Assembly: GCF_014645195.1 (NCBI RefSeq)
Contig: NZ_BMLK01000003.1
Location: 124,001-188,000, forward strand
DNA from: Novosphingobium indicum
GTDB lineage: Bacteria > Pseudomonadota > Alphaproteobacteria > Sphingomonadales > Sphingomonadaceae
Length of the DNA: 64,000 bases
Reading direction: 5' to 3'
The translations under genes and the position numbers were made by a program. The notes under the pieces were generated by a model, which was given only the letters and a program-made list of their open reading frames with translations, had not been told where the DNA came from and searched no databases. This document shows positions 1 through 64,000 of the stretch, in pieces. Each line of letters opens with the position of its first letter. The stretch's first letter is position 1.

Positions 1-159
1 GATGCCGAAACCAACGCAATCGACGCCCGCCTGGGCAAACCTGCCGGGAGCGGCGCCCTGCGCTATACCGATACCGGCGTCTGGACGACGGCGCATGACG
101 AGCACACGCTGACATGGTGGCCGACCTCCGTATTGGTGGCCGCCGATACCGAGAAATAG
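1..159 (+). CDS. C-terminal end of an unrecognised protein (5' part outside window)
   Basis: Frame 1 is open from the first base to a TAG at 157-159, giving 52 residues. The end is acidic and tryptophan-containing (GVWTTAHDEH, then TWWPTSVL). I do not recognise a family. A 9-bp hairpin follows the stop at 196-222, which supports this being the real 3' end of a gene. It lies left of the candidate attachment scar at 518-548, so it may be chromosomal rather than part of the integrated element. Confidence 0.5.
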   Translation, partial: DAETNAIDARLGKPAGSGALRYTDTGVWTTAHDEHTLTWWPTSVLVAADTEK

Positions 160-195
160 CGCCTGAAAGGCGTTACCCGGTGCCAGGTACAAAGA

Positions 196-222
196 ACGGC
201 CGGATCCATCGGGTCCGGCCGT
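196..222 (+). terminator. Hairpin after the partial gene
   Basis: A perfect 9-bp inverted repeat (ACGGCCGGA at 196-204, TCCGGCCGT at 214-222) with a 9-nt loop lies 37 bp after the TAG. No T-run follows, so it is a terminator-like hairpin rather than a classical intrinsic terminator. Confidence 0.45.
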
Positions 223-517
223 AATCATGTGGGCGGTGGTTATAATTCGCGGCCGGAACCAGGCAGCCAAAAAGGCGCCGCGATGCGCCAGTCCAAGGAC
301 GGACGCATCGCGGCTTAGTGCCGGCAGGTATCTGCTAGATCAGGGTAATTCGAAACTGATGCCTGGCAGCGTAAATATATTACGAAATCAGTCAACCGTA
401 ATAATTCGATGTATTGCGGGTATGAACACACCGGATGCGCAAGAGTTTCGTCGCGCAGGCCCCTGCCACATTTCACCGCTTGCGGCGTTTTTGAAAGCGG
501 TTGGAAATTGAAGCGAA

Positions 518-548
518 GCTGGAGGTGAAGGGAATTTAATTCCCTCGT
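518..548. repeat. Degenerate copy of the tRNA-Gly 3' end (candidate attL scar)
   Basis: Positions 518-548 align in order with 4710-4741 of the tRNA-Gly: GCTGGAG, then an exact 11-mer GTGAAGGGAAT, then CCCTCGT. The differences are a missing CGG and a changed T-loop core. The orientation is direct, as expected for attL/attR of an element inserted in the tRNA 3' end. The divergence means either an old scar or chance similarity to a T-arm. Confidence 0.4.
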
Positions 549-843
549 TATTCTTCCATATTTTCATAGCCTTGCCGCCGAAGGGCCAAAAAAGAGCCCC
601 CAATGAGGGCCGGGAATATTTTGGCTGCAATTGGATTGCCATGGACTGGGATGGCTGCGATTCGCTTTGCGAACGCCCTTGAAGGAATGGAAAGCTCAAT
701 CCTTCATCCATGGCCTGCGAGCCACGCCCGCGGTTCTGTAAGTCGGCAGGGATCAACGCCCGCCGGCTCGACCACTCGCGCAGCTGCTCGGTGGAGAGAC
801 CGGTCAGGCTCGTCGCTCTGCGCGTAGTCACAAGCCGCACCAA
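548..843 (-). pseudogene. Broken MerR-type helix-turn-helix gene
   Basis: From a TTG at 843 (or GTG at 840), behind an AGAGAGG Shine-Dalgarno, the first ~43 residues form a MerR/excisionase-like HTH: ATSLTGLSTEQLREW then SSRRALIPADL. After about position 714 the frame no longer resembles the family. Another minus-strand frame then gives a helical, plausible C-terminal segment ending in GSFLALRRQGYENMEE and a TAA at 550-548. This suggests one frameshift in a small DNA-binding protein of roughly 100 residues. The +0 frame stays open to 388, but its tail runs through the attachment-like repeat and is not convincing. Family assignment rests on the HTH only. Confidence 0.45.
588..612 (-). terminator. 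Intrinsic terminator, minus strand
   Basis: Read on the minus strand this is a GC-rich hairpin (GCCC...GGGC around CATT) followed by CTCTTTTTT. It lies downstream of both the broken HTH gene and the papain-like gene. The same GAGCCCCCA core is found near the integrase (4530-4556 and 4586-4601), so it may also be an integrase arm-site repeat. Confidence 0.5.
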
Positions 844-1027
844 TCCACCTCTCTACTTCGGGCATGAAACCCGATTTCCCGAGAACGGGTATCACACCCG
901 ACTTATTCATGAAAGTTCTTGCTTAGGCGGTTGTAGAGAGCCGACGAAAGCTGTGTCTCGTTGGGGACGCCAGCTGATATTGCGGTTCCGAGCAGTCGGC
1001 ATGGTCATTCCCCACCGTTGCAACGCC

Positions 1028-2215
1028 TCAGTCGTCGATCGGCGCGAAAATCTCGCCGTATCCGCTGCGGATGGCAACGCAGTCCGGGCAGAGCCGCAGC
1101 GAGGGAACGCCCGGCATAGCCTCGGCACCGTTGACGATCAGGAAGTCGTCGGCGGTGTCGCCGCACGACGAGCAGCCGGCCGCGCTACCGGCAGCTTTGA
1201 TGTTCATCCGGGCGATCACGCCGAGCCGAGGCTCAACCCGGTCGATAATGGAGAACCACCATTCCGTGTGCGGGACGATGCGCTGCAACTCCGTCTTGGC
1301 ATCCGGCGGGTAGCGGCGACGAAGCCATTCGAGCGCCACCGTCCGACGCATGTGGTCGTTCTGAACAAGCTGGCGATACAGCTGGACGAGCTGCGCGGTC
1401 GTGCGTCGGGGGTTGGCCTGCATCGCGCGTTCGTAGTGCGCAAGGTTCACTGCGAACCGCAGGCCGCCGGTGTGGTATTCGCGGATCGTCGCGATGCAGT
1501 ATCCACGTATCTCCACGACCGTCCGGTCGTTCATCGCGGCCTCCATCTCGGCCAAGTCGTAGTGCCATGGATTGACCGCGAAGTCGTTCCGCCAGATGTC
1601 CAGGTAACCCGTGTCGCGATACGCCCGTGCGATGACATCGTCGTGCTCGGGATGGGCCTGCACGAAGGCATCGAGGTCGTTAAAGTTCTCGATCGACGGA
1701 TCGAGCGCGCGTGCAGCGGCCAAGATCGCATTCTGGGCGTCGTGGGTCGCGACGATTGGATTGGCGCGCGCCGCCCACGCCTCCAACTCACTCTCGCCCA
1801 CGATCTCAAGCATGTCGGGCACCTCGACTAGAAGCGAGCTGACACGCAGGTCGTCGGGGCTGCAGTAATCGGGATCAGGAACGAGCTGGACGCCCGCCGC
1901 GGCATACGCGCGGGCGACGAGCCGCGAGCAGAACATCTGCTTCGAGCGCGGCTTGGGTCCGCCGGTCACTGTGCGCGCCGCCTCGATCTGCGAATAACGG
2001 GTGCCGATCTCCGACCTCGCGAACTCGACGATTGCCTGCAGCGCGAGCTGGTCAGGTGGTTCCCGTAACCGGAGCACGATCACCGTGTCCTCGGCCCCGT
2101 AGAGTTCGCGCTGGATGTTGCTCGCCTGCACCCCGGCATCGGTGGAATCGATGGTCGCCCCGTACTGCACGCAGATCATCGCATGTGAGACTTCGCCCTT
2201 AGTCGCACGGCGCAC
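1028..2215 (-). CDS. Permuted papain-like (YiiX/YaeF-type, C92) hydrolase with C-terminal Cys-pair domain, probably 5'-truncated
   Basis: 395 residues from a GTG. The first ~115 residues fit the circularly permuted NlpC/P60 fold of the YiiX/YaeF family: the catalytic-type His comes first (VSHAMICV, residue ~11) and the Cys later (QMFCSRLVARAYAAAGV, ~95). Homologues usually begin with a Gly-Asp strand ahead of the His. Here the frame upstream still reads VGKVVRRATKG, which is family-like, before an in-frame stop at 2252-2254, so the N-terminus looks cut off. Residues ~130-330 are a mixed helical region I do not recognise. The tail has two CxxC pairs (CSSC and CPDC), suggesting a zinc knuckle. 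There is no signal peptide, so it is probably cytoplasmic. Substrate unknown; family members act on amide or ester bonds. Confidence 0.7.
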   Translation of the reverse strand: MRRATKGEVSHAMICVQYGATIDSTDAGVQASNIQRELYGAEDTVIVLRLREPPDQLALQAIVEFARSEIGTRYSQIEAARTVTGGPKPRSKQMFCSRLVARAYAAAGVQLVPDPDYCSPDDLRVSSLLVEVPDMLEIVGESELEAWAARANPIVATHDAQNAILAAARALDPSIENFNDLDAFVQAHPEHDDVIARAYRDTGYLDIWRNDFAVNPWHYDLAEMEAAMNDRTVVEIRGYCIATIREYHTGGLRFAVNLAHYERAMQANPRRTTAQLVQLYRQLVQNDHMRRTVALEWLRRRYPPDAKTELQRIVPHTEWWFSIIDRVEPRLGVIARMNIKAAGSAAGCSSCGDTADDFLIVNGAEAMPGVPSLRLCPDCVAIRSGYGEIFAPIDD

Positions 2216-2261
2216 GACCTTACCGACTTTTCCTAGCGTTGGCGGAATCCGCTATCGCAAG

Positions 2262-2630
2262 ATGATCACTCCCTGGTTGCCACTGTTCCTGGATGACCAG
2301 ATCAAGTTGAACGACTTCGGTGCCAGCGATTACATCATCACCCAGCTAGCCGAATTCGGCTGGAACGCCGAGCTTTGGAAGGCGCGCGGCGAACTTTTCC
2401 GAGCTCGAGGTAACCAGCGCGATCTTGTACATGCAGCCCGGTTTTACGAGAACGCCATCGACCTCGATCCAACCCTGGCGTCCGCATATCGCGGCCTGGG
2501 GCTTTGCCTTTTCAAGACAGGGCGCCGCTCGGAAGGGCAGAGAGCTCTGAAAACATATCTTGAACTGAAGCCTGAAGCTGAAGATGCGGGCATGGTCCGG
2601 CTGATGCTTCCGAAGGAGGCGACGCAATGA
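2262..2630 (+). CDS. TPR-repeat protein, likely C-terminal remnant of an M48 metallopeptidase
   Basis: 122 residues from ATG 2262. Residues ~35-105 hold two tetratricopeptide-like helical pairs (ARFYENAIDLDPTLASAYRGLG and the next pair ending YLELKPEAEDA). The N-terminal segment with FLDDQIKLNDFGAS resembles, from memory, the linker after the protease domain of sphingomonad M48 peptidases. The frame continues upstream with plausible residues (SVGGIRYRK) and then stops making sense near 2230. No HExxH zinc motif is present. It overlaps the next gene by 4 bp (ATGA), so the pair is translationally coupled. Codon use is less GC-rich than in the core chromosome. Confidence 0.6.
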   Translation: MITPWLPLFLDDQIKLNDFGASDYIITQLAEFGWNAELWKARGELFRARGNQRDLVHAARFYENAIDLDPTLASAYRGLGLCLFKTGRRSEGQRALKTYLELKPEAEDAGMVRLMLPKEATQ

Positions 2631-3217
2631 AGTACTTTGGATGGATCCTCGCGGTTACTGCGCTATTCAGTGTGGCTGCGCCAGCATATGCTCACAAGCT
2701 GTGTTCAAGTGGCGAAACTGTCGATGTTGCAAAGTCTGACGTACACGTCACACCAGCTCGGGATTGGAACCGGTTGAGTGGCCGGCCCGGCAAACATGCC
2801 GAGGTTTGGACGCTCGACGGCGAGCAGTTGAACGATGTTACGTTTTTCGCGGATGTTCCTCCAGGCGAGCCGCTCGTCAAGGATCGAAACAAGAAGCGCG
2901 ATCCGCTTCCCAAGTTCACCAAGTCGACGCTTCTAGTGGAGATCCCGGATCTACTGGAGGGGACATACCGGACCTACAAGAATGTGGCCTCATTCGACGT
3001 CCTCTCGATCGATCCCACCAGGTTTCTCGGCTGTGACGGAGTGATCTTCACCTACCGGTTCGTTGACGATGACCAACTCACCCGGAAAGGCGAAGCCCGA
3101 GCAGCCATCATTGATGGCAAACTCTATATGATCACTTTCGATGCGCCCCGCCTGCACTACTACGATACGGTCATTGGCGACTTTCGGCAGCTTGCCGACT
3201 CAGCGATTTTGAAATGA
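2627..3217 (+). CDS. Secreted/periplasmic protein of unknown function
   Basis: 196 residues with a clear Sec signal peptide (MKYFGWILAV..., cleavage after AYA at ~22). The mature part is mostly beta-predicted and has two cysteines (near the mature N-terminus and in FLGCDGV at ~133) that could form a disulfide. There is no lipobox and no later membrane span. The start overlaps the TPR fragment stop by ATGA. The pairing with an M48/TPR gene suggests a cell-envelope role, but I do not recognise the family. Base composition is lower in GC than in the surrounding chromosome. Confidence 0.7.
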   Translation: MKYFGWILAVTALFSVAAPAYAHKLCSSGETVDVAKSDVHVTPARDWNRLSGRPGKHAEVWTLDGEQLNDVTFFADVPPGEPLVKDRNKKRDPLPKFTKSTLLVEIPDLLEGTYRTYKNVASFDVLSIDPTRFLGCDGVIFTYRFVDDDQLTRKGEARAAIIDGKLYMITFDAPRLHYYDTVIGDFRQLADSAILK

Positions 3218-3299
3218 CTCATACTGTCGTCAACCGAAATGATCGGCTCGCCTGTTCCAAGCCGCCCATTCGCCTCAAGGCCAAGATTGTCTTTTTTCC

Positions 3300-4511
3300 C
3301 TATCCCACCGCATAATTCTTGGCTCGAAGGCGGTCGAGATAATCGCTCCACCACTGAGCCATCTGCACGCGCTCCTGCCAATGAGCGCCACGGTGATAGG
3401 CGGCGCGAACCTTGTCGCTGTCGCCGTGAGCAAGCGCTCGCTCGATCGCATCGGGGTGCCAGAGCCCGCTTTCGTTCAACAGCGTCGATGCCATCGCGCG
3501 GAATCCGTGCGCGGTCATTTCGTCTGTTGAGTAGCCAAGGCGACGCAGGCCCGCGTTGATCGTATTGTCGCTCATGGGCCGTGAACGCGCCCGCATGGAT
3601 GGAAACAGATAGCCCTTCGGCCCAGTCAGCCTATGTGCCGCTTCGATAATTGCGATGGATTGCCGGGAAAGCGGCACACGATGTTCTTTGCGCATTTTTG
3701 TCTTCAGCGCGGGTATTGTCCAAAGAGCGCCATCAAGGTCGAATTCGCTCCATTCTGCGTGGCGAAGTTCGCCGGGACGGACAAACACATGGGGAGCGAG
3801 TTGCAAGGCAAGCTTCGTGAGTTCCTGACCGTCGTAGCCTTCAATTGCCCGGAGCAGATCGCCTACCCGTTCCGGTTCTATTATCGCGCCATAGTGTGTC
3901 ACTTTCGGCGCCATCAGAGCGCCACGCAAATCGCGCGTAGGATCGGTTGAGATGCGCGCTGTTGCCACGGCATAGCGAAACACGGCACCTGCGAGTTGAA
4001 GTGTTCGTCGTGCGCTCTCCAATTTGCCTCGCTTTTCGATCCTGCGCACGGCTCCAAGGACGTCAATCGGCTGGATATCGGCGATCGGCATATTTCCAAT
4101 CGAGACCGTCAAGAGCGAAAGCAGATACTCGCTGCGGACAGCAGTGGCGGGAGCCCAGCGCCTCTGTCCATCCATTTTTCGCTTTTCGCAGAACTCGGCC
4201 GCGACAGAGGAGAACGTTGTTGCTGCCTGCATCTCACCGCGCAGCTTTGACCGCCGTTTCTCTATTGACGGATCCTGACCGGCAGCAACCAAATCCCGGG
4301 CCGCGTCTCGTTTACGACGGGCTTCTGCTAAGCTGATGGCGGGGTAGGTGCCAATCGCGAGCTTTCGCTCCCGCCCATGAATACGATACTTGAATCGCCA
4401 GAGCTTGCCGCCTGTGGGCTGGACCTGCAGGAACATTCCAAGGCTATCACCCAACTTGTAGGGCTTCTCTTTGGGTTTCGCGTTTCGAATTGCAATGTCG
4501 GTAAGTGCCAT
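3300..4511 (-). CDS. Tyrosine-type site-specific integrase (P4-like)
   Basis: 403 residues starting MALTDIAIRNAKPKEK, the usual opening of P4-type integrases; the in-frame ATG at 4544 adds 11 atypical residues and is not preferred. An N-terminal arm-binding DUF4102-like domain spans residues 1-90, a SAM-like core-binding domain ~100-190, and the catalytic domain ~205-390. Catalytic residues are visible: R245 (RPGELR), H335 and R338 (HGFR), H362 and Y372. It is probably active. The gene sits 200 bp from the 3' end of tRNA-Gly, the normal target of this family, so it should catalyse integration and excision of the adjacent element. Confidence 0.93.
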   Translation of the reverse strand: MALTDIAIRNAKPKEKPYKLGDSLGMFLQVQPTGGKLWRFKYRIHGRERKLAIGTYPAISLAEARRKRDAARDLVAAGQDPSIEKRRSKLRGEMQAATTFSSVAAEFCEKRKMDGQRRWAPATAVRSEYLLSLLTVSIGNMPIADIQPIDVLGAVRRIEKRGKLESARRTLQLAGAVFRYAVATARISTDPTRDLRGALMAPKVTHYGAIIEPERVGDLLRAIEGYDGQELTKLALQLAPHVFVRPGELRHAEWSEFDLDGALWTIPALKTKMRKEHRVPLSRQSIAIIEAAHRLTGPKGYLFPSMRARSRPMSDNTINAGLRRLGYSTDEMTAHGFRAMASTLLNESGLWHPDAIERALAHGDSDKVRAAYHRGAHWQERVQMAQWWSDYLDRLRAKNYAVG

Positions 4512-4529
4512 GAGCCAAAGCCTTTTTCC

Positions 4530-4556
4530 GTAAGAGGCCCCCACGCTGGGGGCTCT
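4530..4556. repeat. GC-rich hairpin upstream of the integrase
   Basis: AGAGGCCCCCA and TGGGGGCTCT flank a CGC loop. On the minus strand it reads AAAGAGCCCCCA, matching the element at 590-605. It lies just upstream of the integrase start, so it could be a terminator, an attenuator or an integrase arm-type site. Confidence 0.45.
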
Positions 4557-4585
4557 TTCAATTGTCCGGAAGCGGCTAAGCCCCT

Positions 4586-4601
4586 AAAAGGCCCCCAATG
4601 A
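4586..4601. repeat. Second copy of the AAAAG(A)GCCCCCAATGA motif
   Basis: AAAAGGCCCCCAATGA here matches AAAAGAGCCCCCAATGA at 589-605 except for one base. The two copies sit just inside the two candidate attachment sites, the arrangement expected for integrase arm-type binding sites. Confidence 0.4.
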
Positions 4602-4650
4602 TCGCAGATGCGACCGGAAAAGGGTGGTCAAATTCGGACAGCCGAGGACA

Positions 4651-4668
4651 AGAAATCCTAGGATTTCT
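4651..4668. terminator. Perfect 18-bp palindrome downstream of tRNA-Gly
   Basis: AGAAATCCTAGGATTTCT is a perfect palindrome 44 bp beyond the tRNA 3' end in the direction of tRNA transcription. The simplest reading is the tRNA terminator. A protein-binding site used by the integrase is the alternative, since it lies between int and the tRNA. Confidence 0.4.
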
Positions 4669-4711
4669 GCGGGCTTTATACGCTGTAAGGGAAGGCTTTT
4701 GAAGATACGGC

Positions 4712-4785
4712 TGGAGCGGGTGAAGGGAATCGAACCCTCGTCGTAAGCTTGGGAAGCTTCTGCTCTACCATTGAGCTACACCCGC
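4712..4785 (-). tRNA. tRNA-Gly (anticodon CCC), CCA encoded
   Basis: The minus strand folds as a cloverleaf: acceptor GCGGGTG pairing with CACCCGC, D-arm GCTC/GAGC, anticodon loop TTCCCAA (anticodon CCC), T-arm GAGGG/CCCTT with TTCGATT, discriminator T and encoded CCA at 4712-4714. It closely resembles Escherichia coli glyU. The base pair at the foot of the anticodon stem (27-43) is a mismatch. The 3' half is the likely integration target of the neighbouring integrase. Confidence 0.95.
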
Positions 4786-4929
4786 AAACCTGCAGGAAAC
4801 CGGGGTTTCGCTCGCGGGCTGCGCTGCGGTTGCCAAGGGCGCCGCAAGCGCAAGGCGATTGCCACATTCTCGGGTGTTCGGTCAATATGCATTCTCGGGC
4901 GGGTAGACAGGTCGCCGTCGCAGCGTCGA

Positions 4930-5502
4930 TCAGTCGATGACGAGGAAATAGTCGGCCACGCCGTCGCCCGAATTGTGCACTTCTATCGTGTAGCGCTGGG
5001 TGAAGATGGGAACCCAGTGGCATGTCCGCTTGGTGTTGCGGATCACGCAGACCGGTTTGCGCTCAGGATCCAGCACGTGCAGCGAAATCGGGGCATTGCC
5101 CGGCGTCGACAGGGCGATGCTGGCTTTCTGGCCGGATAGGAATACCTGTTCGAAGCTTTCGCTGCGGCCGCCCATGATCTGCCCGCTACGATAGCCCGGA
5201 CCCAGCGGGCTGCCGCGCATCGGCGGTGCCGTGTCGGGAACGAGGGCGCGCCATTGCGGGACCGGATCGGTTCCGTTCCACTCGGCCAGTGGATGCGCGC
5301 CGCTGCGGTCGATTACGGCCAGCGCCGAGGCGAGTTCCCTGCGGTCCATCTTGCCCTGTGCGTTCTGGGCGGTTGCAAGTGCCAGCGCGACTCGCTCTCC
5401 CCGCGCCGGTGCGCGGTCCTGCGCCAGAAGCATGGGGCTGGACACCAAGGCCAACAGTGCAAGCGTGGCCCTTGTCGCGCGTTTCATGCCATCGTGCTTC
5501 AT
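4930..5502 (-). CDS. Secreted protein co-transcribed with a two-component system
   Basis: 190 residues; an N-terminal signal peptide (hydrophobic ATLALLALVSSPMLLA, cleavage near residue 27). The C-terminal ~90 residues look like a beta-sandwich of the pre-peptidase C-terminal type (from QVFLSGQKASIALST to GDGVADYFLVID), with two cysteines in CVIRNTKRTC that may form a disulfide. The start codon overlaps the histidine kinase stop (ATGA), so it is the third gene of the RR-HK operon. A role as periplasmic partner or signal-binding accessory of the kinase is an inference. An alternative start is ATG at 5487. Confidence 0.7.
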   Translation of the reverse strand: MKHDGMKRATRATLALLALVSSPMLLAQDRAPARGERVALALATAQNAQGKMDRRELASALAVIDRSGAHPLAEWNGTDPVPQWRALVPDTAPPMRGSPLGPGYRSGQIMGGRSESFEQVFLSGQKASIALSTPGNAPISLHVLDPERKPVCVIRNTKRTCHWVPIFTQRYTIEVHNSGDGVADYFLVID

Positions 5503-6854
5503 CGTTTCGCCTCCGGCGTAACTGTAAAACAGGCTCCCTTTTCAGTCGGGATCAAGTTTATCTCCAGATGGTGCCGCTCGGCAATGGCCCGGCACAGCGC
5601 GAGGCCGAGGCCTGTGCCTTCGCTCGACGAGGGACGTCCGCCGCGGCTGAACTTTTCGAAGATCTCATCGTACTGGTCTTCGGGAACGCCCGGTCCATCG
5701 TCGCTGACGATCAGCCTCGGCCCCTTGCGCAGCGCCAGCCAGACGGTTCCGCCGGAGGGCACGAACTTGAAGGCATTGTCGAGCAGGTTCGTGATCAGGC
5801 GGGTAAGAGCCATCTCTTCGCCTTCGATGGTGACACCGGGTTCGATGTCGACCTTGAAGCTGTGTCCCGATTCCTCGGCGCTGTCGGCGTAGAGTTCGGC
5901 CAGACGCGTTACGAGGCCGCTGAGATCGACCGGGGAAAGCCCGTGCCGGTCGCCGCGCCGGGCCTCGCTGGCGGCGATATCGAGCAGCGATTCCAGCATG
6001 CGGATGATGCCCCGGATTTCGGTGCGGGCATCGGCGATGCGGGCGGCTGTTTCAGGGTCCGGGGTTGCGGCGAGGGCCTTCACCAGCCGGTTGTCGAGAT
6101 GCATCAGCGGCGTGCGGATCTCGTGCGCGACGTGATCGGTGGTTTCGCGTTGGGCCGCCGCCAGCTGCCGCAGGCGGGCAAGGGCATTGCCCGAGTGCGA
6201 GGTAAGCTCGTCGATCTCGTCGCGGCCGCCCGAGCCTCTGGCCAGCTGCTCAAGCGCGGAATCGTCGGGCTGGCGGAACGCGGCATTGATCCTTTCAAGG
6301 CGGCCGGCGAGGCGGTGGGCCGCCATCCATCCGCCCAGCGCCACGGCCAGAACGGCAAGGACGCCGCCGGTGAGGAAGGCCAGACCGACCTGACGCAGGA
6401 GAACGTCGAGATCGTGGTGTTCGTGCGCTACCAGGAGCCGCAGATTGGGGCCAAGCTGCGTGGCGCGGGCAAAGGCCTCTGTATCGCCGTTCAGGCGGAT
6501 TTCCGCAGCTTCGGAGACGGTTGCATGCAGGTCGGGCCAGCGCTTCAGGTCGCCTGCGATGGGCTTGCCGTTGGCATCGGCGAGAAGGTAGTGCGCGGCA
6601 TTGCCGTTGCGCGGCTGCAGCGCGAGGCGGTCCTCTATGCGCTTCGAGAGTTCCTCGGCACCGCCGCTGGCGTAGATGTCGATCATGCCGGCCAGGTCGA
6701 GGTCGACGGCCCGCTCCATGGCCAGGTGATTGGTGCGCTGAATCGTCGTGTCGGTTAGCAGCCACAGACCGAAGGTGATTTCAGCGGCGGTGAAGATCGC
6801 CCACAGGACGATCTGCGCGAATATGGAATGCCGGATCGCGACGAGATGCGTCAC
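5499..6854 (-). CDS. Sensor histidine kinase
   Basis: 451 residues from GTG 6854, whose GTGA overlaps the response regulator stop; the longer open frame upstream to 6992 is read-through inside the regulator and is not used. A membrane span at ~11-33, a periplasmic sensor region ~34-150 and a second span at ~157-180 are followed by a HAMP linker. The phosphorylated His is H244 (HVAHEIRTPL); the N box is NLLDNAFKF, G1 is SDDGPGVP and G2 is GTGLGLALC. The periplasmic part has no domain I recognise. It probably responds to an envelope signal and phosphorylates the regulator upstream. Confidence 0.93.
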   Translation of the reverse strand: MTHLVAIRHSIFAQIVLWAIFTAAEITFGLWLLTDTTIQRTNHLAMERAVDLDLAGMIDIYASGGAEELSKRIEDRLALQPRNGNAAHYLLADANGKPIAGDLKRWPDLHATVSEAAEIRLNGDTEAFARATQLGPNLRLLVAHEHHDLDVLLRQVGLAFLTGGVLAVLAVALGGWMAAHRLAGRLERINAAFRQPDDSALEQLARGSGGRDEIDELTSHSGNALARLRQLAAAQRETTDHVAHEIRTPLMHLDNRLVKALAATPDPETAARIADARTEIRGIIRMLESLLDIAASEARRGDRHGLSPVDLSGLVTRLAELYADSAEESGHSFKVDIEPGVTIEGEEMALTRLITNLLDNAFKFVPSGGTVWLALRKGPRLIVSDDGPGVPEDQYDEIFEKFSRGGRPSSSEGTGLGLALCRAIAERHHLEINLIPTEKGACFTVTPEAKR

Positions 6855-7537
6855 TGACCGTCCAGAAGCCGATAACCGGAACCCCAGATCGTTTCGAGCG
6901 CAGGCGAGGCGAAGCCGTCTTCGAGTTTGCGCCGCAGGCGGCCGATGTTGACATCGACGACGTTCGTCTGCGGGTCGAAATTCATCTTCCACACGTCGCG
7001 CAGCAGCATTTCGCGGGTCAGGACTTCACCCGCGTTTTCCATGAAGTAGCGAAACAGTTCGAACTCCTTGGGGCTCAGCGACAGGTGGCGATTGTCGCGA
7101 AATGCCGTGCGGGCTTTCACATGGCATTCGAACGCCCCGTAGAGGATCACGGCGCTGTGCGCCCGGCCGGAAGCGCGGCGATGAAGCGCGCGCAGACGTG
7201 CCAGCAGCTCTTCGGCCTCGAATGGCTTGGCAAGATAGTCGTCGGCGCCACCGTCCAGACCTTCGGCGCGGTCCGTCGTGCGGCCTAGCGCGGACAGCAT
7301 CAGCACCGGAGTTCCGACGCCGCTTTCGCGGAGCCGCGAAAGGATCGTGAGCCCGTCAAGATCGGGAAGCATGCGGTCGAGGATGATCACGTCGAAGCGT
7401 TCGACACCGGCGCGCTTCAGCCCGTCGTTACCGGTAGCGGTCCAGGTCACGGCGTCGCCCGAATTGGCAGCCAGCTCCTGAACTTGCGAGGCGGCGCGAG
7501 CATCGTCCTCGATGTAGAGGATGTTGAGCCCGCTCAT
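6851..7537 (-). CDS. OmpR/PhoB-family response regulator
   Basis: 228 residues from ATG 7537 (MSGLNILYIEDD); the in-frame start at 7567 lacks support. The receiver domain covers residues 1-120, with the acidic pocket at D11/D12, the phospho-acceptor D54 (ILDRMLPDLDG) and the conserved Lys in DDYLAKPF. A winged-helix DNA-binding domain (trans_reg_C) covers ~130-225, ending IWGSGYRLL. It is first in a three-gene operon with the kinase and the secreted protein. The 13-bp inverted repeat 84 bp upstream (7621-7665) is a candidate regulatory site. Confidence 0.94.
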   Translation of the reverse strand: MSGLNILYIEDDARAASQVQELAANSGDAVTWTATGNDGLKRAGVERFDVIILDRMLPDLDGLTILSRLRESGVGTPVLMLSALGRTTDRAEGLDGGADDYLAKPFEAEELLARLRALHRRASGRAHSAVILYGAFECHVKARTAFRDNRHLSLSPKEFELFRYFMENAGEVLTREMLLRDVWKMNFDPQTNVVDVNIGRLRRKLEDGFASPALETIWGSGYRLLDGQ

Positions 7538-7620
7538 GATGCCTTGACGCTCCCCTTGTTGCCGCACCTAGTGTTTATTACTGCGCGCAGCTTGTAAATG
7601 CCACAAAAGGTTCTGGAATC

Positions 7621-7665
7621 CCCGCCCACGATATCGAGGAGGCACCCTCTGGTATCGTGGGCGGG
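7621..7665. repeat. 13-bp perfect inverted repeat upstream of the response regulator
   Basis: CCCGCCCACGATA at 7621-7633 pairs with TATCGTGGGCGGG at 7653-7665. The 19-nt loop contains a smaller GAGG...CCTC stem. The 7538-8073 gap holds no convincing gene. The repeat may be a structured 5' leader of the RR operon or a transposed palindromic repeat. Confidence 0.6.
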
Positions 7666-7696
7666 AATGCCCGTGCCGCTCCGTTTCGTCCTTCCG

Positions 7697-7724
7697 GGGA
7701 CAGGTCCTCCCGACCTGCGGTCCC
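7697..7724. repeat. GC-rich hairpin in the 7538-8073 gap
   Basis: GGGACAGGT and ACCTGCGGTCCC arms surround a CCTCCCG loop. It is the second hairpin in this 536-bp non-coding gap. The rest of the gap up to the csgG terminator at 8024 shows nothing I can assign. Confidence 0.35.
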
Positions 7725-8023
7725 GTCCGGCCGAACGAACCGGCACAGGGCGGGGGGTTACGGAACGCCGCTTAAGGGGACTGGGATCGGCGCGCCCGTT
7801 TCCCCGGATTGACGCGCGATGACCTTGGCGATCCTTACCCCCATGGTCCGGTTCGCCGTTACAATCGTGCGATATTCTCGTTCGAAAGACTTCATTGCCG
7901 GTCCTGGAATGCATGTCGATCCTACGAAAACCTATAGTACGCCTGAAGGGCGGATCGGTCCCCTGACAATGCCTGTTAGCCGTGCCTTGGGATGATGCCG
8001 AGTAAACGCAAAGTATAGCCCGA

Positions 8024-8055
8024 GAACAGGGTGGTCTCGTCGCTCCACCCTGTTC
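8024..8055 (-). terminator. Hairpin terminator after the CsgG-like gene
   Basis: Perfect 11-bp stem (GAACAGGGTGG at 8024-8034, CCACCCTGTTC at 8045-8055), 10-nt loop, 19 bp after the stop of the CsgG-like gene. There is no strong T-run on the minus strand. Confidence 0.6.
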
Positions 8056-8073
8056 CCGAATATCCGTGCGGGG

Positions 8074-8847
8074 TTACTGCGCTTCGGGGGCTGCCGCGGC
8101 AGCATCTGCCGGCAGGCCACCAAGCTGTGTCACCAGCTTGGTATAGGCGTCGAGATAGGCGAGAACGATGATCTGGCCGATCTTGGTGTTCTGGTAGCCG
8201 CCGCCACCGGCCGCCGCGAAAGTGCCGCCGAAGAAGCCGCCACCGCCGCCGCCGAAGCTGACGTCGGACTTGCGGGCATAGCCTTCGACCAGTGCCTCTT
8301 CCACAGTGGTACGGGCATTGACGATCGAGAGCGTGACGTTGGCCTCACCCTTCTTGATGTTGAGGCCGCCGGCAATCGCGCCGACGCTACGGCCGAACAG
8401 GCCGCCACCGATGCCGCCAAGCAGGCCGCCGACGCTGGTGCCGCCCGAGTTGCTGTTGGTCGAGACGATGTCCGGCTGCAGGAAGTAGTCGGCCGCCTTG
8501 ACCTGACCCTTGCCGAGGTTGGAACCGGCCTGCAATTCGCCCTGGTCGGCAAGTGCCCGCTCCATCGCGCGATTTTGCATCGAACGGCCACGGTTCACCA
8601 GCGTGAAGCAGCCCGAACGCTGGACGAACACGCGCAGGATCGCTTCGGGGCTGCCAAGGCTGAGTTCGCGCCACCACTTGTTGTCCGGTTCGACGATGGC
8701 CACGGTGCCAAGGTTCTGCGTGCACACGGGAATTTCCTGTGTGCCGCGATCCTGCTGCTTGCGTGCAGACGACTGGCTCTCGGCAAAAGACGAAGTTGAT
8801 GTGAGCGACACCGCCAACGCACCGAGTGCGCAAATAACCTTATTCAT
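8074..8847 (-). CDS. CsgG/HfaB-family secretion-pore-like protein
   Basis: 257 residues from ATG 8847, with a GGAGG Shine-Dalgarno 6 nt upstream; the open frame to 8940 is not needed. A signal peptide covers residues ~1-22 (ALAVSLTSTSSFA). The body carries CsgG-like features: an early beta strand with LGTVAIVEP, a helical stretch FTLVNRGRSM, and VKAADYFLQPDI, the segment that in CsgG/HfaB leads into the pore-forming region. Two glycine-rich segments (GGLLGGIGGGLFG and FGGGGGGFFGG) are notable. No lipobox cysteine is apparent. CsgG proteins export curli, HfaB anchors holdfast; no partner genes for either lie nearby. Confidence 0.75.
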   Translation of the reverse strand: MNKVICALGALAVSLTSTSSFAESQSSARKQQDRGTQEIPVCTQNLGTVAIVEPDNKWWRELSLGSPEAILRVFVQRSGCFTLVNRGRSMQNRAMERALADQGELQAGSNLGKGQVKAADYFLQPDIVSTNSNSGGTSVGGLLGGIGGGLFGRSVGAIAGGLNIKKGEANVTLSIVNARTTVEEALVEGYARKSDVSFGGGGGGFFGGTFAAAGGGGYQNTKIGQIIVLAYLDAYTKLVTQLGGLPADAAAAAPEAQ

Positions 8848-8966
8848 GAAGATCCTCCCTGTTACTGCCGCATGCAGGGCACGCGGACTGCCCAGTCCCG
8901 TTACAGACATAATCCTAGGTCTCGAAAGGACTTGGGACAAATGACGATGTCTGTGAGGATATACTA

Positions 8967-9827
8967 TCAGACGGTCGGAGTGACGGCCATGTTGTCTATG
9001 AGACGCGCCTTGCCGATGCGTGCGGCCACCAGCAGACGCATCGGTCGCGGCGAGTGGCTGTCGAGCGGGATAAGATTGTCCGCATCACGCAGTTCGGCAT
9101 AGTCGATCGAGAGGAAGCCTGAAGCAAGCAGGTCCGATTGCAGCGTGGCAAGGGCATCGGCGACCGACGACCCTGCCTCGATGGTGGCGATGGCCTTCTT
9201 CATGGCTGCAGGAAGCCCGGCGGCTTGGAGGCGTTGTTCGGCGGTCAGGTAGGCATTGCGCGAAGACATCGCCAGGCCATCCGCCTCGCGCACTGTCGGT
9301 ACGCCGAGGATGTTGTCGGCATGAGGACGCGTCAGGTCGAGATCGCGGGCCGTGCGGCGGATGACGGCAAGTTGCTGCCAGTCCTTCTCTCCGAACAGGG
9401 CCATGTCGGGCAGGACCTGATGGAACAGCTTGCAGACCACGGTGGCGACGCCATCGAAATGGCCCGGACGGGAGCCGCCGCACAAACCTTCGCTGACGCC
9501 GGATACCGAGATGTTCGTGGCAAAGCCCTGCGGGTACATCACGTCAACCGTGGGTGCCCAGACGAGCGCGACGCCTTCCTTTTCCAGCATAGCACAGTCG
9601 CGTTCGAGCTGGCGGGGGTAGGCATCAAGATCCTCGCCTGCGCCGAACTGCAGCGGGTTGACGAAGATCGAGACGGCGACGTGCTCCGCGCGCTTTTTGG
9701 CTTCGCGAACCAGTGTCAGATGACCTTCATGCAGCGCGCCCATGGTCGGCACCAGCGCAAGGGTTCCGGATTGGCGCAGCTGGGCAACTGCACTGCGCAG
9801 TGGATCAAGGCTGTGGACGATTTGCAT
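8967..9827 (-). CDS. panC: Pantothenate synthetase
   Basis: 286 residues, the usual length for PanC, which joins pantoate and beta-alanine using ATP in pantothenate (CoA) biosynthesis in the cytoplasm. Signature motifs are present: VPTMGALHEGHL with the HxGH adenylate-binding pair, VNPLQFGAGEDL, LFGEKDWQQL and a KMSKS-like MSSRN. The gene stands alone, divergent from mipZ, with a 139-bp gap between them; panB is not in the window. Confidence 0.97.
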   Translation of the reverse strand: MQIVHSLDPLRSAVAQLRQSGTLALVPTMGALHEGHLTLVREAKKRAEHVAVSIFVNPLQFGAGEDLDAYPRQLERDCAMLEKEGVALVWAPTVDVMYPQGFATNISVSGVSEGLCGGSRPGHFDGVATVVCKLFHQVLPDMALFGEKDWQQLAVIRRTARDLDLTRPHADNILGVPTVREADGLAMSSRNAYLTAEQRLQAAGLPAAMKKAIATIEAGSSVADALATLQSDLLASGFLSIDYAELRDADNLIPLDSHSPRPMRLLVAARIGKARLIDNMAVTPTV

Positions 9828-9966
9828 TGGCTGGGGCTGCTCCGATATGATGTGCTTGACCGGCAGACGCGCCAGCCCTTAGCCGCAGCGTGCCCTGTGC
9901 GGCAATGGATTTGAACTTACGAGGGTCAGCCAACCGGGCCCGCAGCAGGAAAGCGATCACCAGTTC

Positions 9967-10776
9967 GTGACAGCGCATCGCATCGTCTTCGCAAATGAAA
10001 AGGGTGGCACCGGCAAGTCCACCACGGCGGTTCATGTCGCCATCGCGCTTGCCTATCAGGGCGCGAATGTCGCCGCGATCGACCTCGATCCGCGTCAGCG
10101 CACCTTGTTCCGCTATCTGGAAAACCGGGTCGAGACCGAAAGACGCCGCGAAATCGCGCTGCCGGGCGCGCGCTTCGCGGTCTATGACGGCGACGATATC
10201 GCCGAGCTCGACGATCTCGCCGAGCAGATTGCCGATGGATACGACTTCCTGATCTTCGACACGCCCGGCCGCGACGATCCTTTCGCACGCCACGTGGCGA
10301 CCACCGCCGATACGCTGGTGACGCCGCTCAACGACAGCTTCGTCGACTTCGACCTGATCGGTCAGGTGGAGGGCGAGAGCTTCAAGGTGAAGAAGCTGTC
10401 CTTCTATGCCGAGCTCATGTGGGAAACGCGCAAGAAGCGCAGCATGAAGACGCTGGAAGAAGGCCGCAAGGAAATGGACTGGGTCGTGGTGCGCAACCGT
10501 GTCCAGCACGTCGAGGCACGCAACATGCGTCGTCTCGAAGGGGCGCTGGGCGAATTGTCCAAGCGCGTCGGTTTTCGCGTTGCCAGCGGCCTTTCGGAGC
10601 GCGTTATCTACCGCGAGCTTTTCCCTTCGGGCCTGACGCTGCTCGACAAGGGCTATCTGGGCGAGCTGGGCACCAGCCATCTTGTCGCGCGGCAGGAACT
10701 GCGCAGCCTCGTCGCCGGGCTGAAGCTGCCGATGCCGTCGCGCGGGCAGCAGGACCTGGCCCTTGCCGCGCAATAG
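9967..10776 (+). CDS. mipZ: MipZ-type ParA ATPase (division-site positioning)
   Basis: 269 residues from a GTG. It has the deviant Walker A motif of ParA/MinD ATPases (NEKGGTGKSTTAVH), the MipZ-type DLDPRQRTLFRYLENR stretch and the switch motif FDTPG. MipZ in Caulobacter binds ParB near the origin and inhibits FtsZ polymerisation, so the septum forms at mid-cell. Family placement rests on the residues after the A' motif and the alphaproteobacterial setting. It is first of a close-packed trio with a J-domain gene (9 bp later) and a phosphomannomutase. Confidence 0.88.
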   Translation: MTAHRIVFANEKGGTGKSTTAVHVAIALAYQGANVAAIDLDPRQRTLFRYLENRVETERRREIALPGARFAVYDGDDIAELDDLAEQIADGYDFLIFDTPGRDDPFARHVATTADTLVTPLNDSFVDFDLIGQVEGESFKVKKLSFYAELMWETRKKRSMKTLEEGRKEMDWVVVRNRVQHVEARNMRRLEGALGELSKRVGFRVASGLSERVIYRELFPSGLTLLDKGYLGELGTSHLVARQELRSLVAGLKLPMPSRGQQDLALAAQ

Positions 10777-10785
10777 CAGCGCGTC

Positions 10786-11076
10786 ATGCTGAAGCTGCTC
10801 TGGCTGATCGCGCTGGCCTGCATCGCCTGGCGCGTCCTCAAGGGCCGCTGGCCCTGGCAGAAGAAACCGCAGATCCGGCAGACCTTCGCACTGGCCCATG
10901 CCCGCGAAGTGCTCGGCGTGTCTGCGGGCGCGGGGCGCAAGGACATCCTCGAAGCCCATCGTCGCCGCCTTGCCGCGGTCCATCCCGACCGCGGCGGCAG
11001 CAGCGAGCAGGTGCATGAGGCTAACGCCGCGCGCGACATGCTGCTCGCCGAACTGACGCCGAAATCTTCAGCCTGA
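10786..11076 (+). CDS. Membrane-anchored J-domain protein
   Basis: 96 residues. An N-terminal membrane helix (MLKLLWLIALACIAWRVL) is followed by a short linker and a C-terminal J-domain with the HPD tripeptide (VHPDRGGS). The layout is like Tim14/Pam18 or the small DjlA-like proteins, not full DnaJ: no glycine-rich or zinc regions. It should recruit and stimulate DnaK at the inner membrane. It lies 9 bp after mipZ and 8 bp before the phosphomannomutase gene, suggesting one operon. Confidence 0.85.
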   Translation: MLKLLWLIALACIAWRVLKGRWPWQKKPQIRQTFALAHAREVLGVSAGAGRKDILEAHRRRLAAVHPDRGGSSEQVHEANAARDMLLAELTPKSSA

Positions 11077-11084
11077 ACCGGACA

Positions 11085-12479
11085 ATGCCCACCAACCACC
11101 GTTTCGAACCGACGATCCTGCGCGAATACGACATTCGCGGCGTGGTCGGTAAAACGCTGGGGGCTGAAGATGCTTATGCCGTGGGCCGCTCCTTCGCGAC
11201 GGTCGTGTTGCGCAACGGCGGGCGGCGCATTGTGGTGGGCTACGACGGCAGGCTCAGTTCGCCGATGCTGGAAGCGGCGCTGGTGGAGGGGCTCACGGAC
11301 GGCGGTGTAGACGTCGTGCGCATCGGTCTGGGACCCACGCCGATGCTCTACTATGCCGAGGCGTCGATGGCTGACGTCGATGGCGGTATCCAGATCACCG
11401 GCAGCCATAACCCGCGCGATCACAACGGCTTCAAGTTCGTGCTCGGCGGGCGCCCTTTCTTCGGGACGGATATCGAGGGCCTTGGCTCCATGGCGGCAGC
11501 GGGCGACTGGGACACTGGCTCGGGCCGCACGGAGGAGCGGAGCGTTCTGGAGGCCTATGTCGAGCGGCTGCTACACGGGGTTGAAGGCGTGCCGAAGGAA
11601 CCGTTGAAGGCACTCCGCATCGGCTGGGATGCCGGTAACGGGGCGGCCGGGCCGGCAGTCGAACTGCTGACGTCGCGGCTGCCCGGCGAGCACCATCTGC
11701 TCTTCACCGGGGTGGACGGGCACTTTCCCAATCATCACCCCGATCCCACCATCGAAGCGAACCTTGCCGATCTGCAGGCACTGGTTGCGCGCGAGGGGCT
11801 CGACTTCGGCGTCGCTTTCGATGGCGATGCCGACCGTATCGGCGCCATCGACAGCACAGGCCGCGTGATCTGGGGCGATCAACTGCTGGCGATCTTTGCC
11901 GAGGATGTGCTGCAGCGAATGCCGGGCGCGGCAGTGATTGCCGACGTGAAGGCTTCCCGCACGCTGTTCGACCGCGTGGCTCAACTGGGCGGGCAGCCGA
12001 TCATGTGGAAGTCGGGCCATTCGCTGGTGAAGGCCAAGATGCTCGAAACCGGCGCGCCGCTGGGGGGCGAGATGAGCGGGCATGTGTTTTTTGCCGATGA
12101 CTATTTCGGCTTCGACGATGGTCTCTATGCCGCCGTGCGGCTGATGGCCGCGACGGTGCGCCTGGGCACTCCGCTGACCGATCTGCGCACCGCCATGCCC
12201 GAGACGTTCAACACCCCCGAACTGCGCTTTCCCGTCGAGGAAAGCCGCAAGTTCGCAGCCATCGCGGAAGTGCAGGCGCGGCTGGCGCAGAGCGACGCGG
12301 ATATGGTCGCGATCGATGGTGTTCGCGTGACGACGCCGGACGGTTGGTGGTTGCTGCGCGCTTCGAACACGCAGGACGTGCTGACCGCGCGGGCCGAGAG
12401 CGAGAGAGCCGAGGGGCTCGAACGGCTGATCGGTCAGATCGATGCGCAACTGGCTCTGTCCGGCCTCGCGCGCAGCTAG
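11085..12479 (+). CDS. Phosphomannomutase/phosphoglucomutase
   Basis: 464 residues of the alpha-D-phosphohexomutase family. The catalytic phosphoserine loop is ITGSHNPRDHNG, the metal-binding loop is DGDADRIGAID, the sugar-binding loop is GGEMSGHVFF, and the C-terminal phosphate-binding region contains RASNTQD. It interconverts hexose 1- and 6-phosphates for nucleotide-sugar and exopolysaccharide or LPS synthesis. The N-terminus starts with EPTILREYDIRGVVGKT, typical of the bifunctional PMM/PGM group. Its stop overlaps by 4 bp the stop of the convergent MgtC/DUF4010 gene. Confidence 0.95.
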   Translation: MPTNHRFEPTILREYDIRGVVGKTLGAEDAYAVGRSFATVVLRNGGRRIVVGYDGRLSSPMLEAALVEGLTDGGVDVVRIGLGPTPMLYYAEASMADVDGGIQITGSHNPRDHNGFKFVLGGRPFFGTDIEGLGSMAAAGDWDTGSGRTEERSVLEAYVERLLHGVEGVPKEPLKALRIGWDAGNGAAGPAVELLTSRLPGEHHLLFTGVDGHFPNHHPDPTIEANLADLQALVAREGLDFGVAFDGDADRIGAIDSTGRVIWGDQLLAIFAEDVLQRMPGAAVIADVKASRTLFDRVAQLGGQPIMWKSGHSLVKAKMLETGAPLGGEMSGHVFFADDYFGFDDGLYAAVRLMAATVRLGTPLTDLRTAMPETFNTPELRFPVEESRKFAAIAEVQARLAQSDADMVAIDGVRVTTPDGWWLLRASNTQDVLTARAESERAEGLERLIGQIDAQLALSGLARS

Positions 12480-13807
12480 AAAATCATTACCAGCGCGCCG
12501 GCGATGACGGCGAGCGCTGCGGCAACGAGGGGCAGGGCACCGTGCTTGCCCTTGGTCCAGCCGCCCACGCTTGCCGACACGAAGCCCTTGAACAGCGTGT
12601 TGAGCGTGACTGAAAAGGCGAGCACCAGCGCTGCGGTCGTCTGGGGAAGCGTGTCGGAGGGCAGGTTGCCCATGGTGATGATCGTGGAATCGACATCGAC
12701 GGTGCCCGATACGGCCAGCACCAGCGCGAGTTCGCGGTCGCCGAACTGTTCCAGCACCCAACGCGCCGCGACCGTCAGCGCCATGACCAGCGCGGTGAGG
12801 ATGAATGCGGGGGCAAGGTCGAAGGGATTGCGCATCGGCACGTCTTCCTCGCTTTGTGAGGTCGGGCCACGCGGAACCTTGCGCAGGTACCAGGCGGTGA
12901 TGACGAGGCTGACCAGCATGCCGGGTATGATCAGGCGGATCAGCGGCAGCAGCGCGAAAGGCGCGATGGCGGCGGTGAGGGCGACGACGCGCAGGAACAT
13001 GACGACCGAGGCGGCCGAAACCCCTGCCGCTAGGATGGGCGTGCCCTCGGTTCCGTCGCGCATGCGCGTCGCGAGCGAGGCGGTCACCGCGGTGGAAGAA
13101 ACCATCGACCCTGCCGCTGCGGTTGCGATCACGGCGCGGGTCGGCCCCAGCATGCGCGCTGCGAAATAGCCGGCGAAGGAAAAGCCTGAGACGAGCACGA
13201 CCACCATCCACAATTTGCGCGGGTTCCACGCGTCGAAGGGGCCGTAGGGCTGATCGGGCAGGATAGGCAGGATCACGAGGGCTATCAGTGCGAAGCGCGC
13301 GATTGAGAGGACTTCCTTCTCGTTCAGGTGGCGCACCCAGCGGTGGAGCTGCTCGCGCATGGCAAGGATCAGGACCATGACGACGGCCACGGCAGTGCCG
13401 GTCAGTCGCTCTCCGGTGCCGACGAGAAAGCCGCTCGCCAGCGTCAGCAGCGCGACCACGCCGGATGTACCGTCTAGGCGGCCGCTTTCGCGCGAGGTAT
13501 GTTCATAGCCGAGCAGCACCAGCACCATTACGGCCACCAAAAGGCCGGTGGCGGGGCCGCGCGCGTGATCGAAGAGGATACCGGCAATACCACCCGCCAG
13601 CCCGATCAGCGCGAATGTCCGGAAGCCCGCGAAGCGCGACCCGGCGGCGCGCTCGCGCAGCACCCACCCGCGCTGCAGGCCTACGAGCAGGCCCAGCGCG
13701 AGGGCCATGGCGACATTGATCAGGTGGGCATAGCCGGGAAGCGAAATCATTGCGGGTGCTGTCGTTGCGGTTGCCCGGCTCATCGGCCAACCGGGGCGCT
13801 TGTGCAA
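12476..13807 (-). CDS. MgtC/SapB and DUF4010 domain membrane protein
   Basis: 443 residues from TTG 13807, which has an AAAGGCGG Shine-Dalgarno; ATG 13783 or 13750 are alternative starts without one. The N-terminal ~140 residues match the MgtC/SapB membrane domain (MALALGLLVGLQRGW, then FRTFALIGLAGGIAG). The C-terminal part is the DUF4010 region with about eight further membrane segments. The family is found in the inner membrane; its biochemical role is not settled. It ends convergently with the phosphomannomutase gene. Confidence 0.85.
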   Translation of the reverse strand: MHKRPGWPMSRATATTAPAMISLPGYAHLINVAMALALGLLVGLQRGWVLRERAAGSRFAGFRTFALIGLAGGIAGILFDHARGPATGLLVAVMVLVLLGYEHTSRESGRLDGTSGVVALLTLASGFLVGTGERLTGTAVAVVMVLILAMREQLHRWVRHLNEKEVLSIARFALIALVILPILPDQPYGPFDAWNPRKLWMVVVLVSGFSFAGYFAARMLGPTRAVIATAAAGSMVSSTAVTASLATRMRDGTEGTPILAAGVSAASVVMFLRVVALTAAIAPFALLPLIRLIIPGMLVSLVITAWYLRKVPRGPTSQSEEDVPMRNPFDLAPAFILTALVMALTVAARWVLEQFGDRELALVLAVSGTVDVDSTIITMGNLPSDTLPQTTAALVLAFSVTLNTLFKGFVSASVGGWTKGKHGALPLVAAALAVIAGALVMIF

Positions 13808-13883
13808 GAGACCGCCTTTCGCACGACGGGTTTATATGCTCCACCACCGGCATGGCATGGCGTTGCAGAACCGCGAAGGGACA

Positions 13884-16349
13884 ATGAACAGTCAGGGCGA
13901 AGTCCCTCCCGAAATTGCTGCATGGTTTGCTGCGCGTGACTGGCGGGTCAGGCGGCACCAGAGCGAAATGCTGGCGGCATCCGATGCCGGCCGCCATGCC
14001 TTGCTGGTGGCCGATACCGGCGCGGGCAAGACGCTGGCCGGTTTTTTGCCGACACTTGCGGCCTTTTGCCCGAGCCGCCTGGACGGCGCCGCTGTGCCCG
14101 AAGGGCTGCACACGCTCTACGTTTCACCGCTCAAGGCTCTGGCGCACGATGTCCAGCGCAACCTGATCGCGCCGATCGAGGAGATCGGACTGCCCATTCG
14201 CGTGGAGACCCGCAGCGGGGATACGCCTTCGGATCGCAAGGCGCGGCAGCGCGCCCGTCCGCCGCACGTGCTGCTGACGACACCGGAATCGCTCTCGCTG
14301 CTGCTCAGCTATCCGGAAGCCCCGGAATTGTTCCGCAGTCTCAAGCGCGTCGTGATCGACGAGGTCCACGCTTTCGCCACCGGCAAGCGGGGCGATCTGC
14401 TGGCGCTTTCCTTGTCGCGGTTGCAGGCGCTGAGCCCCGACCTGGAGCGCGCCGCGCTCTCGGCGACGCTGGCCGACCCGGATGACTATCGCGGCTGGCT
14501 CGCGCCATGGGGAGATCTCGACAGTGTTGCGCTGGTCGAGGGGGAGCAGGGCGCCGATCCCGAGCTGGAAATCCTCTTGCCGCGGGTCGAGCGCATTCCC
14601 TGGAGCGGCCACGCCGCGACATGGGCGATCCCGCAGCTGATCGAGCAGATCAAGGCACACCGCACGACGCTCGTGTTCACCAACACGCGGTTTCTGGCGG
14701 AATATATCTTTCAGGAACTGTGGAACGCCAACGAGGATACACTGCCTATCGGCATCCATCACGGCTCGCTCTCGAAGGAAGCGCGTCGCAAGGTGGAGGG
14801 CGCGATGGCGCGCGGCGAGTTGCGGGCACTGGTCTGCACGGCGAGCCTCGATCTCGGCATAGACTGGGGCGATATCGATCTCGTCGTGCAGATGGGCGCG
14901 CCAAAGGGCTCATCTCGGCTGTTGCAGCGTATCGGCCGGGCCAACCACCGTCTGGACCAGCCCAGCGAGGCGCTGCTCGTGCCCGGCAACCGCTTCGAGT
15001 TTCTCGAAGCCTTCGCGGCGCAGCAGGCGGTGCGCGAGGGGCAGCGCGATGGCGAGGCCTTCCGTCCCGGCGGGCTCGACGTGCTGGCGCAGCATGTCAT
15101 GGCAGTGGCCTGCGCCGGCCCCTTTCGCGAGGAAGCGCTGCTGTCCGAAGTGCGCTCTTCGCTTTCCTATGCTTGGGTGGATGAGGCCGTTTTCGCCCGC
15201 GTGCTCGATTTCGTTGCGACCGGCGGATACGCGCTGCGCTCCTACGATCGGTTCCGACGGATCGTGCGCGAGAAGGACGGCACATGGCGTCTGACCCATC
15301 CCGAACATGCCGCGCGTCATCGGCTCAATGCCGGGATCATCGTCGATGCCGAAATGCTCGACGTGCGGTTTCGCAACGGCCGTTCGCTCGGCAAGGTCGA
15401 GGAAGGTTTTGGGGCCAGTCTGGAAGTGGGCGACACCTTCCGTTTCGCCGGCATGGATCTCGAAGTGGAATCGCTCAAGGATCTCGATCTGATCGTGCGC
15501 GCGGCGAAGCGCTCGGCGACGATTCCCAGCTATATGGGCCAGCGTATGCCGATCTCGACGCATCTGGCCGACCGGGTGCGCGAGATGCTCTCCGACCGTG
15601 CCGGCTGGGCGCGCTTTCCCGACGACGTGCGCGAGTGGCTGGAAGTGCAGGACTGGCGCTCGCACCTGCCGGCGCCCGGACGGCTGTTGGTGGAGAGCTT
15701 TCCGCACCGCGAACTGGCCTATACCAGCTACTACACCTTCGAAGGTTGGCCGGCGAACCAGTCGCTGGGCATGCTGATCACCCGGCGGATGGAGCAGAGG
15801 GGGCTGGGCCCGCTTGGCTTCGTGGCGACCGACTACACGCTGGTCGTCTGGGGGCTGAAGCCGGTGGACGATCCCGCGGCTCTGCTGTCGCCTGATATTC
15901 TGACGCATGAGTTCGTCGACTGGGTGCAGCAGAGTTACCTGCTGCGCCGTGCCTTTCGCGAAGTGGCGGTGATCTCCGGGCTCGTCGAGCGGCAGCAGCC
16001 GGGCAAGCGCAAGTCGGGGCGGCAGGTCACCTTTTCGACCGATCTCATCTACGACGTGCTGCGCAAGTACGAGCCCGATCATCTGCTGATCGAGGCCGCC
16101 TGGGCCGATGCCCGTGCGCGCATGACCGATATCGACCGTGTCGGCGACGTCCTCGATCGGGCGGCGCGTGAGATCGATCACGTGCATCTCGAGCGGATCA
16201 GCCCGCTGTCGGTACCCGCCCTATCGATGATCGGACGCGAAAGCCTCCCCTCCGGCGCGGCGGACGACGACTTGCTGGTGGAGGCGGAAAGCCTCGCGGC
16301 CATGGCCATGCGTCTCGACGCACCGGAAGCGGAGGATGATCCGGCCTAG
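13884..16349 (+). CDS. Ligase-associated DNA damage response DEXH-box helicase (Lhr-like)
   Basis: 821 residues from ATG 13884 (MNSQGEVPPEIAAWF); the frame upstream to 13800 overlaps the divergent gene and is not used. Helicase motifs: Walker A ADTGAGKT, motif Ia YVSPLKAL, DEVH box IDEVHAF, SAT motif ALSATLAD, motif V LDLGIDWGD and motif VI QRIGRANHR. The C-terminal ~400 residues fit the winged-helix and Lhr-core domains. In other genomes this subfamily is encoded with an ATP-dependent ligase, an MBL exonuclease and PdeM; none of them is adjacent here. Confidence 0.92.
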   Translation: MNSQGEVPPEIAAWFAARDWRVRRHQSEMLAASDAGRHALLVADTGAGKTLAGFLPTLAAFCPSRLDGAAVPEGLHTLYVSPLKALAHDVQRNLIAPIEEIGLPIRVETRSGDTPSDRKARQRARPPHVLLTTPESLSLLLSYPEAPELFRSLKRVVIDEVHAFATGKRGDLLALSLSRLQALSPDLERAALSATLADPDDYRGWLAPWGDLDSVALVEGEQGADPELEILLPRVERIPWSGHAATWAIPQLIEQIKAHRTTLVFTNTRFLAEYIFQELWNANEDTLPIGIHHGSLSKEARRKVEGAMARGELRALVCTASLDLGIDWGDIDLVVQMGAPKGSSRLLQRIGRANHRLDQPSEALLVPGNRFEFLEAFAAQQAVREGQRDGEAFRPGGLDVLAQHVMAVACAGPFREEALLSEVRSSLSYAWVDEAVFARVLDFVATGGYALRSYDRFRRIVREKDGTWRLTHPEHAARHRLNAGIIVDAEMLDVRFRNGRSLGKVEEGFGASLEVGDTFRFAGMDLEVESLKDLDLIVRAAKRSATIPSYMGQRMPISTHLADRVREMLSDRAGWARFPDDVREWLEVQDWRSHLPAPGRLLVESFPHRELAYTSYYTFEGWPANQSLGMLITRRMEQRGLGPLGFVATDYTLVVWGLKPVDDPAALLSPDILTHEFVDWVQQSYLLRRAFREVAVISGLVERQQPGKRKSGRQVTFSTDLIYDVLRKYEPDHLLIEAAWADARARMTDIDRVGDVLDRAAREIDHVHLERISPLSVPALSMIGRESLPSGAADDDLLVEAESLAAMAMRLDAPEAEDDPA

Positions 16350-16361
16350 CGGTCAGCCGCT

Positions 16362-16796
16362 TTACTTGCCGAAGTCGCGATGGCGCTCGTTGCCGATGAA
16401 ACCGAAGCGCGTCACGCCGGAGGCCTTGATCGTGTCCAGCACGCGCGCGGCGAGGTCGTAGCTGGCCTGGGCATCGGGTTCGAACTGGAGCTCAGGCTCG
16501 ACCGGCATGCGCGTGGTCTTGTAGAGTAGGGCCGACAGTTGCCCGGCCGATATGGGGGTGCCGTTCCATTCGATGGTGCCGTCCGGAGTAAGCACGATCT
16601 TGTTCTTCACCGGATCGAAAACCAGCGGACCCGTTTCGCTCTTTCCCGGCAGGTCGATGTCTATACTGGCGGTGGCGGCCGGAATGGTGATCACGAACAT
16701 GATCAGCAAGACCAGCATGACGTCGATCAGCGGCGTCGTGTTGATGTCGGCAATGGGTGGTGCGGATGGGACGGACGCGGCAGATTGCATGAGCAT
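16362..16796 (-). CDS. exbD: ExbD/TolR-family biopolymer transport protein (third copy)
   Basis: 144 residues. A short cytoplasmic N-terminus, one membrane helix with the proton-path Asp (NTTPLIDVMLVLLIMF), and a periplasmic domain ending RFGFIGNERHRDFGK. It is very close to the copy at 16953-17387. It lies beyond an intrinsic terminator (16887-16916), so it depends on read-through or its own promoter, unlike the other two ExbD genes. It converges on the helicase gene, 12 bp away. Confidence 0.93.
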   Translation of the reverse strand: MLMQSAASVPSAPPIADINTTPLIDVMLVLLIMFVITIPAATASIDIDLPGKSETGPLVFDPVKNKIVLTPDGTIEWNGTPISAGQLSALLYKTTRMPVEPELQFEPDAQASYDLAARVLDTIKASGVTRFGFIGNERHRDFGK

Positions 16797-16886
16797 GTCC
16801 TCTCTGACTGCTCCGCGCCTGATCCGTATCTAATCCACTGACGGGTCCTTTGCCAATAAGTATCGCTCAGCATGTCCTTAAGGCAC

Positions 16887-16916
16887 AAAAAAGGGGCGGA
16901 TCGCTCCGCCCCTTTT
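16887..16916 (-). terminator. Intrinsic terminator inside the tonB-exb gene cluster
   Basis: Stem GGGGCGGA/TCCGCCCC with a TCGC loop, followed on the minus strand by CCCCTTTTTTG. It separates the second ExbD gene from the third and should end the tonB-exbB-exbD-exbD transcript. Confidence 0.88.
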
Positions 16917-16952
16917 CGTTCGATCTTGCAAAAGATCCGATGTCGGTCCGGC

Positions 16953-17387
16953 TTACTTGCCGAATTCGGCGAACTGTTCGTTGCCGACGAAACCGAACTT
17001 CGAGACCTTCGAAGCCTTGATGATCTGCAGCACTTGGGCCGACAGGTCATAGCTGGCTTGGGGTTCCGGCTGGAACTGCAGTTCCGGTTCGGGGTCCATG
17101 CGGGTGGTGGACTGCAACGTGGTCAGCAGACGGGCACCGTCAATCTGGGTGCCGTTCCACATGATCTCGTTGTTCGCCGTGAGCACGACCTTGTTCTTGA
17201 CCGGGTCGATCGGCGGGGGAGTGTCCGTGGGAGGAGTGGCCACCGGAAGATCGATGTCGATCGAGTGGGTCGCAACCGGGATGGACATGATGAACATGAT
17301 GAGGAGGCAGAGCATGACGTCGATCAAAGGCGTCGTGTTCATCTCCATCATCGGCGAGCCATCGTCGCTGCCGCCTGACATTGCCAT
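16953..17387 (-). CDS. exbD: ExbD/TolR-family biopolymer transport protein (second copy)
   Basis: 144 residues with the membrane helix and conserved Asp in NTTPLIDVMLCLLIMF, then a short periplasmic domain ending SKFGFVGNEQFAEFGK. It works with ExbB to couple proton flow to TonB. It follows the first exbD gene by 29 bp on the same strand and is followed by the terminator at 16887-16916. The close match of its tail to the third copy points to a recent duplication. Confidence 0.94.
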   Translation of the reverse strand: MAMSGGSDDGSPMMEMNTTPLIDVMLCLLIMFIMSIPVATHSIDIDLPVATPPTDTPPPIDPVKNKVVLTANNEIMWNGTQIDGARLLTTLQSTTRMDPEPELQFQPEPQASYDLSAQVLQIIKASKVSKFGFVGNEQFAEFGK

Positions 17388-17416
17388 GGAATGTTACTCC
17401 TGTTCCTGCCTGAACG

Positions 17417-17950
17417 TCACCCGTTCGGGTCGATCGGGTTGGTGATGAAGCCAACCGTCGGATAACCCGAAATCTGGACGTTGTAGATCGCGCCGGCAAT
17501 GCACCGCCACGGAGCGTTGACGTCACCGCGGATATGCACCTGCGGGATCAGCTCCGGGTTGGACATCAGAGCCTCGGGACCACCTGCGCGCTTCACGATG
17601 CTGTCAAGGCGCTTGAAGGCCTTGTCGCGGAGCTCTTCGGAAGTAACCGGCGTGATGTTGTTGAAGTAGATGCGGCATTCGCCGTTGCGGGACGCGCCCT
17701 CGTAGCCCGGCTCGCCAGCGCTGCGGCCGGCATCGTCAGTGGTCGAGACGGTAAGAAGGAGGTTCTCGACCTTGTCCTTCGATTCGACAGCCGGAATGAC
17801 CGGGATGCGCAGCTTCTCGATCGTCTGGATCGCGACCGGAACCGCGATAAGGAAGATGATCAGCAGCACCAACATGACGTCGACGAGCGGCGTCGTGTTG
17901 ATGTCGGACATCGGTGTTTCGGCACCGCCTCCGCCCGTGGATATCGCCAT
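17417..17950 (-). CDS. exbD: ExbD/TolR-family biopolymer transport protein (first copy, longer)
   Basis: 177 residues. Membrane helix NTTPLVDVMLVLLIIF carries the conserved Asp. The periplasmic domain is longer than in the other two copies and has two cysteines (GECRIYF and PWRCIAG) and a distinct end (TVGFITNPIDPNG). It lies between exbB and the second exbD. The sequence divergence suggests it has a different partner or regulatory job in the stator from the shorter copies. Confidence 0.93.
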   Translation of the reverse strand: MAISTGGGGAETPMSDINTTPLVDVMLVLLIIFLIAVPVAIQTIEKLRIPVIPAVESKDKVENLLLTVSTTDDAGRSAGEPGYEGASRNGECRIYFNNITPVTSEELRDKAFKRLDSIVKRAGGPEALMSNPELIPQVHIRGDVNAPWRCIAGAIYNVQISGYPTVGFITNPIDPNG

Positions 17951-18069
17951 AGTCTTATCCTAATCCTTGCGTTGCCTGGGGGCAGGCGACGGGTTGCATG
18001 CATCGAACCGTCGCCGGACCCCTTGCGGGGAGCGGAACCGGTCGGTCCGGTTCCGCAAACCCGTGCTCC

Positions 18070-18843
18070 TTACGACTTGGTCGGAGCGGCAGCCGGCTTG
18101 GCCGGAGCAGGCTTTGCACCGGCAGCGGTGGTGGCAACGGCCGGCTTGACGGCGCCGCCCGAGGCGATGTTGGCGAGGACGTCGGTCGAGAAGCCGGTCA
18201 GCATCTCGGCGATGCGCTTGTTGCGAGCCTGCAGGTAGTTGTAGGCAAGCACGGCCGGAACGGCGACGAGCAGGCCGAGCGCGGTCATGATCAGAGCTTC
18301 ACCGACCGGGCCGGCGACCTTGTCGATTGAGGCCGAACCGGCGAGACCGATCGCGATCAGGGCGCGGTAGATGCCGACAACGGTACCGAACAGACCGATG
18401 AACGGTGCGGTAGCGCCGACGGTGGCGAGGAAGGGAAGACCACCGGCGAGGCGGGCGTTGATCGAGGATTCCGAACGGGCGAGCGAGCCGTGAAGCCAGT
18501 CATGCGACTCGGTCGGGTCCTTCAGCTTCGAAGCTTCTTCTTCAGCCTTCACGCCGTCGTCGACGATCTGGCGCCATGCGCTGTTCTTCTCGAGCTTGGT
18601 GGCGCCTTCCTTGAGGGTCGGAGCCTTCCAGAAAGACGTGCGGACAGCACCGTACTGGCGCATGATCTTCGACTGTTCGAACCACTTGGTGAAGAGGATG
18701 TAGAACGAGCCGAACGACATGATGCCGAGGATCACGACGGTGGCGTAGGCGATGAAGCCGCCCTGTTCGAGAGCTTCAGCGAAGCCGAACTTGTTCTGCG
18801 GCGCGGCTTCGCCGGCAGCGGCAAGGATATCAACGATAAGCAT
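18070..18843 (-). CDS. exbB: ExbB/MotA/TolQ-family proton channel protein
   Basis: 257 residues with three membrane helices: ~28-48 (AYATVVILGIMSFGSFYILF), ~135-158 (GLPFLATVGATAPFIGLFGTVVGIY) and ~180-205 (ALIMTALGLLVAVPAVLAYNYL). The GLFGTVVGI and AVPAVLAYN signatures are those of ExbB. It forms the inner-membrane stator that powers TonB. A 35-residue Ala/Pro/Lys tail follows. It lies between tonB and the first exbD. Confidence 0.95.
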   Translation of the reverse strand: MLIVDILAAAGEAAPQNKFGFAEALEQGGFIAYATVVILGIMSFGSFYILFTKWFEQSKIMRQYGAVRTSFWKAPTLKEGATKLEKNSAWRQIVDDGVKAEEEASKLKDPTESHDWLHGSLARSESSINARLAGGLPFLATVGATAPFIGLFGTVVGIYRALIAIGLAGSASIDKVAGPVGEALIMTALGLLVAVPAVLAYNYLQARNKRIAEMLTGFSTDVLANIASGGAVKPAVATTAAGAKPAPAKPAAAPTKS

Positions 18844-18908
18844 GCGATTTACCTCTCAAGAAGAATGCAGGATGTGACCGGGCGCCGGGGCCCGATCGAG
18901 CCGTCGAA

Positions 18909-19571
18909 TTAGTTTAACTTGTAGACGATCGCGGTCGAGTAGGAGCCCGAGGTCGGGTTTCCTGCGTCGTTCAGCGCGGGATCGAAACGTGCATAACGCT
19001 CCATGCCCTCGCATGCGGCCTCGTCCAGATCCGGACTACCGCTGGAACTCGAGACAGAGCAGGAGCTTACACGACCTTCCGCATCGATGGTGACGCGAAC
19101 GCCAACGCGACCTTCACGACCTTCACGCGCTGCGCGGGTAGGATAGTTCGCCTGGATACGACCTGCCCAGCTGCTCATGCGCTTGGGCGACGCACCACGA
19201 GCCTTGGAAGGCGCGGGTGGTGGCGGCGGCGGTGGCGGCGGAGCAGCGGTCTGGATCACCACCGGCGGAGGCGGCGGCGGCGTGATTACCGTCTGCACCG
19301 GCGGCGGGGCCGGGGCGATATTGATCGGCGGCGGTGGGGCCACGATCGGCGGAGGCGGTGTATCCTCCTGCTTCGGCGGCGGTGGTGGAGGCTCCTCCTT
19401 CGGCTCCTCCGGTTCCTTGATGTCGACTGTCGTCACCTTGTTGATGACCTTCTTCGCCGCCTCATAGGCAAGGCCCGTAACGAGCGCATAACCGACGAAG
19501 ACATGGATCAGTGCGACAATGACAAGCGCAGTAATCTTATTACCGCTCATTTGCTGGTCAGCGTAAGCCAT
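18909..19571 (-). CDS. tonB: TonB energy transducer
   Basis: 220 residues. Short N-terminus, one membrane anchor with the functionally important His (VIVALIHVFVGYALV), a Pro/Glu/Lys-rich periplasm-spanning linker (residues ~50-125, many PPPPP runs), and a C-terminal TonB domain from ~130 (NYPTRAAREGREGRVGV) ending in AIVYKLN. It transmits energy to outer-membrane TonB-dependent receptors, which are very numerous in sphingomonads. First gene of the exb operon. Confidence 0.95.
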   Translation of the reverse strand: MAYADQQMSGNKITALVIVALIHVFVGYALVTGLAYEAAKKVINKVTTVDIKEPEEPKEEPPPPPPKQEDTPPPPIVAPPPPINIAPAPPPVQTVITPPPPPPVVIQTAAPPPPPPPPPAPSKARGASPKRMSSWAGRIQANYPTRAAREGREGRVGVRVTIDAEGRVSSCSVSSSSGSPDLDEAACEGMERYARFDPALNDAGNPTSGSYSTAIVYKLN

Positions 19572-19875
19572 TCAGACCCTTCACTCCATTACCAAGCCCC
19601 GGAACCAATCCAAAAAGTGGACAAGCCCAAAGGCGCCCATGAGCTCCCCGGAAGAGGACCCCATGACGAAACTCGAAATTACCCACCCTGACGGCTGACA
19701 ATCCACCTGCCGTACGAGAGCGACGGGCAAGCGAACCGTTGGAGCATTTTTGTGTTTTTGCCCCTTTTCGCGAGTTTCCTTAGCGGCGATGCCCCCCCTG
19801 CGCAACGCCTTATCGGCCATTCAGGGGTTAACGCGTGATTCAGGCGGGGGAGTGCCAAAGCCGACCAATGCGATT

Positions 19876-19903
19876 TTGTGCGCGTCACAGGCCCGTCTAT
19901 AAC
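19876..19903 (+). promoter_or_regulatory. Candidate sigma-70 promoter in the 361-bp tonB divergent gap
   Basis: TTGTGC (19876-19881) and TATAAC (19898-19903) with a 16-bp spacer lie 30 bp before the ATG at 19933. Transcription from here would start near 19910, which argues against the ORF's first ATG at 19909. The rest of the gap must hold the tonB promoter; I see no clear Fur box or gene. Confidence 0.4.
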
Positions 19904-19932
19904 ATTCGATGTTTCCACGGAGATTGTCCCTC

Positions 19933-20778
19933 ATGTCATCGAAATTAAAGCCCGTACTGGCGATCTTGGGCGGGTCTATGCTTGCGTTTCAGGCGCTCCC
20001 GTCCCACGCGCAGGCGCCTTCCGTCACCGTGTCGGAACCGACTTATGCCGATATCGCCGACCTAGCCGATTCGTCAGGTATGGTGGTTCTGGCACAAGTT
20101 AAAAAATTGCTGCGGGTCAAGGACGAACGCGCGCCTGGGTTGGCGCCGGGATATGGGCGATATTACGTAGAGGCTCAGACCAAGTCGCTTCTCACCGGCA
20201 GCGCGCCGCTTGGCGAATCGGTCAAATATCTGGTGGACTTGCCGCTCGATTCCCGGGGCAAGCCACCCAAACTCAAAAAGACCGATGTGTTCCTGTTCGC
20301 AAGGAGCGTTCCCGGTCGTCCGGACGAACTGCAACTGGTGACGCCGACCGCACAGCGACCGTGGACGGAAGCCGGCGAGGCGCGGCTGCGGGGAATCCTG
20401 AAATCGCTGGTGTCGCCCGATGCCCCTGCGGTCATCACGGGTGTGCGCGAGCTCTTTTATGTGCCGGGCACGCTTGCCGGGCAGGGCGAAACGCAGATAT
20501 TCCTGAAGACCAAGGATGGCTCGGCCGCGTCGATCACGGTCCGCCATCATCCCGGTACGCCGCCTGCCTGGGGCGTGTCGTTCTCCGAGCTTGTCGCCAA
20601 TGTCGGGCATCCCCCGGAGCGCAACACTCTGGCATGGTATCGTCTGGCTTGCTTCCTGCCCAATTCGCCGCCTTCCGATGCGAACGTTTCCGATGGATAT
20701 GCAGCGAAGAAACAGGCCGAAGCCGACTATCGCATGGTGCTCGGCGACCTGGGCGTTTGCGAGCGCAACTTGTCCTGA
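19933..20778 (+). CDS. Secreted protein of unknown function
   Basis: 281 residues from ATG 19933 (MSSKLKPVLAILGG), with GGAG about 10 nt upstream. Signal peptide 1-27, cleavage after SHAQA. The mature protein is beta-rich and ends in a helical segment. Two cysteines, in RLACFLPNSPP and GVCERNLS, could pair. I do not recognise the family. It is transcribed away from tonB and lies 86 bp before the homoserine dehydrogenase gene. Confidence 0.75.
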   Translation: MSSKLKPVLAILGGSMLAFQALPSHAQAPSVTVSEPTYADIADLADSSGMVVLAQVKKLLRVKDERAPGLAPGYGRYYVEAQTKSLLTGSAPLGESVKYLVDLPLDSRGKPPKLKKTDVFLFARSVPGRPDELQLVTPTAQRPWTEAGEARLRGILKSLVSPDAPAVITGVRELFYVPGTLAGQGETQIFLKTKDGSAASITVRHHPGTPPAWGVSFSELVANVGHPPERNTLAWYRLACFLPNSPPSDANVSDGYAAKKQAEADYRMVLGDLGVCERNLS

Positions 20779-20864
20779 GCCCATCACTGCGGCGGTGCCG
20801 TGACGCGAAGGCGCTGGAAATTCGCCCGCGCCTGCCGTAGGGCGCGCCACCGAAAGGGAGCACT

Positions 20865-22169
20865 ATGGCAGAACCGCTGAACATCGCACTTGCAGGTCTG
20901 GGAACTGTCGGCACGGGGGTCGTTCGTCTGATCGAGACGAATGCCGAGCTGATTGCCCGGCGCGCGGGTCGTCCCATCCGGATCGTTGCCGTCAGTGCGC
21001 GCGATCGCACCAAGGACCGGGGCGTGGATCTTTCCGGCTACGACTGGGAGGACGATCCGGATGCGATGACGCTGCGGGACGATGTCGACGTTGTGGTCGA
21101 ACTCGTCGGCGGCTCCGACGGCCCTGCACTTACGCTGGTGCGCGGTGCGATTGCGCACGGCAAGGGGTTGGTTACCGCCAACAAGGCCCTCATCGCGCAT
21201 CACGGCATGGAACTGGCGGCGTCTGCGGAAAAGGCTGGCGTTGCGCTCAAGTTCGAAGCAGCCGTTGCCGGCGGCATTCCCGTCATCAAGGGTCTGAGCG
21301 AGGGCGCCGCCGCGAACGCGATCGACCGCGTCTATGGCATCCTTAACGGCACCTGCAATTACATCCTCTCCACCATGGAGGATACCGGCGCCGACTTCGG
21401 TGACGTGCTCGCCGATGCGCAGCGACTGGGGTATGCCGAGGCTGACCCCACTTTCGACATCGAGGGTGTCGATGCGGCGCACAAGCTGTCCATTCTGGCT
21501 GCCATTGCTTTCGGCGCGCGGCTGCGCTTCGATACTGTGGAAACGATGGGCATCTCGCGAGTCAAGGCTGCCGACATCGAGCAGGCCCATACGCTGGGGT
21601 ATGTGATCCGCCTGATCGGTACCGCAGAGATCGACCGCAGCGAGGCAGCGCCGCGTCTGTTCCAGCGCGTACGGCCGCATCTCGTGCCGTTCGGTCACCC
21701 GCTGGCCCACGTCGACGGCCCGACCAATGCCGTGGTGGCTGAGGGCAACTTCATGGGGCGCTTGCTGTTCCAGGGCGCGGGCGCAGGCGACGGGCCGACG
21801 GCCAGTGCCGTTGTCGCGGACATCATCGACATTGCCCGCGGTGAAAAGGGCGCCACGTTCTCGATGCCCGCAGGCGAACTCGAGCCGATGGAGCCGGCAC
21901 CGACCGGGCATCGCCTCGGCCGTTCCTACATCCGTTTCACGGTTCCGGATCGCCCGGGCGTGCTGGCGGAGATCACTGCCGCCATGCGTGATGCTAATGT
22001 CTCGATCGAAAGCCTGATCCAGAAGGGCGATCCCGACGACGACGGCGAAGTCATCATAGCGATGGTTACGCATGAAGGGCCCGAAAGCGCGGTGAGCGAA
22101 GCCATGCGCATTCTCGAGGGCTCGGACAGCCTCGCCGCGCAACCTCTGGTGATGCAGATCATCGACTGA
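20865..22169 (+). CDS. hom: Homoserine dehydrogenase
   Basis: 434 residues. NAD(P)-binding Rossmann motif LAGLGTVGTGVV at the start; the catalytic Lys lies in TANKALIAHHG; substrate-binding residues appear in GILNGTCNYILS and EADPTFDIEG. A C-terminal ACT domain (RPGVLAEITAAMRDANVS) begins at ~355 and probably mediates threonine feedback. It reduces aspartate semialdehyde to homoserine for threonine and methionine synthesis. The Shine-Dalgarno is AAGGGAG. It converges with the secreted gene at 22194. Confidence 0.97.
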   Translation: MAEPLNIALAGLGTVGTGVVRLIETNAELIARRAGRPIRIVAVSARDRTKDRGVDLSGYDWEDDPDAMTLRDDVDVVVELVGGSDGPALTLVRGAIAHGKGLVTANKALIAHHGMELAASAEKAGVALKFEAAVAGGIPVIKGLSEGAAANAIDRVYGILNGTCNYILSTMEDTGADFGDVLADAQRLGYAEADPTFDIEGVDAAHKLSILAAIAFGARLRFDTVETMGISRVKAADIEQAHTLGYVIRLIGTAEIDRSEAAPRLFQRVRPHLVPFGHPLAHVDGPTNAVVAEGNFMGRLLFQGAGAGDGPTASAVVADIIDIARGEKGATFSMPAGELEPMEPAPTGHRLGRSYIRFTVPDRPGVLAEITAAMRDANVSIESLIQKGDPDDDGEVIIAMVTHEGPESAVSEAMRILEGSDSLAAQPLVMQIID

Positions 22170-22193
22170 CGAAGCCTGTGCCGCGCGCGCCGG

Positions 22194-22655
22194 TCAGGGC
22201 GCGCGCATTTCCCCCTTGGCGATCTTGTCGGCGTCCGAGCCGGCCGGGGCTTCGGGAATCGTGGACAGATCGATCAGGTAAGGCTGTTCGGGAGGGCAGG
22301 ACGGCAGCATGCACATGCCCGCCATGGTCGACTTGCCTTTGAAAATGCCATCGCCGGCAACGTCGGGCGCATGAAGGCGTCCGTCGTTCAGGGCCGCAGC
22401 CGAATCGGGATCGGAGTCCGCCGTCGAGGGAATGCGGAATTCGTCCTCGTCCGGAGCGCACACGGTGATCTCGCCCTGCCGGATGGTGCGCAGGCAGTGG
22501 TTGCGCGAAGTATCACGCGTGATCTGCCCTCCGGCCGACATCATCTGTTCAGCGATAGCCCGGTCGGCTTCGCTCGGTTGACTGGCCGCCTGCGCTATCG
22601 CCGGGGCGGGGCTAATTGCTGCAATAGCTAAAAGAAACGTACAGCTTCTCGACAA
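22194..22655 (-). CDS. Secreted protein of unknown function
   Basis: 153 residues with a signal peptide (FLLAIAAISPAPAIA, cleavage ~22). The mature protein has four cysteines (NHCLRTIR, TVCAPDEDEF, GMCMLPSCPP), probably two disulfides, and is acidic. Small secreted proteins of this type with the opening AEQMMSAGGQITRD are common near hom-glpX in sphingomonads as I recall. No function can be given. It converges with hom and is divergent from glpX. Confidence 0.7.
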   Translation of the reverse strand: MSRSCTFLLAIAAISPAPAIAQAASQPSEADRAIAEQMMSAGGQITRDTSRNHCLRTIRQGEITVCAPDEDEFRIPSTADSDPDSAAALNDGRLHAPDVAGDGIFKGKSTMAGMCMLPSCPPEQPYLIDLSTIPEAPAGSDADKIAKGEMRAP

Positions 22656-22715
22656 TCCGACATCCTCTGTCTAAGCGGTCCGAACCTTTCCTCCCTGGAT
22701 TAATCCGGAGTGAAC

Positions 22716-23699
22716 ATGTCCATGAAGCCGACTCCCGCAAGTAAAGTACTCGATCGCGTCCTCGTACTCGAAATGGTTCGTGTTACCGAAGCCGCTGCAA
22801 TCGCCGCATCCCATTTGGTGGGCCGCGGTGATGAGAAGGCGGCCGATCATGCCGCTGTAGAAGCCATGCGCAAGGCTTTTGATGAGCTTGACATAGATGG
22901 TACTGTCGTGATCGGTGAAGGCGAGCGGGATGAAGCCCCGATGCTCTTCATCGGCGAAAAGGTCGGCGGCGCGCCCGGCAAGGGCCCCAAGATCGACATC
23001 GCGCTCGACCCCCTCGAAGGCACGACGATCACGGCCAAGGCTGGTCCGAACGCCCTCGCCGTTCTCGCAGCCGCCGAAGAAGGTTGCCTGCTCAACGCAC
23101 CCGACGTCTACATGGACAAGATCGCGGTCGGCCCCGGTTACCCGGACGGTGTGATCGATCTCGCCAAGACGCCGACCGAGAACGTCAAGGCGGTCGCGGC
23201 GGCAAAGGGCGTGAAGCCGGAAGACATCATTGTCTGCGTGCTCGACCGCCCCCGTCACGAGGCCCTGATTGCCGAACTGCGCGAACTGGGTTGCGGTGTC
23301 GTGCTGATCGGCGACGGCGACGTTGCCGGCGTCATCGCGGTGACTGACGAGAACACCACGATCGACATGTACATGGGTTCGGGCGGTGCGCCCGAAGGCG
23401 TGCTGGCTGCTGCGGCGCTGCGCTGTGTTGGTGGCCAGTTCAACGGCCGCCTGCTGTTCCGCAACGACGACGAGCGTGGCCGCGCCAAGAAGTGGGGCAT
23501 CGAGGATCTCGACAAGATCTACAAGCTCGAGGAACTGGCCAAGGGCGACTGCATCTTCGCGGCGACCGGCGTCACCAGCGGCTCGCTGCTGGAAGGCGTG
23601 AAGCACCTCAAGGGCGGCAAGATGACCACCGAGAGCGTGGTCATGCGTGCCAGCTCGGGCACCGTGCGCTGGATTCGCGGCGAGCACAGCGAAGGCTGA
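22716..23699 (+). CDS. glpX: Class II fructose-1,6-bisphosphatase
   Basis: 327 residues from ATG 22716, with CCGGAG 5 nt upstream; the GTG at 22710 overlaps that site. Class II (GlpX) signatures: VVIGEGERDEAPMLFIGE and IDIALDPLEGTT, which bind metal and phosphate, and GSGGAPEGVLAAAALRC. It hydrolyses fructose 1,6-bisphosphate in gluconeogenesis, and in many bacteria also sedoheptulose bisphosphate. A terminator follows at 23727. Confidence 0.97.
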   Translation: MSMKPTPASKVLDRVLVLEMVRVTEAAAIAASHLVGRGDEKAADHAAVEAMRKAFDELDIDGTVVIGEGERDEAPMLFIGEKVGGAPGKGPKIDIALDPLEGTTITAKAGPNALAVLAAAEEGCLLNAPDVYMDKIAVGPGYPDGVIDLAKTPTENVKAVAAAKGVKPEDIIVCVLDRPRHEALIAELRELGCGVVLIGDGDVAGVIAVTDENTTIDMYMGSGGAPEGVLAAAALRCVGGQFNGRLLFRNDDERGRAKKWGIEDLDKIYKLEELAKGDCIFAATGVTSGSLLEGVKHLKGGKMTTESVVMRASSGTVRWIRGEHSEG

Positions 23700-23726
23700 T
23701 CGCTCCCGCATCAAGGGCTTTCAAAT

Positions 23727-23758
23727 GGCCGGGTCCGGTTCGTCCGGGCCCGGCCTTT
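23727..23758 (+). terminator. Terminator after glpX
   Basis: A 12-bp nearly perfect stem (GGCCGGGTCCGG and CCGGGCCCGGCC) with a TTCGT loop, 28 bp after the stop, followed by TTTGCCATTT. Confidence 0.75.
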
Positions 23759-23864
23759 GCCATTTCGGGTCCGGTGAAAACCGCGTACGCTCTATTGCAA
23801 TCGCGTGACGCACGGGTAGACGCGGCGCGTCAAGCCAGCACCTAGGGGCCTTTGGGGATTCGCC

Positions 23865-24800
23865 ATGAAGATCATGTCCGGGAACAGCAACCTGCCGCTC
23901 GCGCGCGCAATTGCAGGGTATCTTGAGCTGCCGCTCACCGATGCCAGCGTCCGTCGCTTCGCGGACGAGGAAATCTTCGTCGAAATCCACGAGAACGTTC
24001 GCGGCGAGGACGTCTTCGTCGTCCAGCCGACCAGCTACCCGGCCAACGACAACCTCATGGAACTGCTGATCTGCGTCGATGCGCTGCGCCGCGCCTCGGC
24101 GAAGCGGATCACCGCCGTGGTTCCTTACTTCGGCTACGCCCGTCAGGACCGCAAGCCGGGCCCGCGTACGCCGATCTCGGCCAAGCTGGTGGCCAACCTG
24201 ATTACCGAAGCCGGCGCCGACCGCGTTCTTTCGGTCGACCTGCACGCGGGCCAGATCCAGGGCTTTTTCGACATTCCGACCGACAACCTCTTCGCAGCGC
24301 CGGTCATGGCGGCGGACATTCAGGCGCGCTACGGCGACCAGTCGCTCATGGTCGTCTCGCCCGACGTCGGCGGCGTGGTGCGCGCCCGTGCGCTGGCCAA
24401 GCGCCTCGACAACGCGCCGCTGGCCATCGTCGACAAGCGCCGTGACCGTCCCGGCCAGTCGGAAGTGATGAACATCATCGGCGATGTGAAGGGCCGTGCC
24501 TGCATCCTCATCGACGACATCATCGATTCGGGCGGCACGCTGTGCAACGCTGCACAGGCGCTGATGGACGAGGGCGCAACCAGCGTCACCGCCTACATCA
24601 CCCACGGTGTTCTGTCCGGTGCCGCGGTTTCGCGCGTCAGCAACTCGGCGCTTAAGGAACTCGTGATCACCGATTCGATCCAGACGACCGAGGCCGCCAA
24701 GCAGTCTGACCGCATCCGTGTGCTGACGATCGCGCCGCTTGTGGGCGAGGCGATTCGCCGCATCGCCGACGAAAGCTCGGTTTCCAGCCTGTTCGATTGA
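23865..24800 (+). CDS. prs: Ribose-phosphate pyrophosphokinase
   Basis: 311 residues, the normal length. Motifs: [20 protein letters not shown] near the start, the catalytic flexible-loop region [18 protein letters not shown], and the PRPP-binding loop [13 protein letters not shown]. It makes PRPP from ribose 5-phosphate and ATP for nucleotide, histidine and tryptophan synthesis. The allosteric and hexamer interfaces look intact by length. It stands alone between glpX and a convergent AraC regulator. Confidence 0.97.
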
Positions 24801-24844
24801 TCGGCTGATCGGCGAGGCGGCCATCATGCCGCCGTCGCTCTCCC

Positions 24845-25789
24845 TTATTGCCAGGGCCTCGCTTCGCCCGGTTCGATGCGTTTCAGCGCTTCGAGCCGGC
24901 GGGCCTGACGCGATTCGAGGGCCAGCGTCAGCAAGGGCTGCGGCGTGGCCACGAACTGGCGCGGCGACATCCCGAAGAAGGCCGAGAACTCGTGAATGAG
25001 ATGGCTCTCGTCGTAGTAGCGCAGGGCGATCTCTTCGGCTTCGTCCAGATCTGCCACGCCGCGCAGGTGGCTGGCCATGTCGAGCGCCCGCGCCCGGCGC
25101 AGGACCTGCTTGGGTGAAAGCCCGAAGTCGCGATTGACGACGCGTTCCAGTTTTCGGCGTTCGACGCCGCAATGCTCGGCAGCATCGCTGACCGCGATGG
25201 CGGGATTGCTGAAGGCGAGTTCCTCGAACCGCGCGGAAACGGGATCGGGCAGGGTGCCGTCCATGTGTTCGACACGTTTTCGCACTTGCGATTCGAGGGC
25301 TTGCAGCCAGTCTTCCGGTGCGCCGTCCGCGCGCAGCATGCGCAGGACCCTGTCAGACGGGGTGGCGACGGCGCTGGTCGGCACCAGCCGGTCCAGAAAC
25401 TCGCCCACGCGCGGGCCGCGCAAGGCAGTGCAGGCGCCGGGGCGTATCCCCACACCGACGCTGATGAAGCTGCCGGTCACGGTTATCGGCATGCGCTTGG
25501 TCTGGGGGCCGAAGAAAAGAGCTTCACGGCCCATGGCTTCAGGGCCGGTAGCCGTCTCGGCAGTCCAGACACCAGCGAGCTGGATGCGCACGAAAGGCGT
25601 GTCGTTGAAAATTCCGCACGACAAAGTGTAGTCCGCCGGAGCGACTACTTTGGTTACATAAAGTCGTGCAATCCACGGCGCCAGATCGGGCGCCGGGGCA
25701 CGATTATAGGAAAGGGGTTGTCCGTCCTTAGTAACCCCCTGTTCCGGCACGATTGACGGATCGATAGCCGGGCGATTTTTCTGATTCAT
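24845..25789 (-). CDS. AraC-family transcriptional regulator
   Basis: 314 residues from ATG 25789; the longer frame to 25840 is not needed. The N-terminal ~215 residues have no motif I recognise and probably sense a ligand. The C-terminal ~110 residues contain the two AraC HTH motifs: AVSDAAEHCGVERRKLERVVNRDFG and YDESHLIHEFSAFFGMSPRQF. It is divergent from hisN with a 163-bp gap, so it may control hisN or itself. Confidence 0.88.
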   Translation of the reverse strand: MNQKNRPAIDPSIVPEQGVTKDGQPLSYNRAPAPDLAPWIARLYVTKVVAPADYTLSCGIFNDTPFVRIQLAGVWTAETATGPEAMGREALFFGPQTKRMPITVTGSFISVGVGIRPGACTALRGPRVGEFLDRLVPTSAVATPSDRVLRMLRADGAPEDWLQALESQVRKRVEHMDGTLPDPVSARFEELAFSNPAIAVSDAAEHCGVERRKLERVVNRDFGLSPKQVLRRARALDMASHLRGVADLDEAEEIALRYYDESHLIHEFSAFFGMSPRQFVATPQPLLTLALESRQARRLEALKRIEPGEARPWQ

Positions 25790-25952
25790 GCCCCACTCTT
25801 GCCGCATCCCCCTGCCGGTTGCGGTTACTTTGTGTAGCATTTACCTGCAACTTGGGGAAATCCCCATACTCATTTCAATCCCTGTCATTTTCTTGCAGGT
25901 TGACTGTTATTCAACAGGCATCTTGACCGCGACGGGCAGGGCCGCGCACAGG

Positions 25953-26741
25953 ATGGGCATGAAGATCGAACAGGACATCGCCCTCGCCATCCGGCTTGCC
26001 GAAGCAGCCGGAAATGCGATCCGCCCCCATTTCCGCAGCGGTCTCGGGGCCGAGCGCAAGGCTGATGCCTCGCCGGTGACGGAGGCGGACCGGGCGGCTG
26101 AAGAGGCGATGCGCCGCATTCTCAAGGCCGAGGTCGGGCAGGACAGCATCATCGGGGAGGAATTCGGGACCGAACAGGGATCGTCGAACCGCACATGGGT
26201 GCTCGATCCGATCGACGGCACGGTCTCGTTCATAGCCGGCCGTCCGATTTTCGGGACGCTGATCGCGCTGCTGGTCGATGGATGGCCAGTGCTCGGTGTC
26301 ATCGACCAGCCCATACTGGGCGAGCGCTGGGTCGGTGCGAGCGGTCATCCCACCCTGTTCAATGGCAAGCCGGTGCGGACAAAGGCCTGCCGCGAGCTGT
26401 CCGAAGCCATGCTCGCAACGACCGGTCCGCAGTACTTCGACGACCATGAAGGCGACCACTTCATGGCCCTCGCCGCCAAGACGGATCATCGCCGGATGAT
26501 GATGGGTGGTGACTGCTATAACTATGGGCTGCTGGCGAGCGGCCAGATCGACCTTGTGTGCGAGGCGGGGTTGAAGCTTCACGACTGGGCCGCCCTGGTG
26601 CCTGTCGTCGAAGGGGCCGGCGGCACGATGTGCGACTGGAGCGGCGAGCCTCTCAATGCCGATTCGCAAGGGCACGTTCTCGCGATAGGCGATCCGGCCC
26701 GTTTGGAGGATGTCGTCGAGGCGCTGGCCTGCCACCATTGA
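25953..26741 (+). CDS. hisN: Histidinol-phosphatase / inositol monophosphatase family
   Basis: 262 residues from ATG 25953 (ATG 25959 is equally possible); the frame upstream to 25788 overlaps the regulator promoter. Metal-binding motifs of the IMPase fold: GEEFG, WVLDPIDGTVSF and LHDWAALVPVVEGAGG. The stretch TLIALLVDGWPVLGVIDQPILGERWVG matches the HisN histidinol-phosphatase subgroup better than SuhB. If so it catalyses the penultimate histidine biosynthesis step. It is 4 bp before the GGCT-like gene. Confidence 0.88.
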   Translation: MGMKIEQDIALAIRLAEAAGNAIRPHFRSGLGAERKADASPVTEADRAAEEAMRRILKAEVGQDSIIGEEFGTEQGSSNRTWVLDPIDGTVSFIAGRPIFGTLIALLVDGWPVLGVIDQPILGERWVGASGHPTLFNGKPVRTKACRELSEAMLATTGPQYFDDHEGDHFMALAAKTDHRRMMMGGDCYNYGLLASGQIDLVCEAGLKLHDWAALVPVVEGAGGTMCDWSGEPLNADSQGHVLAIGDPARLEDVVEALACHH

Positions 26742-26745
26742 TAAA

Positions 26746-27189
26746 ATGCCGGTGAAGCGCGTTTGCCGTCTGTTCGTCTACGGGACGCTGCAGCCGCAGG
26801 CCGGCACGCGCATGGGGCAATGGATCGCTGCGCGGCTTATCCGGTCCGAACCGGCCTCTGCACCCGGCCGGATCTTCGCGGTCCGCGGGGGCAACGGGTG
26901 GTTTCCCGCACTGCTGCCCCCGCGCGGCGGGAAGCACGTTGTCGGAACGCTGTGCTGGCTGTCGCTTGGTCCGGGTGAGCTCGCGCTACTCGACCGATAT
27001 GAAGGATGTGAGTATCGCCGCGTTGCGGCTCCGGTGCGAACCATGGAAGGGCAGCGGGAGGTCGCACAGCTCTACCTCTGGCATACGACACTGCCGCATG
27101 ACGTGGAGGCTATAGCCGACGGCGATTTCCTTGCATGGCTTCGCCGGACGCGCCGCAGTGCCTTTTCCACGCCGCGCAATGGCACTTGA
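26746..27189 (+). CDS. Gamma-glutamylcyclotransferase-like protein
   Basis: 147 residues from ATG 26746, four bases after the hisN stop. The family's phosphate-binding-like YGTL motif appears early (RLFVYGTLQPQ), and the conserved Glu sits in LDRYEGCEYRRV. This is the AIG2/GGCT fold, whose members cyclise gamma-glutamyl amines or amino acids. The exact substrate cannot be given. It is probably co-transcribed with hisN. Confidence 0.85.
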   Translation: MPVKRVCRLFVYGTLQPQAGTRMGQWIAARLIRSEPASAPGRIFAVRGGNGWFPALLPPRGGKHVVGTLCWLSLGPGELALLDRYEGCEYRRVAAPVRTMEGQREVAQLYLWHTTLPHDVEAIADGDFLAWLRRTRRSAFSTPRNGT

Positions 27190-27213
27190 AAGATACTTGT
27201 TGGTTAGATCGGC

Positions 27214-27975
27214 ATGAGTGAAAGAACAGCCATCATCACCGGCGGTGCCGCGGGCATCGGGCGCGGCCTGACATTGCACTTTGCCAGGAACGGCTGGCGC
27301 GCGGTCGCGCTCGACCGGGACGAACAGGCGCTGGCCGAACTGCGGGACCTCGTGCCGGAATCGCAGTTTCTGGCTATTCCCTGCGATGTCGGGGCGGAGA
27401 AGGATGTCCTTCAGGCCTTCGAGCGCATAGCTGCATGGACGAATGCAGCGCACCTCCTCGTCAACAATGCCGGTATCGCCGATCCTTTCTGCGGGCCGTT
27501 GGAGGATCTCTCGCTCGATCGATGGCAAGGCTGGGTCGATGCCAGCCTGACCTCCGCGTTCCTGTGTTCGCGCGAGGCCTTGCCCCTGCTGCGGGCCGGG
27601 GCTCCGGCCGCCATCGTCAACATCTCGTCGACGCGTGCCCTGCAGTCGGAGCCCGACTGCTTCGCCTATGCGGCAGCGAAAGGCGGCCTTTGTGCCCTGA
27701 CGCATGCCATGGCGGTCAGTCTCGGGCCGGAAATCCGGGTTAATTCGGTGCTGCCGGGCTGGATCGAGACGGGTCCCTGGCAGAGGTCGGACCGGAGGAG
27801 CGAACCGGAGCATTCGCGGGAGGACAGGGCACAGCACCCGGTCGGCCGGGTAGGCCGTGTCGAGGATATCGTCGATGCCGTGGCGTGGCTGGCAGGCGAG
27901 GGGGCAGGGTTCGTCACCGGTCAGGAGATCGTCGTCGACGGCGGCATGACCCGGCGGATGATCTACGCCGATTGA
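27214..27975 (+). CDS. Short-chain dehydrogenase/reductase
   Basis: 253 residues. Cofactor motif TGGAAGIGRGL, NNAG motif (LVNNAGIAD), catalytic Ser in NISSTRA and the YxxxK pair in YAAAKGG. The tail has the usual FVTGQEIVVDGGMT. Absence of an acidic residue just after the first glycine motif cannot be judged for cofactor preference; D39 in ALDRDEQ suggests NAD(H). Substrate unknown. Confidence 0.92.
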   Translation: MSERTAIITGGAAGIGRGLTLHFARNGWRAVALDRDEQALAELRDLVPESQFLAIPCDVGAEKDVLQAFERIAAWTNAAHLLVNNAGIADPFCGPLEDLSLDRWQGWVDASLTSAFLCSREALPLLRAGAPAAIVNISSTRALQSEPDCFAYAAAKGGLCALTHAMAVSLGPEIRVNSVLPGWIETGPWQRSDRRSEPEHSREDRAQHPVGRVGRVEDIVDAVAWLAGEGAGFVTGQEIVVDGGMTRRMIYAD

Positions 27976-28130
27976 ACGGGCCGAGGTTGCCCTTGCCTTT
28001 CCGCGTTTTGCGCACTAAAGGCCCGCCCTTCAATCGACACGGTTGAGTCTTTCACAAAGAGATTCGCGGGTCGGCCTGGCGAAAAGGGCTGCCAGGGCTG
28101 ACTGCACGTGTCCCTGAACAGGAGACGAAA

Positions 28131-28334
28131 ATGCCCAAGTTGAAGACCAAGAGCGGTGTGAAGAAGCGCTTCAAGCTCACCGCCACCGGCAAGGTGAAGC
28201 ACGGCGTTGCCGGCAAGCGTCACCGCCTCATCAGCCACAACGGCAAGTACATCCGCCAGAATCGCGGCACCGAAGTCATTTCCGACGCCGATGCCAAGAC
28301 GATCAAGAAGTGGGCGCCCTACGGGCTCAACTGA
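28131..28334 (+). CDS. rpmI: 50S ribosomal protein L35
   Basis: 67 residues, very basic, starting [15 protein letters not shown], with the family block [19 protein letters not shown]. It is in the usual place 13 bp before rplT, with a GGAG Shine-Dalgarno. infC, often upstream of rpmI, is not in this window's preceding gene. Confidence 0.98.
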
Positions 28335-28347
28335 GGAGTACTGACCG

Positions 28348-28707
28348 ATGAGCCGTATCAAGAGGGGTGTTACCACCCGCACAAAGCACAAGCGTCTTCT
28401 CGAGCAGGCCAAGGGCTACCGTGGCCGCCGCAAGAATACGATCCGCGTCGCTCGTCAGGCCGTCGAAAAGGCCGGCCAGTACGCCTATCGCGACCGCAAG
28501 GTTAAGAAGCGCAACTTCCGCGCTCTGTGGATCCAGCGCATCAACGCTGCCGTTCGCGCAGAAGGCCTGACCTACTCGCAGTTCATGCACGGCGCGAAGC
28601 TCGCCGGCATCGAGCTCGACCGCAAGTCGATGGCCGATCTGGCGATGAACGAGGGCACTGTGTTCTCGACCGTGATCGCTCAGGCCAAGGCAGCTCTGCC
28701 GGCCTGA
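28348..28707 (+). CDS. rplT: 50S ribosomal protein L20
   Basis: 119 residues, basic, starting [16 protein letters not shown] with the conserved [15 protein letters not shown] and LWIQRINAA. It binds 23S rRNA early in 50S assembly. In other bacteria L20 autogenously controls this operon through mRNA structure. The gene is followed by a strong terminator at 28753. Confidence 0.98.
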
Positions 28708-28752
28708 TCGCCAGGAATTTCGTTTCGGGATGCTAATCTCGGACCGGAAATG

Positions 28753-28791
28753 AAAAAAAGGGGCGTGGACGTCTTGTCCGCGCCCTTTTTT
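28753..28791 (+). terminator. Intrinsic terminator after rplT
   Basis: Stem GGGCGTGGAC/GTCCGCGCCC with a GTCTT loop. A-rich on one side and T6 on the other, so it can work both ways. It isolates rpmI-rplT from the AraC regulator and pheST. Confidence 0.9.
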
Positions 28792-28843
28792 CTTGGTTGG
28801 TGGGCGATCCGCGAAGACGTTCATAAAGTTGGAGCGATTGGAA

Positions 28844-29734
28844 ATGCCGTCGGCCTGCACGGTCTCTGCAAACTATTTGAGTAGCTCGCCGGGGCTGCGC
28901 CGATATTTTGCGGGCATTTTCCTGATCGAGATCACCGTCAGCGACGGTGGCGTCATCGAGGACTTCATGTTCCCCGACTGGGCCACGATGCGCTTTAATC
29001 AGGCGCCTGTAATCGCCGGCACGACTCGTGAAGGTGGTCAGCTCGGCAAGTCGCGTTTCTCGGTATCCGGGCCGCGTTCGCAGGAAGTGAATATTCGCAC
29101 GGGAAGCCTGCGTCAGTGGGGCGTGCTGATCCATCCGCTGGGCTGGTCGCTGCTGGTCGGCAAGCCCGCCCACGAATATGCGAACCGCCTTGTCGACGGC
29201 ATGGCCGATCCGACTTTCGAGCGTTTCCGGCCCCTTGCCGAGATGCTCTTTTCCGAGGAGCCTGACCGTGACGGTGAACTGCAGCGCCTGACCGAATTCT
29301 TCGATGGGCTCGAGCCGCTCGATGAGCCGGCGGCCGACAGCATCGCCAAGGTCTATGACGCGCTTTACGACCCGGAAGTCGATTCGGTCGCGCAGTTGGC
29401 GGACGTTGCGGGGCTCAGCCGGCGTTCGCTGGAGCGGCTATGCCGCCGGACCTTCGGCTTTCCGCCCAAACTCTTGCTGCGCCGGCAGCGGTTCCTGCGC
29501 AGCCTGACCGACTTCACGGTCGATCCCTCGCTGAAGTGGATCGGCGCGCTCGATGCCGCCTATCACGATCAGGCCCAGTTCGTGCGCGACTTCCGGCACT
29601 TCATGGGCATGACGCCCAGCGAATACGGCCAGCGTTACAAGCCGGTGGTCGAGCCGGTCATTCGCGAGCGGGCTCGCTACGGGCGCGAAAATCTCTGGGG
29701 CTCCGACGGGATGGCCAGTCTCGCCTGTACCTGA
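28844..29734 (+). CDS. AraC-family transcriptional regulator
   Basis: 296 residues from ATG 28844 (GGAG at 28831). An N-terminal ~190-residue domain without a recognised motif, then two AraC HTHs: SVAQLADVAGLSRRSLERLCRRTFG and the second in YHDQAQFVRDFRHFMGMTPSEYG. It interrupts the usual rplT-pheS order and lies between a terminator and pheS, so it may be a later insertion. Target genes unknown. Confidence 0.87.
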   Translation: MPSACTVSANYLSSSPGLRRYFAGIFLIEITVSDGGVIEDFMFPDWATMRFNQAPVIAGTTREGGQLGKSRFSVSGPRSQEVNIRTGSLRQWGVLIHPLGWSLLVGKPAHEYANRLVDGMADPTFERFRPLAEMLFSEEPDRDGELQRLTEFFDGLEPLDEPAADSIAKVYDALYDPEVDSVAQLADVAGLSRRSLERLCRRTFGFPPKLLLRRQRFLRSLTDFTVDPSLKWIGALDAAYHDQAQFVRDFRHFMGMTPSEYGQRYKPVVEPVIRERARYGRENLWGSDGMASLACT

Positions 29735-29816
29735 CGCGGTCTCCTCCGTTGCGATTCGGCCGCGAGCCTCCTAAGGACCGCGGCGCAATACCGACCAACA
29801 ACCAGGCAGAAGACAC

Positions 29817-30914
29817 TTGGACTACGCAGCAACCGGCCAGCAGGCCCTTTCGCGCATCGAAGGCGCGACCGATCTCGAGACGGTAGAGGCGCTGCGGGTC
29901 GAGTTTCTCGGCAAGCAGGGGTCGATTTCCGGCCTGCTCAAGACGCTCGGCAAGATGTCGCCCGATGAGCGCAAGGTAGAGGGCCCCAAGATCCACGGTC
30001 TGCGCGAAAGTGTTGCCGATGCCCTGGCCGCGCGCAAGGACGCCCTGGAAGCCGCCGCGCTCGATGCGCGTCTGGCCGCCGAAACGATCGACCTTTCGCT
30101 GCCTGCCCCCGAAGCGCCCAAGGGTACTGTTCACCCGGTCTCGCAAGTGATGGACGAACTGGCGGAGATCTTCGCCGACATGGGTTTCGCGGTCGCCACC
30201 GGTCCCGAGATCGAAGACGACTGGCACAACTTCACCGCGCTCAACATGCCGGAAAGCCACCCGGCGCGGGCGATGCACGACACCTTCTATTTTCCGGACC
30301 GCGACGCGCAGGAACGGGAGATGGTGCTGCGCACACACACTTCGCCGGTCCAGATCCGCACGATGCTCGCCGAAGGTGCGCCGCTGCGCATCATCGCGCC
30401 GGGCCGCGTCTATCGCTCGGACAGCGACGCCACGCACACGCCGATGTTCCACCAGATCGAAGCGCTGGTGATCGACAAGGACATTCACCTCGGCCACCTC
30501 AAGTGGACGCTGGAGACCTTCCTCAAGGCCTATTTCGAGCGCGACGACATCGTCCTGCGCCTGCGCCCCAGCTACTTCCCCTTCACCGAGCCTTCGGTGG
30601 AAGTGGACGTTGGCTATGCCAACGAAGGCGGTCGCCGCGTGGTCGGCGGGTCTGGCGATGCGCCGGGCCACGCCTGGATGGAAGTGCTGGGCAGCGGCAT
30701 GGTCAACCGCCGCGTCATCGAGGCCGGCGGTCTCGATCCCGACGAGTGGCAGGGCTTTGCCTTCGGCGTCGGCGTCGACCGTCTCGCCATGCTGAAATAC
30801 GGTATGGACGATCTGCGCGCCTTCTTCGACGGCGATGTACGCTGGCTCTCTCACTACGGATTTTCCGCCCTCGACGTGCCGACCCTTTCGGGCGGCGTCG
30901 GTACGCCTGCCTGA
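29817..30914 (+). CDS. pheS: Phenylalanyl-tRNA synthetase alpha subunit
   Basis: 365 residues from TTG 29817, the first plausible start after the AraC gene. N-terminal coiled coil (residues ~5-95). Class II motif 1 region near [11 protein letters not shown], motif 2 [19 protein letters not shown], motif 3 [14 protein letters not shown]. It charges tRNA-Phe as an alpha2beta2 tetramer with PheT, 28 bp downstream. The C-terminal tail beyond motif 3 is slightly longer than usual. Confidence 0.97.
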
Positions 30915-30942
30915 ACGGCCGGATCGCGGAAGGAAAGAACAC

Positions 30943-33357
30943 ATGAAATTCTCGCTCTCCTGGCTCAAGCAGTACCTGGAAACCGAAGCGACGGTCGAAG
31001 AGATCGCTGCAAAGCTCAACGCCGTCGGCCTTGAAGTCGAAGGCATCGAGGACCCGACCGAAAAGCTGGCCGGTTTCCGCGTCGCCAAGGTGCTGACCGC
31101 GACCAGGCATCCCGATGCCGACAAGCTGCAGGTGCTGTCGGTCGATACCGGCGAAGGCGATCCGCTGCAGGTCGTGTGCGGGGCGCCCAACGCGCGCGCC
31201 GGCATGATCGGCGTGCTCGGCCTGCCGGGCGCCACGGTCCCTGCCAACGGTCTGGTGCTGAAGAAGTCGGCGATCCGCGGTGTCGAATCGAACGGCATGA
31301 TGTGCTCGACCCGTGAGCTTGAGCTGGGCGAAGACCACGACGGCATTATCGAGCTTCCCGAGGATGCGCCGGTCGGCACGGCCTTTGCCGAGTATCACGG
31401 CGCCGATCCGGTGATCGATGTCGCCATCACCCCCAACCGCCCGGACTGCATGGGCGTCTACGGCATTGCCCGCGACCTTGCGGCGGCCGGCATCGGCACG
31501 CTCAACCCGATTGCGGAACTCGACCTGCCCGGCTCGTTCGCGTGCCCGGTTGAGGTGCGCACGGACGATCCCGAAGGCTGCCCGGCTTTCTACGGCCGGG
31601 TCATCAAGGGTGTGAAGAACGGCCCCTCGCCGCAGTGGCTGCAGGAGCGGTTGACCGCCGCCGGGCAGCGCCCGATCTCCGCGCTGGTCGATGCGACCAA
31701 CTATCTGATGCTCGCCTATGGGCGTCCGGCCCATGCCTATGACCTTGCCAAGCTGAACGGTGCAGTCGTGGCGCGCCGCGCGAAGGACGGGGAGACGGTG
31801 CTGGCGCTCAACGAGAAGGAATACACGCTCGATTCGGGGATGACTGTGATCGCCGACGATAGCGGCGTGCACGACATTGCCGGGATCATGGGCGGCGAGC
31901 ATTCGGGCTGCGGGGACGAAACGACCGACATCTTGCTGGAAATCGCCTATTTCGATCCTGAGCGCATTGCGCGGACCGGCCGCAAGCTGAACCTCACGTC
32001 GGACGCGCGCGGCCGTTTCGAACGCGGCATCGATCCGAATTTCCTCGATCAGGGCCTCGCGCACCTGACCAAGCTGATCCAGACGCTGTGCGGCGGTGAG
32101 GCTTCTGAAGTGGTTCGTGCCGGCGCGGCGCCGACGACACCCAAGATCTCCCACTTCGATCCGGCGCTGACCGAAAAGCTTGGCGGCGTTTCCATCAAGC
32201 CCGATGAACAGCGGCGCATTCTTGAATCGCTGGGTTTTTCGGTAGTGGTCGAGAAGGCCGGTTTCGAGAAGGGCTGGGCTGTGACCGTTCCCGGCTGGCG
32301 TCCCGACGTCGATGGCGCGCCCGATCTCGTCGAGGAAGTCGTGCGCATCCATGGTCTCGACAAGATCGAGAGCGTCGCCTTGCCGCGTGCTGAAGGCATT
32401 GCCCGCCCGACCGCGACACCGGGCCAGAAACTGGAACGGCGCGTGCGCCGCGCGGCTGCGGCACGCGGTCTTCACGAGGCCGTCACCTGGTCGTTCCTGC
32501 CGCAGGCCGACGCGGACTTCTTCGCCGACGGCAATGGCGGCCTGTGGGCGCTTTCCAACCCGATCAGCGAGGACATGAAGGTCATGCGCCCCTCGTTGCT
32601 TCCGGGCCTGCTCTCGGCGGCCAAGCGCAATCTCGATCGCGGCGCTTCCTCGCTGCGGCTGTTCGAACTCGGCCGGCGCTATCTGCGCGGCAATGGTGGT
32701 GCGAGCGACGAGCGTATGGCGCTGGGCGTCGTGCTGGCGGGTGAAAAGACGGCGCGCGGCTGGGCCACCGGAAAGGCCGTTGCTTTCGATGCCTACGATG
32801 CCAAGGCCGAAGCGCTGGCGCTGCTCGCCGAAGCTGGCGCGCCTGCCGACAAGCTGCAGGTCATGGGCGAGGCCGGTTCGCAGTTCCATCCCGGGCAGTC
32901 GGGCACGCTGCGCCTCGGTCCCAAGAACGTGCTGGCCCGTTTCGGGATGCTGCATCCCACAGCCGCCAAGGCCTTCGACATCGACGGTCCGGTCGCGCTC
33001 ACGGAAATCTACCTCGACGCCATTCCCGGCAAGAAGGGTGCTGCCTCGTTCGCACGCACCCAGTACGCGCCGCCGGCGCTGCAGGCGGTGACGCGCGACT
33101 ATGCGTTCCTTGTGCCGGCGGATCTGCCTGCCGCCGATCTGGTGCGCGTGGTGCAGGGGGCGGACAAGGCCAATATCGTCTCCGCCCGGCTGTTCGACGA
33201 CTTTCGTGGACAGGGCGTTCCGGAAGGACAGAAATCGCTGGCCCTTGAAGTCGTGCTCCAGCCGCTCGAAAAGAGCTACAAGGATGCGGACCTCAAGGCG
33301 ATTACCGACAAGGTGACTGCTGCTGCGGCCAAGCTTGGAGCCGTTCTGCGCGGCTGA
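30943..33357 (+). CDS. pheT: Phenylalanyl-tRNA synthetase beta subunit
   Basis: 804 residues from ATG 30943 (MKFSLSWLKQYLE); the frame upstream to 30835 lies in pheS. Order: tRNA-binding (EMAP-like) domain ~40-150 with HPDADKLQVL, B3/B4 editing region ~200-400 (LVDATNYLMLAYGRPAH), B5 DNA-binding-like domain ~405-475, the catalytic-like core with GLLSAAKRNLDRG, and an FDX-ACB anticodon domain at ~710-804. Shine-Dalgarno GGAAGGAA. Confidence 0.97.
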   Translation: MKFSLSWLKQYLETEATVEEIAAKLNAVGLEVEGIEDPTEKLAGFRVAKVLTATRHPDADKLQVLSVDTGEGDPLQVVCGAPNARAGMIGVLGLPGATVPANGLVLKKSAIRGVESNGMMCSTRELELGEDHDGIIELPEDAPVGTAFAEYHGADPVIDVAITPNRPDCMGVYGIARDLAAAGIGTLNPIAELDLPGSFACPVEVRTDDPEGCPAFYGRVIKGVKNGPSPQWLQERLTAAGQRPISALVDATNYLMLAYGRPAHAYDLAKLNGAVVARRAKDGETVLALNEKEYTLDSGMTVIADDSGVHDIAGIMGGEHSGCGDETTDILLEIAYFDPERIARTGRKLNLTSDARGRFERGIDPNFLDQGLAHLTKLIQTLCGGEASEVVRAGAAPTTPKISHFDPALTEKLGGVSIKPDEQRRILESLGFSVVVEKAGFEKGWAVTVPGWRPDVDGAPDLVEEVVRIHGLDKIESVALPRAEGIARPTATPGQKLERRVRRAAAARGLHEAVTWSFLPQADADFFADGNGGLWALSNPISEDMKVMRPSLLPGLLSAAKRNLDRGASSLRLFELGRRYLRGNGGASDERMALGVVLAGEKTARGWATGKAVAFDAYDAKAEALALLAEAGAPADKLQVMGEAGSQFHPGQSGTLRLGPKNVLARFGMLHPTAAKAFDIDGPVALTEIYLDAIPGKKGAASFARTQYAPPALQAVTRDYAFLVPADLPAADLVRVVQGADKANIVSARLFDDFRGQGVPEGQKSLALEVVLQPLEKSYKDADLKAITDKVTAAAAKLGAVLRG

Positions 33358-33379
33358 GACGGGAAACAGGAGATCGCCG

Positions 33380-34270
33380 GTGCCTGAAGCGGACTATGTC
33401 ACTATCTCTTCCGGCGATCTCACTGCGAGAATCGATCCGCTGGGTGCTGAACTCTGCTCGCTGACCGACAGTCACGGGCGCGAGTTCATGACGGACGCCG
33501 ACCCGGCGTTCTGGACGGGGCATGCCCCCTTGCTTTTTCCAATCGTCGGCGGCCTCAACGACGATCGCTACCGCATCGATGGCAGCGAATATGAACTTCC
33601 GAGGCATGGCTTTGCCCGCCGCTCGCGCTTCGATGTTATCGCCGCTGAGGCAAACGAGGCTCGGTTCCTTCTGCGCGACAGCGACGAAACGCGCGCGGTC
33701 TATCCTTTCGCGTTCGAGCTTGAGGTCGCCTACCACATCGAAGGCACGACGCTTCGTGTCGAGGCGACGGTGCGCAACCCCGGAACGGCGGCGCTGCCCT
33801 TCAGCTTCGGCTACCATCCGGCTTTCGCATGGCCCTTGCCCGGCGGCTCGCCGAAGAGCGATCACGTCATCGCCTTTGCCGAGCCCGAGCCGCAGCCGAT
33901 CCGGCGCCTGGAGGCGGCAAGCGGGCTCATGCAGAGCGATGCTGAGCCCACGCCGGTGGAAGGGCATCACCTGAAGCTCGATACGGCGCTGTTCGAAGCC
34001 GACGCAGTGATCTGGGACCATCTGACCAGCCGGTCGCTCACTTATGGTACCCCCGGTGCCGCTCAGCTTGCCCTTGCCTTTCCCGATCTGCCGATGCTGG
34101 CGCTCTGGCAGAAGCCGGGCGCGGCATTTCTGTGCATCGAGCCCTGGCAGGGGCATGCAGATCCGGTTGGATTTTCCGGCGATTTCCGCGACAAGCCCGG
34201 CGTGGTGCAACTCGCGCCGGCCGGAAGCCGTTCGTTCCGCATGGACGTGTCCGTCCTTTGGGCCGATTGA
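33380..34270 (+). CDS. Aldose 1-epimerase family protein
   Basis: 296 residues from GTG 33380, behind AGGAG. The galactose-mutarotase/YeaD-like fold is indicated by the HGFAR motif (LPRHGFARRSRFDV), the second conserved His in SFGYHPAFAWPLP, and a conserved Glu near the end (FLCIEPWQGHAD). It likely interconverts sugar anomers or hexose 6-phosphate anomers. It follows pheT by 22 bp and may be co-transcribed. Confidence 0.88.
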   Translation: MPEADYVTISSGDLTARIDPLGAELCSLTDSHGREFMTDADPAFWTGHAPLLFPIVGGLNDDRYRIDGSEYELPRHGFARRSRFDVIAAEANEARFLLRDSDETRAVYPFAFELEVAYHIEGTTLRVEATVRNPGTAALPFSFGYHPAFAWPLPGGSPKSDHVIAFAEPEPQPIRRLEAASGLMQSDAEPTPVEGHHLKLDTALFEADAVIWDHLTSRSLTYGTPGAAQLALAFPDLPMLALWQKPGAAFLCIEPWQGHADPVGFSGDFRDKPGVVQLAPAGSRSFRMDVSVLWAD

Positions 34271-34281
34271 AGGAGACTATC

Positions 34282-35031
34282 ATGAAGACCGTTCTCGTCA
34301 CCGGCGCCACCGCCGGCATCGGCGAAGCCTGTGCCCGCGCATTCGTTGAGGCAGGCTGGCGCGTGATCGCGACGGGACGCCGGGCCGAGCGGCTGGATGC
34401 ACTCGTCGAGGAACTGGGCGCGGATCGTGTCCACCCATGCGTGTTCGACGTGCGCGACGAGACCGCGCGTGACGCTGCTCTGGCCGCTTTGCCGGCTGCA
34501 TTCTCGTCCATCGACTGCCTGGTCAATAACGCCGGGCTCGCGCTCGGCACGGCCAGGGCGCAGGACGCCGACCTCGACGATTGGAAGACGATGATCGAGA
34601 CCAACGTGACCTCGCTGATCGCGTTGACGCACAAGCTTCTGCCGCAGCTCATCGAGAGCAAGGCCGTGATCGTGAACCTGTCCTCGGTAGCGGCGACCTA
34701 TCCCTACACCGGGGGTAACGTCTATGGCGGCACCAAGGCCTTCGTGCGCCAGTTCTCGCTGGGCCTGCGGTCCGATCTGTCGGGCACCGGTGTGCGCGTG
34801 ACGTCCATCGAGCCGGGCATGGTGGAGACCGAGTTCACGCTGGTGCGCACCGGTGGCGATCAGACGGCGTCGGATACGCTCTACGCCGGGGTGAACCCAC
34901 TGACTGGCGCGGATATTGCAGATGTCGTCCTGTGGGTGGCCAGCCAGCCGCCGCATGTGAACATCAACGCGCTGGAACTGATGCCGGTGAACCAGTCCTT
35001 CGCCGGTTTCCAGGTGGCAAGGGACACGTAA
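34282..35031 (+). CDS. SDR oxidoreductase, YdfG-like
   Basis: 249 residues from ATG 34282. TGATAGIGEACA cofactor loop followed by ATGRRAERL (basic residues after beta-2, so NADP preferred), NNAGLALG, catalytic Ser in NLSSVAATYP, and YGGTK for the YxxxK pair. The tail INALELMPVNQSFAGF is typical of the YdfG/3-hydroxy acid dehydrogenase group (L-allo-threonine and related substrates). It is 11 bp after the epimerase gene. Confidence 0.92.
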   Translation: MKTVLVTGATAGIGEACARAFVEAGWRVIATGRRAERLDALVEELGADRVHPCVFDVRDETARDAALAALPAAFSSIDCLVNNAGLALGTARAQDADLDDWKTMIETNVTSLIALTHKLLPQLIESKAVIVNLSSVAATYPYTGGNVYGGTKAFVRQFSLGLRSDLSGTGVRVTSIEPGMVETEFTLVRTGGDQTASDTLYAGVNPLTGADIADVVLWVASQPPHVNINALELMPVNQSFAGFQVARDT

Positions 35032-35038
35032 TCGGGGC

Positions 35039-35650
35039 TCAGTCGCCCCAGTCGTCTCCCTTGTCGCTGGAGCTCCGGCCCCAGTCGTCGCCGTACTTTT
35101 CGTCGAAGTCGGCCTGTTGCTGATACTTCGCAAAGTCCGAAGCAGCCTTGTTCGCGGCATCGATCCTCTCGGACATGCCGGGCATGGCGCCGATCATGCC
35201 TTTGCCCATCGGGCTGGCGAACATCATGTCGAAGGGGCGGCCTTCGATGGCAGCCGCGACGTGCTCCTTGGCGACGGCGCTCATCAGCCCCATGGCGAGG
35301 CCGTTTTCAGCCAGGGCTTTCTCGGCGCGCACCTTGTTCCGGCCTTCGGGAGGGAGAATGGCCGTGGAGACGCGCGAACCGTCGCCGTCCGGAACAACGG
35401 TCGTCACGAAGCGCATGAGTTCGCTGTTGTTCTCGGCGAGCAGTGCCGTGACCACCGTTTCGGCGTCGGGTTGCGTAACGCGGCTGGCTTTGACGGAACC
35501 GCCCAGCACATGCGTGGGAAGATAGGCGGACTTGAGCGCCGAAGTCACCTGCTTCGGCGGCTTCTCGTAATATTCGCCGGAGTTGCCGCAGGCGGCGACC
35601 AGCACGGCGCCGACAATCGAAACGATGAACTTGCGGATGAGCATCTGCAT
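35039..35650 (-). CDS. Lipoprotein of unknown function
   Basis: 203 residues with a lipobox (VGAVLVAACGNS, acylated Cys ~21). The mature part is mainly helical. The end repeats a DDWG motif twice (GDDWGRSSSD and GDDWGD). The probable location is the periplasmic side of the membrane. The family is not recognised. It is transcribed toward the SDR gene, so the two converge. Confidence 0.75.
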   Translation of the reverse strand: MQMLIRKFIVSIVGAVLVAACGNSGEYYEKPPKQVTSALKSAYLPTHVLGGSVKASRVTQPDAETVVTALLAENNSELMRFVTTVVPDGDGSRVSTAILPPEGRNKVRAEKALAENGLAMGLMSAVAKEHVAAAIEGRPFDMMFASPMGKGMIGAMPGMSERIDAANKAASDFAKYQQQADFDEKYGDDWGRSSSDKGDDWGD

Positions 35651-35786
35651 TTCCCGTCATGGTAGTCGGCTAAGGGAATATGCGTGGAATTTTGACATCG
35701 GGTTAAGGCCGCAAGGCTGCTGTCTGGCGGGCGCGGGACATGCTTTGCGGTGGACGCGAAAAGGCTGGGCGTCTAGGGCGCGAGCC

Positions 35787-37307
35787 ATGTCCAACCGCCG
35801 TACCTTTGCCATCATTTCGCACCCCGACGCGGGTAAGACCACGCTGACCGAAAAGCTGCTGCTGCAAGGCGGCGCGATCCATCTTGCCGGTCAGGTGAAA
35901 GCGCGCGGGCAGGCACGGCGCGCGCGGTCCGACTGGATGAAGATCGAGCAGCAGCGCGGCATTTCCGTAACCAGCTCGGTGATGACCTTCGAGCGCGACG
36001 GGATCACCTTCAACCTGCTCGATACGCCGGGCCACGAAGACTTCTCGGAAGACACCTATCGCACGCTGACGGCAGTCGATTCGGCGATCATGGTGATCGA
36101 CGCTGCCAAGGGCATCGAGCCGCAGACGCGTAAGCTCTTCGAGGTCTGCCGCCTGCGTTCGGTGCCGATCATCACTTTCGTCAACAAGGTGGACCGTGAA
36201 GGCCGCCCCTGTTTCGACCTGCTCGATGAAGTCGCCGACATGCTGGCGCTCGATGTCTGCCCGATGTCCTGGCCTGTCGGCATGGGCGGCCTGTTCGAGG
36301 GTATTCTCGATCTCGGCACGGGTAAGGTCAGCCGGCCCGAAGGCGGCTCGCGCGAGTTTCTCGGCAAGGTCGATGAAAACGTGGAGCTTCCCGAAGCCGT
36401 GGCCGAGGAAGTCGAACTGGCGCAGGTCGGCTATCCCGAATTCGACATTGATGCTTATCGTGGCGGCGACCTGACGCCGGTCTATTTCGGCTCGGCACTC
36501 AAGAACTTCGGTGTGGCGGAAATGATCAATGCCATCGCCAACTTCGCCCCGCCGCCGCGTCCGCAGCCAACCGAGGCTGGGCCGGTGGAGCCGGACAACA
36601 AGGAAGTCTCCGGCTTCATCTTCAAGGTGCAGGCAAACATGGACCCCATGCACCGCGACCGCATCGCGTTCATGCGACTGGTTTCCGGCACCTTCAAGCG
36701 CGGCATGAAGCTGACGCCCTCGGGGCTGGGCAAGCCGATTGCGGTGCACTCGCCGATCATGTTCTTTGCGCAGGACCGCGAGATTGCCGATAGCGCAGAG
36801 CCCGGCGATATCATCGGCATACCCAACCACGGCACCTTACGGGTGGGCGATACGCTTTCGGAGAAAAACCAGATCCGCTTTACAGGCCTACCCAACTTCG
36901 CGCCGGAAATCCTGCGCCGCGTCGCACTCAAGGACCCAACCAAGACGAAGCAACTGCGCAAGGCGCTCGACGACCTTTCCGAAGAGGGCGTCATCCAGGT
37001 GTTCTATCCGGAGATCGGCGCGCAGTGGATCGTCGGAGTGGTCGGTCAGCTTCAGCTCGATGTTCTCATTTCGCGGCTGGAGGCTGAGTACAAGGTGGAG
37101 GCGGTGCTGGAAGCGGCGCCGTTCGATACGGCGCGCTGGATCACGGGCAGCGACAAGGCCATCGGCGATTTTGCAGAGTTCAACAAGATGAACCTCGCAA
37201 AGGATCGCGACGGAGACCCGGTGTTCATGGCCCGCTCGGCCTGGGACGTCGGTTATCAGCAGGAACGCAATCCGGACTTGACGTTCAGCGCGACAAAGGA
37301 GCGTTGA
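35787..37307 (+). CDS. prfC: Peptide chain release factor 3
   Basis: 506 residues from ATG 35787 (MSNRRTFAIISHPDAGKTTLTEK). GTPase motifs: SHPDAGKTT (G1), RGISVTSS (G2), DTPGHEDF (G3), NKVDREG (G4). RF3-specific stretches follow, including FFAQDREIADSAEPGD and the C-terminal domain with VVGQLQLDVLISRLEAEY. It recycles RF1/RF2 after termination. The ORF reads back to 35583, but only this start fits the family. Confidence 0.97.
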   Translation: MSNRRTFAIISHPDAGKTTLTEKLLLQGGAIHLAGQVKARGQARRARSDWMKIEQQRGISVTSSVMTFERDGITFNLLDTPGHEDFSEDTYRTLTAVDSAIMVIDAAKGIEPQTRKLFEVCRLRSVPIITFVNKVDREGRPCFDLLDEVADMLALDVCPMSWPVGMGGLFEGILDLGTGKVSRPEGGSREFLGKVDENVELPEAVAEEVELAQVGYPEFDIDAYRGGDLTPVYFGSALKNFGVAEMINAIANFAPPPRPQPTEAGPVEPDNKEVSGFIFKVQANMDPMHRDRIAFMRLVSGTFKRGMKLTPSGLGKPIAVHSPIMFFAQDREIADSAEPGDIIGIPNHGTLRVGDTLSEKNQIRFTGLPNFAPEILRRVALKDPTKTKQLRKALDDLSEEGVIQVFYPEIGAQWIVGVVGQLQLDVLISRLEAEYKVEAVLEAAPFDTARWITGSDKAIGDFAEFNKMNLAKDRDGDPVFMARSAWDVGYQQERNPDLTFSATKER

Positions 37308-37423
37308 GCCTGACGGCGGGGAACAGGCCGTTGCTCCACGCATTGGCTTAGCGACCTGCCTTGGCAATCCGCCGTGCGCGGGCATAAGTTCGTCACCGTC
37401 AGCAGATCGGTCGGGGCTTCAGG

Positions 37424-38131
37424 TTGCAGATCACGTTCGCCAGCTACAACATTCACAAGGCCGTAGGGCTCGACCGGCGGCGCGATCACGAGCGCATCCT
37501 GCGCATCCTGCGCGAGGTCGATGCCGACATCGTCGCGCTGCAGGAGGTGGACCGCCGCTTCGGGCGCCGCATGGCCGTGCTTCCGCTCGACGCCATTCAC
37601 GCGGCGACGGACTACAGGCCCGTCCCGCTGTCGATGAAGCCGGACAGTCTGGGCTGGCACGGCAATGCTCTGCTCGTGCGCAAGGGGATCGAGTTGATCG
37701 AGGCCGCGCCGGTTCCGCTCCCGGTGCTCGAGCCGCGCGGAGCGATCCGGGCCGATCTCGCCATCGCGGGGCGGCGTATCCGCGCGATCGGCATGCATCT
37801 GGACCTGTCCGGCCTGCGTCGGCGGCACCAGATACGCAGTGTGCTCGCCCATTGTGCAGATTGCGATCACCACGTGCCCACGGTGATGATGGGAGACCTA
37901 AACGAGTGGTCGCAGCACGGCGGCTGCCTGCAGGAATTCCATCAGCCGGGGTGGAAGGTGCTCTCTCCTGGGCGCAGTTTTCCCTCTAGGCGGCCTATCG
38001 CCCGGCTCGATCGTATTATTGTTTCAGCCGAGTGGCAGGTTCTGGGAACCAATGTGCATCACAGCCCGTTGTCAGCGACAGGTTCTGACCATTTGCCGGT
38101 TTTTGCCTCACTCTCTCTGCCCAAAAATTAG
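37424..38131 (+). CDS. Endonuclease/exonuclease/phosphatase (EEP) superfamily protein
   Basis: 235 residues from TTG 37424. EEP motifs in order: SYNIHKAVGLD, ALQEVDRR (Glu metal ligand), MHLDLS, GDLNEW and the final SDHLPVF (catalytic His). No signal peptide or membrane segment, so cytoplasmic. Close relatives are annotated only as EEP-family metal-dependent hydrolases; whether it cuts nucleic acid or a phosphoester is unknown. Confidence 0.9.
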   Translation: MQITFASYNIHKAVGLDRRRDHERILRILREVDADIVALQEVDRRFGRRMAVLPLDAIHAATDYRPVPLSMKPDSLGWHGNALLVRKGIELIEAAPVPLPVLEPRGAIRADLAIAGRRIRAIGMHLDLSGLRRRHQIRSVLAHCADCDHHVPTVMMGDLNEWSQHGGCLQEFHQPGWKVLSPGRSFPSRRPIARLDRIIVSAEWQVLGTNVHHSPLSATGSDHLPVFASLSLPKN

Positions 38132-38218
38132 GCACCGTGCTTATGAATCGGGCGGTGTAATGTGCCCTGCCTGCGATGATCGGGGGCTAGGTGCCTCGAA
38201 TCTTGCCAATTGGTAAAC

Positions 38219-38235
38219 TGGCATGCCCTTTGCTT
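38219..38235 (+). promoter_or_regulatory. Sigma-54 (RpoN) promoter for glnK-amtB
   Basis: TGGCATGCCCTTTGCTT has GG (38220-38221) and GC (38232-38233) separated by exactly 10 nt, the sigma-54 -24/-12 spacing (consensus TGGCAC-N5-TTGCW). It lies 49 bp before the glnK ATG. GCACC and GGTGC half sites in 38132-38200 might serve NtrC, but no full NtrC palindrome is clear. Confidence 0.75.
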
Positions 38236-38271
38236 ATTCACTCTCCAGCCGGCGCTGGGGCCGGTGGCTAA

Positions 38272-38622
<351 letters not shown>

Positions 38623-38636
38623 GGAGGGTAACCACG

Positions 38637-39953
38637 ATGAACCGCAAGATTCTCTGCGGCGCAGGCGCGCTTACCGCGTCGCTGTTCGCCGCCATCCCTG
38701 CCTGGGCTCAGGAAGCCGCCGCGGCACCCGTTCCCAATCCTGGCAACAATGCCTGGATGATGACCTCGACCGTGCTGGTCCTGCTCATGATCCTTCCCGG
38801 CCTTGCCCTGTTCTACGGCGGTCTGACCCGCTCCAAGAACATGCTTTCCACGATGACCCAGGTTGGCGCCGCTGCTGCGCTCGCCATGCTCATCTGGGTG
38901 ATTTACGGCTACTCGACCGCCTTCGGTCCGGAAGGCAACGCCTTCTTCAGCTGGGGCAACCTGTTCCTCGCGAACACCACGCCCGACAGCACTGCTGCCA
39001 CGTTCTCTGACGAAGTGATCAGCGAATACGTCTTCATCTGTTTCCAGATGACCTTCGCCGCGATCACCGCCGCGCTGGTTCTGGGTGCCACGGTGGAGCG
39101 CATGAAGTTCTCGGCCGTGATGGTGTTCACCGCCATCTGGCTGACGATCGTCTACTTCCCGATCGCGCACATGGTCTGGGCTGGTGGCGGCCTTCTCTTC
39201 GAGATGGGCGCTCTCGACTTCGCCGGTGGTACCGTCGTTCACATCAACGCCGGTGTCTCGGCGCTGGTTGCGGCGCTCATCCTCGGCAAGCGCAAGGGCT
39301 ACCCGACTGAGCCGATGCCGCCGCACTCGCTGACGCTGACCATGGTGGGCACTGGCCTGCTGTGGGTGGGTTGGTTCGGCTTCAACGCCGGTTCCGAACT
39401 CGAAGCCGACGGCACCGCCGGCCTCGCCATGATCAACACTTTCGTCGCTACCGCTTCGGCAGGCCTGTTCTGGATGCTCGCTGAGAAGTTCAGCGGTCAC
39501 AAGGGCTCGGCTCTGGGCTTCTGCTCGGGCATCATCGCCGGGCTGGTCGCCGTTACTCCGGCTGCCGGTAACTCGGGTCCGTTCGGTGCGATCATCCTCG
39601 GCGCCGTTGCCTCGATCGTCTGCTTCATCCTCGTTTCGAAGGTCAAGCCGGCTCTCGGTTACGACGACTCGCTCGATGCTTTCGGCATCCACGGCGTGGG
39701 CGGCATCATCGGCGCCATCGGCACCGGCATCGTCTACCAGCCGGGCTTCGGTGGTCCGGGCGACGGTTCGGTCGCCATGGGCGCCCAGGTGTGGATCCAG
39801 ATCCAGGCTGTCGTGATCTCGCTGGTCTGGGCCGCGGTCGGCACTGCCATCGCCATCTTCATCGCCAAGCTGGTTACCGGTCTCCGGGTCAGCGAGGAAG
39901 TCGAGCACGAAGGTCTCGACATCGGTGAGCACGGCGAACGCGCCTACAACTAA
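38637..39953 (+). CDS. amtB: Ammonium transporter AmtB
   Basis: 438 residues from ATG 38637 with an AGGAGG site. Signal-like N-terminus (LTASLFAAIPAWAQ) then eleven membrane segments. The twin pore histidines appear to lie in FPIAHMVWAGGGLL-type and DAFGIHGVGGIIGAIGTG motifs, and the FYGGLTRSKN signature is present. It conducts ammonia across the inner membrane and is regulated by the adjacent GlnK. Two tandem terminators follow. Confidence 0.96.
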   Translation: MNRKILCGAGALTASLFAAIPAWAQEAAAAPVPNPGNNAWMMTSTVLVLLMILPGLALFYGGLTRSKNMLSTMTQVGAAAALAMLIWVIYGYSTAFGPEGNAFFSWGNLFLANTTPDSTAATFSDEVISEYVFICFQMTFAAITAALVLGATVERMKFSAVMVFTAIWLTIVYFPIAHMVWAGGGLLFEMGALDFAGGTVVHINAGVSALVAALILGKRKGYPTEPMPPHSLTLTMVGTGLLWVGWFGFNAGSELEADGTAGLAMINTFVATASAGLFWMLAEKFSGHKGSALGFCSGIIAGLVAVTPAAGNSGPFGAIILGAVASIVCFILVSKVKPALGYDDSLDAFGIHGVGGIIGAIGTGIVYQPGFGGPGDGSVAMGAQVWIQIQAVVISLVWAAVGTAIAIFIAKLVTGLRVSEEVEHEGLDIGEHGERAYN

Positions 39954-40043
39954 GTCTTACGAGTTTGGCGGCGGCGGGTATTTCCTCCTCTCCTCCCATC
40001 CGTCGTCGCCAACAGATGTTCCTCCTGCGAACATAAACTTAAT

Positions 40044-40074
40044 GGACCGGAGCCAGCCGCTCCGGTCCTTTTTT
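40044..40074 (+). terminator. Intrinsic terminator after amtB
   Basis: 10-bp perfect stem GGACCGGAGC (40044-40053)/GCTCCGGTCC (40059-40068), 5-nt loop, T6 tail. Confidence 0.93.
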
Positions 40075-40083
40075 CTTTGAAAC

Positions 40084-40106
40084 ACCGGCTCTCGGGGCCG
40101 GTTTTT
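40084..40106 (+). terminator. Second tandem terminator after amtB
   Basis: ACCGGC (40084-40089)/GCCGGT (40097-40102) with a 7-nt loop and T5, ten bases after the first terminator. Together they uncouple the second PII gene from amtB. Confidence 0.75.
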
Positions 40107-40202
40107 CTTTGCAGCACGCACATCTTGTGGGAAGCTGGCGCCGCCCGCCGGCCCGCAGAGGGGCGGCGAATTTGCCGTTATGTTCGGGGGAAGCGCGACA
40201 GC

Positions 40203-40541
40203 ATGAAATTCATCACCGCGATCATCAAGCCCTTCAAGTTCACCGAAGTGAAGGACGCGCTGAGTGCCGCAGGAGTCCTAGGCCTAACCGTCAGCGAGGT
40301 CAGCGGCTATGGCCGGCAAAAGGGGCAGAGCGAAGTCTACCGCGGCGCGGAATATGTCTCGAGCATGCTGCCCAAGCTGAAGCTGGAAATGGCGGTGCCT
40401 GACGATCTCGAAGGCAAGGTTGTCGAGATCGTGCGTCAGGCCGCCAACAACCAGGAAATCGGTGACGGCAAGATATTCGTGCTGGATCTCTTCGATGCCG
40501 TGCGTATTCGCACCGGCGAGCGCGGAGAACTTGCGCTCTAG
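40203..40541 (+). CDS. Second nitrogen regulatory PII protein
   Basis: 112 residues, about 65% like the first PII by eye, with the same T-loop tyrosine (VYRGAEYVSSMLPK) and [20 protein letters not shown]. The start is the ATG 40203; the frame upstream to 40077 runs through terminators. It has no sigma-54 site of its own that I can find, and lies beyond two terminators, so its expression differs from glnK-amtB. Whether it is GlnB or a GlnK paralogue is undecided. Its stop lies inside the repeat element that follows. Confidence 0.9.
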   Translation: MKFITAIIKPFKFTEVKDALSAAGVLGLTVSEVSGYGRQKGQSEVYRGAEYVSSMLPKLKLEMAVPDDLEGKVVEIVRQAANNQEIGDGKIFVLDLFDAVRIRTGERGELAL

Positions 40542-40807
40542 GCGGCGTGGACAAATTCCTCGCGGATCACGGTTGGCGTCAGATTGGCCCTGGTGAGGCG
40601 CGAAGGCGCAGCCAGAGCCGGCCTCTTTCAAGCCGGAGCAACGCTGCCAGGGCCAATCTGACGCCAACCCCTGCGGGGCCGGACCAAAACCCGCCACTTC
40701 CGCGTCGGCTCGGCTGGAACTATCGACATAGTCCTGCACCTCGCCTTCTTGAATTGACGGGTTTTGCCTCCGGCCGTGACCACGAGGAATTTGTCCACGC
40801 CGCCTAG
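40538..40807. repeat. 270-bp nested inverted-repeat element
   Basis: The outer arms are a perfect 25-bp inverted repeat (40538-40562 and 40783-40807), starting CTAGGCGGCGTGGAC. Inside is a second perfect 23-bp inverted repeat (40571-40593 and 40647-40669, GGTTGGCGTCAGATT...). A third, AAAACCCG/CGGGTTTT, pairs 40686-40693 with 40758-40765. No transposase is encoded. It fills the gap between two convergent genes and overlaps the PII stop codon. It resembles a MITE or REP/BIME-type element. Confidence 0.85.
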
Positions 40808-40808
40808 G

Positions 40809-41237
40809 CTATTTCCCGGCCGCCAGCATGTCGATCAGTTCGCGCACCGGCGAGACGTCGTAGCCGGCACCTGCCGCTTTCGATGCGATTGCCGCGGGAT
40901 TGTCTCCGGCTTTGGCTCTGGCGAGAGCCCACAGCAGCGTCGATCGGGTGCCGGAACGGCAATAGGCGAGAACCGGGCCGTCCGCGCTTTCGAGGGCCTC
41001 CTGCATGGCATCGACCTGACCCTGGCTGAAGCCGGCATGGGTCACGGGAATCGCCACGTAATCCATCCCTGCTTCGCGTGCGGCAGCCTCGATCGTTGCC
41101 CCCGGAGTCTGGTCGTCGCTTTCGCCTTCCGGCCGGTTGTTGATGATCCGAACGACACCCAGCGCCTTGGCTTCGGCAATCGACGTCGTATCGATCTGCG
41201 GGCTGGCGTATACGGTGTCGGTGATCTGGCGGAACAT
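40809..41237 (-). CDS. Beta-lactamase-hydrolase-like / TIGR01244-type phosphatase-sulfurtransferase
   Basis: 142 residues. A cysteine phosphatase-like P-loop, YCRSGTRSTLLW, is preceded by an early strand RIINNRPEGE typical of the DUF442/BLH fold (related to dual-specificity phosphatases). Family members are found alone or fused to sulfide-handling enzymes (Blh in other bacteria). Here it is alone and convergent with the second PII gene. Substrate unknown. Confidence 0.85.
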   Translation of the reverse strand: MFRQITDTVYASPQIDTTSIAEAKALGVVRIINNRPEGESDDQTPGATIEAAAREAGMDYVAIPVTHAGFSQGQVDAMQEALESADGPVLAYCRSGTRSTLLWALARAKAGDNPAAIASKAAGAGYDVSPVRELIDMLAAGK

Positions 41238-41532
41238 GGCGGATTCTCCGTATTGGGACGGTTCGTGGCCTTATCGAGCCTTGGTGTTGCGACGTTCAAT
41301 ACCCGGGACAACGAACATGCAAGGCAAATTACAGGTCAAATTTCAATGTCCGGTGGTTAGAGTTCGAATTCACCGCTTATTTCTATTCGCTATTGGGCGC
41401 AGACTCGTGTAAGAGTCAGGATCGCAGGAAAGGGCTGGGCACTGACCGAGCTACTCGCCTGACGCCCGGCGCGGTCTCGTCCACGTGTCCGGGCGACTGC
41501 TTTTGGGGCGATGTGAAGGTACGTTCTTAGAG

Positions 41533-42285
41533 ATGGGTTTTGATAGAGGTCGTCGCGGAAGGGGACGCGACAAGCGGGATCGGTTCGGAGAGGACGATTT
41601 CGATCCGTTCTTCGGCGGTCAGGATCGTTTTGGTGGCCAGGACCGTTTCAGTGGCGGCGGTGACCGCTTCGGTGGCGGCGGCGGCGATCGTTTCGGCGGT
41701 GGTGATGACCGCGGCGGTGGTTTCGGCGGCGGACAGCGTGGCGGTGGCCGCGGCGGTTTCGGCGGCGGCGGCGGCGCCCGTGGCGGCGGTATGCCTGCCC
41801 AGGTCGTTGGACAGGGCAAGGGCACTGTAAAGTTCTTCAACTCGGCAAAAGGCTTCGGCTTCATTCAGCGCGACGAAGGCGGTGATGATGTGTTCGTGCA
41901 CATCAGCGCGGTCGAGCGCGCAGGCCTGGAAGGCCTGGCAGAGGGGCAGGAGCTGGAATTCCAGCTGGTCGATCGCGGCGGCAAGGTTTCCGCCAGCGAC
42001 CTCGTGGTCGTGGGCGACGTGATCCCCGTCGAAAAGCGTGAAGCGGCGCCGCAGCGCCAGCTGACCGGCGAACGGGCAACCGGCACGGTCAAGTTCTTCA
42101 ACTCGATGAAGGGTTTCGGCTTCATCACCCGTGACGACGGCCAGCCTGATGCATTCGTGCACATCAGTGCCGTCGAGCGTTCGGGCATGCCCGGCCTCAA
42201 TGAAGGCGACCGGGTGGAGTTCGATATCGAGGTCGATCGACGAGGCAAGTACTCGGCGGTCAACCTTGTGCCGCATCAGGGTTGA
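41533..42285 (+). CDS. Double cold-shock-domain protein with RGG/FGG-rich N-terminus
   Basis: 250 residues from ATG 41533; the frame upstream to 41485 is not preferred. Residues ~1-88 are low-complexity, made of DRFGG, GGGD and RGG units. Two cold-shock domains follow (~95-160 and ~183-248), each with the RNP1-like KGFGFI and RNP2-like DVFVHIS/DAFVHIS. It should bind single-stranded RNA or DNA. The 295-bp leader may carry regulatory structure. A terminator follows at 42345. Confidence 0.92.
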
Positions 42286-42344
42286 TCCGGCCTGCACTTT
42301 ACCCGGTGGTTTGACCGGGAGATTGCAAAAGCCTAAATGCGCGC

Positions 42345-42380
42345 AAATGGCGGTCCGGTAAGGGCCGCCATTTGTCGTTT
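42345..42380 (+). terminator. Terminator after the cold-shock gene
   Basis: AAATGGCGG (42345-42353)/CCGCCATTT (42365-42373), 11-nt loop, then GTCGTTT. 60 bp after the stop. Confidence 0.75.
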
Positions 42381-42420
42381 CCGATCTTCATATTACCGCA
42401 CTGTTTCAAGGAATACCGAG

Positions 42421-43599
42421 ATGTCGATCACCCCGCTGATGCCTGTCTATCCCCGTTGCGGCGTTCGGCCCGTTCGCGGCGAGCACTGCCATCTGATCAG
42501 TGAGGACGGCCGCCGATTCCTGGACTTTGCGAGCGGTATTGCGGTCAATGCCCTGGGGCATTCGCACCCCGGTCTGATCGGTGCGATCCAGAAGCAGGCA
42601 GAGACGCTCATGCATGTCTCCAACCTCTACGGCAGCCCGCAGGGTGAGAAGATCGCCCAGCGGCTGGTCGACCTTACCTTCGCCGACACCGTCTTCTTCA
42701 CCAATTCCGGTGCGGAGGCCGTGGAATGTGCGATCAAGGCCGCTCGCGCCTATCACCAGTCCGCCGGCAATGAAGACAGGTTCGAACTGATCACGTTCAA
42801 CAATGCTTTCCACGGCCGGACGATGGCGACTATCAGCGCCTCCAGCCAGGAGAAGATGCACAAGGGCTTCATGCCTTTGCTTCCCGGCTTCAAGTATTGC
42901 GAATTCAACGACCTCGAAGCGGCCAAGGCGGCGATCGGGTCCAACACGGCTGGCTTCCTGGTCGAGCCGATTCAGGGCGAAGGCGGCATTCGCGAGGCTA
43001 CCGAAGAGTTCATGCAGGGCCTGCGCAAGCTGTGCGACGAGCATGACCTGATGCTGGTGCTCGACGAAGTGCAGAGCGGTGTTGGCCGCGCGGGCACGTT
43101 CTACGCCTACGAACAGTACGGCATCGAGCCCGACATCATGGCAACGGCCAAGGGCATCGGTGGCGGTTTTCCGGTCGGGGCATGCCTCGCGACCGAAAAG
43201 GCAGCGCGCGGCATGGTTTTCGGCACGCATGGGTCGACCTATGGCGGGAATCCTTTCGCCATGGCGGCGGTTGGCGCGATCCTCGACGTGATCCCGGATG
43301 AAGCTTTCCTGGCGGAAGTCCGTGCGAAGGGGGATCGGCTCAAGGCGCGCATCGAACAGTTTATCGGCAACTATCCCGAGCTGTTCGAGGGCGTGCGCGG
43401 GCGCGGCCTGTTCCTCGGCATCAAGCTCAAGATCGAGCCGCGGCCCTTCGTGGCGCACTTGCGCGACAATCACGGCGTGCTGACCGTTGCGGCGGGCGAC
43501 AATGTCGTGCGCGTTCTGCCGCCGCTCGTGATCGATGACAGCCACATCGGCGAATTCATGGAAAAGCTGTCTGCCGGAGCGCAGAGCTACCAACCGTAG
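42421..43599 (+). CDS. argD: Acetylornithine aminotransferase
   Basis: 392 residues from ATG 42421. Class III PLP aminotransferase: FASGIAVNALGHSHP near the start, the PLP-binding region FFTNSGAEAVECAIK, DEVQSGVGRAGTFYA (Asp that holds the pyridine nitrogen), and the Schiff-base Lys in MATAKGIGGGFPVGA. It transaminates N-acetylglutamate semialdehyde in arginine synthesis. It is followed by argF, 11 bp later. Confidence 0.95.
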   Translation: MSITPLMPVYPRCGVRPVRGEHCHLISEDGRRFLDFASGIAVNALGHSHPGLIGAIQKQAETLMHVSNLYGSPQGEKIAQRLVDLTFADTVFFTNSGAEAVECAIKAARAYHQSAGNEDRFELITFNNAFHGRTMATISASSQEKMHKGFMPLLPGFKYCEFNDLEAAKAAIGSNTAGFLVEPIQGEGGIREATEEFMQGLRKLCDEHDLMLVLDEVQSGVGRAGTFYAYEQYGIEPDIMATAKGIGGGFPVGACLATEKAARGMVFGTHGSTYGGNPFAMAAVGAILDVIPDEAFLAEVRAKGDRLKARIEQFIGNYPELFEGVRGRGLFLGIKLKIEPRPFVAHLRDNHGVLTVAAGDNVVRVLPPLVIDDSHIGEFMEKLSAGAQSYQP

Positions 43600-43610
43600 G
43601 AGGCTAGGCA

Positions 43611-44537
43611 ATGGCCCGGGACTTTCTGAGCTTGTCCGATGCCGGCGGCGATGCGCTGGCGGCGATGATCAACGACGCGATGGACCGCAAGTCGCTGCGC
43701 AAGGCATGGCCCAAGGCGCGTCCCGATGCGGATGCGCCGCTGGCCGGCCATGTGCTGGCGATGATCTTCGAGAAGAACTCGACGCGCACGCGTGTTTCGT
43801 TCGACATGGCCATGCGCCAGCTCGGCGGTTCGGCGCTCATCATGGAGTCGGGCAGCACGCAGCTGGGCCGTGGCGAATCGGTTGCGGACACGGCGCGTGT
43901 GCTCAGCCGCATGGTCGATGCGATCATGATCCGGACCGACGATCACGCCAAGATCGAGGAGCTGGCACACTATGCTGACGTGCCGGTAATCAACGGGCTG
44001 ACCGATCTGTCGCATCCCTGCCAGATCGTTGCCGACCTGCTGACCGTGGTCGAGCAGGGCTTTGCCCTGCCCGGACTGCGGATGGCCTGGCTGGGAGACG
44101 GCAACAACGTCGCCAATTCGCTGATCGAGGCAGCAGGGCTCATGAAGTTCACCATCCGCATCGGCGGCCCGACCGGCTACGAACCGGATACCGGCTTCAT
44201 CGAGCGGGCCCGTGCGGCCGGTGGCGAGGTGATCCTGACAAACGACCCGATCGAGGCCGTATCCGGTGCGCAGATCGTCGTCACCGACACCTGGGTATCC
44301 ATGGGGCAGCCGGGCGGGGAAAAGCATGTGGCAGCCATGCAGCCGTACCAGGTCAATGCCGATCTCATGGCAGCGGCGGCGCCGGCTGCCCGTTTCCTGC
44401 ATTGCCTGCCGGCGCACCGGAATGAAGAGGTCACTGACGAAGTGATCGACGGTCATCAATCGGCGGTATGGGACGAGGCCGAGAACCGGCTTCACGGCCA
44501 GAAGTCTGTACTGCTCTGGGCTCTGGAAAAGCTGTGA
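43611..44537 (+). CDS. argF: Ornithine carbamoyltransferase
   Basis: 308 residues. The carbamoyl phosphate site is [12 protein letters not shown], with the Ser-Thr-Arg-Thr-Arg motif; [11 protein letters not shown] is the HPCQ motif; the ornithine site [18 protein letters not shown] is near the end. It makes citrulline. It lies between argD and hslO, overlapping hslO by 4 bp. Confidence 0.97.
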
Positions 44538-45439
44538 CTGACGACTACCTGATCCGCAACGACACCGGATTCGACCGTGTGCTCGCCTTCTCGGTGCCCG
44601 CGCGGCACGCGCGCGGGCGCGTCGTCAGGCTGGGTCCTGTGCTTGAGACGGTCCTGTCGGCGCACGACTATCCTCCGGTCATCAAGCACCTGCTCGCCGA
44701 AGCCCTGGTGCTGACGGCGCTCATGGGGGCGTTGCTGAAGGAAGAGGGCTCGCAGCTCACCATCCAGGCACAGGCCGAAGGTGGTCCGGTGGACCTGTTG
44801 GTCTGCGACTATCGCGATGGAGAAGTTCGCGGTTACGTGCGGCATGACGAAGCCGCTCTGGAAGGACTGGACGAAACGCCGGAGCTGGAACAGCTTTTCG
44901 GCGAGGGCTATCTGGCGATAACGTTCGATCTAGCTGCGACAAACGACCGCTATCAGGGGGTCGTTCCGCTCGAAGGAGAGTCGTTGGCGCAGGCTTGCGA
45001 AACCTATTTCGCGCGTTCCGAGCAGATCCCTTCGCTTATTCGCGTGACGGTGCGCTCCAACGGCCCGCGTTGCAACGCGGGCGGCATGCTGCTCCAGTAT
45101 CTTCCCGATAGTGAAGAGGGCAAGGAACGGCTGCACGCCGGTGAAGACCATCCGGATTGGGAACACGTCGCGGTCATGGGAGGCAGTATCCAGCAGGAGG
45201 AACTGGTCGACCCGATGCTTACTCTCGAAGAGCTGATATGGCGCCTTTTCCATGAGGAAGAGGAAGTTCGCGTCGAGCCGCTCGCCCCACTACAGCGCGG
45301 ATGCCGCTGTACCGTCGAGCACTATCGGGACATCCTTTCGCGCTTTCCTGAAGAGGAACGGGCAGATATGCGTGACCCCGATGGACTAATTCCGGTCGAC
45401 TGCGCTTTCTGTTCCAAGGTATTGCGCATTCCCGCTTAA
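44534..45439 (+). CDS. hslO: Redox-regulated chaperone Hsp33
   Basis: 301 residues from GTG 44534, overlapping the argF stop (GTGA). The N-terminal substrate-binding domain is as in HslO ([19 protein letters not shown]). The redox-sensing zinc cysteines are at the end: CRC and CAFC. Oxidation there releases zinc and activates holdase activity. The argD-argF-hslO order is common in alphaproteobacteria. Confidence 0.96.
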
Positions 45440-45536
45440 GCTCTGCTTCATCCGCTTCGTGCTTGAATTGCAGTGTCCGGGATACAATAAATGTACAGGT
45501 GTGATCGGATCACTGAATTACGCATGGGGAACGAAG

Positions 45537-45938
45537 TTGAAATTCCGCTACGCATTGCTGCCTGTGATAGCCTTGGCTGCTGTCGCGGTTCCGGCCCTGG
45601 GTCGGAAGCCGTCCTTGGGCATGCTCGATGAACTCGATCATGGGGCCTGGGAACTGCGCGAGCGTGGCGCGGGCGGTGCGGTTCACCGCGTGTGCCTCGA
45701 AAACGGGCGCCAGCTGATCCAATTGAAGCATCCCGGGCTTTCCTGCAGCAGCGTGGTCGTCGAGGACGAGGCCAATTCGGTCACCGTGCAGTATACTTGT
45801 CGCGGACGAGGCTACGGCCGCACACACATCCGTCGTGAAACCAATCGCCTCGTGCAGATCGAGAGCCAGGGGATCGTCAACGGCTTGCCGTTTCTGCTGG
45901 CGGAAGAAGGGCGCAAGGTCGGTTCCTGTCGTAACTGA
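45537..45938 (+). CDS. Secreted protein of unknown function
   Basis: 133 residues from TTG 45537, with GGGGAA about 8 nt upstream; an in-frame TTG 78 bp earlier lacks support. Signal peptide (LLPVIALAAVAVPALG). Four cysteines in the mature part (HRVCLEN, LSCSSV, YTCRGRG, VGSCRN) suggest two disulfides. It is similar in layout to DUF3617-type small periplasmic proteins, but that is not certain. It lies 54 bp before queC. Confidence 0.65.
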   Translation: MKFRYALLPVIALAAVAVPALGRKPSLGMLDELDHGAWELRERGAGGAVHRVCLENGRQLIQLKHPGLSCSSVVVEDEANSVTVQYTCRGRGYGRTHIRRETNRLVQIESQGIVNGLPFLLAEEGRKVGSCRN

Positions 45939-45991
45939 GCCGGGCTTGCTTCGCCGTTGCCAGCATGGGGCAACCGGCGTAGCGCAGGCTT

Positions 45992-46687
45992 ATGCAGACG
46001 TCTTCATCTCCTCAAGCAAAGCGCGCTGTCGTACTCCTCTCCGGCGGGCTCGATTCCATGGTCTCGGCAGGCCTCGCCCGAGAGGCGGGCTATGAGATCC
46101 ATGCGCTGACCATTGACTATAACCAGCGTCATAGCTGCGAAATCGAGGCTGCGGGTGTTATCGCCGGGCATCTGGGCGCCAAGCGCCATGTCGTGCTTCC
46201 GCTCAACTTGCGGCAGTTCGGCGGATCAGCTCTCACCGACGATATCGAGGTGCCCAAGGATGGCGTGGGGCCGGAGATTCCGGTGACCTATGTGCCGGCG
46301 CGCAATCTCGTTTTCCTGTCGCTCACGCTCGCCTGGGCCGAGGCGCTGGGCGCCAACGACATTTTCATTGGCGTCAATGCGCTGGACTATTCGGGCTATC
46401 CCGATTGCCGGCCCGAGTTCATTTCGGCGTTCGAGAACATTGCCGACCTGGCGACCAAGGCGGGATCCCAAGGGCAGCGCATGAAAATCCACGCGCCGCT
46501 TCAGTACCTGGGGAAGGCAGACATCGCGCGAGAGGCCGATCGGCTGGGTCTGGACGCGGGTATGAGCTGGTCGTGTTACGATCCGCAGCTGGATGGGCGT
46601 GCGTGCGGCCTGTGCGACAGCTGCCGCTTGCGCAAGGCGGGCTTTGCGGAGGCCGGTCTGGTGGACCCCACCGACTACGCAGCCTGA
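45992..46687 (+). CDS. queC: 7-cyano-7-deazaguanine synthase
   Basis: 231 residues. PP-loop [13 protein letters not shown] binds ATP; the four zinc cysteines are in [15 protein letters not shown] near the end. It turns 7-carboxy-7-deazaguanine into preQ0 for queuosine. queD and queE are not in the window, so the pathway is scattered. Confidence 0.97.
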
Positions 46688-46759
46688 ATTGATCTGGCGC
46701 GCGTCGCGGTCCGCGCTCTCGTGCGGCCCACATTCCTCAAATATAGCTCCCAAAGAAAA

Positions 46760-46783
46760 GGGGCCCGGATTTCTCCGGGCCCC
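46760..46783 (-). terminator. Terminator shared by queC and the OmpA gene
   Basis: Perfect 10-bp stem GGGGCCCGGA/TCCGGGCCCC with a TTTC loop. On the minus strand it is followed by TTTTCTTT; on the plus strand by AATTCATTTT, so it may serve both convergent genes. Confidence 0.85.
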
Positions 46784-46809
46784 AATTCATTTTACCGTTG
46801 CCGGTTCGC

Positions 46810-47829
46810 TTACATGCCCGAGCCCGGACCGTAAGTGATCTCGACGCGGCGGTTCTGCAGCTCGCGCACACCGTCAGCGGTGGGAACGCGCGGGTTGCTT
46901 TCACCGAACGCCTGGCTCGAGATCGCACCGTCGGGGATGCCGTGGCTGGTCAGGTACGCACGGACCGAGTCGTTGCGACGCTCGGACAGGCCCATGTTGT
47001 ACTGTACCGTGCCCGAACGGTCGGTGTAACCGGCCAGCATGATCGGGACGTTGTCGCAGTTACCGTAAGCGCTCACGGCGCTATCCAGAATGGTCGCGGC
47101 CTCCGGCGTGATGTCCGACTTATCCCAGTCGAAGAACACGATGTACGGCCCCTTGTTGCAGACCGCTGCCGGCGGCGGGGGCGGCGGGGGCGGCGGGGGC
47201 GGCGGCGGCGGGGGCGGCGGCGGGGGCGGCGGCGGAGCAGCCGGTTCGCCGAAGTTATAGGTCAGCGTGCCCATCAGCGAGTGCGAACGCCAGCGGGTGC
47301 TGAGCTGGTCGCCGGTCGGTGCCACGAGGTCGACGTTGTCGACGTTCATGAAGCGGTACTTCAGGCCGGCGTCCCAATGATCGTTGATCGGGGCGCGAAT
47401 GCCGGCGAGAATCTGCCACGCGAAACCGCTGTCGGAATCGTCGATGTAGTCGGCGTCGACACGAGCCACGCCGACACCGCCGCCGACAAAGCCCTGGATG
47501 CCATCATCCGGACCGAAGTCCAGAAGGCCATTGACCATGAACGACAGGTTGCTGGCATCGCCAGGAACGTACTTCATGTTTGCCTGGCGATAGCTGGCTT
47601 CGGTTTCCAGACGGAATGCGCCGAAGTCATAACCAAGCGTTGCGCCACCGTCGAACCCCTTGTCGAAGTCGATGGTGTCAGCGTTATTTACGCCATTGAT
47701 ATCGATATCGGCGTCTTCGACGATCATGCCGCCGAAACCAAGTTCGATATACCAAGCGTCATCACGCGCGAAGGCGGGCGTGGCAATGGCTGTAGAAGCC
47801 AGCGCCAGTCCTATGACGAGTTTCCTCAT
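46810..47829 (-). CDS. OmpA-family outer-membrane protein
   Basis: 339 residues with a signal peptide (cleavage after TPAFA). An N-terminal ~180-residue beta-barrel follows, then a long polyproline linker (~190-215), then the OmpA peptidoglycan-binding domain (~218-339; YIVFFDWDKSDITPEA and AGYTDRSGTVQYN). It should link the outer membrane to the wall. The polyproline is encoded by a G-rich tract on the plus strand (47166-47240). Confidence 0.93.
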   Translation of the reverse strand: MRKLVIGLALASTAIATPAFARDDAWYIELGFGGMIVEDADIDINGVNNADTIDFDKGFDGGATLGYDFGAFRLETEASYRQANMKYVPGDASNLSFMVNGLLDFGPDDGIQGFVGGGVGVARVDADYIDDSDSGFAWQILAGIRAPINDHWDAGLKYRFMNVDNVDLVAPTGDQLSTRWRSHSLMGTLTYNFGEPAAPPPPPPPPPPPPPPPPPPPPPPAAVCNKGPYIVFFDWDKSDITPEAATILDSAVSAYGNCDNVPIMLAGYTDRSGTVQYNMGLSERRNDSVRAYLTSHGIPDGAISSQAFGESNPRVPTADGVRELQNRRVEITYGPGSGM

Positions 47830-48020
47830 ACGTTTCCCCTACAAATAGAGATATGGAGCCACCGAGTGCAGCGAGTGTCTAACTCCTCCGTAAACCGGGT
47901 GCAAGCGCACAATGATCGCGACTGTGACAATAATGTCGCTATTTCGCGGGCTTGCTGGTGGTTTCGGTATCTTTGTTAGAACCCCTCATTACTAGTTGGC
48001 CTGTTGTTCGTTACAACCTG

Positions 48021-48479
48021 TCATTGCGTGGGAAAGACACCCACGACCCGAAGAGCCGCGATCAGGCTGCTGATCGTTGCCCGGGCTTCGACGTCAACGG
48101 TCGTTCCGTCCAAAGGTTCCAATGGCACGGAAGCTTTTCTCCATAAACCAAAAAAAAGGTTTTCTTGGCCGCTAGCGGCGTTGAAGATCCGCAGGCCATC
48201 GCAAGGCGGTATGAAGGTCCAGCCGCCTGCGCGAAAACATGCCAGTGATCCGTCCTGCCCGGACCAGTCGCCGGTCGCTCCCGGCGCAACGAGCCAGGTC
48301 TGCCCTTCCGCGGCCTCAGCGGGAGGGCTCCCCGCCTCGTCTTCGACTTTGCAGTGCAGCAAGGTATCAGTCGTGGAAAAAGCCTCATTAACGAACACTT
48401 CTTTCTGCGCCTGACCGGAATAAAGGAAGGGCAGGCCGAATCGCGCGCTGGCGCTGTCGAATGTCACCGGGTCGGGCAT
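48021..48479 (-). CDS. DUF2793 protein at the GTA tail end
   Basis: 152 residues; Shine-Dalgarno AAAAGGAG 8 nt upstream. The DUF2793 pattern is seen in LPFLYSGQAQKEVFVNEAF and the C-terminal VEARATISSLIAALR. In GTA clusters and related phages this protein follows the megatron and is thought to be a host-recognition or tail-fibre component. A run of eight A at 48150-48157 lies in the gene, but the frame is intact. Confidence 0.8.
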   Translation of the reverse strand: MPDPVTFDSASARFGLPFLYSGQAQKEVFVNEAFSTTDTLLHCKVEDEAGSPPAEAAEGQTWLVAPGATGDWSGQDGSLACFRAGGWTFIPPCDGLRIFNAASGQENLFFGLWRKASVPLEPLDGTTVDVEARATISSLIAALRVVGVFPTQ

Positions 48480-48503
48480 GGGGTTCTCCTTTTCCCCAAA
48501 TTC

Positions 48504-50699
48504 TCAAGTCAGTGTGCAAAGATGAAGCGGGTCGGACAGGGCATGGGTGCCGCGCTGACGCACAGTGAGGGGCTGTGTGGTTGCCTCGGGAAGCAGCGTG
48601 TTCAGCACCGCCGGCGGAATTTCCAGTCCGGGCTCGTGGGTGGTCCATTGGGCGAAGGGACTTTCGAAGGCCCCGAGCGTCACGATGTAGGTCTCTGCCT
48701 CCTCGACAAGGGGCACATCGACGCCGTCCTGCCATTGCCAGCCGCCACGCGCGCGGCGCGTCCAGCCGAGTGACAAGGTTCCGTCCGGTGCCTGCGAACA
48801 GCGCGAGTGAACGGGAGCGAGCGGTCGCAGGGTAATACCATCCAGAAGGACCGGCGCGACGACCGGGCTGTCGTCGCCGCGTCCTATCGCGACCAGTTGC
48901 CGCTCGCTTTGTCGCCCGAGAATACCGACATCGAGAGCAGTCGGTGCAGAATTGAGAACCACGAAAGGTTCGCCGGCAATATGCGATGCTGCCTTGCCTT
49001 CGGTGCCCCCTCGGCCCCGCAACAGGCCTTCGAGGCGCCAGTTGCCGTCACCGACCGGCGTCGCCTTCGCGAACTGCAGAATTTCCTCGCCAACCAGCGC
49101 CAGATTGGCGCCGAATGCGAGCTGACGCATGTCCACCGAGGCAAGCTGCATGGCCGGATCGACGAGCGAAACGATGATCTGCGACTGGCGGTCGACCAGC
49201 AACGGGCTGGCTGCGGGAAGAGCGTTCGATACTGTGCCGATCACGCTGCGCCCGCGATTGCTCGGACCGAGCGGATGGAGTTCGCCATCGCCCCGGTCGG
49301 CATAGAGAGCGGCACCGCGCCAGTTGGCGCTTGCACTGGAAACGGCGGCGAAGGCGCGCGGCGTATCCGCGTTCGCTTCCATCCCGTCCAGTGGCAGTTC
49401 GAAGGCGACCAGGGCGGTGGTGCCAATCGACATGTCTGACGCAAGGCTGGCCCGACCGGAATCGGCTGGCAGTTGTAGCGCGGTGGCTGATTCGCCGGGG
49501 GGAACCCGCGCCAGCGAAAGTTCGACGCCGCTCACATGCCATTCCCACTCAAGGACGCGCCAGCGCCCCGGAAGTCCGGGCAGGCTAACAATGGCGCCCG
49601 GGCTGGCAGCGGAATCCAGAGTGCATGTGCGCCAGGCAATGCGCTCGCGGGCCCAGTCGATCCGCCGCGCGTTGTTCTCGATAAGCTTGCGTGCAGATGC
49701 CGCGTCGATCGCGGCAGGCAGATCGATCGTCTGCGGTTCGCCCGCCGTCATCCGACCAACCGGACGTTGGGATCCCGGCAGGTAGTCGCGCTCCGGATCG
49801 TAGTATCGTAATACTTTCGGAAGTTGCTCGGGCGGTTTCGAGCGGTGCCTTGCCATTCCCGATGTCGGGCCGAACGCATCGTCTTCGACACTTGCTGCCG
49901 CTTCATCGACCATGACCGTGCCTGTCTGAAGCCGTTCGCGCGAAATGATAAGCTTCTCGGCCCCCGCGTCGGCTTCCAGCGGCAGGACCCGACCTAGAAT
50001 CTCGAGGCTGCCTGCCAGCGGACCGTCGCATGTAAGGCCCCGGAGTTCCGGCAGCGGAACGTTCGCATCAGCCTCTTCGATGACCTCGCCGATCACGTTC
50101 TGCAGCGTGATTTCCTCCTCGGCGACGACTTCGAATGTCAGTGCGGGGATGCGGTTGTAGTAGTCCGAAAGATCGAGGTCTTCGAACACCACATAGGCGA
50201 GGTCGCGGTGCGCCGGGCAGCGGCTCTCGCTCTCGGCGGCAAGGATCAAGGGATCGGGCTCCTGATCGCCCACGCCGGTGTAGACGCGCAGGGTGCCGCC
50301 GACCTTGAGATCGCCGGCTTCTCCACGCAGCAACTTGCCGTCGGCCCAGATGCGGCCGATCGACTGGATCGGACGGCTGGAAAGGGCCACTGCAAGGCTG
50401 ACTGTGTAGCTGTAGGTGGTCGCCGACGGAGCCCCCTTGCCGCCGCCTGTCGTCTCGCTGTGTTCGACCAGGTCGGTTGCCCATAAGATCGAACCGGCGA
50501 CGCGCATGCGGCCGAAGTGTCGGGGCAATATCTGGCCGTAGCTCGATGTGCTCACGGCCAGTTCGGCAAGGCGCGGCCCTTGCCGGCTAGACGAACCGAA
50601 CAGGGCCGTATCGACCTGTCGGCCGATCAGTGAACCGATGGCACCGCCGATCGGTCCGCCGAGATAAGAGCCAACCGCGTTGAAAACGATCGTTGCCAT
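48504..50699 (-). CDS. GTA megatron-like protein (g15), short form
   Basis: 731 residues; it starts 1 bp after the peptidase stop, with AGGAA as the binding site. The glycine-rich N-terminus (SYLGGPIGGAIGSLIGRQVD) and central YYNRIPALTFEVV, YYDPERDYLPGSQ match the sphingomonad/RcGTA g15 baseplate protein. RcGTA g15 is much longer and includes a TIM-barrel (GTA_TIM) domain; none is visible here. It probably forms the baseplate or fibre hub. Confidence 0.83.
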   Translation of the reverse strand: MATIVFNAVGSYLGGPIGGAIGSLIGRQVDTALFGSSSRQGPRLAELAVSTSSYGQILPRHFGRMRVAGSILWATDLVEHSETTGGGKGAPSATTYSYTVSLAVALSSRPIQSIGRIWADGKLLRGEAGDLKVGGTLRVYTGVGDQEPDPLILAAESESRCPAHRDLAYVVFEDLDLSDYYNRIPALTFEVVAEEEITLQNVIGEVIEEADANVPLPELRGLTCDGPLAGSLEILGRVLPLEADAGAEKLIISRERLQTGTVMVDEAAASVEDDAFGPTSGMARHRSKPPEQLPKVLRYYDPERDYLPGSQRPVGRMTAGEPQTIDLPAAIDAASARKLIENNARRIDWARERIAWRTCTLDSAASPGAIVSLPGLPGRWRVLEWEWHVSGVELSLARVPPGESATALQLPADSGRASLASDMSIGTTALVAFELPLDGMEANADTPRAFAAVSSASANWRGAALYADRGDGELHPLGPSNRGRSVIGTVSNALPAASPLLVDRQSQIIVSLVDPAMQLASVDMRQLAFGANLALVGEEILQFAKATPVGDGNWRLEGLLRGRGGTEGKAASHIAGEPFVVLNSAPTALDVGILGRQSERQLVAIGRGDDSPVVAPVLLDGITLRPLAPVHSRCSQAPDGTLSLGWTRRARGGWQWQDGVDVPLVEEAETYIVTLGAFESPFAQWTTHEPGLEIPPAVLNTLLPEATTQPLTVRQRGTHALSDPLHLCTLT

Positions 50700-50700
50700 G

Positions 50701-51111
50701 TCAGTTCCTGATTGGGTGAGGGCGCCACTGGCGAATCACGGGCCAGTCTTCGAGGAACGGGCCTTCGACGACCCGGCGCAGACCGGCATGGGCATGGACG
50801 AAGCGGCCGGGTGCGGTCGCGATGGCCAGATGGTGCTGGCAGGGAGAAGGGCGGACGATGATCACGTCTCCGGCCACGACGGGTGCCGGAGTTTCCTGCA
50901 GGCCCAGCTTTGCGGGGAGGTCCGCAAGCGCGGGCAGACGGCGTGACCGCAGCGAATAGCCATTTGGCAAGGTCACTTTCTGCCCGCACGCCCGGAAAGC
51001 GGCTTCCAGCACGCCGATGCAGTCCAGCCCGATTCGCGGATCGCGGCCGTGAAGCAGGAATGGCGTTCCGACGAGCGCGCTCGCTGCGATAGCCAGTTCC
51101 GCCCCGGTCAT
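50701..51111 (-). CDS. GTA NlpC/P60 peptidase (g14)
   Basis: 136 residues from ATG 51111, overlapping the DUF2163 gene stop (ATGA). The catalytic Cys is in GLDCIGV (C31) and the His in CQHHLAIAT. Longer frames reading back to 52020 are inside g13. In RcGTA the equivalent digests peptidoglycan during DNA entry. Confidence 0.9.
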   Translation of the reverse strand: MTGAELAIAASALVGTPFLLHGRDPRIGLDCIGVLEAAFRACGQKVTLPNGYSLRSRRLPALADLPAKLGLQETPAPVVAGDVIIVRPSPCQHHLAIATAPGRFVHAHAGLRRVVEGPFLEDWPVIRQWRPHPIRN

Positions 51112-51932
51112 GGGCCCGGCACGGGGTAGCGCGTGAGCAGGTCGTTGCCCGGCAGGAAAGGCTCGCCGCGAAAGTTCACTGCATTGCCGAAGCGGGAGGC
51201 GCAGGTGTCGAGCGTGTGATCGCACCCTTCGCGCATTTGCGCCCGAGTGCCGCTTGCGGGCGTTGCATCGATCGGGGTGTCCAGGACCAAGCTTCCGGTT
51301 CCATCGCCACCTGCGATTCCCATCGACAGACCTGCTTGCGGACCTTCGATCCATCGCAGCGTGCCTCCCAAGAACAGTGCCGGATCGACCGCTTCGACAA
51401 GGCGCACCGCATTGGCCTCGGGATCGCTCGCATCCACTGTCACTTCGTGGGTGAACTGCATGGGATTGAGGTTGCAGCCAGGACCGCAAAACGTCGCCCG
51501 GCAAGCAGGGCTGGTGCGGGGCACGGGATCGCGTTGCAAATCGGCCTTGCGCGAGACGAGATCTGCCGAGAACGCGCCGTCTTCCTGCGAAATCGTGCCG
51601 ATGGTCCCGGCATAGAGCACTTCGCGTTCCAGCGTTTCCCAATCGACTACGCCGATGCGGACCTGCGCGCCGTCGAAGCGACCTGCGGCGAGGTCTTCGC
51701 TCGTGATCGCCTCGTGCGAGAGTGCGCCGCGCACTTCGGCGCTGTCCGGTTCGAGATCGGCGGACTTTCGGATCGAAGAGGGCACCATGCCGGGCGAGGC
51801 GCGGTGGAGCACGCGGTCGAACCACAAGTCGCGGTCGTGCGTGGTGAAGCCCAGCGTCACCCCGTCGCGCCGCAGCACACGCCAGAAGGTGGCGACGGTT
51901 TCGAGATCGCTTGCGAACCAGACCCTGCTCAT
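51108..51932 (-). CDS. GTA DUF2163 tail hub protein (g13)
   Basis: 274 residues. Starts VWFASDLETVATFWRVLRRDGVTLGFTTHDRDL, typical of the TIGR02218/DUF2163 family. It has the cysteine-rich region CRATFCGPGCNLNP and C-terminal CDHTLDTCASRFGNAVNFRGEP. In RcGTA it makes part of the hub. Its start overlaps the g12 stop. Confidence 0.93.
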   Translation of the reverse strand: MSRVWFASDLETVATFWRVLRRDGVTLGFTTHDRDLWFDRVLHRASPGMVPSSIRKSADLEPDSAEVRGALSHEAITSEDLAAGRFDGAQVRIGVVDWETLEREVLYAGTIGTISQEDGAFSADLVSRKADLQRDPVPRTSPACRATFCGPGCNLNPMQFTHEVTVDASDPEANAVRLVEAVDPALFLGGTLRWIEGPQAGLSMGIAGGDGTGSLVLDTPIDATPASGTRAQMREGCDHTLDTCASRFGNAVNFRGEPFLPGNDLLTRYPVPGP

Positions 51933-54262
51933 GCTGCCTCGCGCACTTCGACGACGGGCACGCTGGGGGCCTCGCCAGCGGCAAAGGCGGCGCCGGAAAT
52001 TTCCAGCTGATCCTCGGCAAAGCGGACGGGGACGTCGAAGAGGAAGCCGGCGCGAACTACGGCGCCATCCGCAGGAGGGTCATCGAAGGCGATCACGCCT
52101 GCTTCACCCAGCGACCAGTTGCCGACCTGAACCACGCCATCGATGGAAACCACGATCGTCGCGAAATCGGGCCGGGTGATCCGGCGTATCTGGGCATCTT
52201 CACCATCGCCGTAGGCTTTGATCAGCGCGAATTCGGTGGTCATGCCGTCACCCGTGCCGAGGGTCTGGTCGAGTGCCGTCGGCTCTCCGGTCATGCCGTT
52301 CGAGCTGTGTTCGCTCGGATCGCGCAGCCGGAAGCCGCGTGCGGGTCCGCGCCGGGCCCGATAGAAGGTGATGAGCGTGCCGAGTTCGGCTTCAGAGCGC
52401 ACGCCGGGCCCGACGTCGAAGCGCAGCCGCGCGTTCGACCACTGGCTGTTGCGCCGCTCGAAGCCGGAGGCGGTCACTGCCACGCTGGTCGAGAATTCGG
52501 GAACGACGGTTGCGTCCCGCCCCAGTGCAAGCGGGTAGGATACGTCATCGAAAGCCTGCATGTCGGGCGGTCCTGTCATGTCGGGGGAGGGCAAGCGCAC
52601 GTATCCGTCGCGCGCGATCTGCGGCAGGGCCCAGACGACGATCTCGTGCGGGATGCGAGCAAGCGCTTCGTCGATCCCGGCGTCGATCCGCAGCCAATGG
52701 TCGCTGTCGGTAGAATTGAGCACGAAACCGGCGAGATAGTCCTGCTGCGCCGGCGGATAGCCGAGCCGCTGGTTGACCTCGGCATAGGCCTTGCGGCGGA
52801 GGCCATCGGCACCTGCAGTGAGCCAGTCGTAGTCCTCCACCTGCAGCCGGTCGAAGGCGGGAGAGGCCCACCCGACCGGCAGGTTCGCGCGCTTCAGCTC
52901 GGGCATGTCGGCGGCCAGCAGGGTGGGCGTGAATACCAGTGCCAGCGCTTCGACAGGCGCAGGATCGGCCGCGGTACGGACCGCGCTCACCAGATCGGCG
53001 GTCGATTGTGCAAGGAGCGCACCGGCGGCATCGAGCAGATCGGTCTGCGCAGTGTTCAGCGGCGCGCGCATATCGGGAATGGCAGGCGGGGCCCCGCCCA
53101 GCGCCGCTGACGACGCGGCATCATAAAGGCATATGCGCCCGTCGGAAAAAGTCCACCACCACGGTTCGCCGACTTGGAACCGCACGGGTGCCGCAGCTTC
53201 CGTCATCAGATCGGTGAAGGCAGAGGCGACCGATTGCAGCCAGTTCATCGCCTCCGCGTTCGCCGGAGACAGCAGCGTCGAGGGCGGAGACCATCCGGTC
53301 AGCGCGGGCGCGCCGAGATAGTCGCGCTGCTTCCAGTCTTCGGGGCAGTGCTGGTCGAGCAATTCGTAAGAGAGCGAGGCCATGGGGCTGAAACCCATCG
53401 CGACCGCTTCCGCGAAAATCGCCTGATGCCAGACCCGCGTCGGTGTGTTGAGCGGATCGGCGGTCTGCCCGGCGAGATAGACGCCGGACTGCACGACGAG
53501 CCGGAAGTAGTGGCTCATGCCGACATAGAGCACCAGCGAACCGCGATAGCCGAGCTGGCGGGCATTGCGCAGCAGACGGGCCGGGGTCTGAACGCCCTGA
53601 TCGTCGAACCCGGTGGCGAGCGCGAGACCATGTGGCGGCACCATGACATCGCCGATTTCCAGCATGGCGCGGGCGCCGTCGGTGGCAATCTCGCTCATCT
53701 CGATCCAGCCTTCGGTTTCGGCCGGTAGCGGATCGGCGCTGCCGTCGTAGCCCGGCGGAGCGAACGAGATGAACATGCGGTCGATATCGCCGGGCCAGAT
53801 CGGCTCGCCCGGCAGCGAGAATCCGGCTTGCAGGTCCGAGAAACGCAAGGTGATCCGAGCGTCTTCGCCGATGCCCTCGGCATAGTTCCAGAGCCGCACA
53901 TACCAGGTTCGCGCGCCGCCGTTTTCGTCGCGGCCCTCGATGGTCAGCGTCGGGCCGTAGATTGCATCGAGTGGCAGAATCCCGCCCGACTGCCAGCGGA
54001 AGCTGAGCGCGGTGCGGGCGTAATTGCGATCAGTCTTGTAGGCGAGCAGAGCGTGATCCAGCGTATCCTCGCTGGTCCAGATCAGACCGCCGAGATCGCC
54101 CTTGCGCAGGAACGAGGCGTCCACACGCAGCGCGTCCGGACCGGTCGAAATGACGGTCGCTACCATGGGGCGCGGGAAGTTGACGGTCCAGAAGCGCGGA
54201 TCGAAGCGGGTGATCCAGTCGCTCGCCTGCCCCTGCCGCTTTTCGGCAAGCCAGAATGCCAT
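51929..54262 (-). CDS. GTA DUF2460 distal tail protein (g12) with large N-terminal extension
   Basis: 777 residues. The DUF2460/TIGR02217 distal-tail domain covers only residues ~571-777 (from DDVSYPLALG). The first ~570 residues include a region that looks like a TIM-barrel (SLVLYVGMSHYF, FSPMASLSYELLDQ, RFQVGEPWWWTF). RcGTA g12 is about 210 residues, so this is a fusion. It could be related to non-contractile tail-sheath proteins, which is an inference. A palindromic repeat lies upstream. Confidence 0.85.
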   Translation of the reverse strand: MAFWLAEKRQGQASDWITRFDPRFWTVNFPRPMVATVISTGPDALRVDASFLRKGDLGGLIWTSEDTLDHALLAYKTDRNYARTALSFRWQSGGILPLDAIYGPTLTIEGRDENGGARTWYVRLWNYAEGIGEDARITLRFSDLQAGFSLPGEPIWPGDIDRMFISFAPPGYDGSADPLPAETEGWIEMSEIATDGARAMLEIGDVMVPPHGLALATGFDDQGVQTPARLLRNARQLGYRGSLVLYVGMSHYFRLVVQSGVYLAGQTADPLNTPTRVWHQAIFAEAVAMGFSPMASLSYELLDQHCPEDWKQRDYLGAPALTGWSPPSTLLSPANAEAMNWLQSVASAFTDLMTEAAAPVRFQVGEPWWWTFSDGRICLYDAASSAALGGAPPAIPDMRAPLNTAQTDLLDAAGALLAQSTADLVSAVRTAADPAPVEALALVFTPTLLAADMPELKRANLPVGWASPAFDRLQVEDYDWLTAGADGLRRKAYAEVNQRLGYPPAQQDYLAGFVLNSTDSDHWLRIDAGIDEALARIPHEIVVWALPQIARDGYVRLPSPDMTGPPDMQAFDDVSYPLALGRDATVVPEFSTSVAVTASGFERRNSQWSNARLRFDVGPGVRSEAELGTLITFYRARRGPARGFRLRDPSEHSSNGMTGEPTALDQTLGTGDGMTTEFALIKAYGDGEDAQIRRITRPDFATIVVSIDGVVQVGNWSLGEAGVIAFDDPPADGAVVRAGFLFDVPVRFAEDQLEISGAAFAAGEAPSVPVVEVREAA

Positions 54263-54293
54263 GGGGTATGCCTTTCAAGATACAATACAAGCC

Positions 54294-54379
54294 GTCGTCC
54301 CCGCGAAGGCGGGGACCTCGCTTCTTTGGGGTGGCAAAACGATGGGAAGAAAGCGGGACCCCGCCTACGCGGGGGCGAC
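54294..54379. repeat. Composite palindromic repeat between g11 and g12
   Basis: The arms GTCGTCCCCGCGAAGG... (54294-54317) and ...CGCGGGGGCGAC (54355-54379) pair over ~24 bases; CGCTTCTTT/AAGAAAGCG pairs further inside. The sequence is of the widespread 'CCCCGCGAAGGCGGGG' REP-like type seen in many proteobacterial genomes. Confidence 0.75.
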
Positions 54380-54383
54380 GATA

Positions 54384-54956
54384 TCAGTTGCCCGCCAGCG
54401 CCCGCCGAACCGCGCTCGCAACCTGCCTTGAGGAGCGTTGGAGCGATTGCGGCATAGTGCTGCCGCGCGGGGTGTTGAGGCTGATGGCGACACGAACGTC
54501 GCGGCTCGGCGGACGGGTGGACGTTTCGACCCGTCCGGCGGATGTTGGCACGAAGACTTCGGGTCCCCGCTCGCCGACGACATAACCGCGTCCGGGTGCG
54601 ACATTGCCGCCGGTCGCTCGGCCGGGCAGGCCCAGCGCGGCAGTGAACAGGCCGGCGAAGTCGATCAGACCGCCGCCGCTTCCGCTGGAGCCCGGCCCCA
54701 ATGATCCGAGCAAGGTATGCGCTGCTTGTGCGGCAATCTCGTCCAGAGTGGAAAGAGCAACGCGCTTGAGATCGTCGAAGCCCAGGCTGCCGCTGCGGAT
54801 TGCCCCGGCGAGGCCCTTTTCCAGTGCCTGCCCGGCTTTGGTGAAGCCGGAGACAAGGTCGCCGTCCACGGCGGACCGCATGGCCGCGATGTCGCGGGTG
54901 AAGCCGTCGGTACCGGCGCGGACTTCCACCAGCAGGCTGTCGATTTCATCGTCCAT
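54384..54956 (-). CDS. GTA tail tape-measure protein (g11)
   Basis: 190 residues. Mainly helical N-terminus, then a Gly-rich stretch (GPGSSGSGGGLIDFAG), and the tape-measure-like ATGGNVAPGRGYVVGERGPEVF. Short, as expected for GTA tails. It overlaps the chaperone gene by 11 bp. Confidence 0.85.
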   Translation of the reverse strand: MDDEIDSLLVEVRAGTDGFTRDIAAMRSAVDGDLVSGFTKAGQALEKGLAGAIRSGSLGFDDLKRVALSTLDEIAAQAAHTLLGSLGPGSSGSGGGLIDFAGLFTAALGLPGRATGGNVAPGRGYVVGERGPEVFVPTSAGRVETSTRPPSRDVRVAISLNTPRGSTMPQSLQRSSRQVASAVRRALAGN

Positions 54957-55149
54957 GATCGTGTTCCATCAGCCGTTGCAGGGTTGGCCGGTCGAGGCAG
55001 GGCGCGGTATCGTCGGGCGCAAGCAGTCCCAGCGCCGCCGCCAGTTCCGCGGGTGTGGCCGCCCAGAATTCATGCGGGCGCCAGTGCAGCGTACGGGCAG
55101 CAAGGGCGCAAAGAGAGAGCGCGGCTGGGGCAAATTGGAGCCTCGTCAT
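54946..55149 (-). CDS. GTA tail assembly chaperone (g10.1)
   Basis: 67 residues, starting MTRLQFAPAALSLCALAA, with HPHEFW-like RPHEFWAATPAELAAAL, the family's conserved core. It overlaps g10 by ATGA and g11 by 11 bp. It should help tail-tube assembly around the tape measure. Confidence 0.8.
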   Translation of the reverse strand: MTRLQFAPAALSLCALAARTLHWRPHEFWAATPAELAAALGLLAPDDTAPCLDRPTLQRLMEHDHGR

Positions 55150-55454
55150 CCCGCGCCCTTGAGTATCTGCGAGAGCAGGATGCGCAGTGGCGCAGCGCAG
55201 GCGGCAAGACCCTGCGCCATCACGGCTTCGCCAACGCTCTCGCGCGAGATTTCGGCGCGCTTTTCCAGGCAGTGCCAGAACAGCGAGGCCATTTCGCCCA
55301 GCCGCAGGTCCCCGGCACCGGCGCGTTCAACCAGCGCATAGAGCGGGCCGAGCTCCTCTTCTGCTGCAACGAGCGCGCCGAAGCTGGGGCGCAGGGTATG
55401 CGGGACGCCACTGATCGTCAGCGAGGCCTCGCCGCGCAGGGCATTGGCGCTCAT
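55146..55454 (-). CDS. GTA tail protein (g10, gene transfer agent family)
   Basis: 102 residues. RGEASLTISGVPHTLRPSF and LGPLYALVERAGAGDLRLGEMASLFWHCL match the small GTA family protein between major tail protein and chaperone. The start overlaps the g9 stop (ATGA). Confidence 0.82.
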   Translation of the reverse strand: MSANALRGEASLTISGVPHTLRPSFGALVAAEEELGPLYALVERAGAGDLRLGEMASLFWHCLEKRAEISRESVGEAVMAQGLAACAAPLRILLSQILKGAG

Positions 55455-55858
55455 GCCGAAATCACCTCGCCCGAGCTTTCGAGCTGGAGCGTGTAGTTGC
55501 GCTCGCCGTTGAAGTCCCCGGCATAGTCCAGCCGCTGGACCAGGAAGCGGCCTTGCAGTTTCTCGCCGCCCTCGAAGCTGAGCTGGTAGTCGTCGAGCGT
55601 GCCGGCCATGGCATTGGTGCGGATCTGCGCTTCGGCGGCACTGCCGAGGAAAATCCCGGCCGCGCTCACGGAAACAGCACGCACACCGGCGCCCGAGAGC
55701 AATTCGCGCCAGCCGCCGCTATCCTTGCTGGTAACGACGACGGTCTCGCCGGTCACCGACATCTGCGTAGTGCGCAGCCCGGCGACGGTCTGATAGCTGG
55801 CGGGCGCGCCGCCGTCGGAAATCTTGAGGAGGAAGGCACTGCCTTTCTGGGCTGTCAT
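55451..55858 (-). CDS. GTA major tail protein (g9, TP901-1-like)
   Basis: 135 residues; Shine-Dalgarno AAGGAGAACC. MTAQKGSAFLLKI, VAGLRTTQMSVTGETV and the C-terminal beta strands YTLQLESSGE are those of the tail-tube family. It forms the tail tube. Confidence 0.9.
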   Translation of the reverse strand: MTAQKGSAFLLKISDGGAPASYQTVAGLRTTQMSVTGETVVVTSKDSGGWRELLSGAGVRAVSVSAAGIFLGSAAEAQIRTNAMAGTLDDYQLSFEGGEKLQGRFLVQRLDYAGDFNGERNYTLQLESSGEVISA

Positions 55859-55876
55859 GGGGTTCTCCTTGGAGGG

Positions 55877-55953
55877 GCTTCGACAGGCTCAGCCTGAGCG
55901 AGGACGGAGACGACGAGCACTTCTTCATCCGCTCATCCTGAGCTTGTCGAAGG
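55877..55953. repeat. Palindromic repeat between g8 and g9
   Basis: The arms GCTTCGACAGGCTCAGCC... (55877-55900) and CGCTCATCCTGAGCTTGT... (55930-55953) pair at about 20 of 24 positions. This is the 'CTTCGACAAGCTCAGGATGAGCG' type common in intergenic DNA of sphingomonads and other proteobacteria. Confidence 0.8.
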
Positions 55954-55963
55954 ATGGGAAAGC

Positions 55964-56353
55964 TCACGCCTCCAGCAGGCGGAAGCGGTATTCGAGCAGG
56001 ATGGCGCGGCGGTTCTGCCCGTGCTGTTCGGCGCGGGCGCGCAGGAACCGGATGGTGGCGACGGCAAAGCCGGTCTGCCCGCGCGGCAGGCTTTCGACGC
56101 GGGCCTCGATGGCGGCCACCAGATCGGCGGCGGTGTCGGGCGCGTCACCCCGGCAATGCAGCTCCAGAGCTATGCGCACCTCGCGTCCCACTGTGGTTTT
56201 GCAGCTCCAGTCCGTGCTGGCGCTGGCGGCGAGGCCCAGCCAGGGCAGGCTGGTGCGCGACGGCGCTTCCTCGACAATGGCGTTGAGCTGCGCGGACAAG
56301 GCGGGATCGGCGGCCAGCCATGCGATGAGGGCAGCGCGCAAGGCGATTTCCAT
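55964..56353 (-). CDS. GTA DUF3168 tail-terminator protein (g8)
   Basis: 129 residues starting MEIALRAALIAWLAADPAL, with ELHCRGDAPDTAADLVAAIEARV, fitting DUF3168. In RcGTA it is the tail terminator or connector. It lies 3 bp after g7. Confidence 0.87.
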   Translation of the reverse strand: MEIALRAALIAWLAADPALSAQLNAIVEEAPSRTSLPWLGLAASASTDWSCKTTVGREVRIALELHCRGDAPDTAADLVAAIEARVESLPRGQTGFAVATIRFLRARAEQHGQNRRAILLEYRFRLLEA

Positions 56354-56356
56354 GGC

Positions 56357-56533
56357 TTATCCTTTCGCGAAAAGCGGCCAGAGCAGGCGGGCGCGCCGCC
56401 ATCGCCGGGCGTCGCCGCGCCGGGCTAATGCCCGGGCCGCTATGTGGGCGACGGCGAGCGTGCGGGCTTTCCCGGTGAGCCGGGCGGTGAGCGATGCGAA
56501 GTCCGCTTCGGCTTCGATCATTCCGCCACTCAT
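56357..56533 (-). CDS. Short GTA connector-position protein (58 residues; g7 position)
   Basis: 58 residues from ATG 56533, overlapping the g6 stop (ATGA). Helical and arginine-rich (RRGDARRWRRARLLW). RcGTA g7 (head-tail stopper) is about 110 residues, so this is either truncated, a different protein, or a short family variant. It is between g6 and g8, so position argues for a connector. Confidence 0.6.
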   Translation of the reverse strand: MSGGMIEAEADFASLTARLTGKARTLAVAHIAARALARRGDARRWRRARLLWPLFAKG

Positions 56534-57072
56534 GCGAGGTGCATCCGCCGCCAGGGTCGCCACAGCGCGGCGACCGAAGCAGGCGGCAACGGCGCAGCGC
56601 CTTCGCTTTCCCGCTCGCGATGCTGGTGCGCGGCAAGGCGGATCAACCCGTGGCGCAGGCTTTCCGGCAGGTCGGCCCAATCGGCGGCAAGCCCGGCGGT
56701 GAAGCGCACGGCCACGCGCGCACCGGTGTCCGGCAAGCGAATGTGCCCGGTCCCGTCCGCATCGAGGTCGACTTCATAGGCCGCGGCATCGAGGGCCGAG
56801 CGTGAGCCGTCGGCTGCGATGATCTCGACATCTGAAATCGCCTGAACCGGACGCGTGGAGAGTGTGCGCCAGCCAGCGCGTGCGGTCAGAATTTCCTCGC
56901 ATTCGGCTTCGAGCGGCATCTGGCCGGTGAAGCCCTCGCAGACCTCGAGCGCCATGTTCAGCAGCGAAAGCAGCGGGGTATCGTCGCCCGTCGTGGTGAT
57001 GCCGAGCCATTGCTTGAGCTCGGCCAGCGCTGTGCCGGGCAGGACGGCAGGCGTAAGGATGACGCGGTTCAT
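56530..57072 (-). CDS. GTA head-tail connector protein (g6)
   Basis: 180 residues from ATG 57072 (MNRVILTPAVLPGTALAE); the frame back to 57258 lies in the capsid gene. The phage gp6-like/phiE125 gp8 pattern LAELKQWLGITTTGDD and LLNMALEVCEGFTGQ is visible. It joins portal and tail. Confidence 0.88.
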   Translation of the reverse strand: MNRVILTPAVLPGTALAELKQWLGITTTGDDTPLLSLLNMALEVCEGFTGQMPLEAECEEILTARAGWRTLSTRPVQAISDVEIIAADGSRSALDAAAYEVDLDADGTGHIRLPDTGARVAVRFTAGLAADWADLPESLRHGLIRLAAHQHRERESEGAAPLPPASVAALWRPWRRMHLA

Positions 57073-57100
57073 GAACGTCTCCGGTCGGATAGGAAGGGGT

Positions 57101-57134
57101 GCCCGCGCCGCCGGGGAGGGAAAGCGGCGCGGGC
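57101..57134 (-). terminator. Hairpin after the capsid gene
   Basis: GCCCGCGCCGC (57101-57111)/GCGGCGCGGGC (57124-57134), perfect 11-bp stem, 12-nt loop, 17 bp past the capsid stop. No T-run. A partial terminator or RNA stabiliser here would raise capsid mRNA relative to tail genes. Confidence 0.65.
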
Positions 57135-57151
57135 GTGATCGCGGCTGGAGG

Positions 57152-58726
57152 TCAGGCCGCGATCTTGAGCAGCTTGATCGCGTCGGAATCGAGTACCTGC
57201 CCGCCGATACGCCTCGTGGCGTAGAAGTGGACGAAGGGCTTGTTGGTGAAGGGGTCACGCAGGATCGCAGTCGCGCTGCGTTCGGCGATCAGGTAGCCGG
57301 CGCGGAAGTTGCCGAAGGCGATGGGGCATTCGTTCGCGGCGATATCGGGCATGTCCTCGGCCTCGACCACCGGGTAGCCGAGCAGGCGGTCGGGCTGGCC
57401 GTCCACCAGTCCGGGCTGCCACAGGAACGCGCCGTCCGAGGTCTTGAGCTTGCGCACTTCAGCCAGCGTTGCCGAGTTCATAACCCAGCTTGCGCCCTGC
57501 CGGTGCCCGGCCTTGAGCGAGTGGACCAGATCGATCAGCACCAGTTCGACCACGCTGCCGAGGGTATTGGTATCACCCGAAACGAGATGCTGCAGCGTGC
57601 CGAACGGACGCGCCGCGTCGCCGGAAGCACTGGTGGCTCCGGTGAGGAAGCCTCTGGGCTGGTTGGTGCCGCTGCCGCCGACGAAAGCGGCTCCTTCGGC
57701 GCGGGCGAATTCCATCGCGATCTCGTCGGCCAGCCACGACTGGATGTCGAAAGCGGCATCGTCGAGCATGGCCTGGCTGGCAGCTGGATTGGCATAGAGT
57801 TCGCCGGAGGGTGGGGCGATTTCGGAAAAGGTCGGCGTATCGGTTTCGGGGCGGGCGGTGGTTTCGCTCACCCAGCCCGAGGCGGTGCCGCCGGTGGTGA
57901 TGAGCTTGCGGTAGCCCGCCGAGCCGGTCTGCACGACTTGCGCGATGGCGCGGATCGGGCTGATGCTTTTGAGCCGCGTGGCTATCATCGCATCGATTTC
58001 CTGCGGCACGGCATAGCCGCCTTCGCCGCCGCTGGCCCCGCTCAGCGACTTGATCTCGCTCTCGCGGCCAAGGCGCAGGTAGCCGTCGACGAAGCCTTTC
58101 ACTTCGATGCCGGGCGTTCCGGCACCGGCGAGTGCAGGTCGGGCGGCGGCACGGCTGACCTTGTCGAGGCGTACCTTCACGTCGTCGACATCACCGCGCA
58201 GGCTTTCGACGGCCTGCTCGGTGGCGTCCTGCCGGGCGACGAGATCGAAGGAGGCGTCGAGGTTTTCCGTGGGGATGGGGGAGTCCATGGGGCAGATACC
58301 TTTCATGTGGGGAAGAAATCCTCCCCCGCCGGGGGAGGATACAAGATGCACCCGCGCGCCGTGCTGCATCGGGTGGGTGACGAGGCTCACTTCGAAGAGG
58401 TCGAGGTCGATCAGTTCTCGCCCCTCGCAGGTGCGCAGGCTGTCGCGGACGCGGTAGCCGAAGGAGAGGCCGGTCACCGCGCCGCGTCTTACGGCAAGAC
58501 CGGCGGCCCCTTCCGGATTGTCGATTTCGGCGATGACCCGCAGGCCGCGTTCGTCTTCGGCCACGGTTTTAACCCAGCCGACACGCTGGTCGGCGCGGTG
58601 CTGCCAGAACAGCGGCAGGGGATCGCGGCGGGCGGCCAGCGTGCGTGCGAAGGCGCCGGGCCGGATCGTGTCGCGTCCGGCATCGCGCTTGCCGAACAGG
58701 GCGGCGTAACCGGCGAAGCGCATCAC
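57152..58726 (-). CDS. Fused HK97-type prohead protease and major capsid protein (g4-g5)
   Basis: 524 residues in one frame. Residues 1-128 are a prohead protease: GYAALFGKRDAGRDTIRPGAF, catalytic His in WQHRADQRVGWV, Ser in AVTGLSFGYRV. From residue 147 (MDSPIPTENLDASFDLV) it is the HK97 major capsid protein with its coiled N-terminal scaffold and core (GYAVPQEIDAMIATRL, LGYPVVEAEDMP). The link (residues ~129-140, SSPGGGGFLP) is encoded by a palindrome. ATG 58288 behind AAAGG could start capsid separately (378 residues). RcGTA has two genes. Confidence 0.92.
   Translation of the reverse strand: MMRFAGYAALFGKRDAGRDTIRPGAFARTLAARRDPLPLFWQHRADQRVGWVKTVAEDERGLRVIAEIDNPEGAAGLAVRRGAVTGLSFGYRVRDSLRTCEGRELIDLDLFEVSLVTHPMQHGARVHLVSSPGGGGFLPHMKGICPMDSPIPTENLDASFDLVARQDATEQAVESLRGDVDDVKVRLDKVSRAAARPALAGAGTPGIEVKGFVDGYLRLGRESEIKSLSGASGGEGGYAVPQEIDAMIATRLKSISPIRAIAQVVQTGSAGYRKLITTGGTASGWVSETTARPETDTPTFSEIAPPSGELYANPAASQAMLDDAAFDIQSWLADEIAMEFARAEGAAFVGGSGTNQPRGFLTGATSASGDAARPFGTLQHLVSGDTNTLGSVVELVLIDLVHSLKAGHRQGASWVMNSATLAEVRKLKTSDGAFLWQPGLVDGQPDRLLGYPVVEAEDMPDIAANECPIAFGNFRAGYLIAERSATAILRDPFTNKPFVHFYATRRIGGQVLDSDAIKLLKIAA
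58288..58340 (-). promoter_or_regulatory. Palindrome and internal capsid start inside the fused ORF
   Basis: ATCCTCCCCC (58318-58327)/GGGGGAGGAT (58331-58340) with a GCC loop is a perfect 10-bp hairpin. Just after it on the minus strand comes AAAGG, 10 nt before the ATG at 58288. The palindrome seems to have replaced the protease stop region and to leave an internal capsid start. Confidence 0.6.
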
Positions 58727-59031
58727 CGCAGCATCCCTGTCGCGCCGAGCCGGACGGCGAGGCCCAGTAGCAGCAAGGCCAGAAGCCCCCGCACGATCCA
58801 GCCGATCACGGCGGTCTGCGCGCTCGACTTAGCATCGCGCCAGGCCTGCAGGAGTTGTCGCAGTTCGGAGAGGTCCTGCGTGGCGCTTTCATCGTCGAGC
58901 CCGACGCGTTCGAGCATGCGCGCCGCGCCCCGCTCGCTCGCTTCCTCGACGATGGCGCGCAGGGTGACGAGGTCGCTGCCTTCGTCCGCCGCCTGTGCGA
59001 GCAGTTCGGCCAGCATGTCATTTCTGTTCAT
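58723..59031 (-). CDS. GTA g3.5-like small membrane protein (DUF6127-type)
   Basis: 102 residues with helical N-terminus (LLAQAADEGSDLVTLRAIVEEASERGA) and one C-terminal membrane segment (LLALLLLGLAVRLGATG). Between portal and protease, as g3.5 in RcGTA. It overlaps the portal stop by 14 bp and the protease start by 4. Confidence 0.75.
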   Translation of the reverse strand: MNRNDMLAELLAQAADEGSDLVTLRAIVEEASERGAARMLERVGLDDESATQDLSELRQLLQAWRDAKSSAQTAVIGWIVRGLLALLLLGLAVRLGATGMLR

Positions 59032-60181
59032 GAAATGTTCCTTTCATTTCACCCAGCCCGAGCAAGGCGCGCTTTTCCTGCGGGTCGAGGAAGTCCGCGG
59101 CGCTGACTTGCGCCCAGAGCCGCTCGCGGTCCTCGGCGAGCGCGGGCACCCGGTCGAGATCGACGGCAAGGTTCGCCTCGGGGAACCAGGGCGAGAGGCC
59201 CTCGCACAGGCCGGCGAAGATCTTCGCGGCGAGCGGCAGCAGCGTAAGCCGCCACAAGGCGCGGTTGGCTTCGCGGTAGTTGGCGTAAGTCGAATCGCCG
59301 GGCAGGCCGAGCAGCATCGGCGGCACCCCGAAAGCGAGCGCGATGTCGCGGGCGGCCGCGGCCTTCAGCGTGGCGAAATCCATGTCCGCCGGGCTCAGCG
59401 CCATCGTCTGCCACTTGAGCCCGCCTTCGAGCACCATCGGCCGCCCGGCATTGCCTGCCCCGGCGAAGGCGCTGGCAAGCTCCGCCTTGAGCCGTTCGAA
59501 CTGGTCGCCGGTCAGCGCGCTGCCGTCCTCGGTTTCGTAGACCAGCGCGCCGGACGGGCGTGCGGCGTTTTCGAGGAGCTGGCGGTTCCATTCGGCCGCG
59601 GCGTTGTGGATCGCCACGGCCTGATCCGCCGCGCTCAGGCATCCGGCGCCGTAATGATCGTCTGCCGGGTGGAAGTGGCGCAAGTGGATCAGGTTGGGCG
59701 CGGCGTCCTCGTCCAGCAGCGGGATCGCCAGCCGCTTTCCGGCGACGTCATAGGCATAGGCGCTGGGCCAGCCGTTCTCACCCGCGACGATCGAGACGCG
59801 CTCGGGCCGCAGCGCGAAGAGTTCGACGGGCCTTCCGCGCGCATCCTTGAGCACCTGCACATAGGCATTGCCATGCAGGAGCAGATGCGAGGCCAGCGTC
59901 TCCAGCAGCGATTGCCCGGCGCTGGTTTCGCTGACCAGCGCGAGCAGTTTTGAATCCGCCGGTTTCAGCGGCGCCCCGCCGATCCCTTCGGCCACGAGCC
60001 TCACCGCGCGCTGCGCGACCGGGTTCTCCAGATAGGCGCGGCGGACGGCCGCGTTGTATTCGAAAGGGGCACGCCCGCCGCCGCTGTCGGCGAAGAACCA
60101 TGGCGAAGCCGGCCCGCGCGCCAGCGGCACACGCGCACTCTCGCCCTTGAAGGCGGCGACGAGCATATCGATGAAGGACAT
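59018..60181 (-). CDS. GTA portal protein (g3, HK97 family)
   Basis: 387 residues from ATG 60181 behind AAAGGA; the frame to 60412 crosses a repeat and is not used. Portal motifs: NPVAQRAVRLVAEGIGG, HGNAYVQVLKDARGRP, FGVPPMLLGLPGDSTYANYREA. It forms the dodecameric ring for DNA packaging. A palindromic repeat separates it from TerL. Confidence 0.93.
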   Translation of the reverse strand: MSFIDMLVAAFKGESARVPLARGPASPWFFADSGGGRAPFEYNAAVRRAYLENPVAQRAVRLVAEGIGGAPLKPADSKLLALVSETSAGQSLLETLASHLLLHGNAYVQVLKDARGRPVELFALRPERVSIVAGENGWPSAYAYDVAGKRLAIPLLDEDAAPNLIHLRHFHPADDHYGAGCLSAADQAVAIHNAAAEWNRQLLENAARPSGALVYETEDGSALTGDQFERLKAELASAFAGAGNAGRPMVLEGGLKWQTMALSPADMDFATLKAAAARDIALAFGVPPMLLGLPGDSTYANYREANRALWRLTLLPLAAKIFAGLCEGLSPWFPEANLAVDLDRVPALAEDRERLWAQVSAADFLDPQEKRALLGLGEMKGTFHEQK

Positions 60182-60212
60182 GGATTTCCTTTCGGTGTGA
60201 AGGGAAAAAATG

Positions 60213-60364
60213 GAGTTCACGCAGAGGCGCGGAGGCGCAGAGAACTTCGCTGCGCCGCAGGCTTTCTGAATCTTTCCGAGGTTGCGGCAAACGCATCTTG
60301 GGAGGAAAAAGCGGCTTTGCCGGAAGCACGAAATCTCCGCGTCTCCGCGCCTCTGCGTGAACTC
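60213..60364. repeat. 31-bp-arm inverted repeat between portal and TerL
   Basis: The arms (60213-60243 and 60334-60364), each starting GAGTTCACGCAGAGGCGCGG on its own strand, match at 29 of 31 positions. The spacer is 90 bp. It belongs to the 'TTCACGCAGAGGCGC' repeat type found in many proteobacteria. Confidence 0.82.
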
Positions 60365-60374
60365 TTTTAAAACC

Positions 60375-61700
60375 CTAAGTCGTCCGAATTCGCGGCTCAG
60401 CGGCTTTCCCAAGCATCAGTTCGGTCAGTGCCCAAACCAGCGCATCGGCGCGGTCTGGCGAGCGGCCGGGCCCCTGATAGGCGCCACCGGCCACCAGTCC
60501 GCACAGTTCGTCTTCCAGCTCCGGGAATGTCCCGGCGTGGCGCACCCGGCCCGCTTCGTAGAGGGCGGCCACTGGCTCGGCGCGGGCGGTCTTGCCCCGG
60601 CTGGCGTGGACCAGCTTGAGCGGCAGCGCGATGTCCGCCGCGCGCAGGACGCTGCCGACCATCGCGCCGCCCTGATTGGCTTCGGCCACGACCTTATCGA
60701 CTTGCCAGGCCCCGGCAGTGCGGGCGACGGCGCGGGCCCAGCGTTCGGGGCTGGCCCTCTGCACCGAGGCATCGGCGAGAACATGCGCCGTCCCGTCTTC
60801 CGTACGTCCGGCGACGAGGATCCCGCAGGCATCGCCGCCGCTGGAGGCGGGCGGATCGACGCCTACGACTACGCGGACAAGCTCGGGGGCCTCGGTTTCG
60901 CGGCATTGCTCGATCAGCGCGCGGGTCCACAGCGCGCCTTCGATATCGTCGAGCAGCTCGCCGTCGAGTTCCTGCCGGCCCAGCAGCGACTTGCCGAACT
61001 GGCGGCGAATGTCGCGGACGAAACGGCCCGGCAGGTTGGCGCGGTTGTCTTCGGTGCAGCCGCGCGTGACGGCCAGTGCATCGTCCGCCTCTTCCATCAG
61101 CCGGCGCACCAGCGGCACCGCGCGGGGCGTTGTCGTGGCGACCAGACGCGGATGTTCGCCGAGCCGCAGGCCGAACAGCAGGTTGTCCCAGGCGCGGGTC
61201 GCCCGCTGCGAGGCATTGTCCCATTTGGCGATTTCGTCGCACCAGGCATGGCTGTGCTGGGGCCCGCGCAGCGTCTCGGGATCGCCCGCCGAATAGAGCA
61301 GTGCCTGCGCACCGTTGGGCCACGAAATCCGCCGCAGGCTCGGTTCGAACTCCGGGCGGTGGCGTAGGGGACACACGCCCAGCAGCCCGCTTTCGCCTTC
61401 GACCATCACAGCGCGGACTTCGGGCAGCGAGGCCCCGACAAGGGCAATCCGCGCCTGCGGATCGGTATCGGCAACCGCGCGGGCCCATTCGGCGCCTGCG
61501 CGCGTCTTGCCGAAGCCGCGCCCGGCCATGATCAGCCAGGTGCGCCAGTCACCCGGCGGGGGGAGCTGTTCGCTGCGGGCCCAGAGCTTCCAGTGGGTCT
61601 GCACTTCCTCACGCTCGGTGTCGGACAGGGTGCGCAGCTTTTCTCGTCGTTCCTCCAGAGTCAGCTTGTTGAGGATGCGAAGCTGCTCACTGATCGCCAT
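60375..61700 (-). CDS. GTA terminase large subunit (g2)
   Basis: 441 residues from ATG 61700; the frame to 61910 is inside g1. Walker A MAGRGFGKT (residues ~59-66), Walker B AWCDEIAKW, and the RNase H-like nuclease domain from VVVGVDPPASSGG with a final metal Asp in SPDRADALVWAL. It packages DNA. It overlaps the small terminase by 14 bp. Confidence 0.95.
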   Translation of the reverse strand: MAISEQLRILNKLTLEERREKLRTLSDTEREEVQTHWKLWARSEQLPPPGDWRTWLIMAGRGFGKTRAGAEWARAVADTDPQARIALVGASLPEVRAVMVEGESGLLGVCPLRHRPEFEPSLRRISWPNGAQALLYSAGDPETLRGPQHSHAWCDEIAKWDNASQRATRAWDNLLFGLRLGEHPRLVATTTPRAVPLVRRLMEEADDALAVTRGCTEDNRANLPGRFVRDIRRQFGKSLLGRQELDGELLDDIEGALWTRALIEQCRETEAPELVRVVVGVDPPASSGGDACGILVAGRTEDGTAHVLADASVQRASPERWARAVARTAGAWQVDKVVAEANQGGAMVGSVLRAADIALPLKLVHASRGKTARAEPVAALYEAGRVRHAGTFPELEDELCGLVAGGAYQGPGRSPDRADALVWALTELMLGKAAEPRIRTT

Positions 61701-62187
61701 GGGCATCCCCGGCAGGTTCGTCCTGCGGCGCGGGCAGAGCCTTGAGCGAGCGTTCGCGCATCTTCTCGATCTTGGCGTTGATGGCATCGAGGATGGCCTC
61801 GGAATTGCGGTTCTGGTGGATCGCGCGCTGGCATGCGGCGCTTTCGCGGTGGGCGGCGAGCAGGCGCAGCGCAGTGGCATTGTCGAACACGCGAGTGCCG
61901 CGTCTGACACCGCTGGCGGGCTTGATCTCGCCTTCGCGCAGCCGCTGCAGCAGGCTCATTTCGAGGTGATCGTACCCCTCGCACAGCGCGACCTGCCATT
62001 CGCGGTAGAATTCCGGATCGCTGCGGCGCAGGTCGTAGGCGCGCGAGGTGGCGATGCCGGCCTTGCGCGCCGAGGCGGCGACATTGGAAGTGGCGGCCAG
62101 CTCGGCAAGGAAGGCCTTGCGCCAGTTGCGCGGCGGAGTCTTGTCCCCGACCGGCGCATGCCGACGGGGCGGGCTTTGCTTGGCCAT
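61687..62187 (-). CDS. GTA small terminase-like DNA-packaging protein (g1)
   Basis: 166 residues from ATG 62187, with a perfect AGGAGG (minus strand, 62201-62196) 8 nt upstream. The HTH-like N-terminus FLAELAATSNVAASARKAGIATSRAYDLRRSD fits small terminases; a helical end (AILDAINAKIEKMRERS) follows. First gene of the GTA cluster. The binding site lies inside a palindromic repeat arm. Confidence 0.83.
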   Translation of the reverse strand: MAKQSPPRRHAPVGDKTPPRNWRKAFLAELAATSNVAASARKAGIATSRAYDLRRSDPEFYREWQVALCEGYDHLEMSLLQRLREGEIKPASGVRRGTRVFDNATALRLLAAHRESAACQRAIHQNRNSEAILDAINAKIEKMRERSLKALPAPQDEPAGDAHGDQ

Positions 62188-62194
62188 GTGGATT

Positions 62195-62357
62195 TCCTCC
62201 TTGATGGGGGAAGGATACGAAGCCATGGCGACGAAGGAGCCTAGGCGCAGTTGGAAGGGGGTGAGGTTGCGCGAAGGTGCCAAGCACCCCCACCCAACTT
62301 CGGCTAAGCCGCTTCGCGACCAGGCCTGCGTATCCCTTCCCCATCAAGGGGGGAGGA
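62195..62357. repeat. Palindromic repeat just upstream of the GTA cluster
   Basis: TCCTCCTTGATGGGGGAAGG... (62195-62219) pairs with CGTATCCCTTCCCCATCAAG... (62329-62357) with small indels. The left arm carries the Shine-Dalgarno of the small terminase. Another arm pair, near 62255-62300, is possible. Confidence 0.75.
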
Positions 62358-62397
62358 TGGCAGCGACTCGGTTTATCGCGATGTTCTCTATATGTAC

Positions 62398-62441
62398 CCA
62401 AATAGCGTGACGCTGTCAATCAAAAATAACCAAATAGGTTA
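62398..62441. promoter_or_regulatory. Candidate operator between GTA and yqaA
   Basis: CCAAATAG occurs at 62398-62405 and 62430-62437, 32 bp apart (about three helical turns). The second lies in a perfect inverted repeat TAACC-AAATA-GGTTA (62427-62441). The 62358-62522 region is AT-rich for this genome, so it likely holds the divergent promoters. Confidence 0.5.
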
Positions 62442-62522
62442 CTCATTGACCGGAGGGTTGCCGCTTGCCGCGGCGCAGCACCGCCGGTAAGCACGCCTTC
62501 GCAAGGATTTCCGGAGACCTCG

Positions 62523-63179
62523 ATGCTGCGCCGCCTCTACGACTGGACGATGGAAAAGGCGGCCCACCGCCACGCCCAATGGTGGCTGGCCGGGTTCTCG
62601 TTCGTCGAATCGAGCTTTTTCCCGATCCCGCCGCATCCGCTTCTCGGCCTCATGTGCCTTGCCGAGCCGAAGAAGGCGGTGCGCTATGCGGCCATAACCA
62701 CGATCTTTTCGGTCCTTGGCGGCATATTCGGATACCTTATCGGGTACTTCCTCTACGATACGGTCGGCGTTCCGATGCTCTCTGCGTTGGGGCTGATGGA
62801 GAGCTTCCCCAAGGTGCGCTGCTACTTCCAGGCCAATGGCGAATGGGCGGTTCTGCTTGGCGCGATGACGCCGATCCCTTTCAAGCTGCTGACGATCATG
62901 GCCGGTTTCATGGAAATGAGCCCGGTGCGTTTCATCGTCTCGGCGCTCGTCGGGCGCGGTGCGATCTTCATGACCGTGGGCGTGCTGTTCCGTCTCTTCG
63001 GCGCGCCGATCAAGGCGGTCATCGACAAGCACCTCGGCAAGGTCACGATCCTGTTCGGCGTTCTTCTCGTCGGCGGCTTTGCCGTGCTTGCCCTGTTGGG
63101 CGGTGGAGCCAGGAAGTCCAGCGAACAATGCGTCGCGCCCGCGAAAACTGCCGCTGTGAGGCCGCTCCCGGTCGCCTGA
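62523..63179 (+). CDS. YqaA-type membrane protein (DedA/VTT-like)
   Basis: 218 residues with about five membrane segments. SFVESSFFPIPPHPLLGLM and GAMTPIPFKLLTIMAGFM match YqaA/DedA signature regions; family members are linked to lipid scrambling or membrane homeostasis in the inner membrane. It is divergent from the GTA cluster. Confidence 0.87.
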   Translation: MLRRLYDWTMEKAAHRHAQWWLAGFSFVESSFFPIPPHPLLGLMCLAEPKKAVRYAAITTIFSVLGGIFGYLIGYFLYDTVGVPMLSALGLMESFPKVRCYFQANGEWAVLLGAMTPIPFKLLTIMAGFMEMSPVRFIVSALVGRGAIFMTVGVLFRLFGAPIKAVIDKHLGKVTILFGVLLVGGFAVLALLGGGARKSSEQCVAPAKTAAVRPLPVA

Positions 63180-63187
63180 CCACCCGT

Positions 63188-63910
63188 TCAGCCGGTTTCC
63201 GTTGAAAGTTGCCGGGCGCCGGCGCTCAGCAACGCGCCCATCGCCTCGCGGCGGTCGGGTGTCAGCCGTTCGGCCGGGCCGGTCAGGACAAGCGTGCCCA
63301 CCGGCAATCCGTCCGGACCCAGCACTGCCGCGGCCATGGCAACCGCGCCGGCCTGCAGTTCTTCGTCGTTGACCGTATAGCCGCGCGCCCGTGTCGCGTC
63401 GAACTCGGCACGGGTTCCTGCATCGGGCAATGATCCCAGTATCTGCGCCTGCCGATCCTTTGGCAGATAGGGCAGTACCGCGCGCGCCGTTGCGCTGCCC
63501 TGCATCGGAATGACGATGCCGATGGCCGGAACCATGCGCAGCAGGTGATGGCTCTCGGCCGCGGCCATGACCACGAAGTGATCGCCGTCGGGCACGGCGA
63601 GATAGGCCGTTTCGCCCGTCTCGGTGCGCAGCCGTTCGAGTATCGGCCCTGCGCGCAGGCGCAGGCTCTCGTTGCTGTGCGGCGGCCGGGCGAGGGTGAG
63701 CACGTGCGGCGACAGCTCCCACTGGCCCGAAAGCCCCGGCGCCGGGCGGATCCATCCGGCATCGGCCAGCGTCATCAGGTCGCGCTGGACCGCGCTCTTG
63801 TCCGCCTCCAGCAGCCGGGCGAGAGCGCTGACCCCGATCGGCTGGGCGTGGGCGATACTCTCGAAGACCGAGAGCATCCGGGTTGCACTGCGGCTGCGCT
63901 TGACGGCCAC
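63188..63910 (-). CDS. IclR-family transcriptional regulator
   Basis: 240 residues from GTG 63910, GGAG 5 nt upstream. The N-terminal winged HTH (RMLSVFESIAHAQPIGVSALARLLEADKSAVQRDL) and C-terminal ligand domain (FVVMAAAESHHLLRM to GARQLS) are typical. Target genes lie to the right, outside the window. Confidence 0.9.
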   Translation of the reverse strand: MAVKRSRSATRMLSVFESIAHAQPIGVSALARLLEADKSAVQRDLMTLADAGWIRPAPGLSGQWELSPHVLTLARPPHSNESLRLRAGPILERLRTETGETAYLAVPDGDHFVVMAAAESHHLLRMVPAIGIVIPMQGSATARAVLPYLPKDRQAQILGSLPDAGTRAEFDATRARGYTVNDEELQAGAVAMAAAVLGPDGLPVGTLVLTGPAERLTPDRREAMGALLSAGARQLSTETG

Positions 63911-63948
63911 GCGATCTCCAAAGTATCATGTTACTATTCAATAAGACG

Positions 63949-63963
63949 TATTACATAGTAATA
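63949..63963. promoter_or_regulatory. Candidate IclR-type operator
   Basis: TATTAC-ATA-GTAATA is a perfect inverted repeat in an AT-rich gap 39 bp upstream of the IclR start. The position suits autoregulation or control of a divergent operon beyond the window. Confidence 0.5.
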
Positions 63964-64000
63964 TATCTGGCAATCCAGTTTGTGTCGGGAGATCACACAT

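Follow-up and report, generated by a model that had tools for sequence, protein, structure and literature searches.

The window, by which we mean the whole stretch of 64,000 nucleotides of the Novosphingobium indicum genome that was analysed, carries genes for terminase, portal, protease, connector, tail tube, DUF2460, BR0599 and Rcc01698-like proteins on a single strand. Judged from its genes alone, this locus is an RcGTA-like head-tail cluster, and the g-numbers used here follow the RcGTA numbering. The annotated genes and the junction features described below lie on the minus strand. Upstream of the protease, Pfam identified a large terminase (g2-like, 60375..61910), a portal protein (g3-like, 59018..60412) and, between portal and protease, a small ORF with a DUF6127 domain (58723..59031). 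Downstream of the capsid are a head-tail connector (g6-like, 56530..57072; weak Pfam match, 1.7e-5), a DUF2460 protein of 777 aa (g12-like, 51929..54262) and an Rcc01698-like tail protein (g15-like, 48504..50699). Pfam matches were obtained for eight of the ten neighbouring ORFs scanned (terminase, portal, DUF6127, connector, NCTSP/DUF2460, BR0599, tail tube and Rcc01698-like), and none for the ORFs at 61690-62283 and 54387-54956.

The locus resembles RcGTA in its capsid (Rcc01687) and in a cluster with terminase, portal, DUF2460 and Rcc01698-like proteins, and differs from it in the fusion of protease and capsid and in the N-terminal part of the g12-like protein. RcGTA's own g12 is short, whereas the DUF2460 protein of the window has matches to the non-contractile tail sheath N-terminal (NCTSP) and TIM-barrel families in front. 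The TIM-barrel family occurs in 25 of 41 related genomes, among them that of the window, and is thus widespread within the order.

Protease and capsid share a single frame, stop-free from 57152 to 58726, that encodes 524 aa from a GTG start with an ATG one codon on, and joins a g4-like prohead protease to a g5-like major capsid protein. Pfam placed Peptidase_S78 at residues 3-129 (4.7e-22) and Phage_capsid at residues 236-522 (6e-87), and the PHROGs matches were to head maturation protease and major head protein families. In the assembled sequence the fusion is therefore real: a Peptidase_S78 prohead protease is joined in frame to an HK97-type capsid. One family, phrog_2263, covers residues 18-481 as a single stretch, which suggests that it contains fused members. 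The protease part (residues 1-131, 58334..58726) retains His43 and Ser88, presumably the catalytic residues by family, in alignment columns at least 97% conserved across 221 rows. The capsid frame from its own ATG (MDSPIP..., 57152..58288) encodes a relative of RcGTA Rcc01687, to which it aligns in 6tb9, and it also aligns to 6tba (7.7e-81). Herpesvirus assemblin was also weakly matched by the protease part (58334-58726; best E 0.0049), in agreement with the kinship between the maturation proteases of phages and those of herpesviruses.

At the junction lies the palindrome ATCCTCCCCCG-c-CGGGGGAGGAT (58318..58340), with arms of 11 nt and a spacer of 1 nt. Folded alone as RNA, it forms a stem of 10 bp closed by a GGC loop, at -18.7 kcal/mol (z -2.63), while the 111-nt region around it folds no better than its shuffles (z -0.83; 39 of 200 shuffles as good). 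The protease of close relatives typically ends ...ARVHLxS-stop exactly where this palindrome starts. The preliminary description had reported a perfect 10-bp hairpin at the end of the protease, an ORF that reads through the protease into the capsid and a separate capsid start at 58288, and all three were borne out, the last as an ATG preceded by a GAAAGG Shine-Dalgarno (SD) sequence.

The window stem, CCTCCCCCGGCGGGGGAGG, is an exact copy of the right-hand end of an element found in another genome of its clade (G067), and the pattern CCTCCCC-N1-12-GGGGAGG occurs at 16 places in the window's own genome, whereas the reversed pattern, taken as a control, gave 2; among the 16 is at least one repeat of another kind, whose loop is longer. 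Together, these observations indicate that the palindrome is not a chance string.

We surveyed the evolutionary distribution of the fusion by reading the protease-capsid junction in related genomes. A first search gave a match in 46 of 61 genomes, and a search of the genus gave one in 128 of 195; among the matches listed, only that of the window was stop-free over residues 1-524. Junctions were read in three sets, of 124 (from 130 loci, 6 of which lacked one gene), 20 and 77 (of 78 further genus stretches), giving 221 rows, with some species present twice from two collections, and 196 distinct junctions. The numbers fused were one (the window), zero and zero, respectively. Thus, one of the 196 distinct junctions is fused, the window itself, and so is one of the 122 Novosphingobium genomes with a junction read (25, plus the 20 and 77 of the latter two sets), the genus having yielded a match in 128 genomes. 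Comparison with relatives revealed no case of the same fusion without a palindrome.

Because every other junction read was unfused, we rejected the idea that the fusion is a trait of the clade, and it is not kept among the relatives that make up the 196 distinct junctions. Four genomes whose equal open-frame lengths had hinted at fusion (G028, G047, G048 and G049) each have a stop between the two genes. Novosphingobium proteases commonly end in ...ARVHLVS, LIA or LLG followed by a stop, with longer tails in others. Three loci counted as separate carry little information on the junction, since their protease frame is broken further upstream: in N. panipatense (L101, with the same gap in L203) and in L201 the break falls well before the usual end, reflecting either a pseudogene or a sequencing error. 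The exact 28-base junction pattern had 0 matches in viral contigs, a result of little weight, as records of the window's genome, or near it, may be absent from them.

In some relatives, the site of the palindrome is occupied by a larger element. We identified this element at the protease stop at lengths of 146 bp in G067, 137 bp in G006 and 123 bp in N. malaysiense (L070; 94% identical), whose junction sequence is that of G086. In G067, G006 and N. malaysiense the protease runs into the element and ends at a stop that the element carries. The element carries TCCTCCCC-n-GGGGAGG stems at its two ends, and structure prediction has it folding back on itself over nearly its full length. Matches to it at E<=1, partial or full, with many single arms, some marginal cases and several strong ones, were found at 48 places in G006, 13 in G086 and 13 in G000, the best in G000 being C21:52414-52546 (2.1e-15). 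The junction element is therefore dispersed, with several copies in the genome and inverted stems at both ends.

Such stems occur in 9 of the 196 junctions, and in two further loci (L270 and L084) the element likewise lengthens the protease. In a Novosphingobium MAG (L115), the protease crosses the whole element and ends at a TAA beside the capsid SD, 7 bases before the ATG, a near-parallel that amounts to an independent near-fusion. Rfam gave 8 matches at E<=1 and none at the gathering score, and we did not find the junction repeat named in the literature consulted. Bacterial palindromes such as REPs (GTAG and CGTC families), Rickettsial RPEs included, are described in passages of one source (PMC3733652) as short and dispersed, occurring singly or as dimers. 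The junction repeat resembles them in consisting of short dispersed palindromes, whereas window-type stems end in TCCTCCCC/GGGGAGGA, and inspection of the junction copies by eye showed neither a GTAG nor a CGTC tag.

A tree of protease and capsid places the window and G086 as sisters (100/100), within a six-row clade (99/96) that holds the window, G086, G067 and G006. G062, which lacks the element, joins this sister pair (87/85), and G031, of the same clade, has a different repeat at its junction, indicating that the element was inserted or lost more than once and that the order of events is not fixed. Because the multiple alignment of the junctions sets the left flank of the window row wrongly, we used from it only lengths, frame offsets, a 6-base gap and pairwise alignments of the element. 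The element measures 123 bp in G086 against about 22 in the window, so that about 101 bp are absent; the capsid frame offset is 2 in G086 and 0 in the window, and the window has 6 extra bases at the capsid start relative to N. malaysiense. In that nearest relative the right-hand stem is CCTCCCCCCGCCGGGGGAGG, slightly unlike the window stem.

The reading that we favour, at a probability of roughly 70%, is that of an RcGTA-like head-tail cluster in which the decay of a dispersed palindromic element made the protease-capsid fusion. Comparison shows the starting state, in which relatives bear an inverted-repeat element of 123-146 bp at the protease stop, which the protease enters and in which it stops. 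The window lineage would then have lost the inside of the element, probably between the direct CCTCCCC repeats of both terminal stems, leaving one stem of about 22 bp. Since the element-borne stop would have gone with the inside, the protease frame would have happened into that of the capsid, and the two genes would have come to lie in frame. The palindrome would thus be the one remaining terminal stem of the element. The link between fusion and palindrome that had been proposed is supported. The fusion is singular and was probably caused by this decay; against such an origin count the single fused sequence, a draft genome of 103 contigs, the slightly different right-hand stem of N. malaysiense and the repeated insertion or loss within the clade. 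If correct, it would provide a traceable case in which a stop codon was captured, and then lost, by way of a dispersed palindromic repeat, with the result that two genes of virion assembly were fused.

The main doubt on the fusion concerns assembly across the hairpin in this draft genome. The element, rich in hairpins, might have been skipped or miscounted in assembly, with the real genes separate, an explanation that we consider unlikely but take seriously. It is consistent with the 103 contigs of the draft and with the fact that every relative read is unfused, and strong hairpins are difficult templates. Beyond the stem, in addition, a stop comes after four codons in one of the two alternative frames, and the base change that creates ATGA at 58306-58303 provides a stop in another frame, such that one surplus base in the palindrome would suffice for an apparent fusion. 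However, the stem in the assembly is symmetric and matches the element end in G067 exactly, both of which an indel would break, and the junction lies inside a 284-kb contig. Solo stems moreover occur at five other places in the genome (C2, C4:153116, C7, C8 and C13), a solo stem being one with no second perfect stem listed nearby, so that imperfect partners would escape the listing.

After such decay of the element, ribosomes passing from protease into capsid would give a small amount of fusion protein, of about 55 kDa by its length, and most capsid synthesis would still start at the conserved GAAAGG/ATG. We assumed that a true fusion would leave the capsid with no independent start; the window retains both the ATG at 58288 and the GAAAGG (58299..58304), and has another in-frame ATG at 58306. 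The motif scan of capsid starts covered 116 rows with a capsid match starting at query residue 1 and detected an SD-like motif in 115 of them, the single miss (L017) having TAAGG, a form outside the motif list. The spacing between SD and ATG is the same in the window and in N. malaysiense. As the capsid's own start and Shine-Dalgarno sequence are conserved, free capsid should still be the bulk product, and the sequence makes a minor fusion protein beside normal free capsid the likely output.

In HK97-type biology, the protease acts inside the prohead and trims the N-terminal region of the capsid. By analogy, the fusion would be tolerated, since a protease that trims this region from within the prohead could free itself, and self-release from the fusion is plausible on these grounds. 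In the passages of the RcGTA structure paper (PMC7296036), we found none on capsid trimming. The window offers a natural test of whether a GTA can cope with a capsid to which the protease is tied.

The preliminary description had envisaged that the fusion could change the stoichiometry of assembly. A purposeful shift of this kind was not supported: the fusion occurs only once and is compatible with the decay of a repeat, and the capsid start and SD are conserved. In another reading the fusion is selected, and the capsid would be made mainly as a protease-capsid fusion, with the internal start as a relic. We regard this as extremely improbable, although it has precedents in Arthrobacter and Microbacterium phages and in the RcGTA-like phage clusters LC2 and LC3, and dN/dS is low in both parts. 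For the protease, the pairwise value between the window and G086 was 0.176, against 0.08-0.28 for other pairs among the seven genomes compared; for the capsid it was 0.065, against 0.12-0.20 for the other pairs. These pairwise values give no date for the fusion and are not assignable to the time after it. The occurrence of the fusion in a single sequence, and the unchanged SD/ATG spacing relative to N. malaysiense, further argue against selection.

The fused architecture is not in itself new, being already known in phages, RcGTA-like ones included. Passages in the sources describe capsid and protease as one polypeptide in Arthrobacter cluster AW phages (PMC12760985), and a capsid-protease fusion in Microbacterium cluster EE phages, such fusions being common in small-genome siphoviruses (PMC9671004). 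The window resembles these siphoviruses in holding protease and capsid in a single polypeptide. Unlike in the small siphoviruses, its fusion is a singleton, its linker derives from a repeat and the capsid has kept its own start. Closer to RcGTA, the RcGTA-like phage clusters LC2 and LC3 are reported to have a protease domain within a lengthened capsid gene (PMC11409702), so that the functions of g4 and g5 are fused in relatives of RcGTA. The fused gene of LC2 and LC3 lies ahead of the portal, whereas the order in the window is portal, protease-capsid, connector. Our searches of open-licence papers turned up no protease-capsid fusion reported for a sphingomonad GTA. A Moraxella phage 'coat protein', considered as a further fused protease-capsid, proved to be two separate genes.

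The likeness to lambda is of another kind. In the lambda annotation, C and nu3 end at the same point, and in the window, too, a second product ends together with the protease ORF; lambda nests a scaffold (assembly) protein and not a capsid, its protease is annotated as S49, and we claim no relation. If the element decayed as proposed, the genes of the window would have become nested in frame by accident, in the manner of lambda C/Nu3, and the fusion looks like an accident of genome evolution and not a new machine.

We additionally identified hairpins before the capsid gene in many Sphingomonadales GTAs. A terminator-like hairpin, G+C-rich and followed by a T run, lies between the protease stop and the capsid SD in 39 of 168 gaps (those of more than 30 bases, in rows with a capsid match starting at query residue 1), whereas 20 shuffled sets averaged 0.5 and never exceeded 2. 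An earlier set gave 32 of 104 gaps with such a hairpin, against 0 of 312 capsid coding stretches. Across 71 named loci, it was present in 27 gaps, against 14 sense sites in all other sequence of 532 kb, and no antisense terminator-like site was found within the gaps of these loci. Its typical form is GGCCGCC-nnn-GGCGGCC-TTTTTTGTG (for example in L067, L074, L097, L114 and L130), and it lies 7 to 61 bases from the SD in the 23 of 27 gaps in which an SD was found. Only the terminator-like form stands out, as gap hairpins scored by stem length alone gave a weak signal (20 of 102 at p<=0.05, 8 at p<=0.01). In the row of the window the gap starts inside the palindrome, so that its own stem is not fully counted in the sets of 102, 104 and 168 gaps.

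These hairpins raise a further explanation for the window, in which the palindrome, lying ahead of the capsid gene, acts in the mRNA as a hairpin of the terminator-like or processing kind, and read-through allows ribosomes to melt it and so raises capsid expression. The frequency of such hairpins (39 of 168 gaps, and 27 gaps in the 71 loci) would fit this role, as would the TTTCTTCC that comes right after the window stem. We nonetheless hold it to be very improbable, given that the U tract in the window is weak, that its stem derives from a dispersed repeat and that 129 of the 168 gaps have no such hairpin; a general scan, moreover, found 4 sites in 4.5 kb, two of them overlapping forms of the palindrome, against 3.0 expected.

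A combined scenario is also conceivable, and we consider it a long shot. Here the Sphingomonadales GTA hairpin would tune the ratio of protease to capsid, and the element would have usurped its site in the window's clade; the lost stop would then let ribosomes cross the hairpin, so that the repeat would have rewired capsid expression as well as fused the genes. Pre-capsid hairpins would make it possible to test what determines the proportions of GTA proteins and, as a by-product of this analysis, they may be more interesting than the fusion.

Finally, we noted a second palindromic repeat in the window, GTCGTCCCCGCGAAGGCGGGGACC...GGGACCCCGCCTACGCGGGGGCGACGA, at 54294-54381, between the ORFs at 51929-54262 and 54384-54956. 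A repeat that resembles it occupies the protease-capsid gap in N. chloroacetimidivorans (L128).
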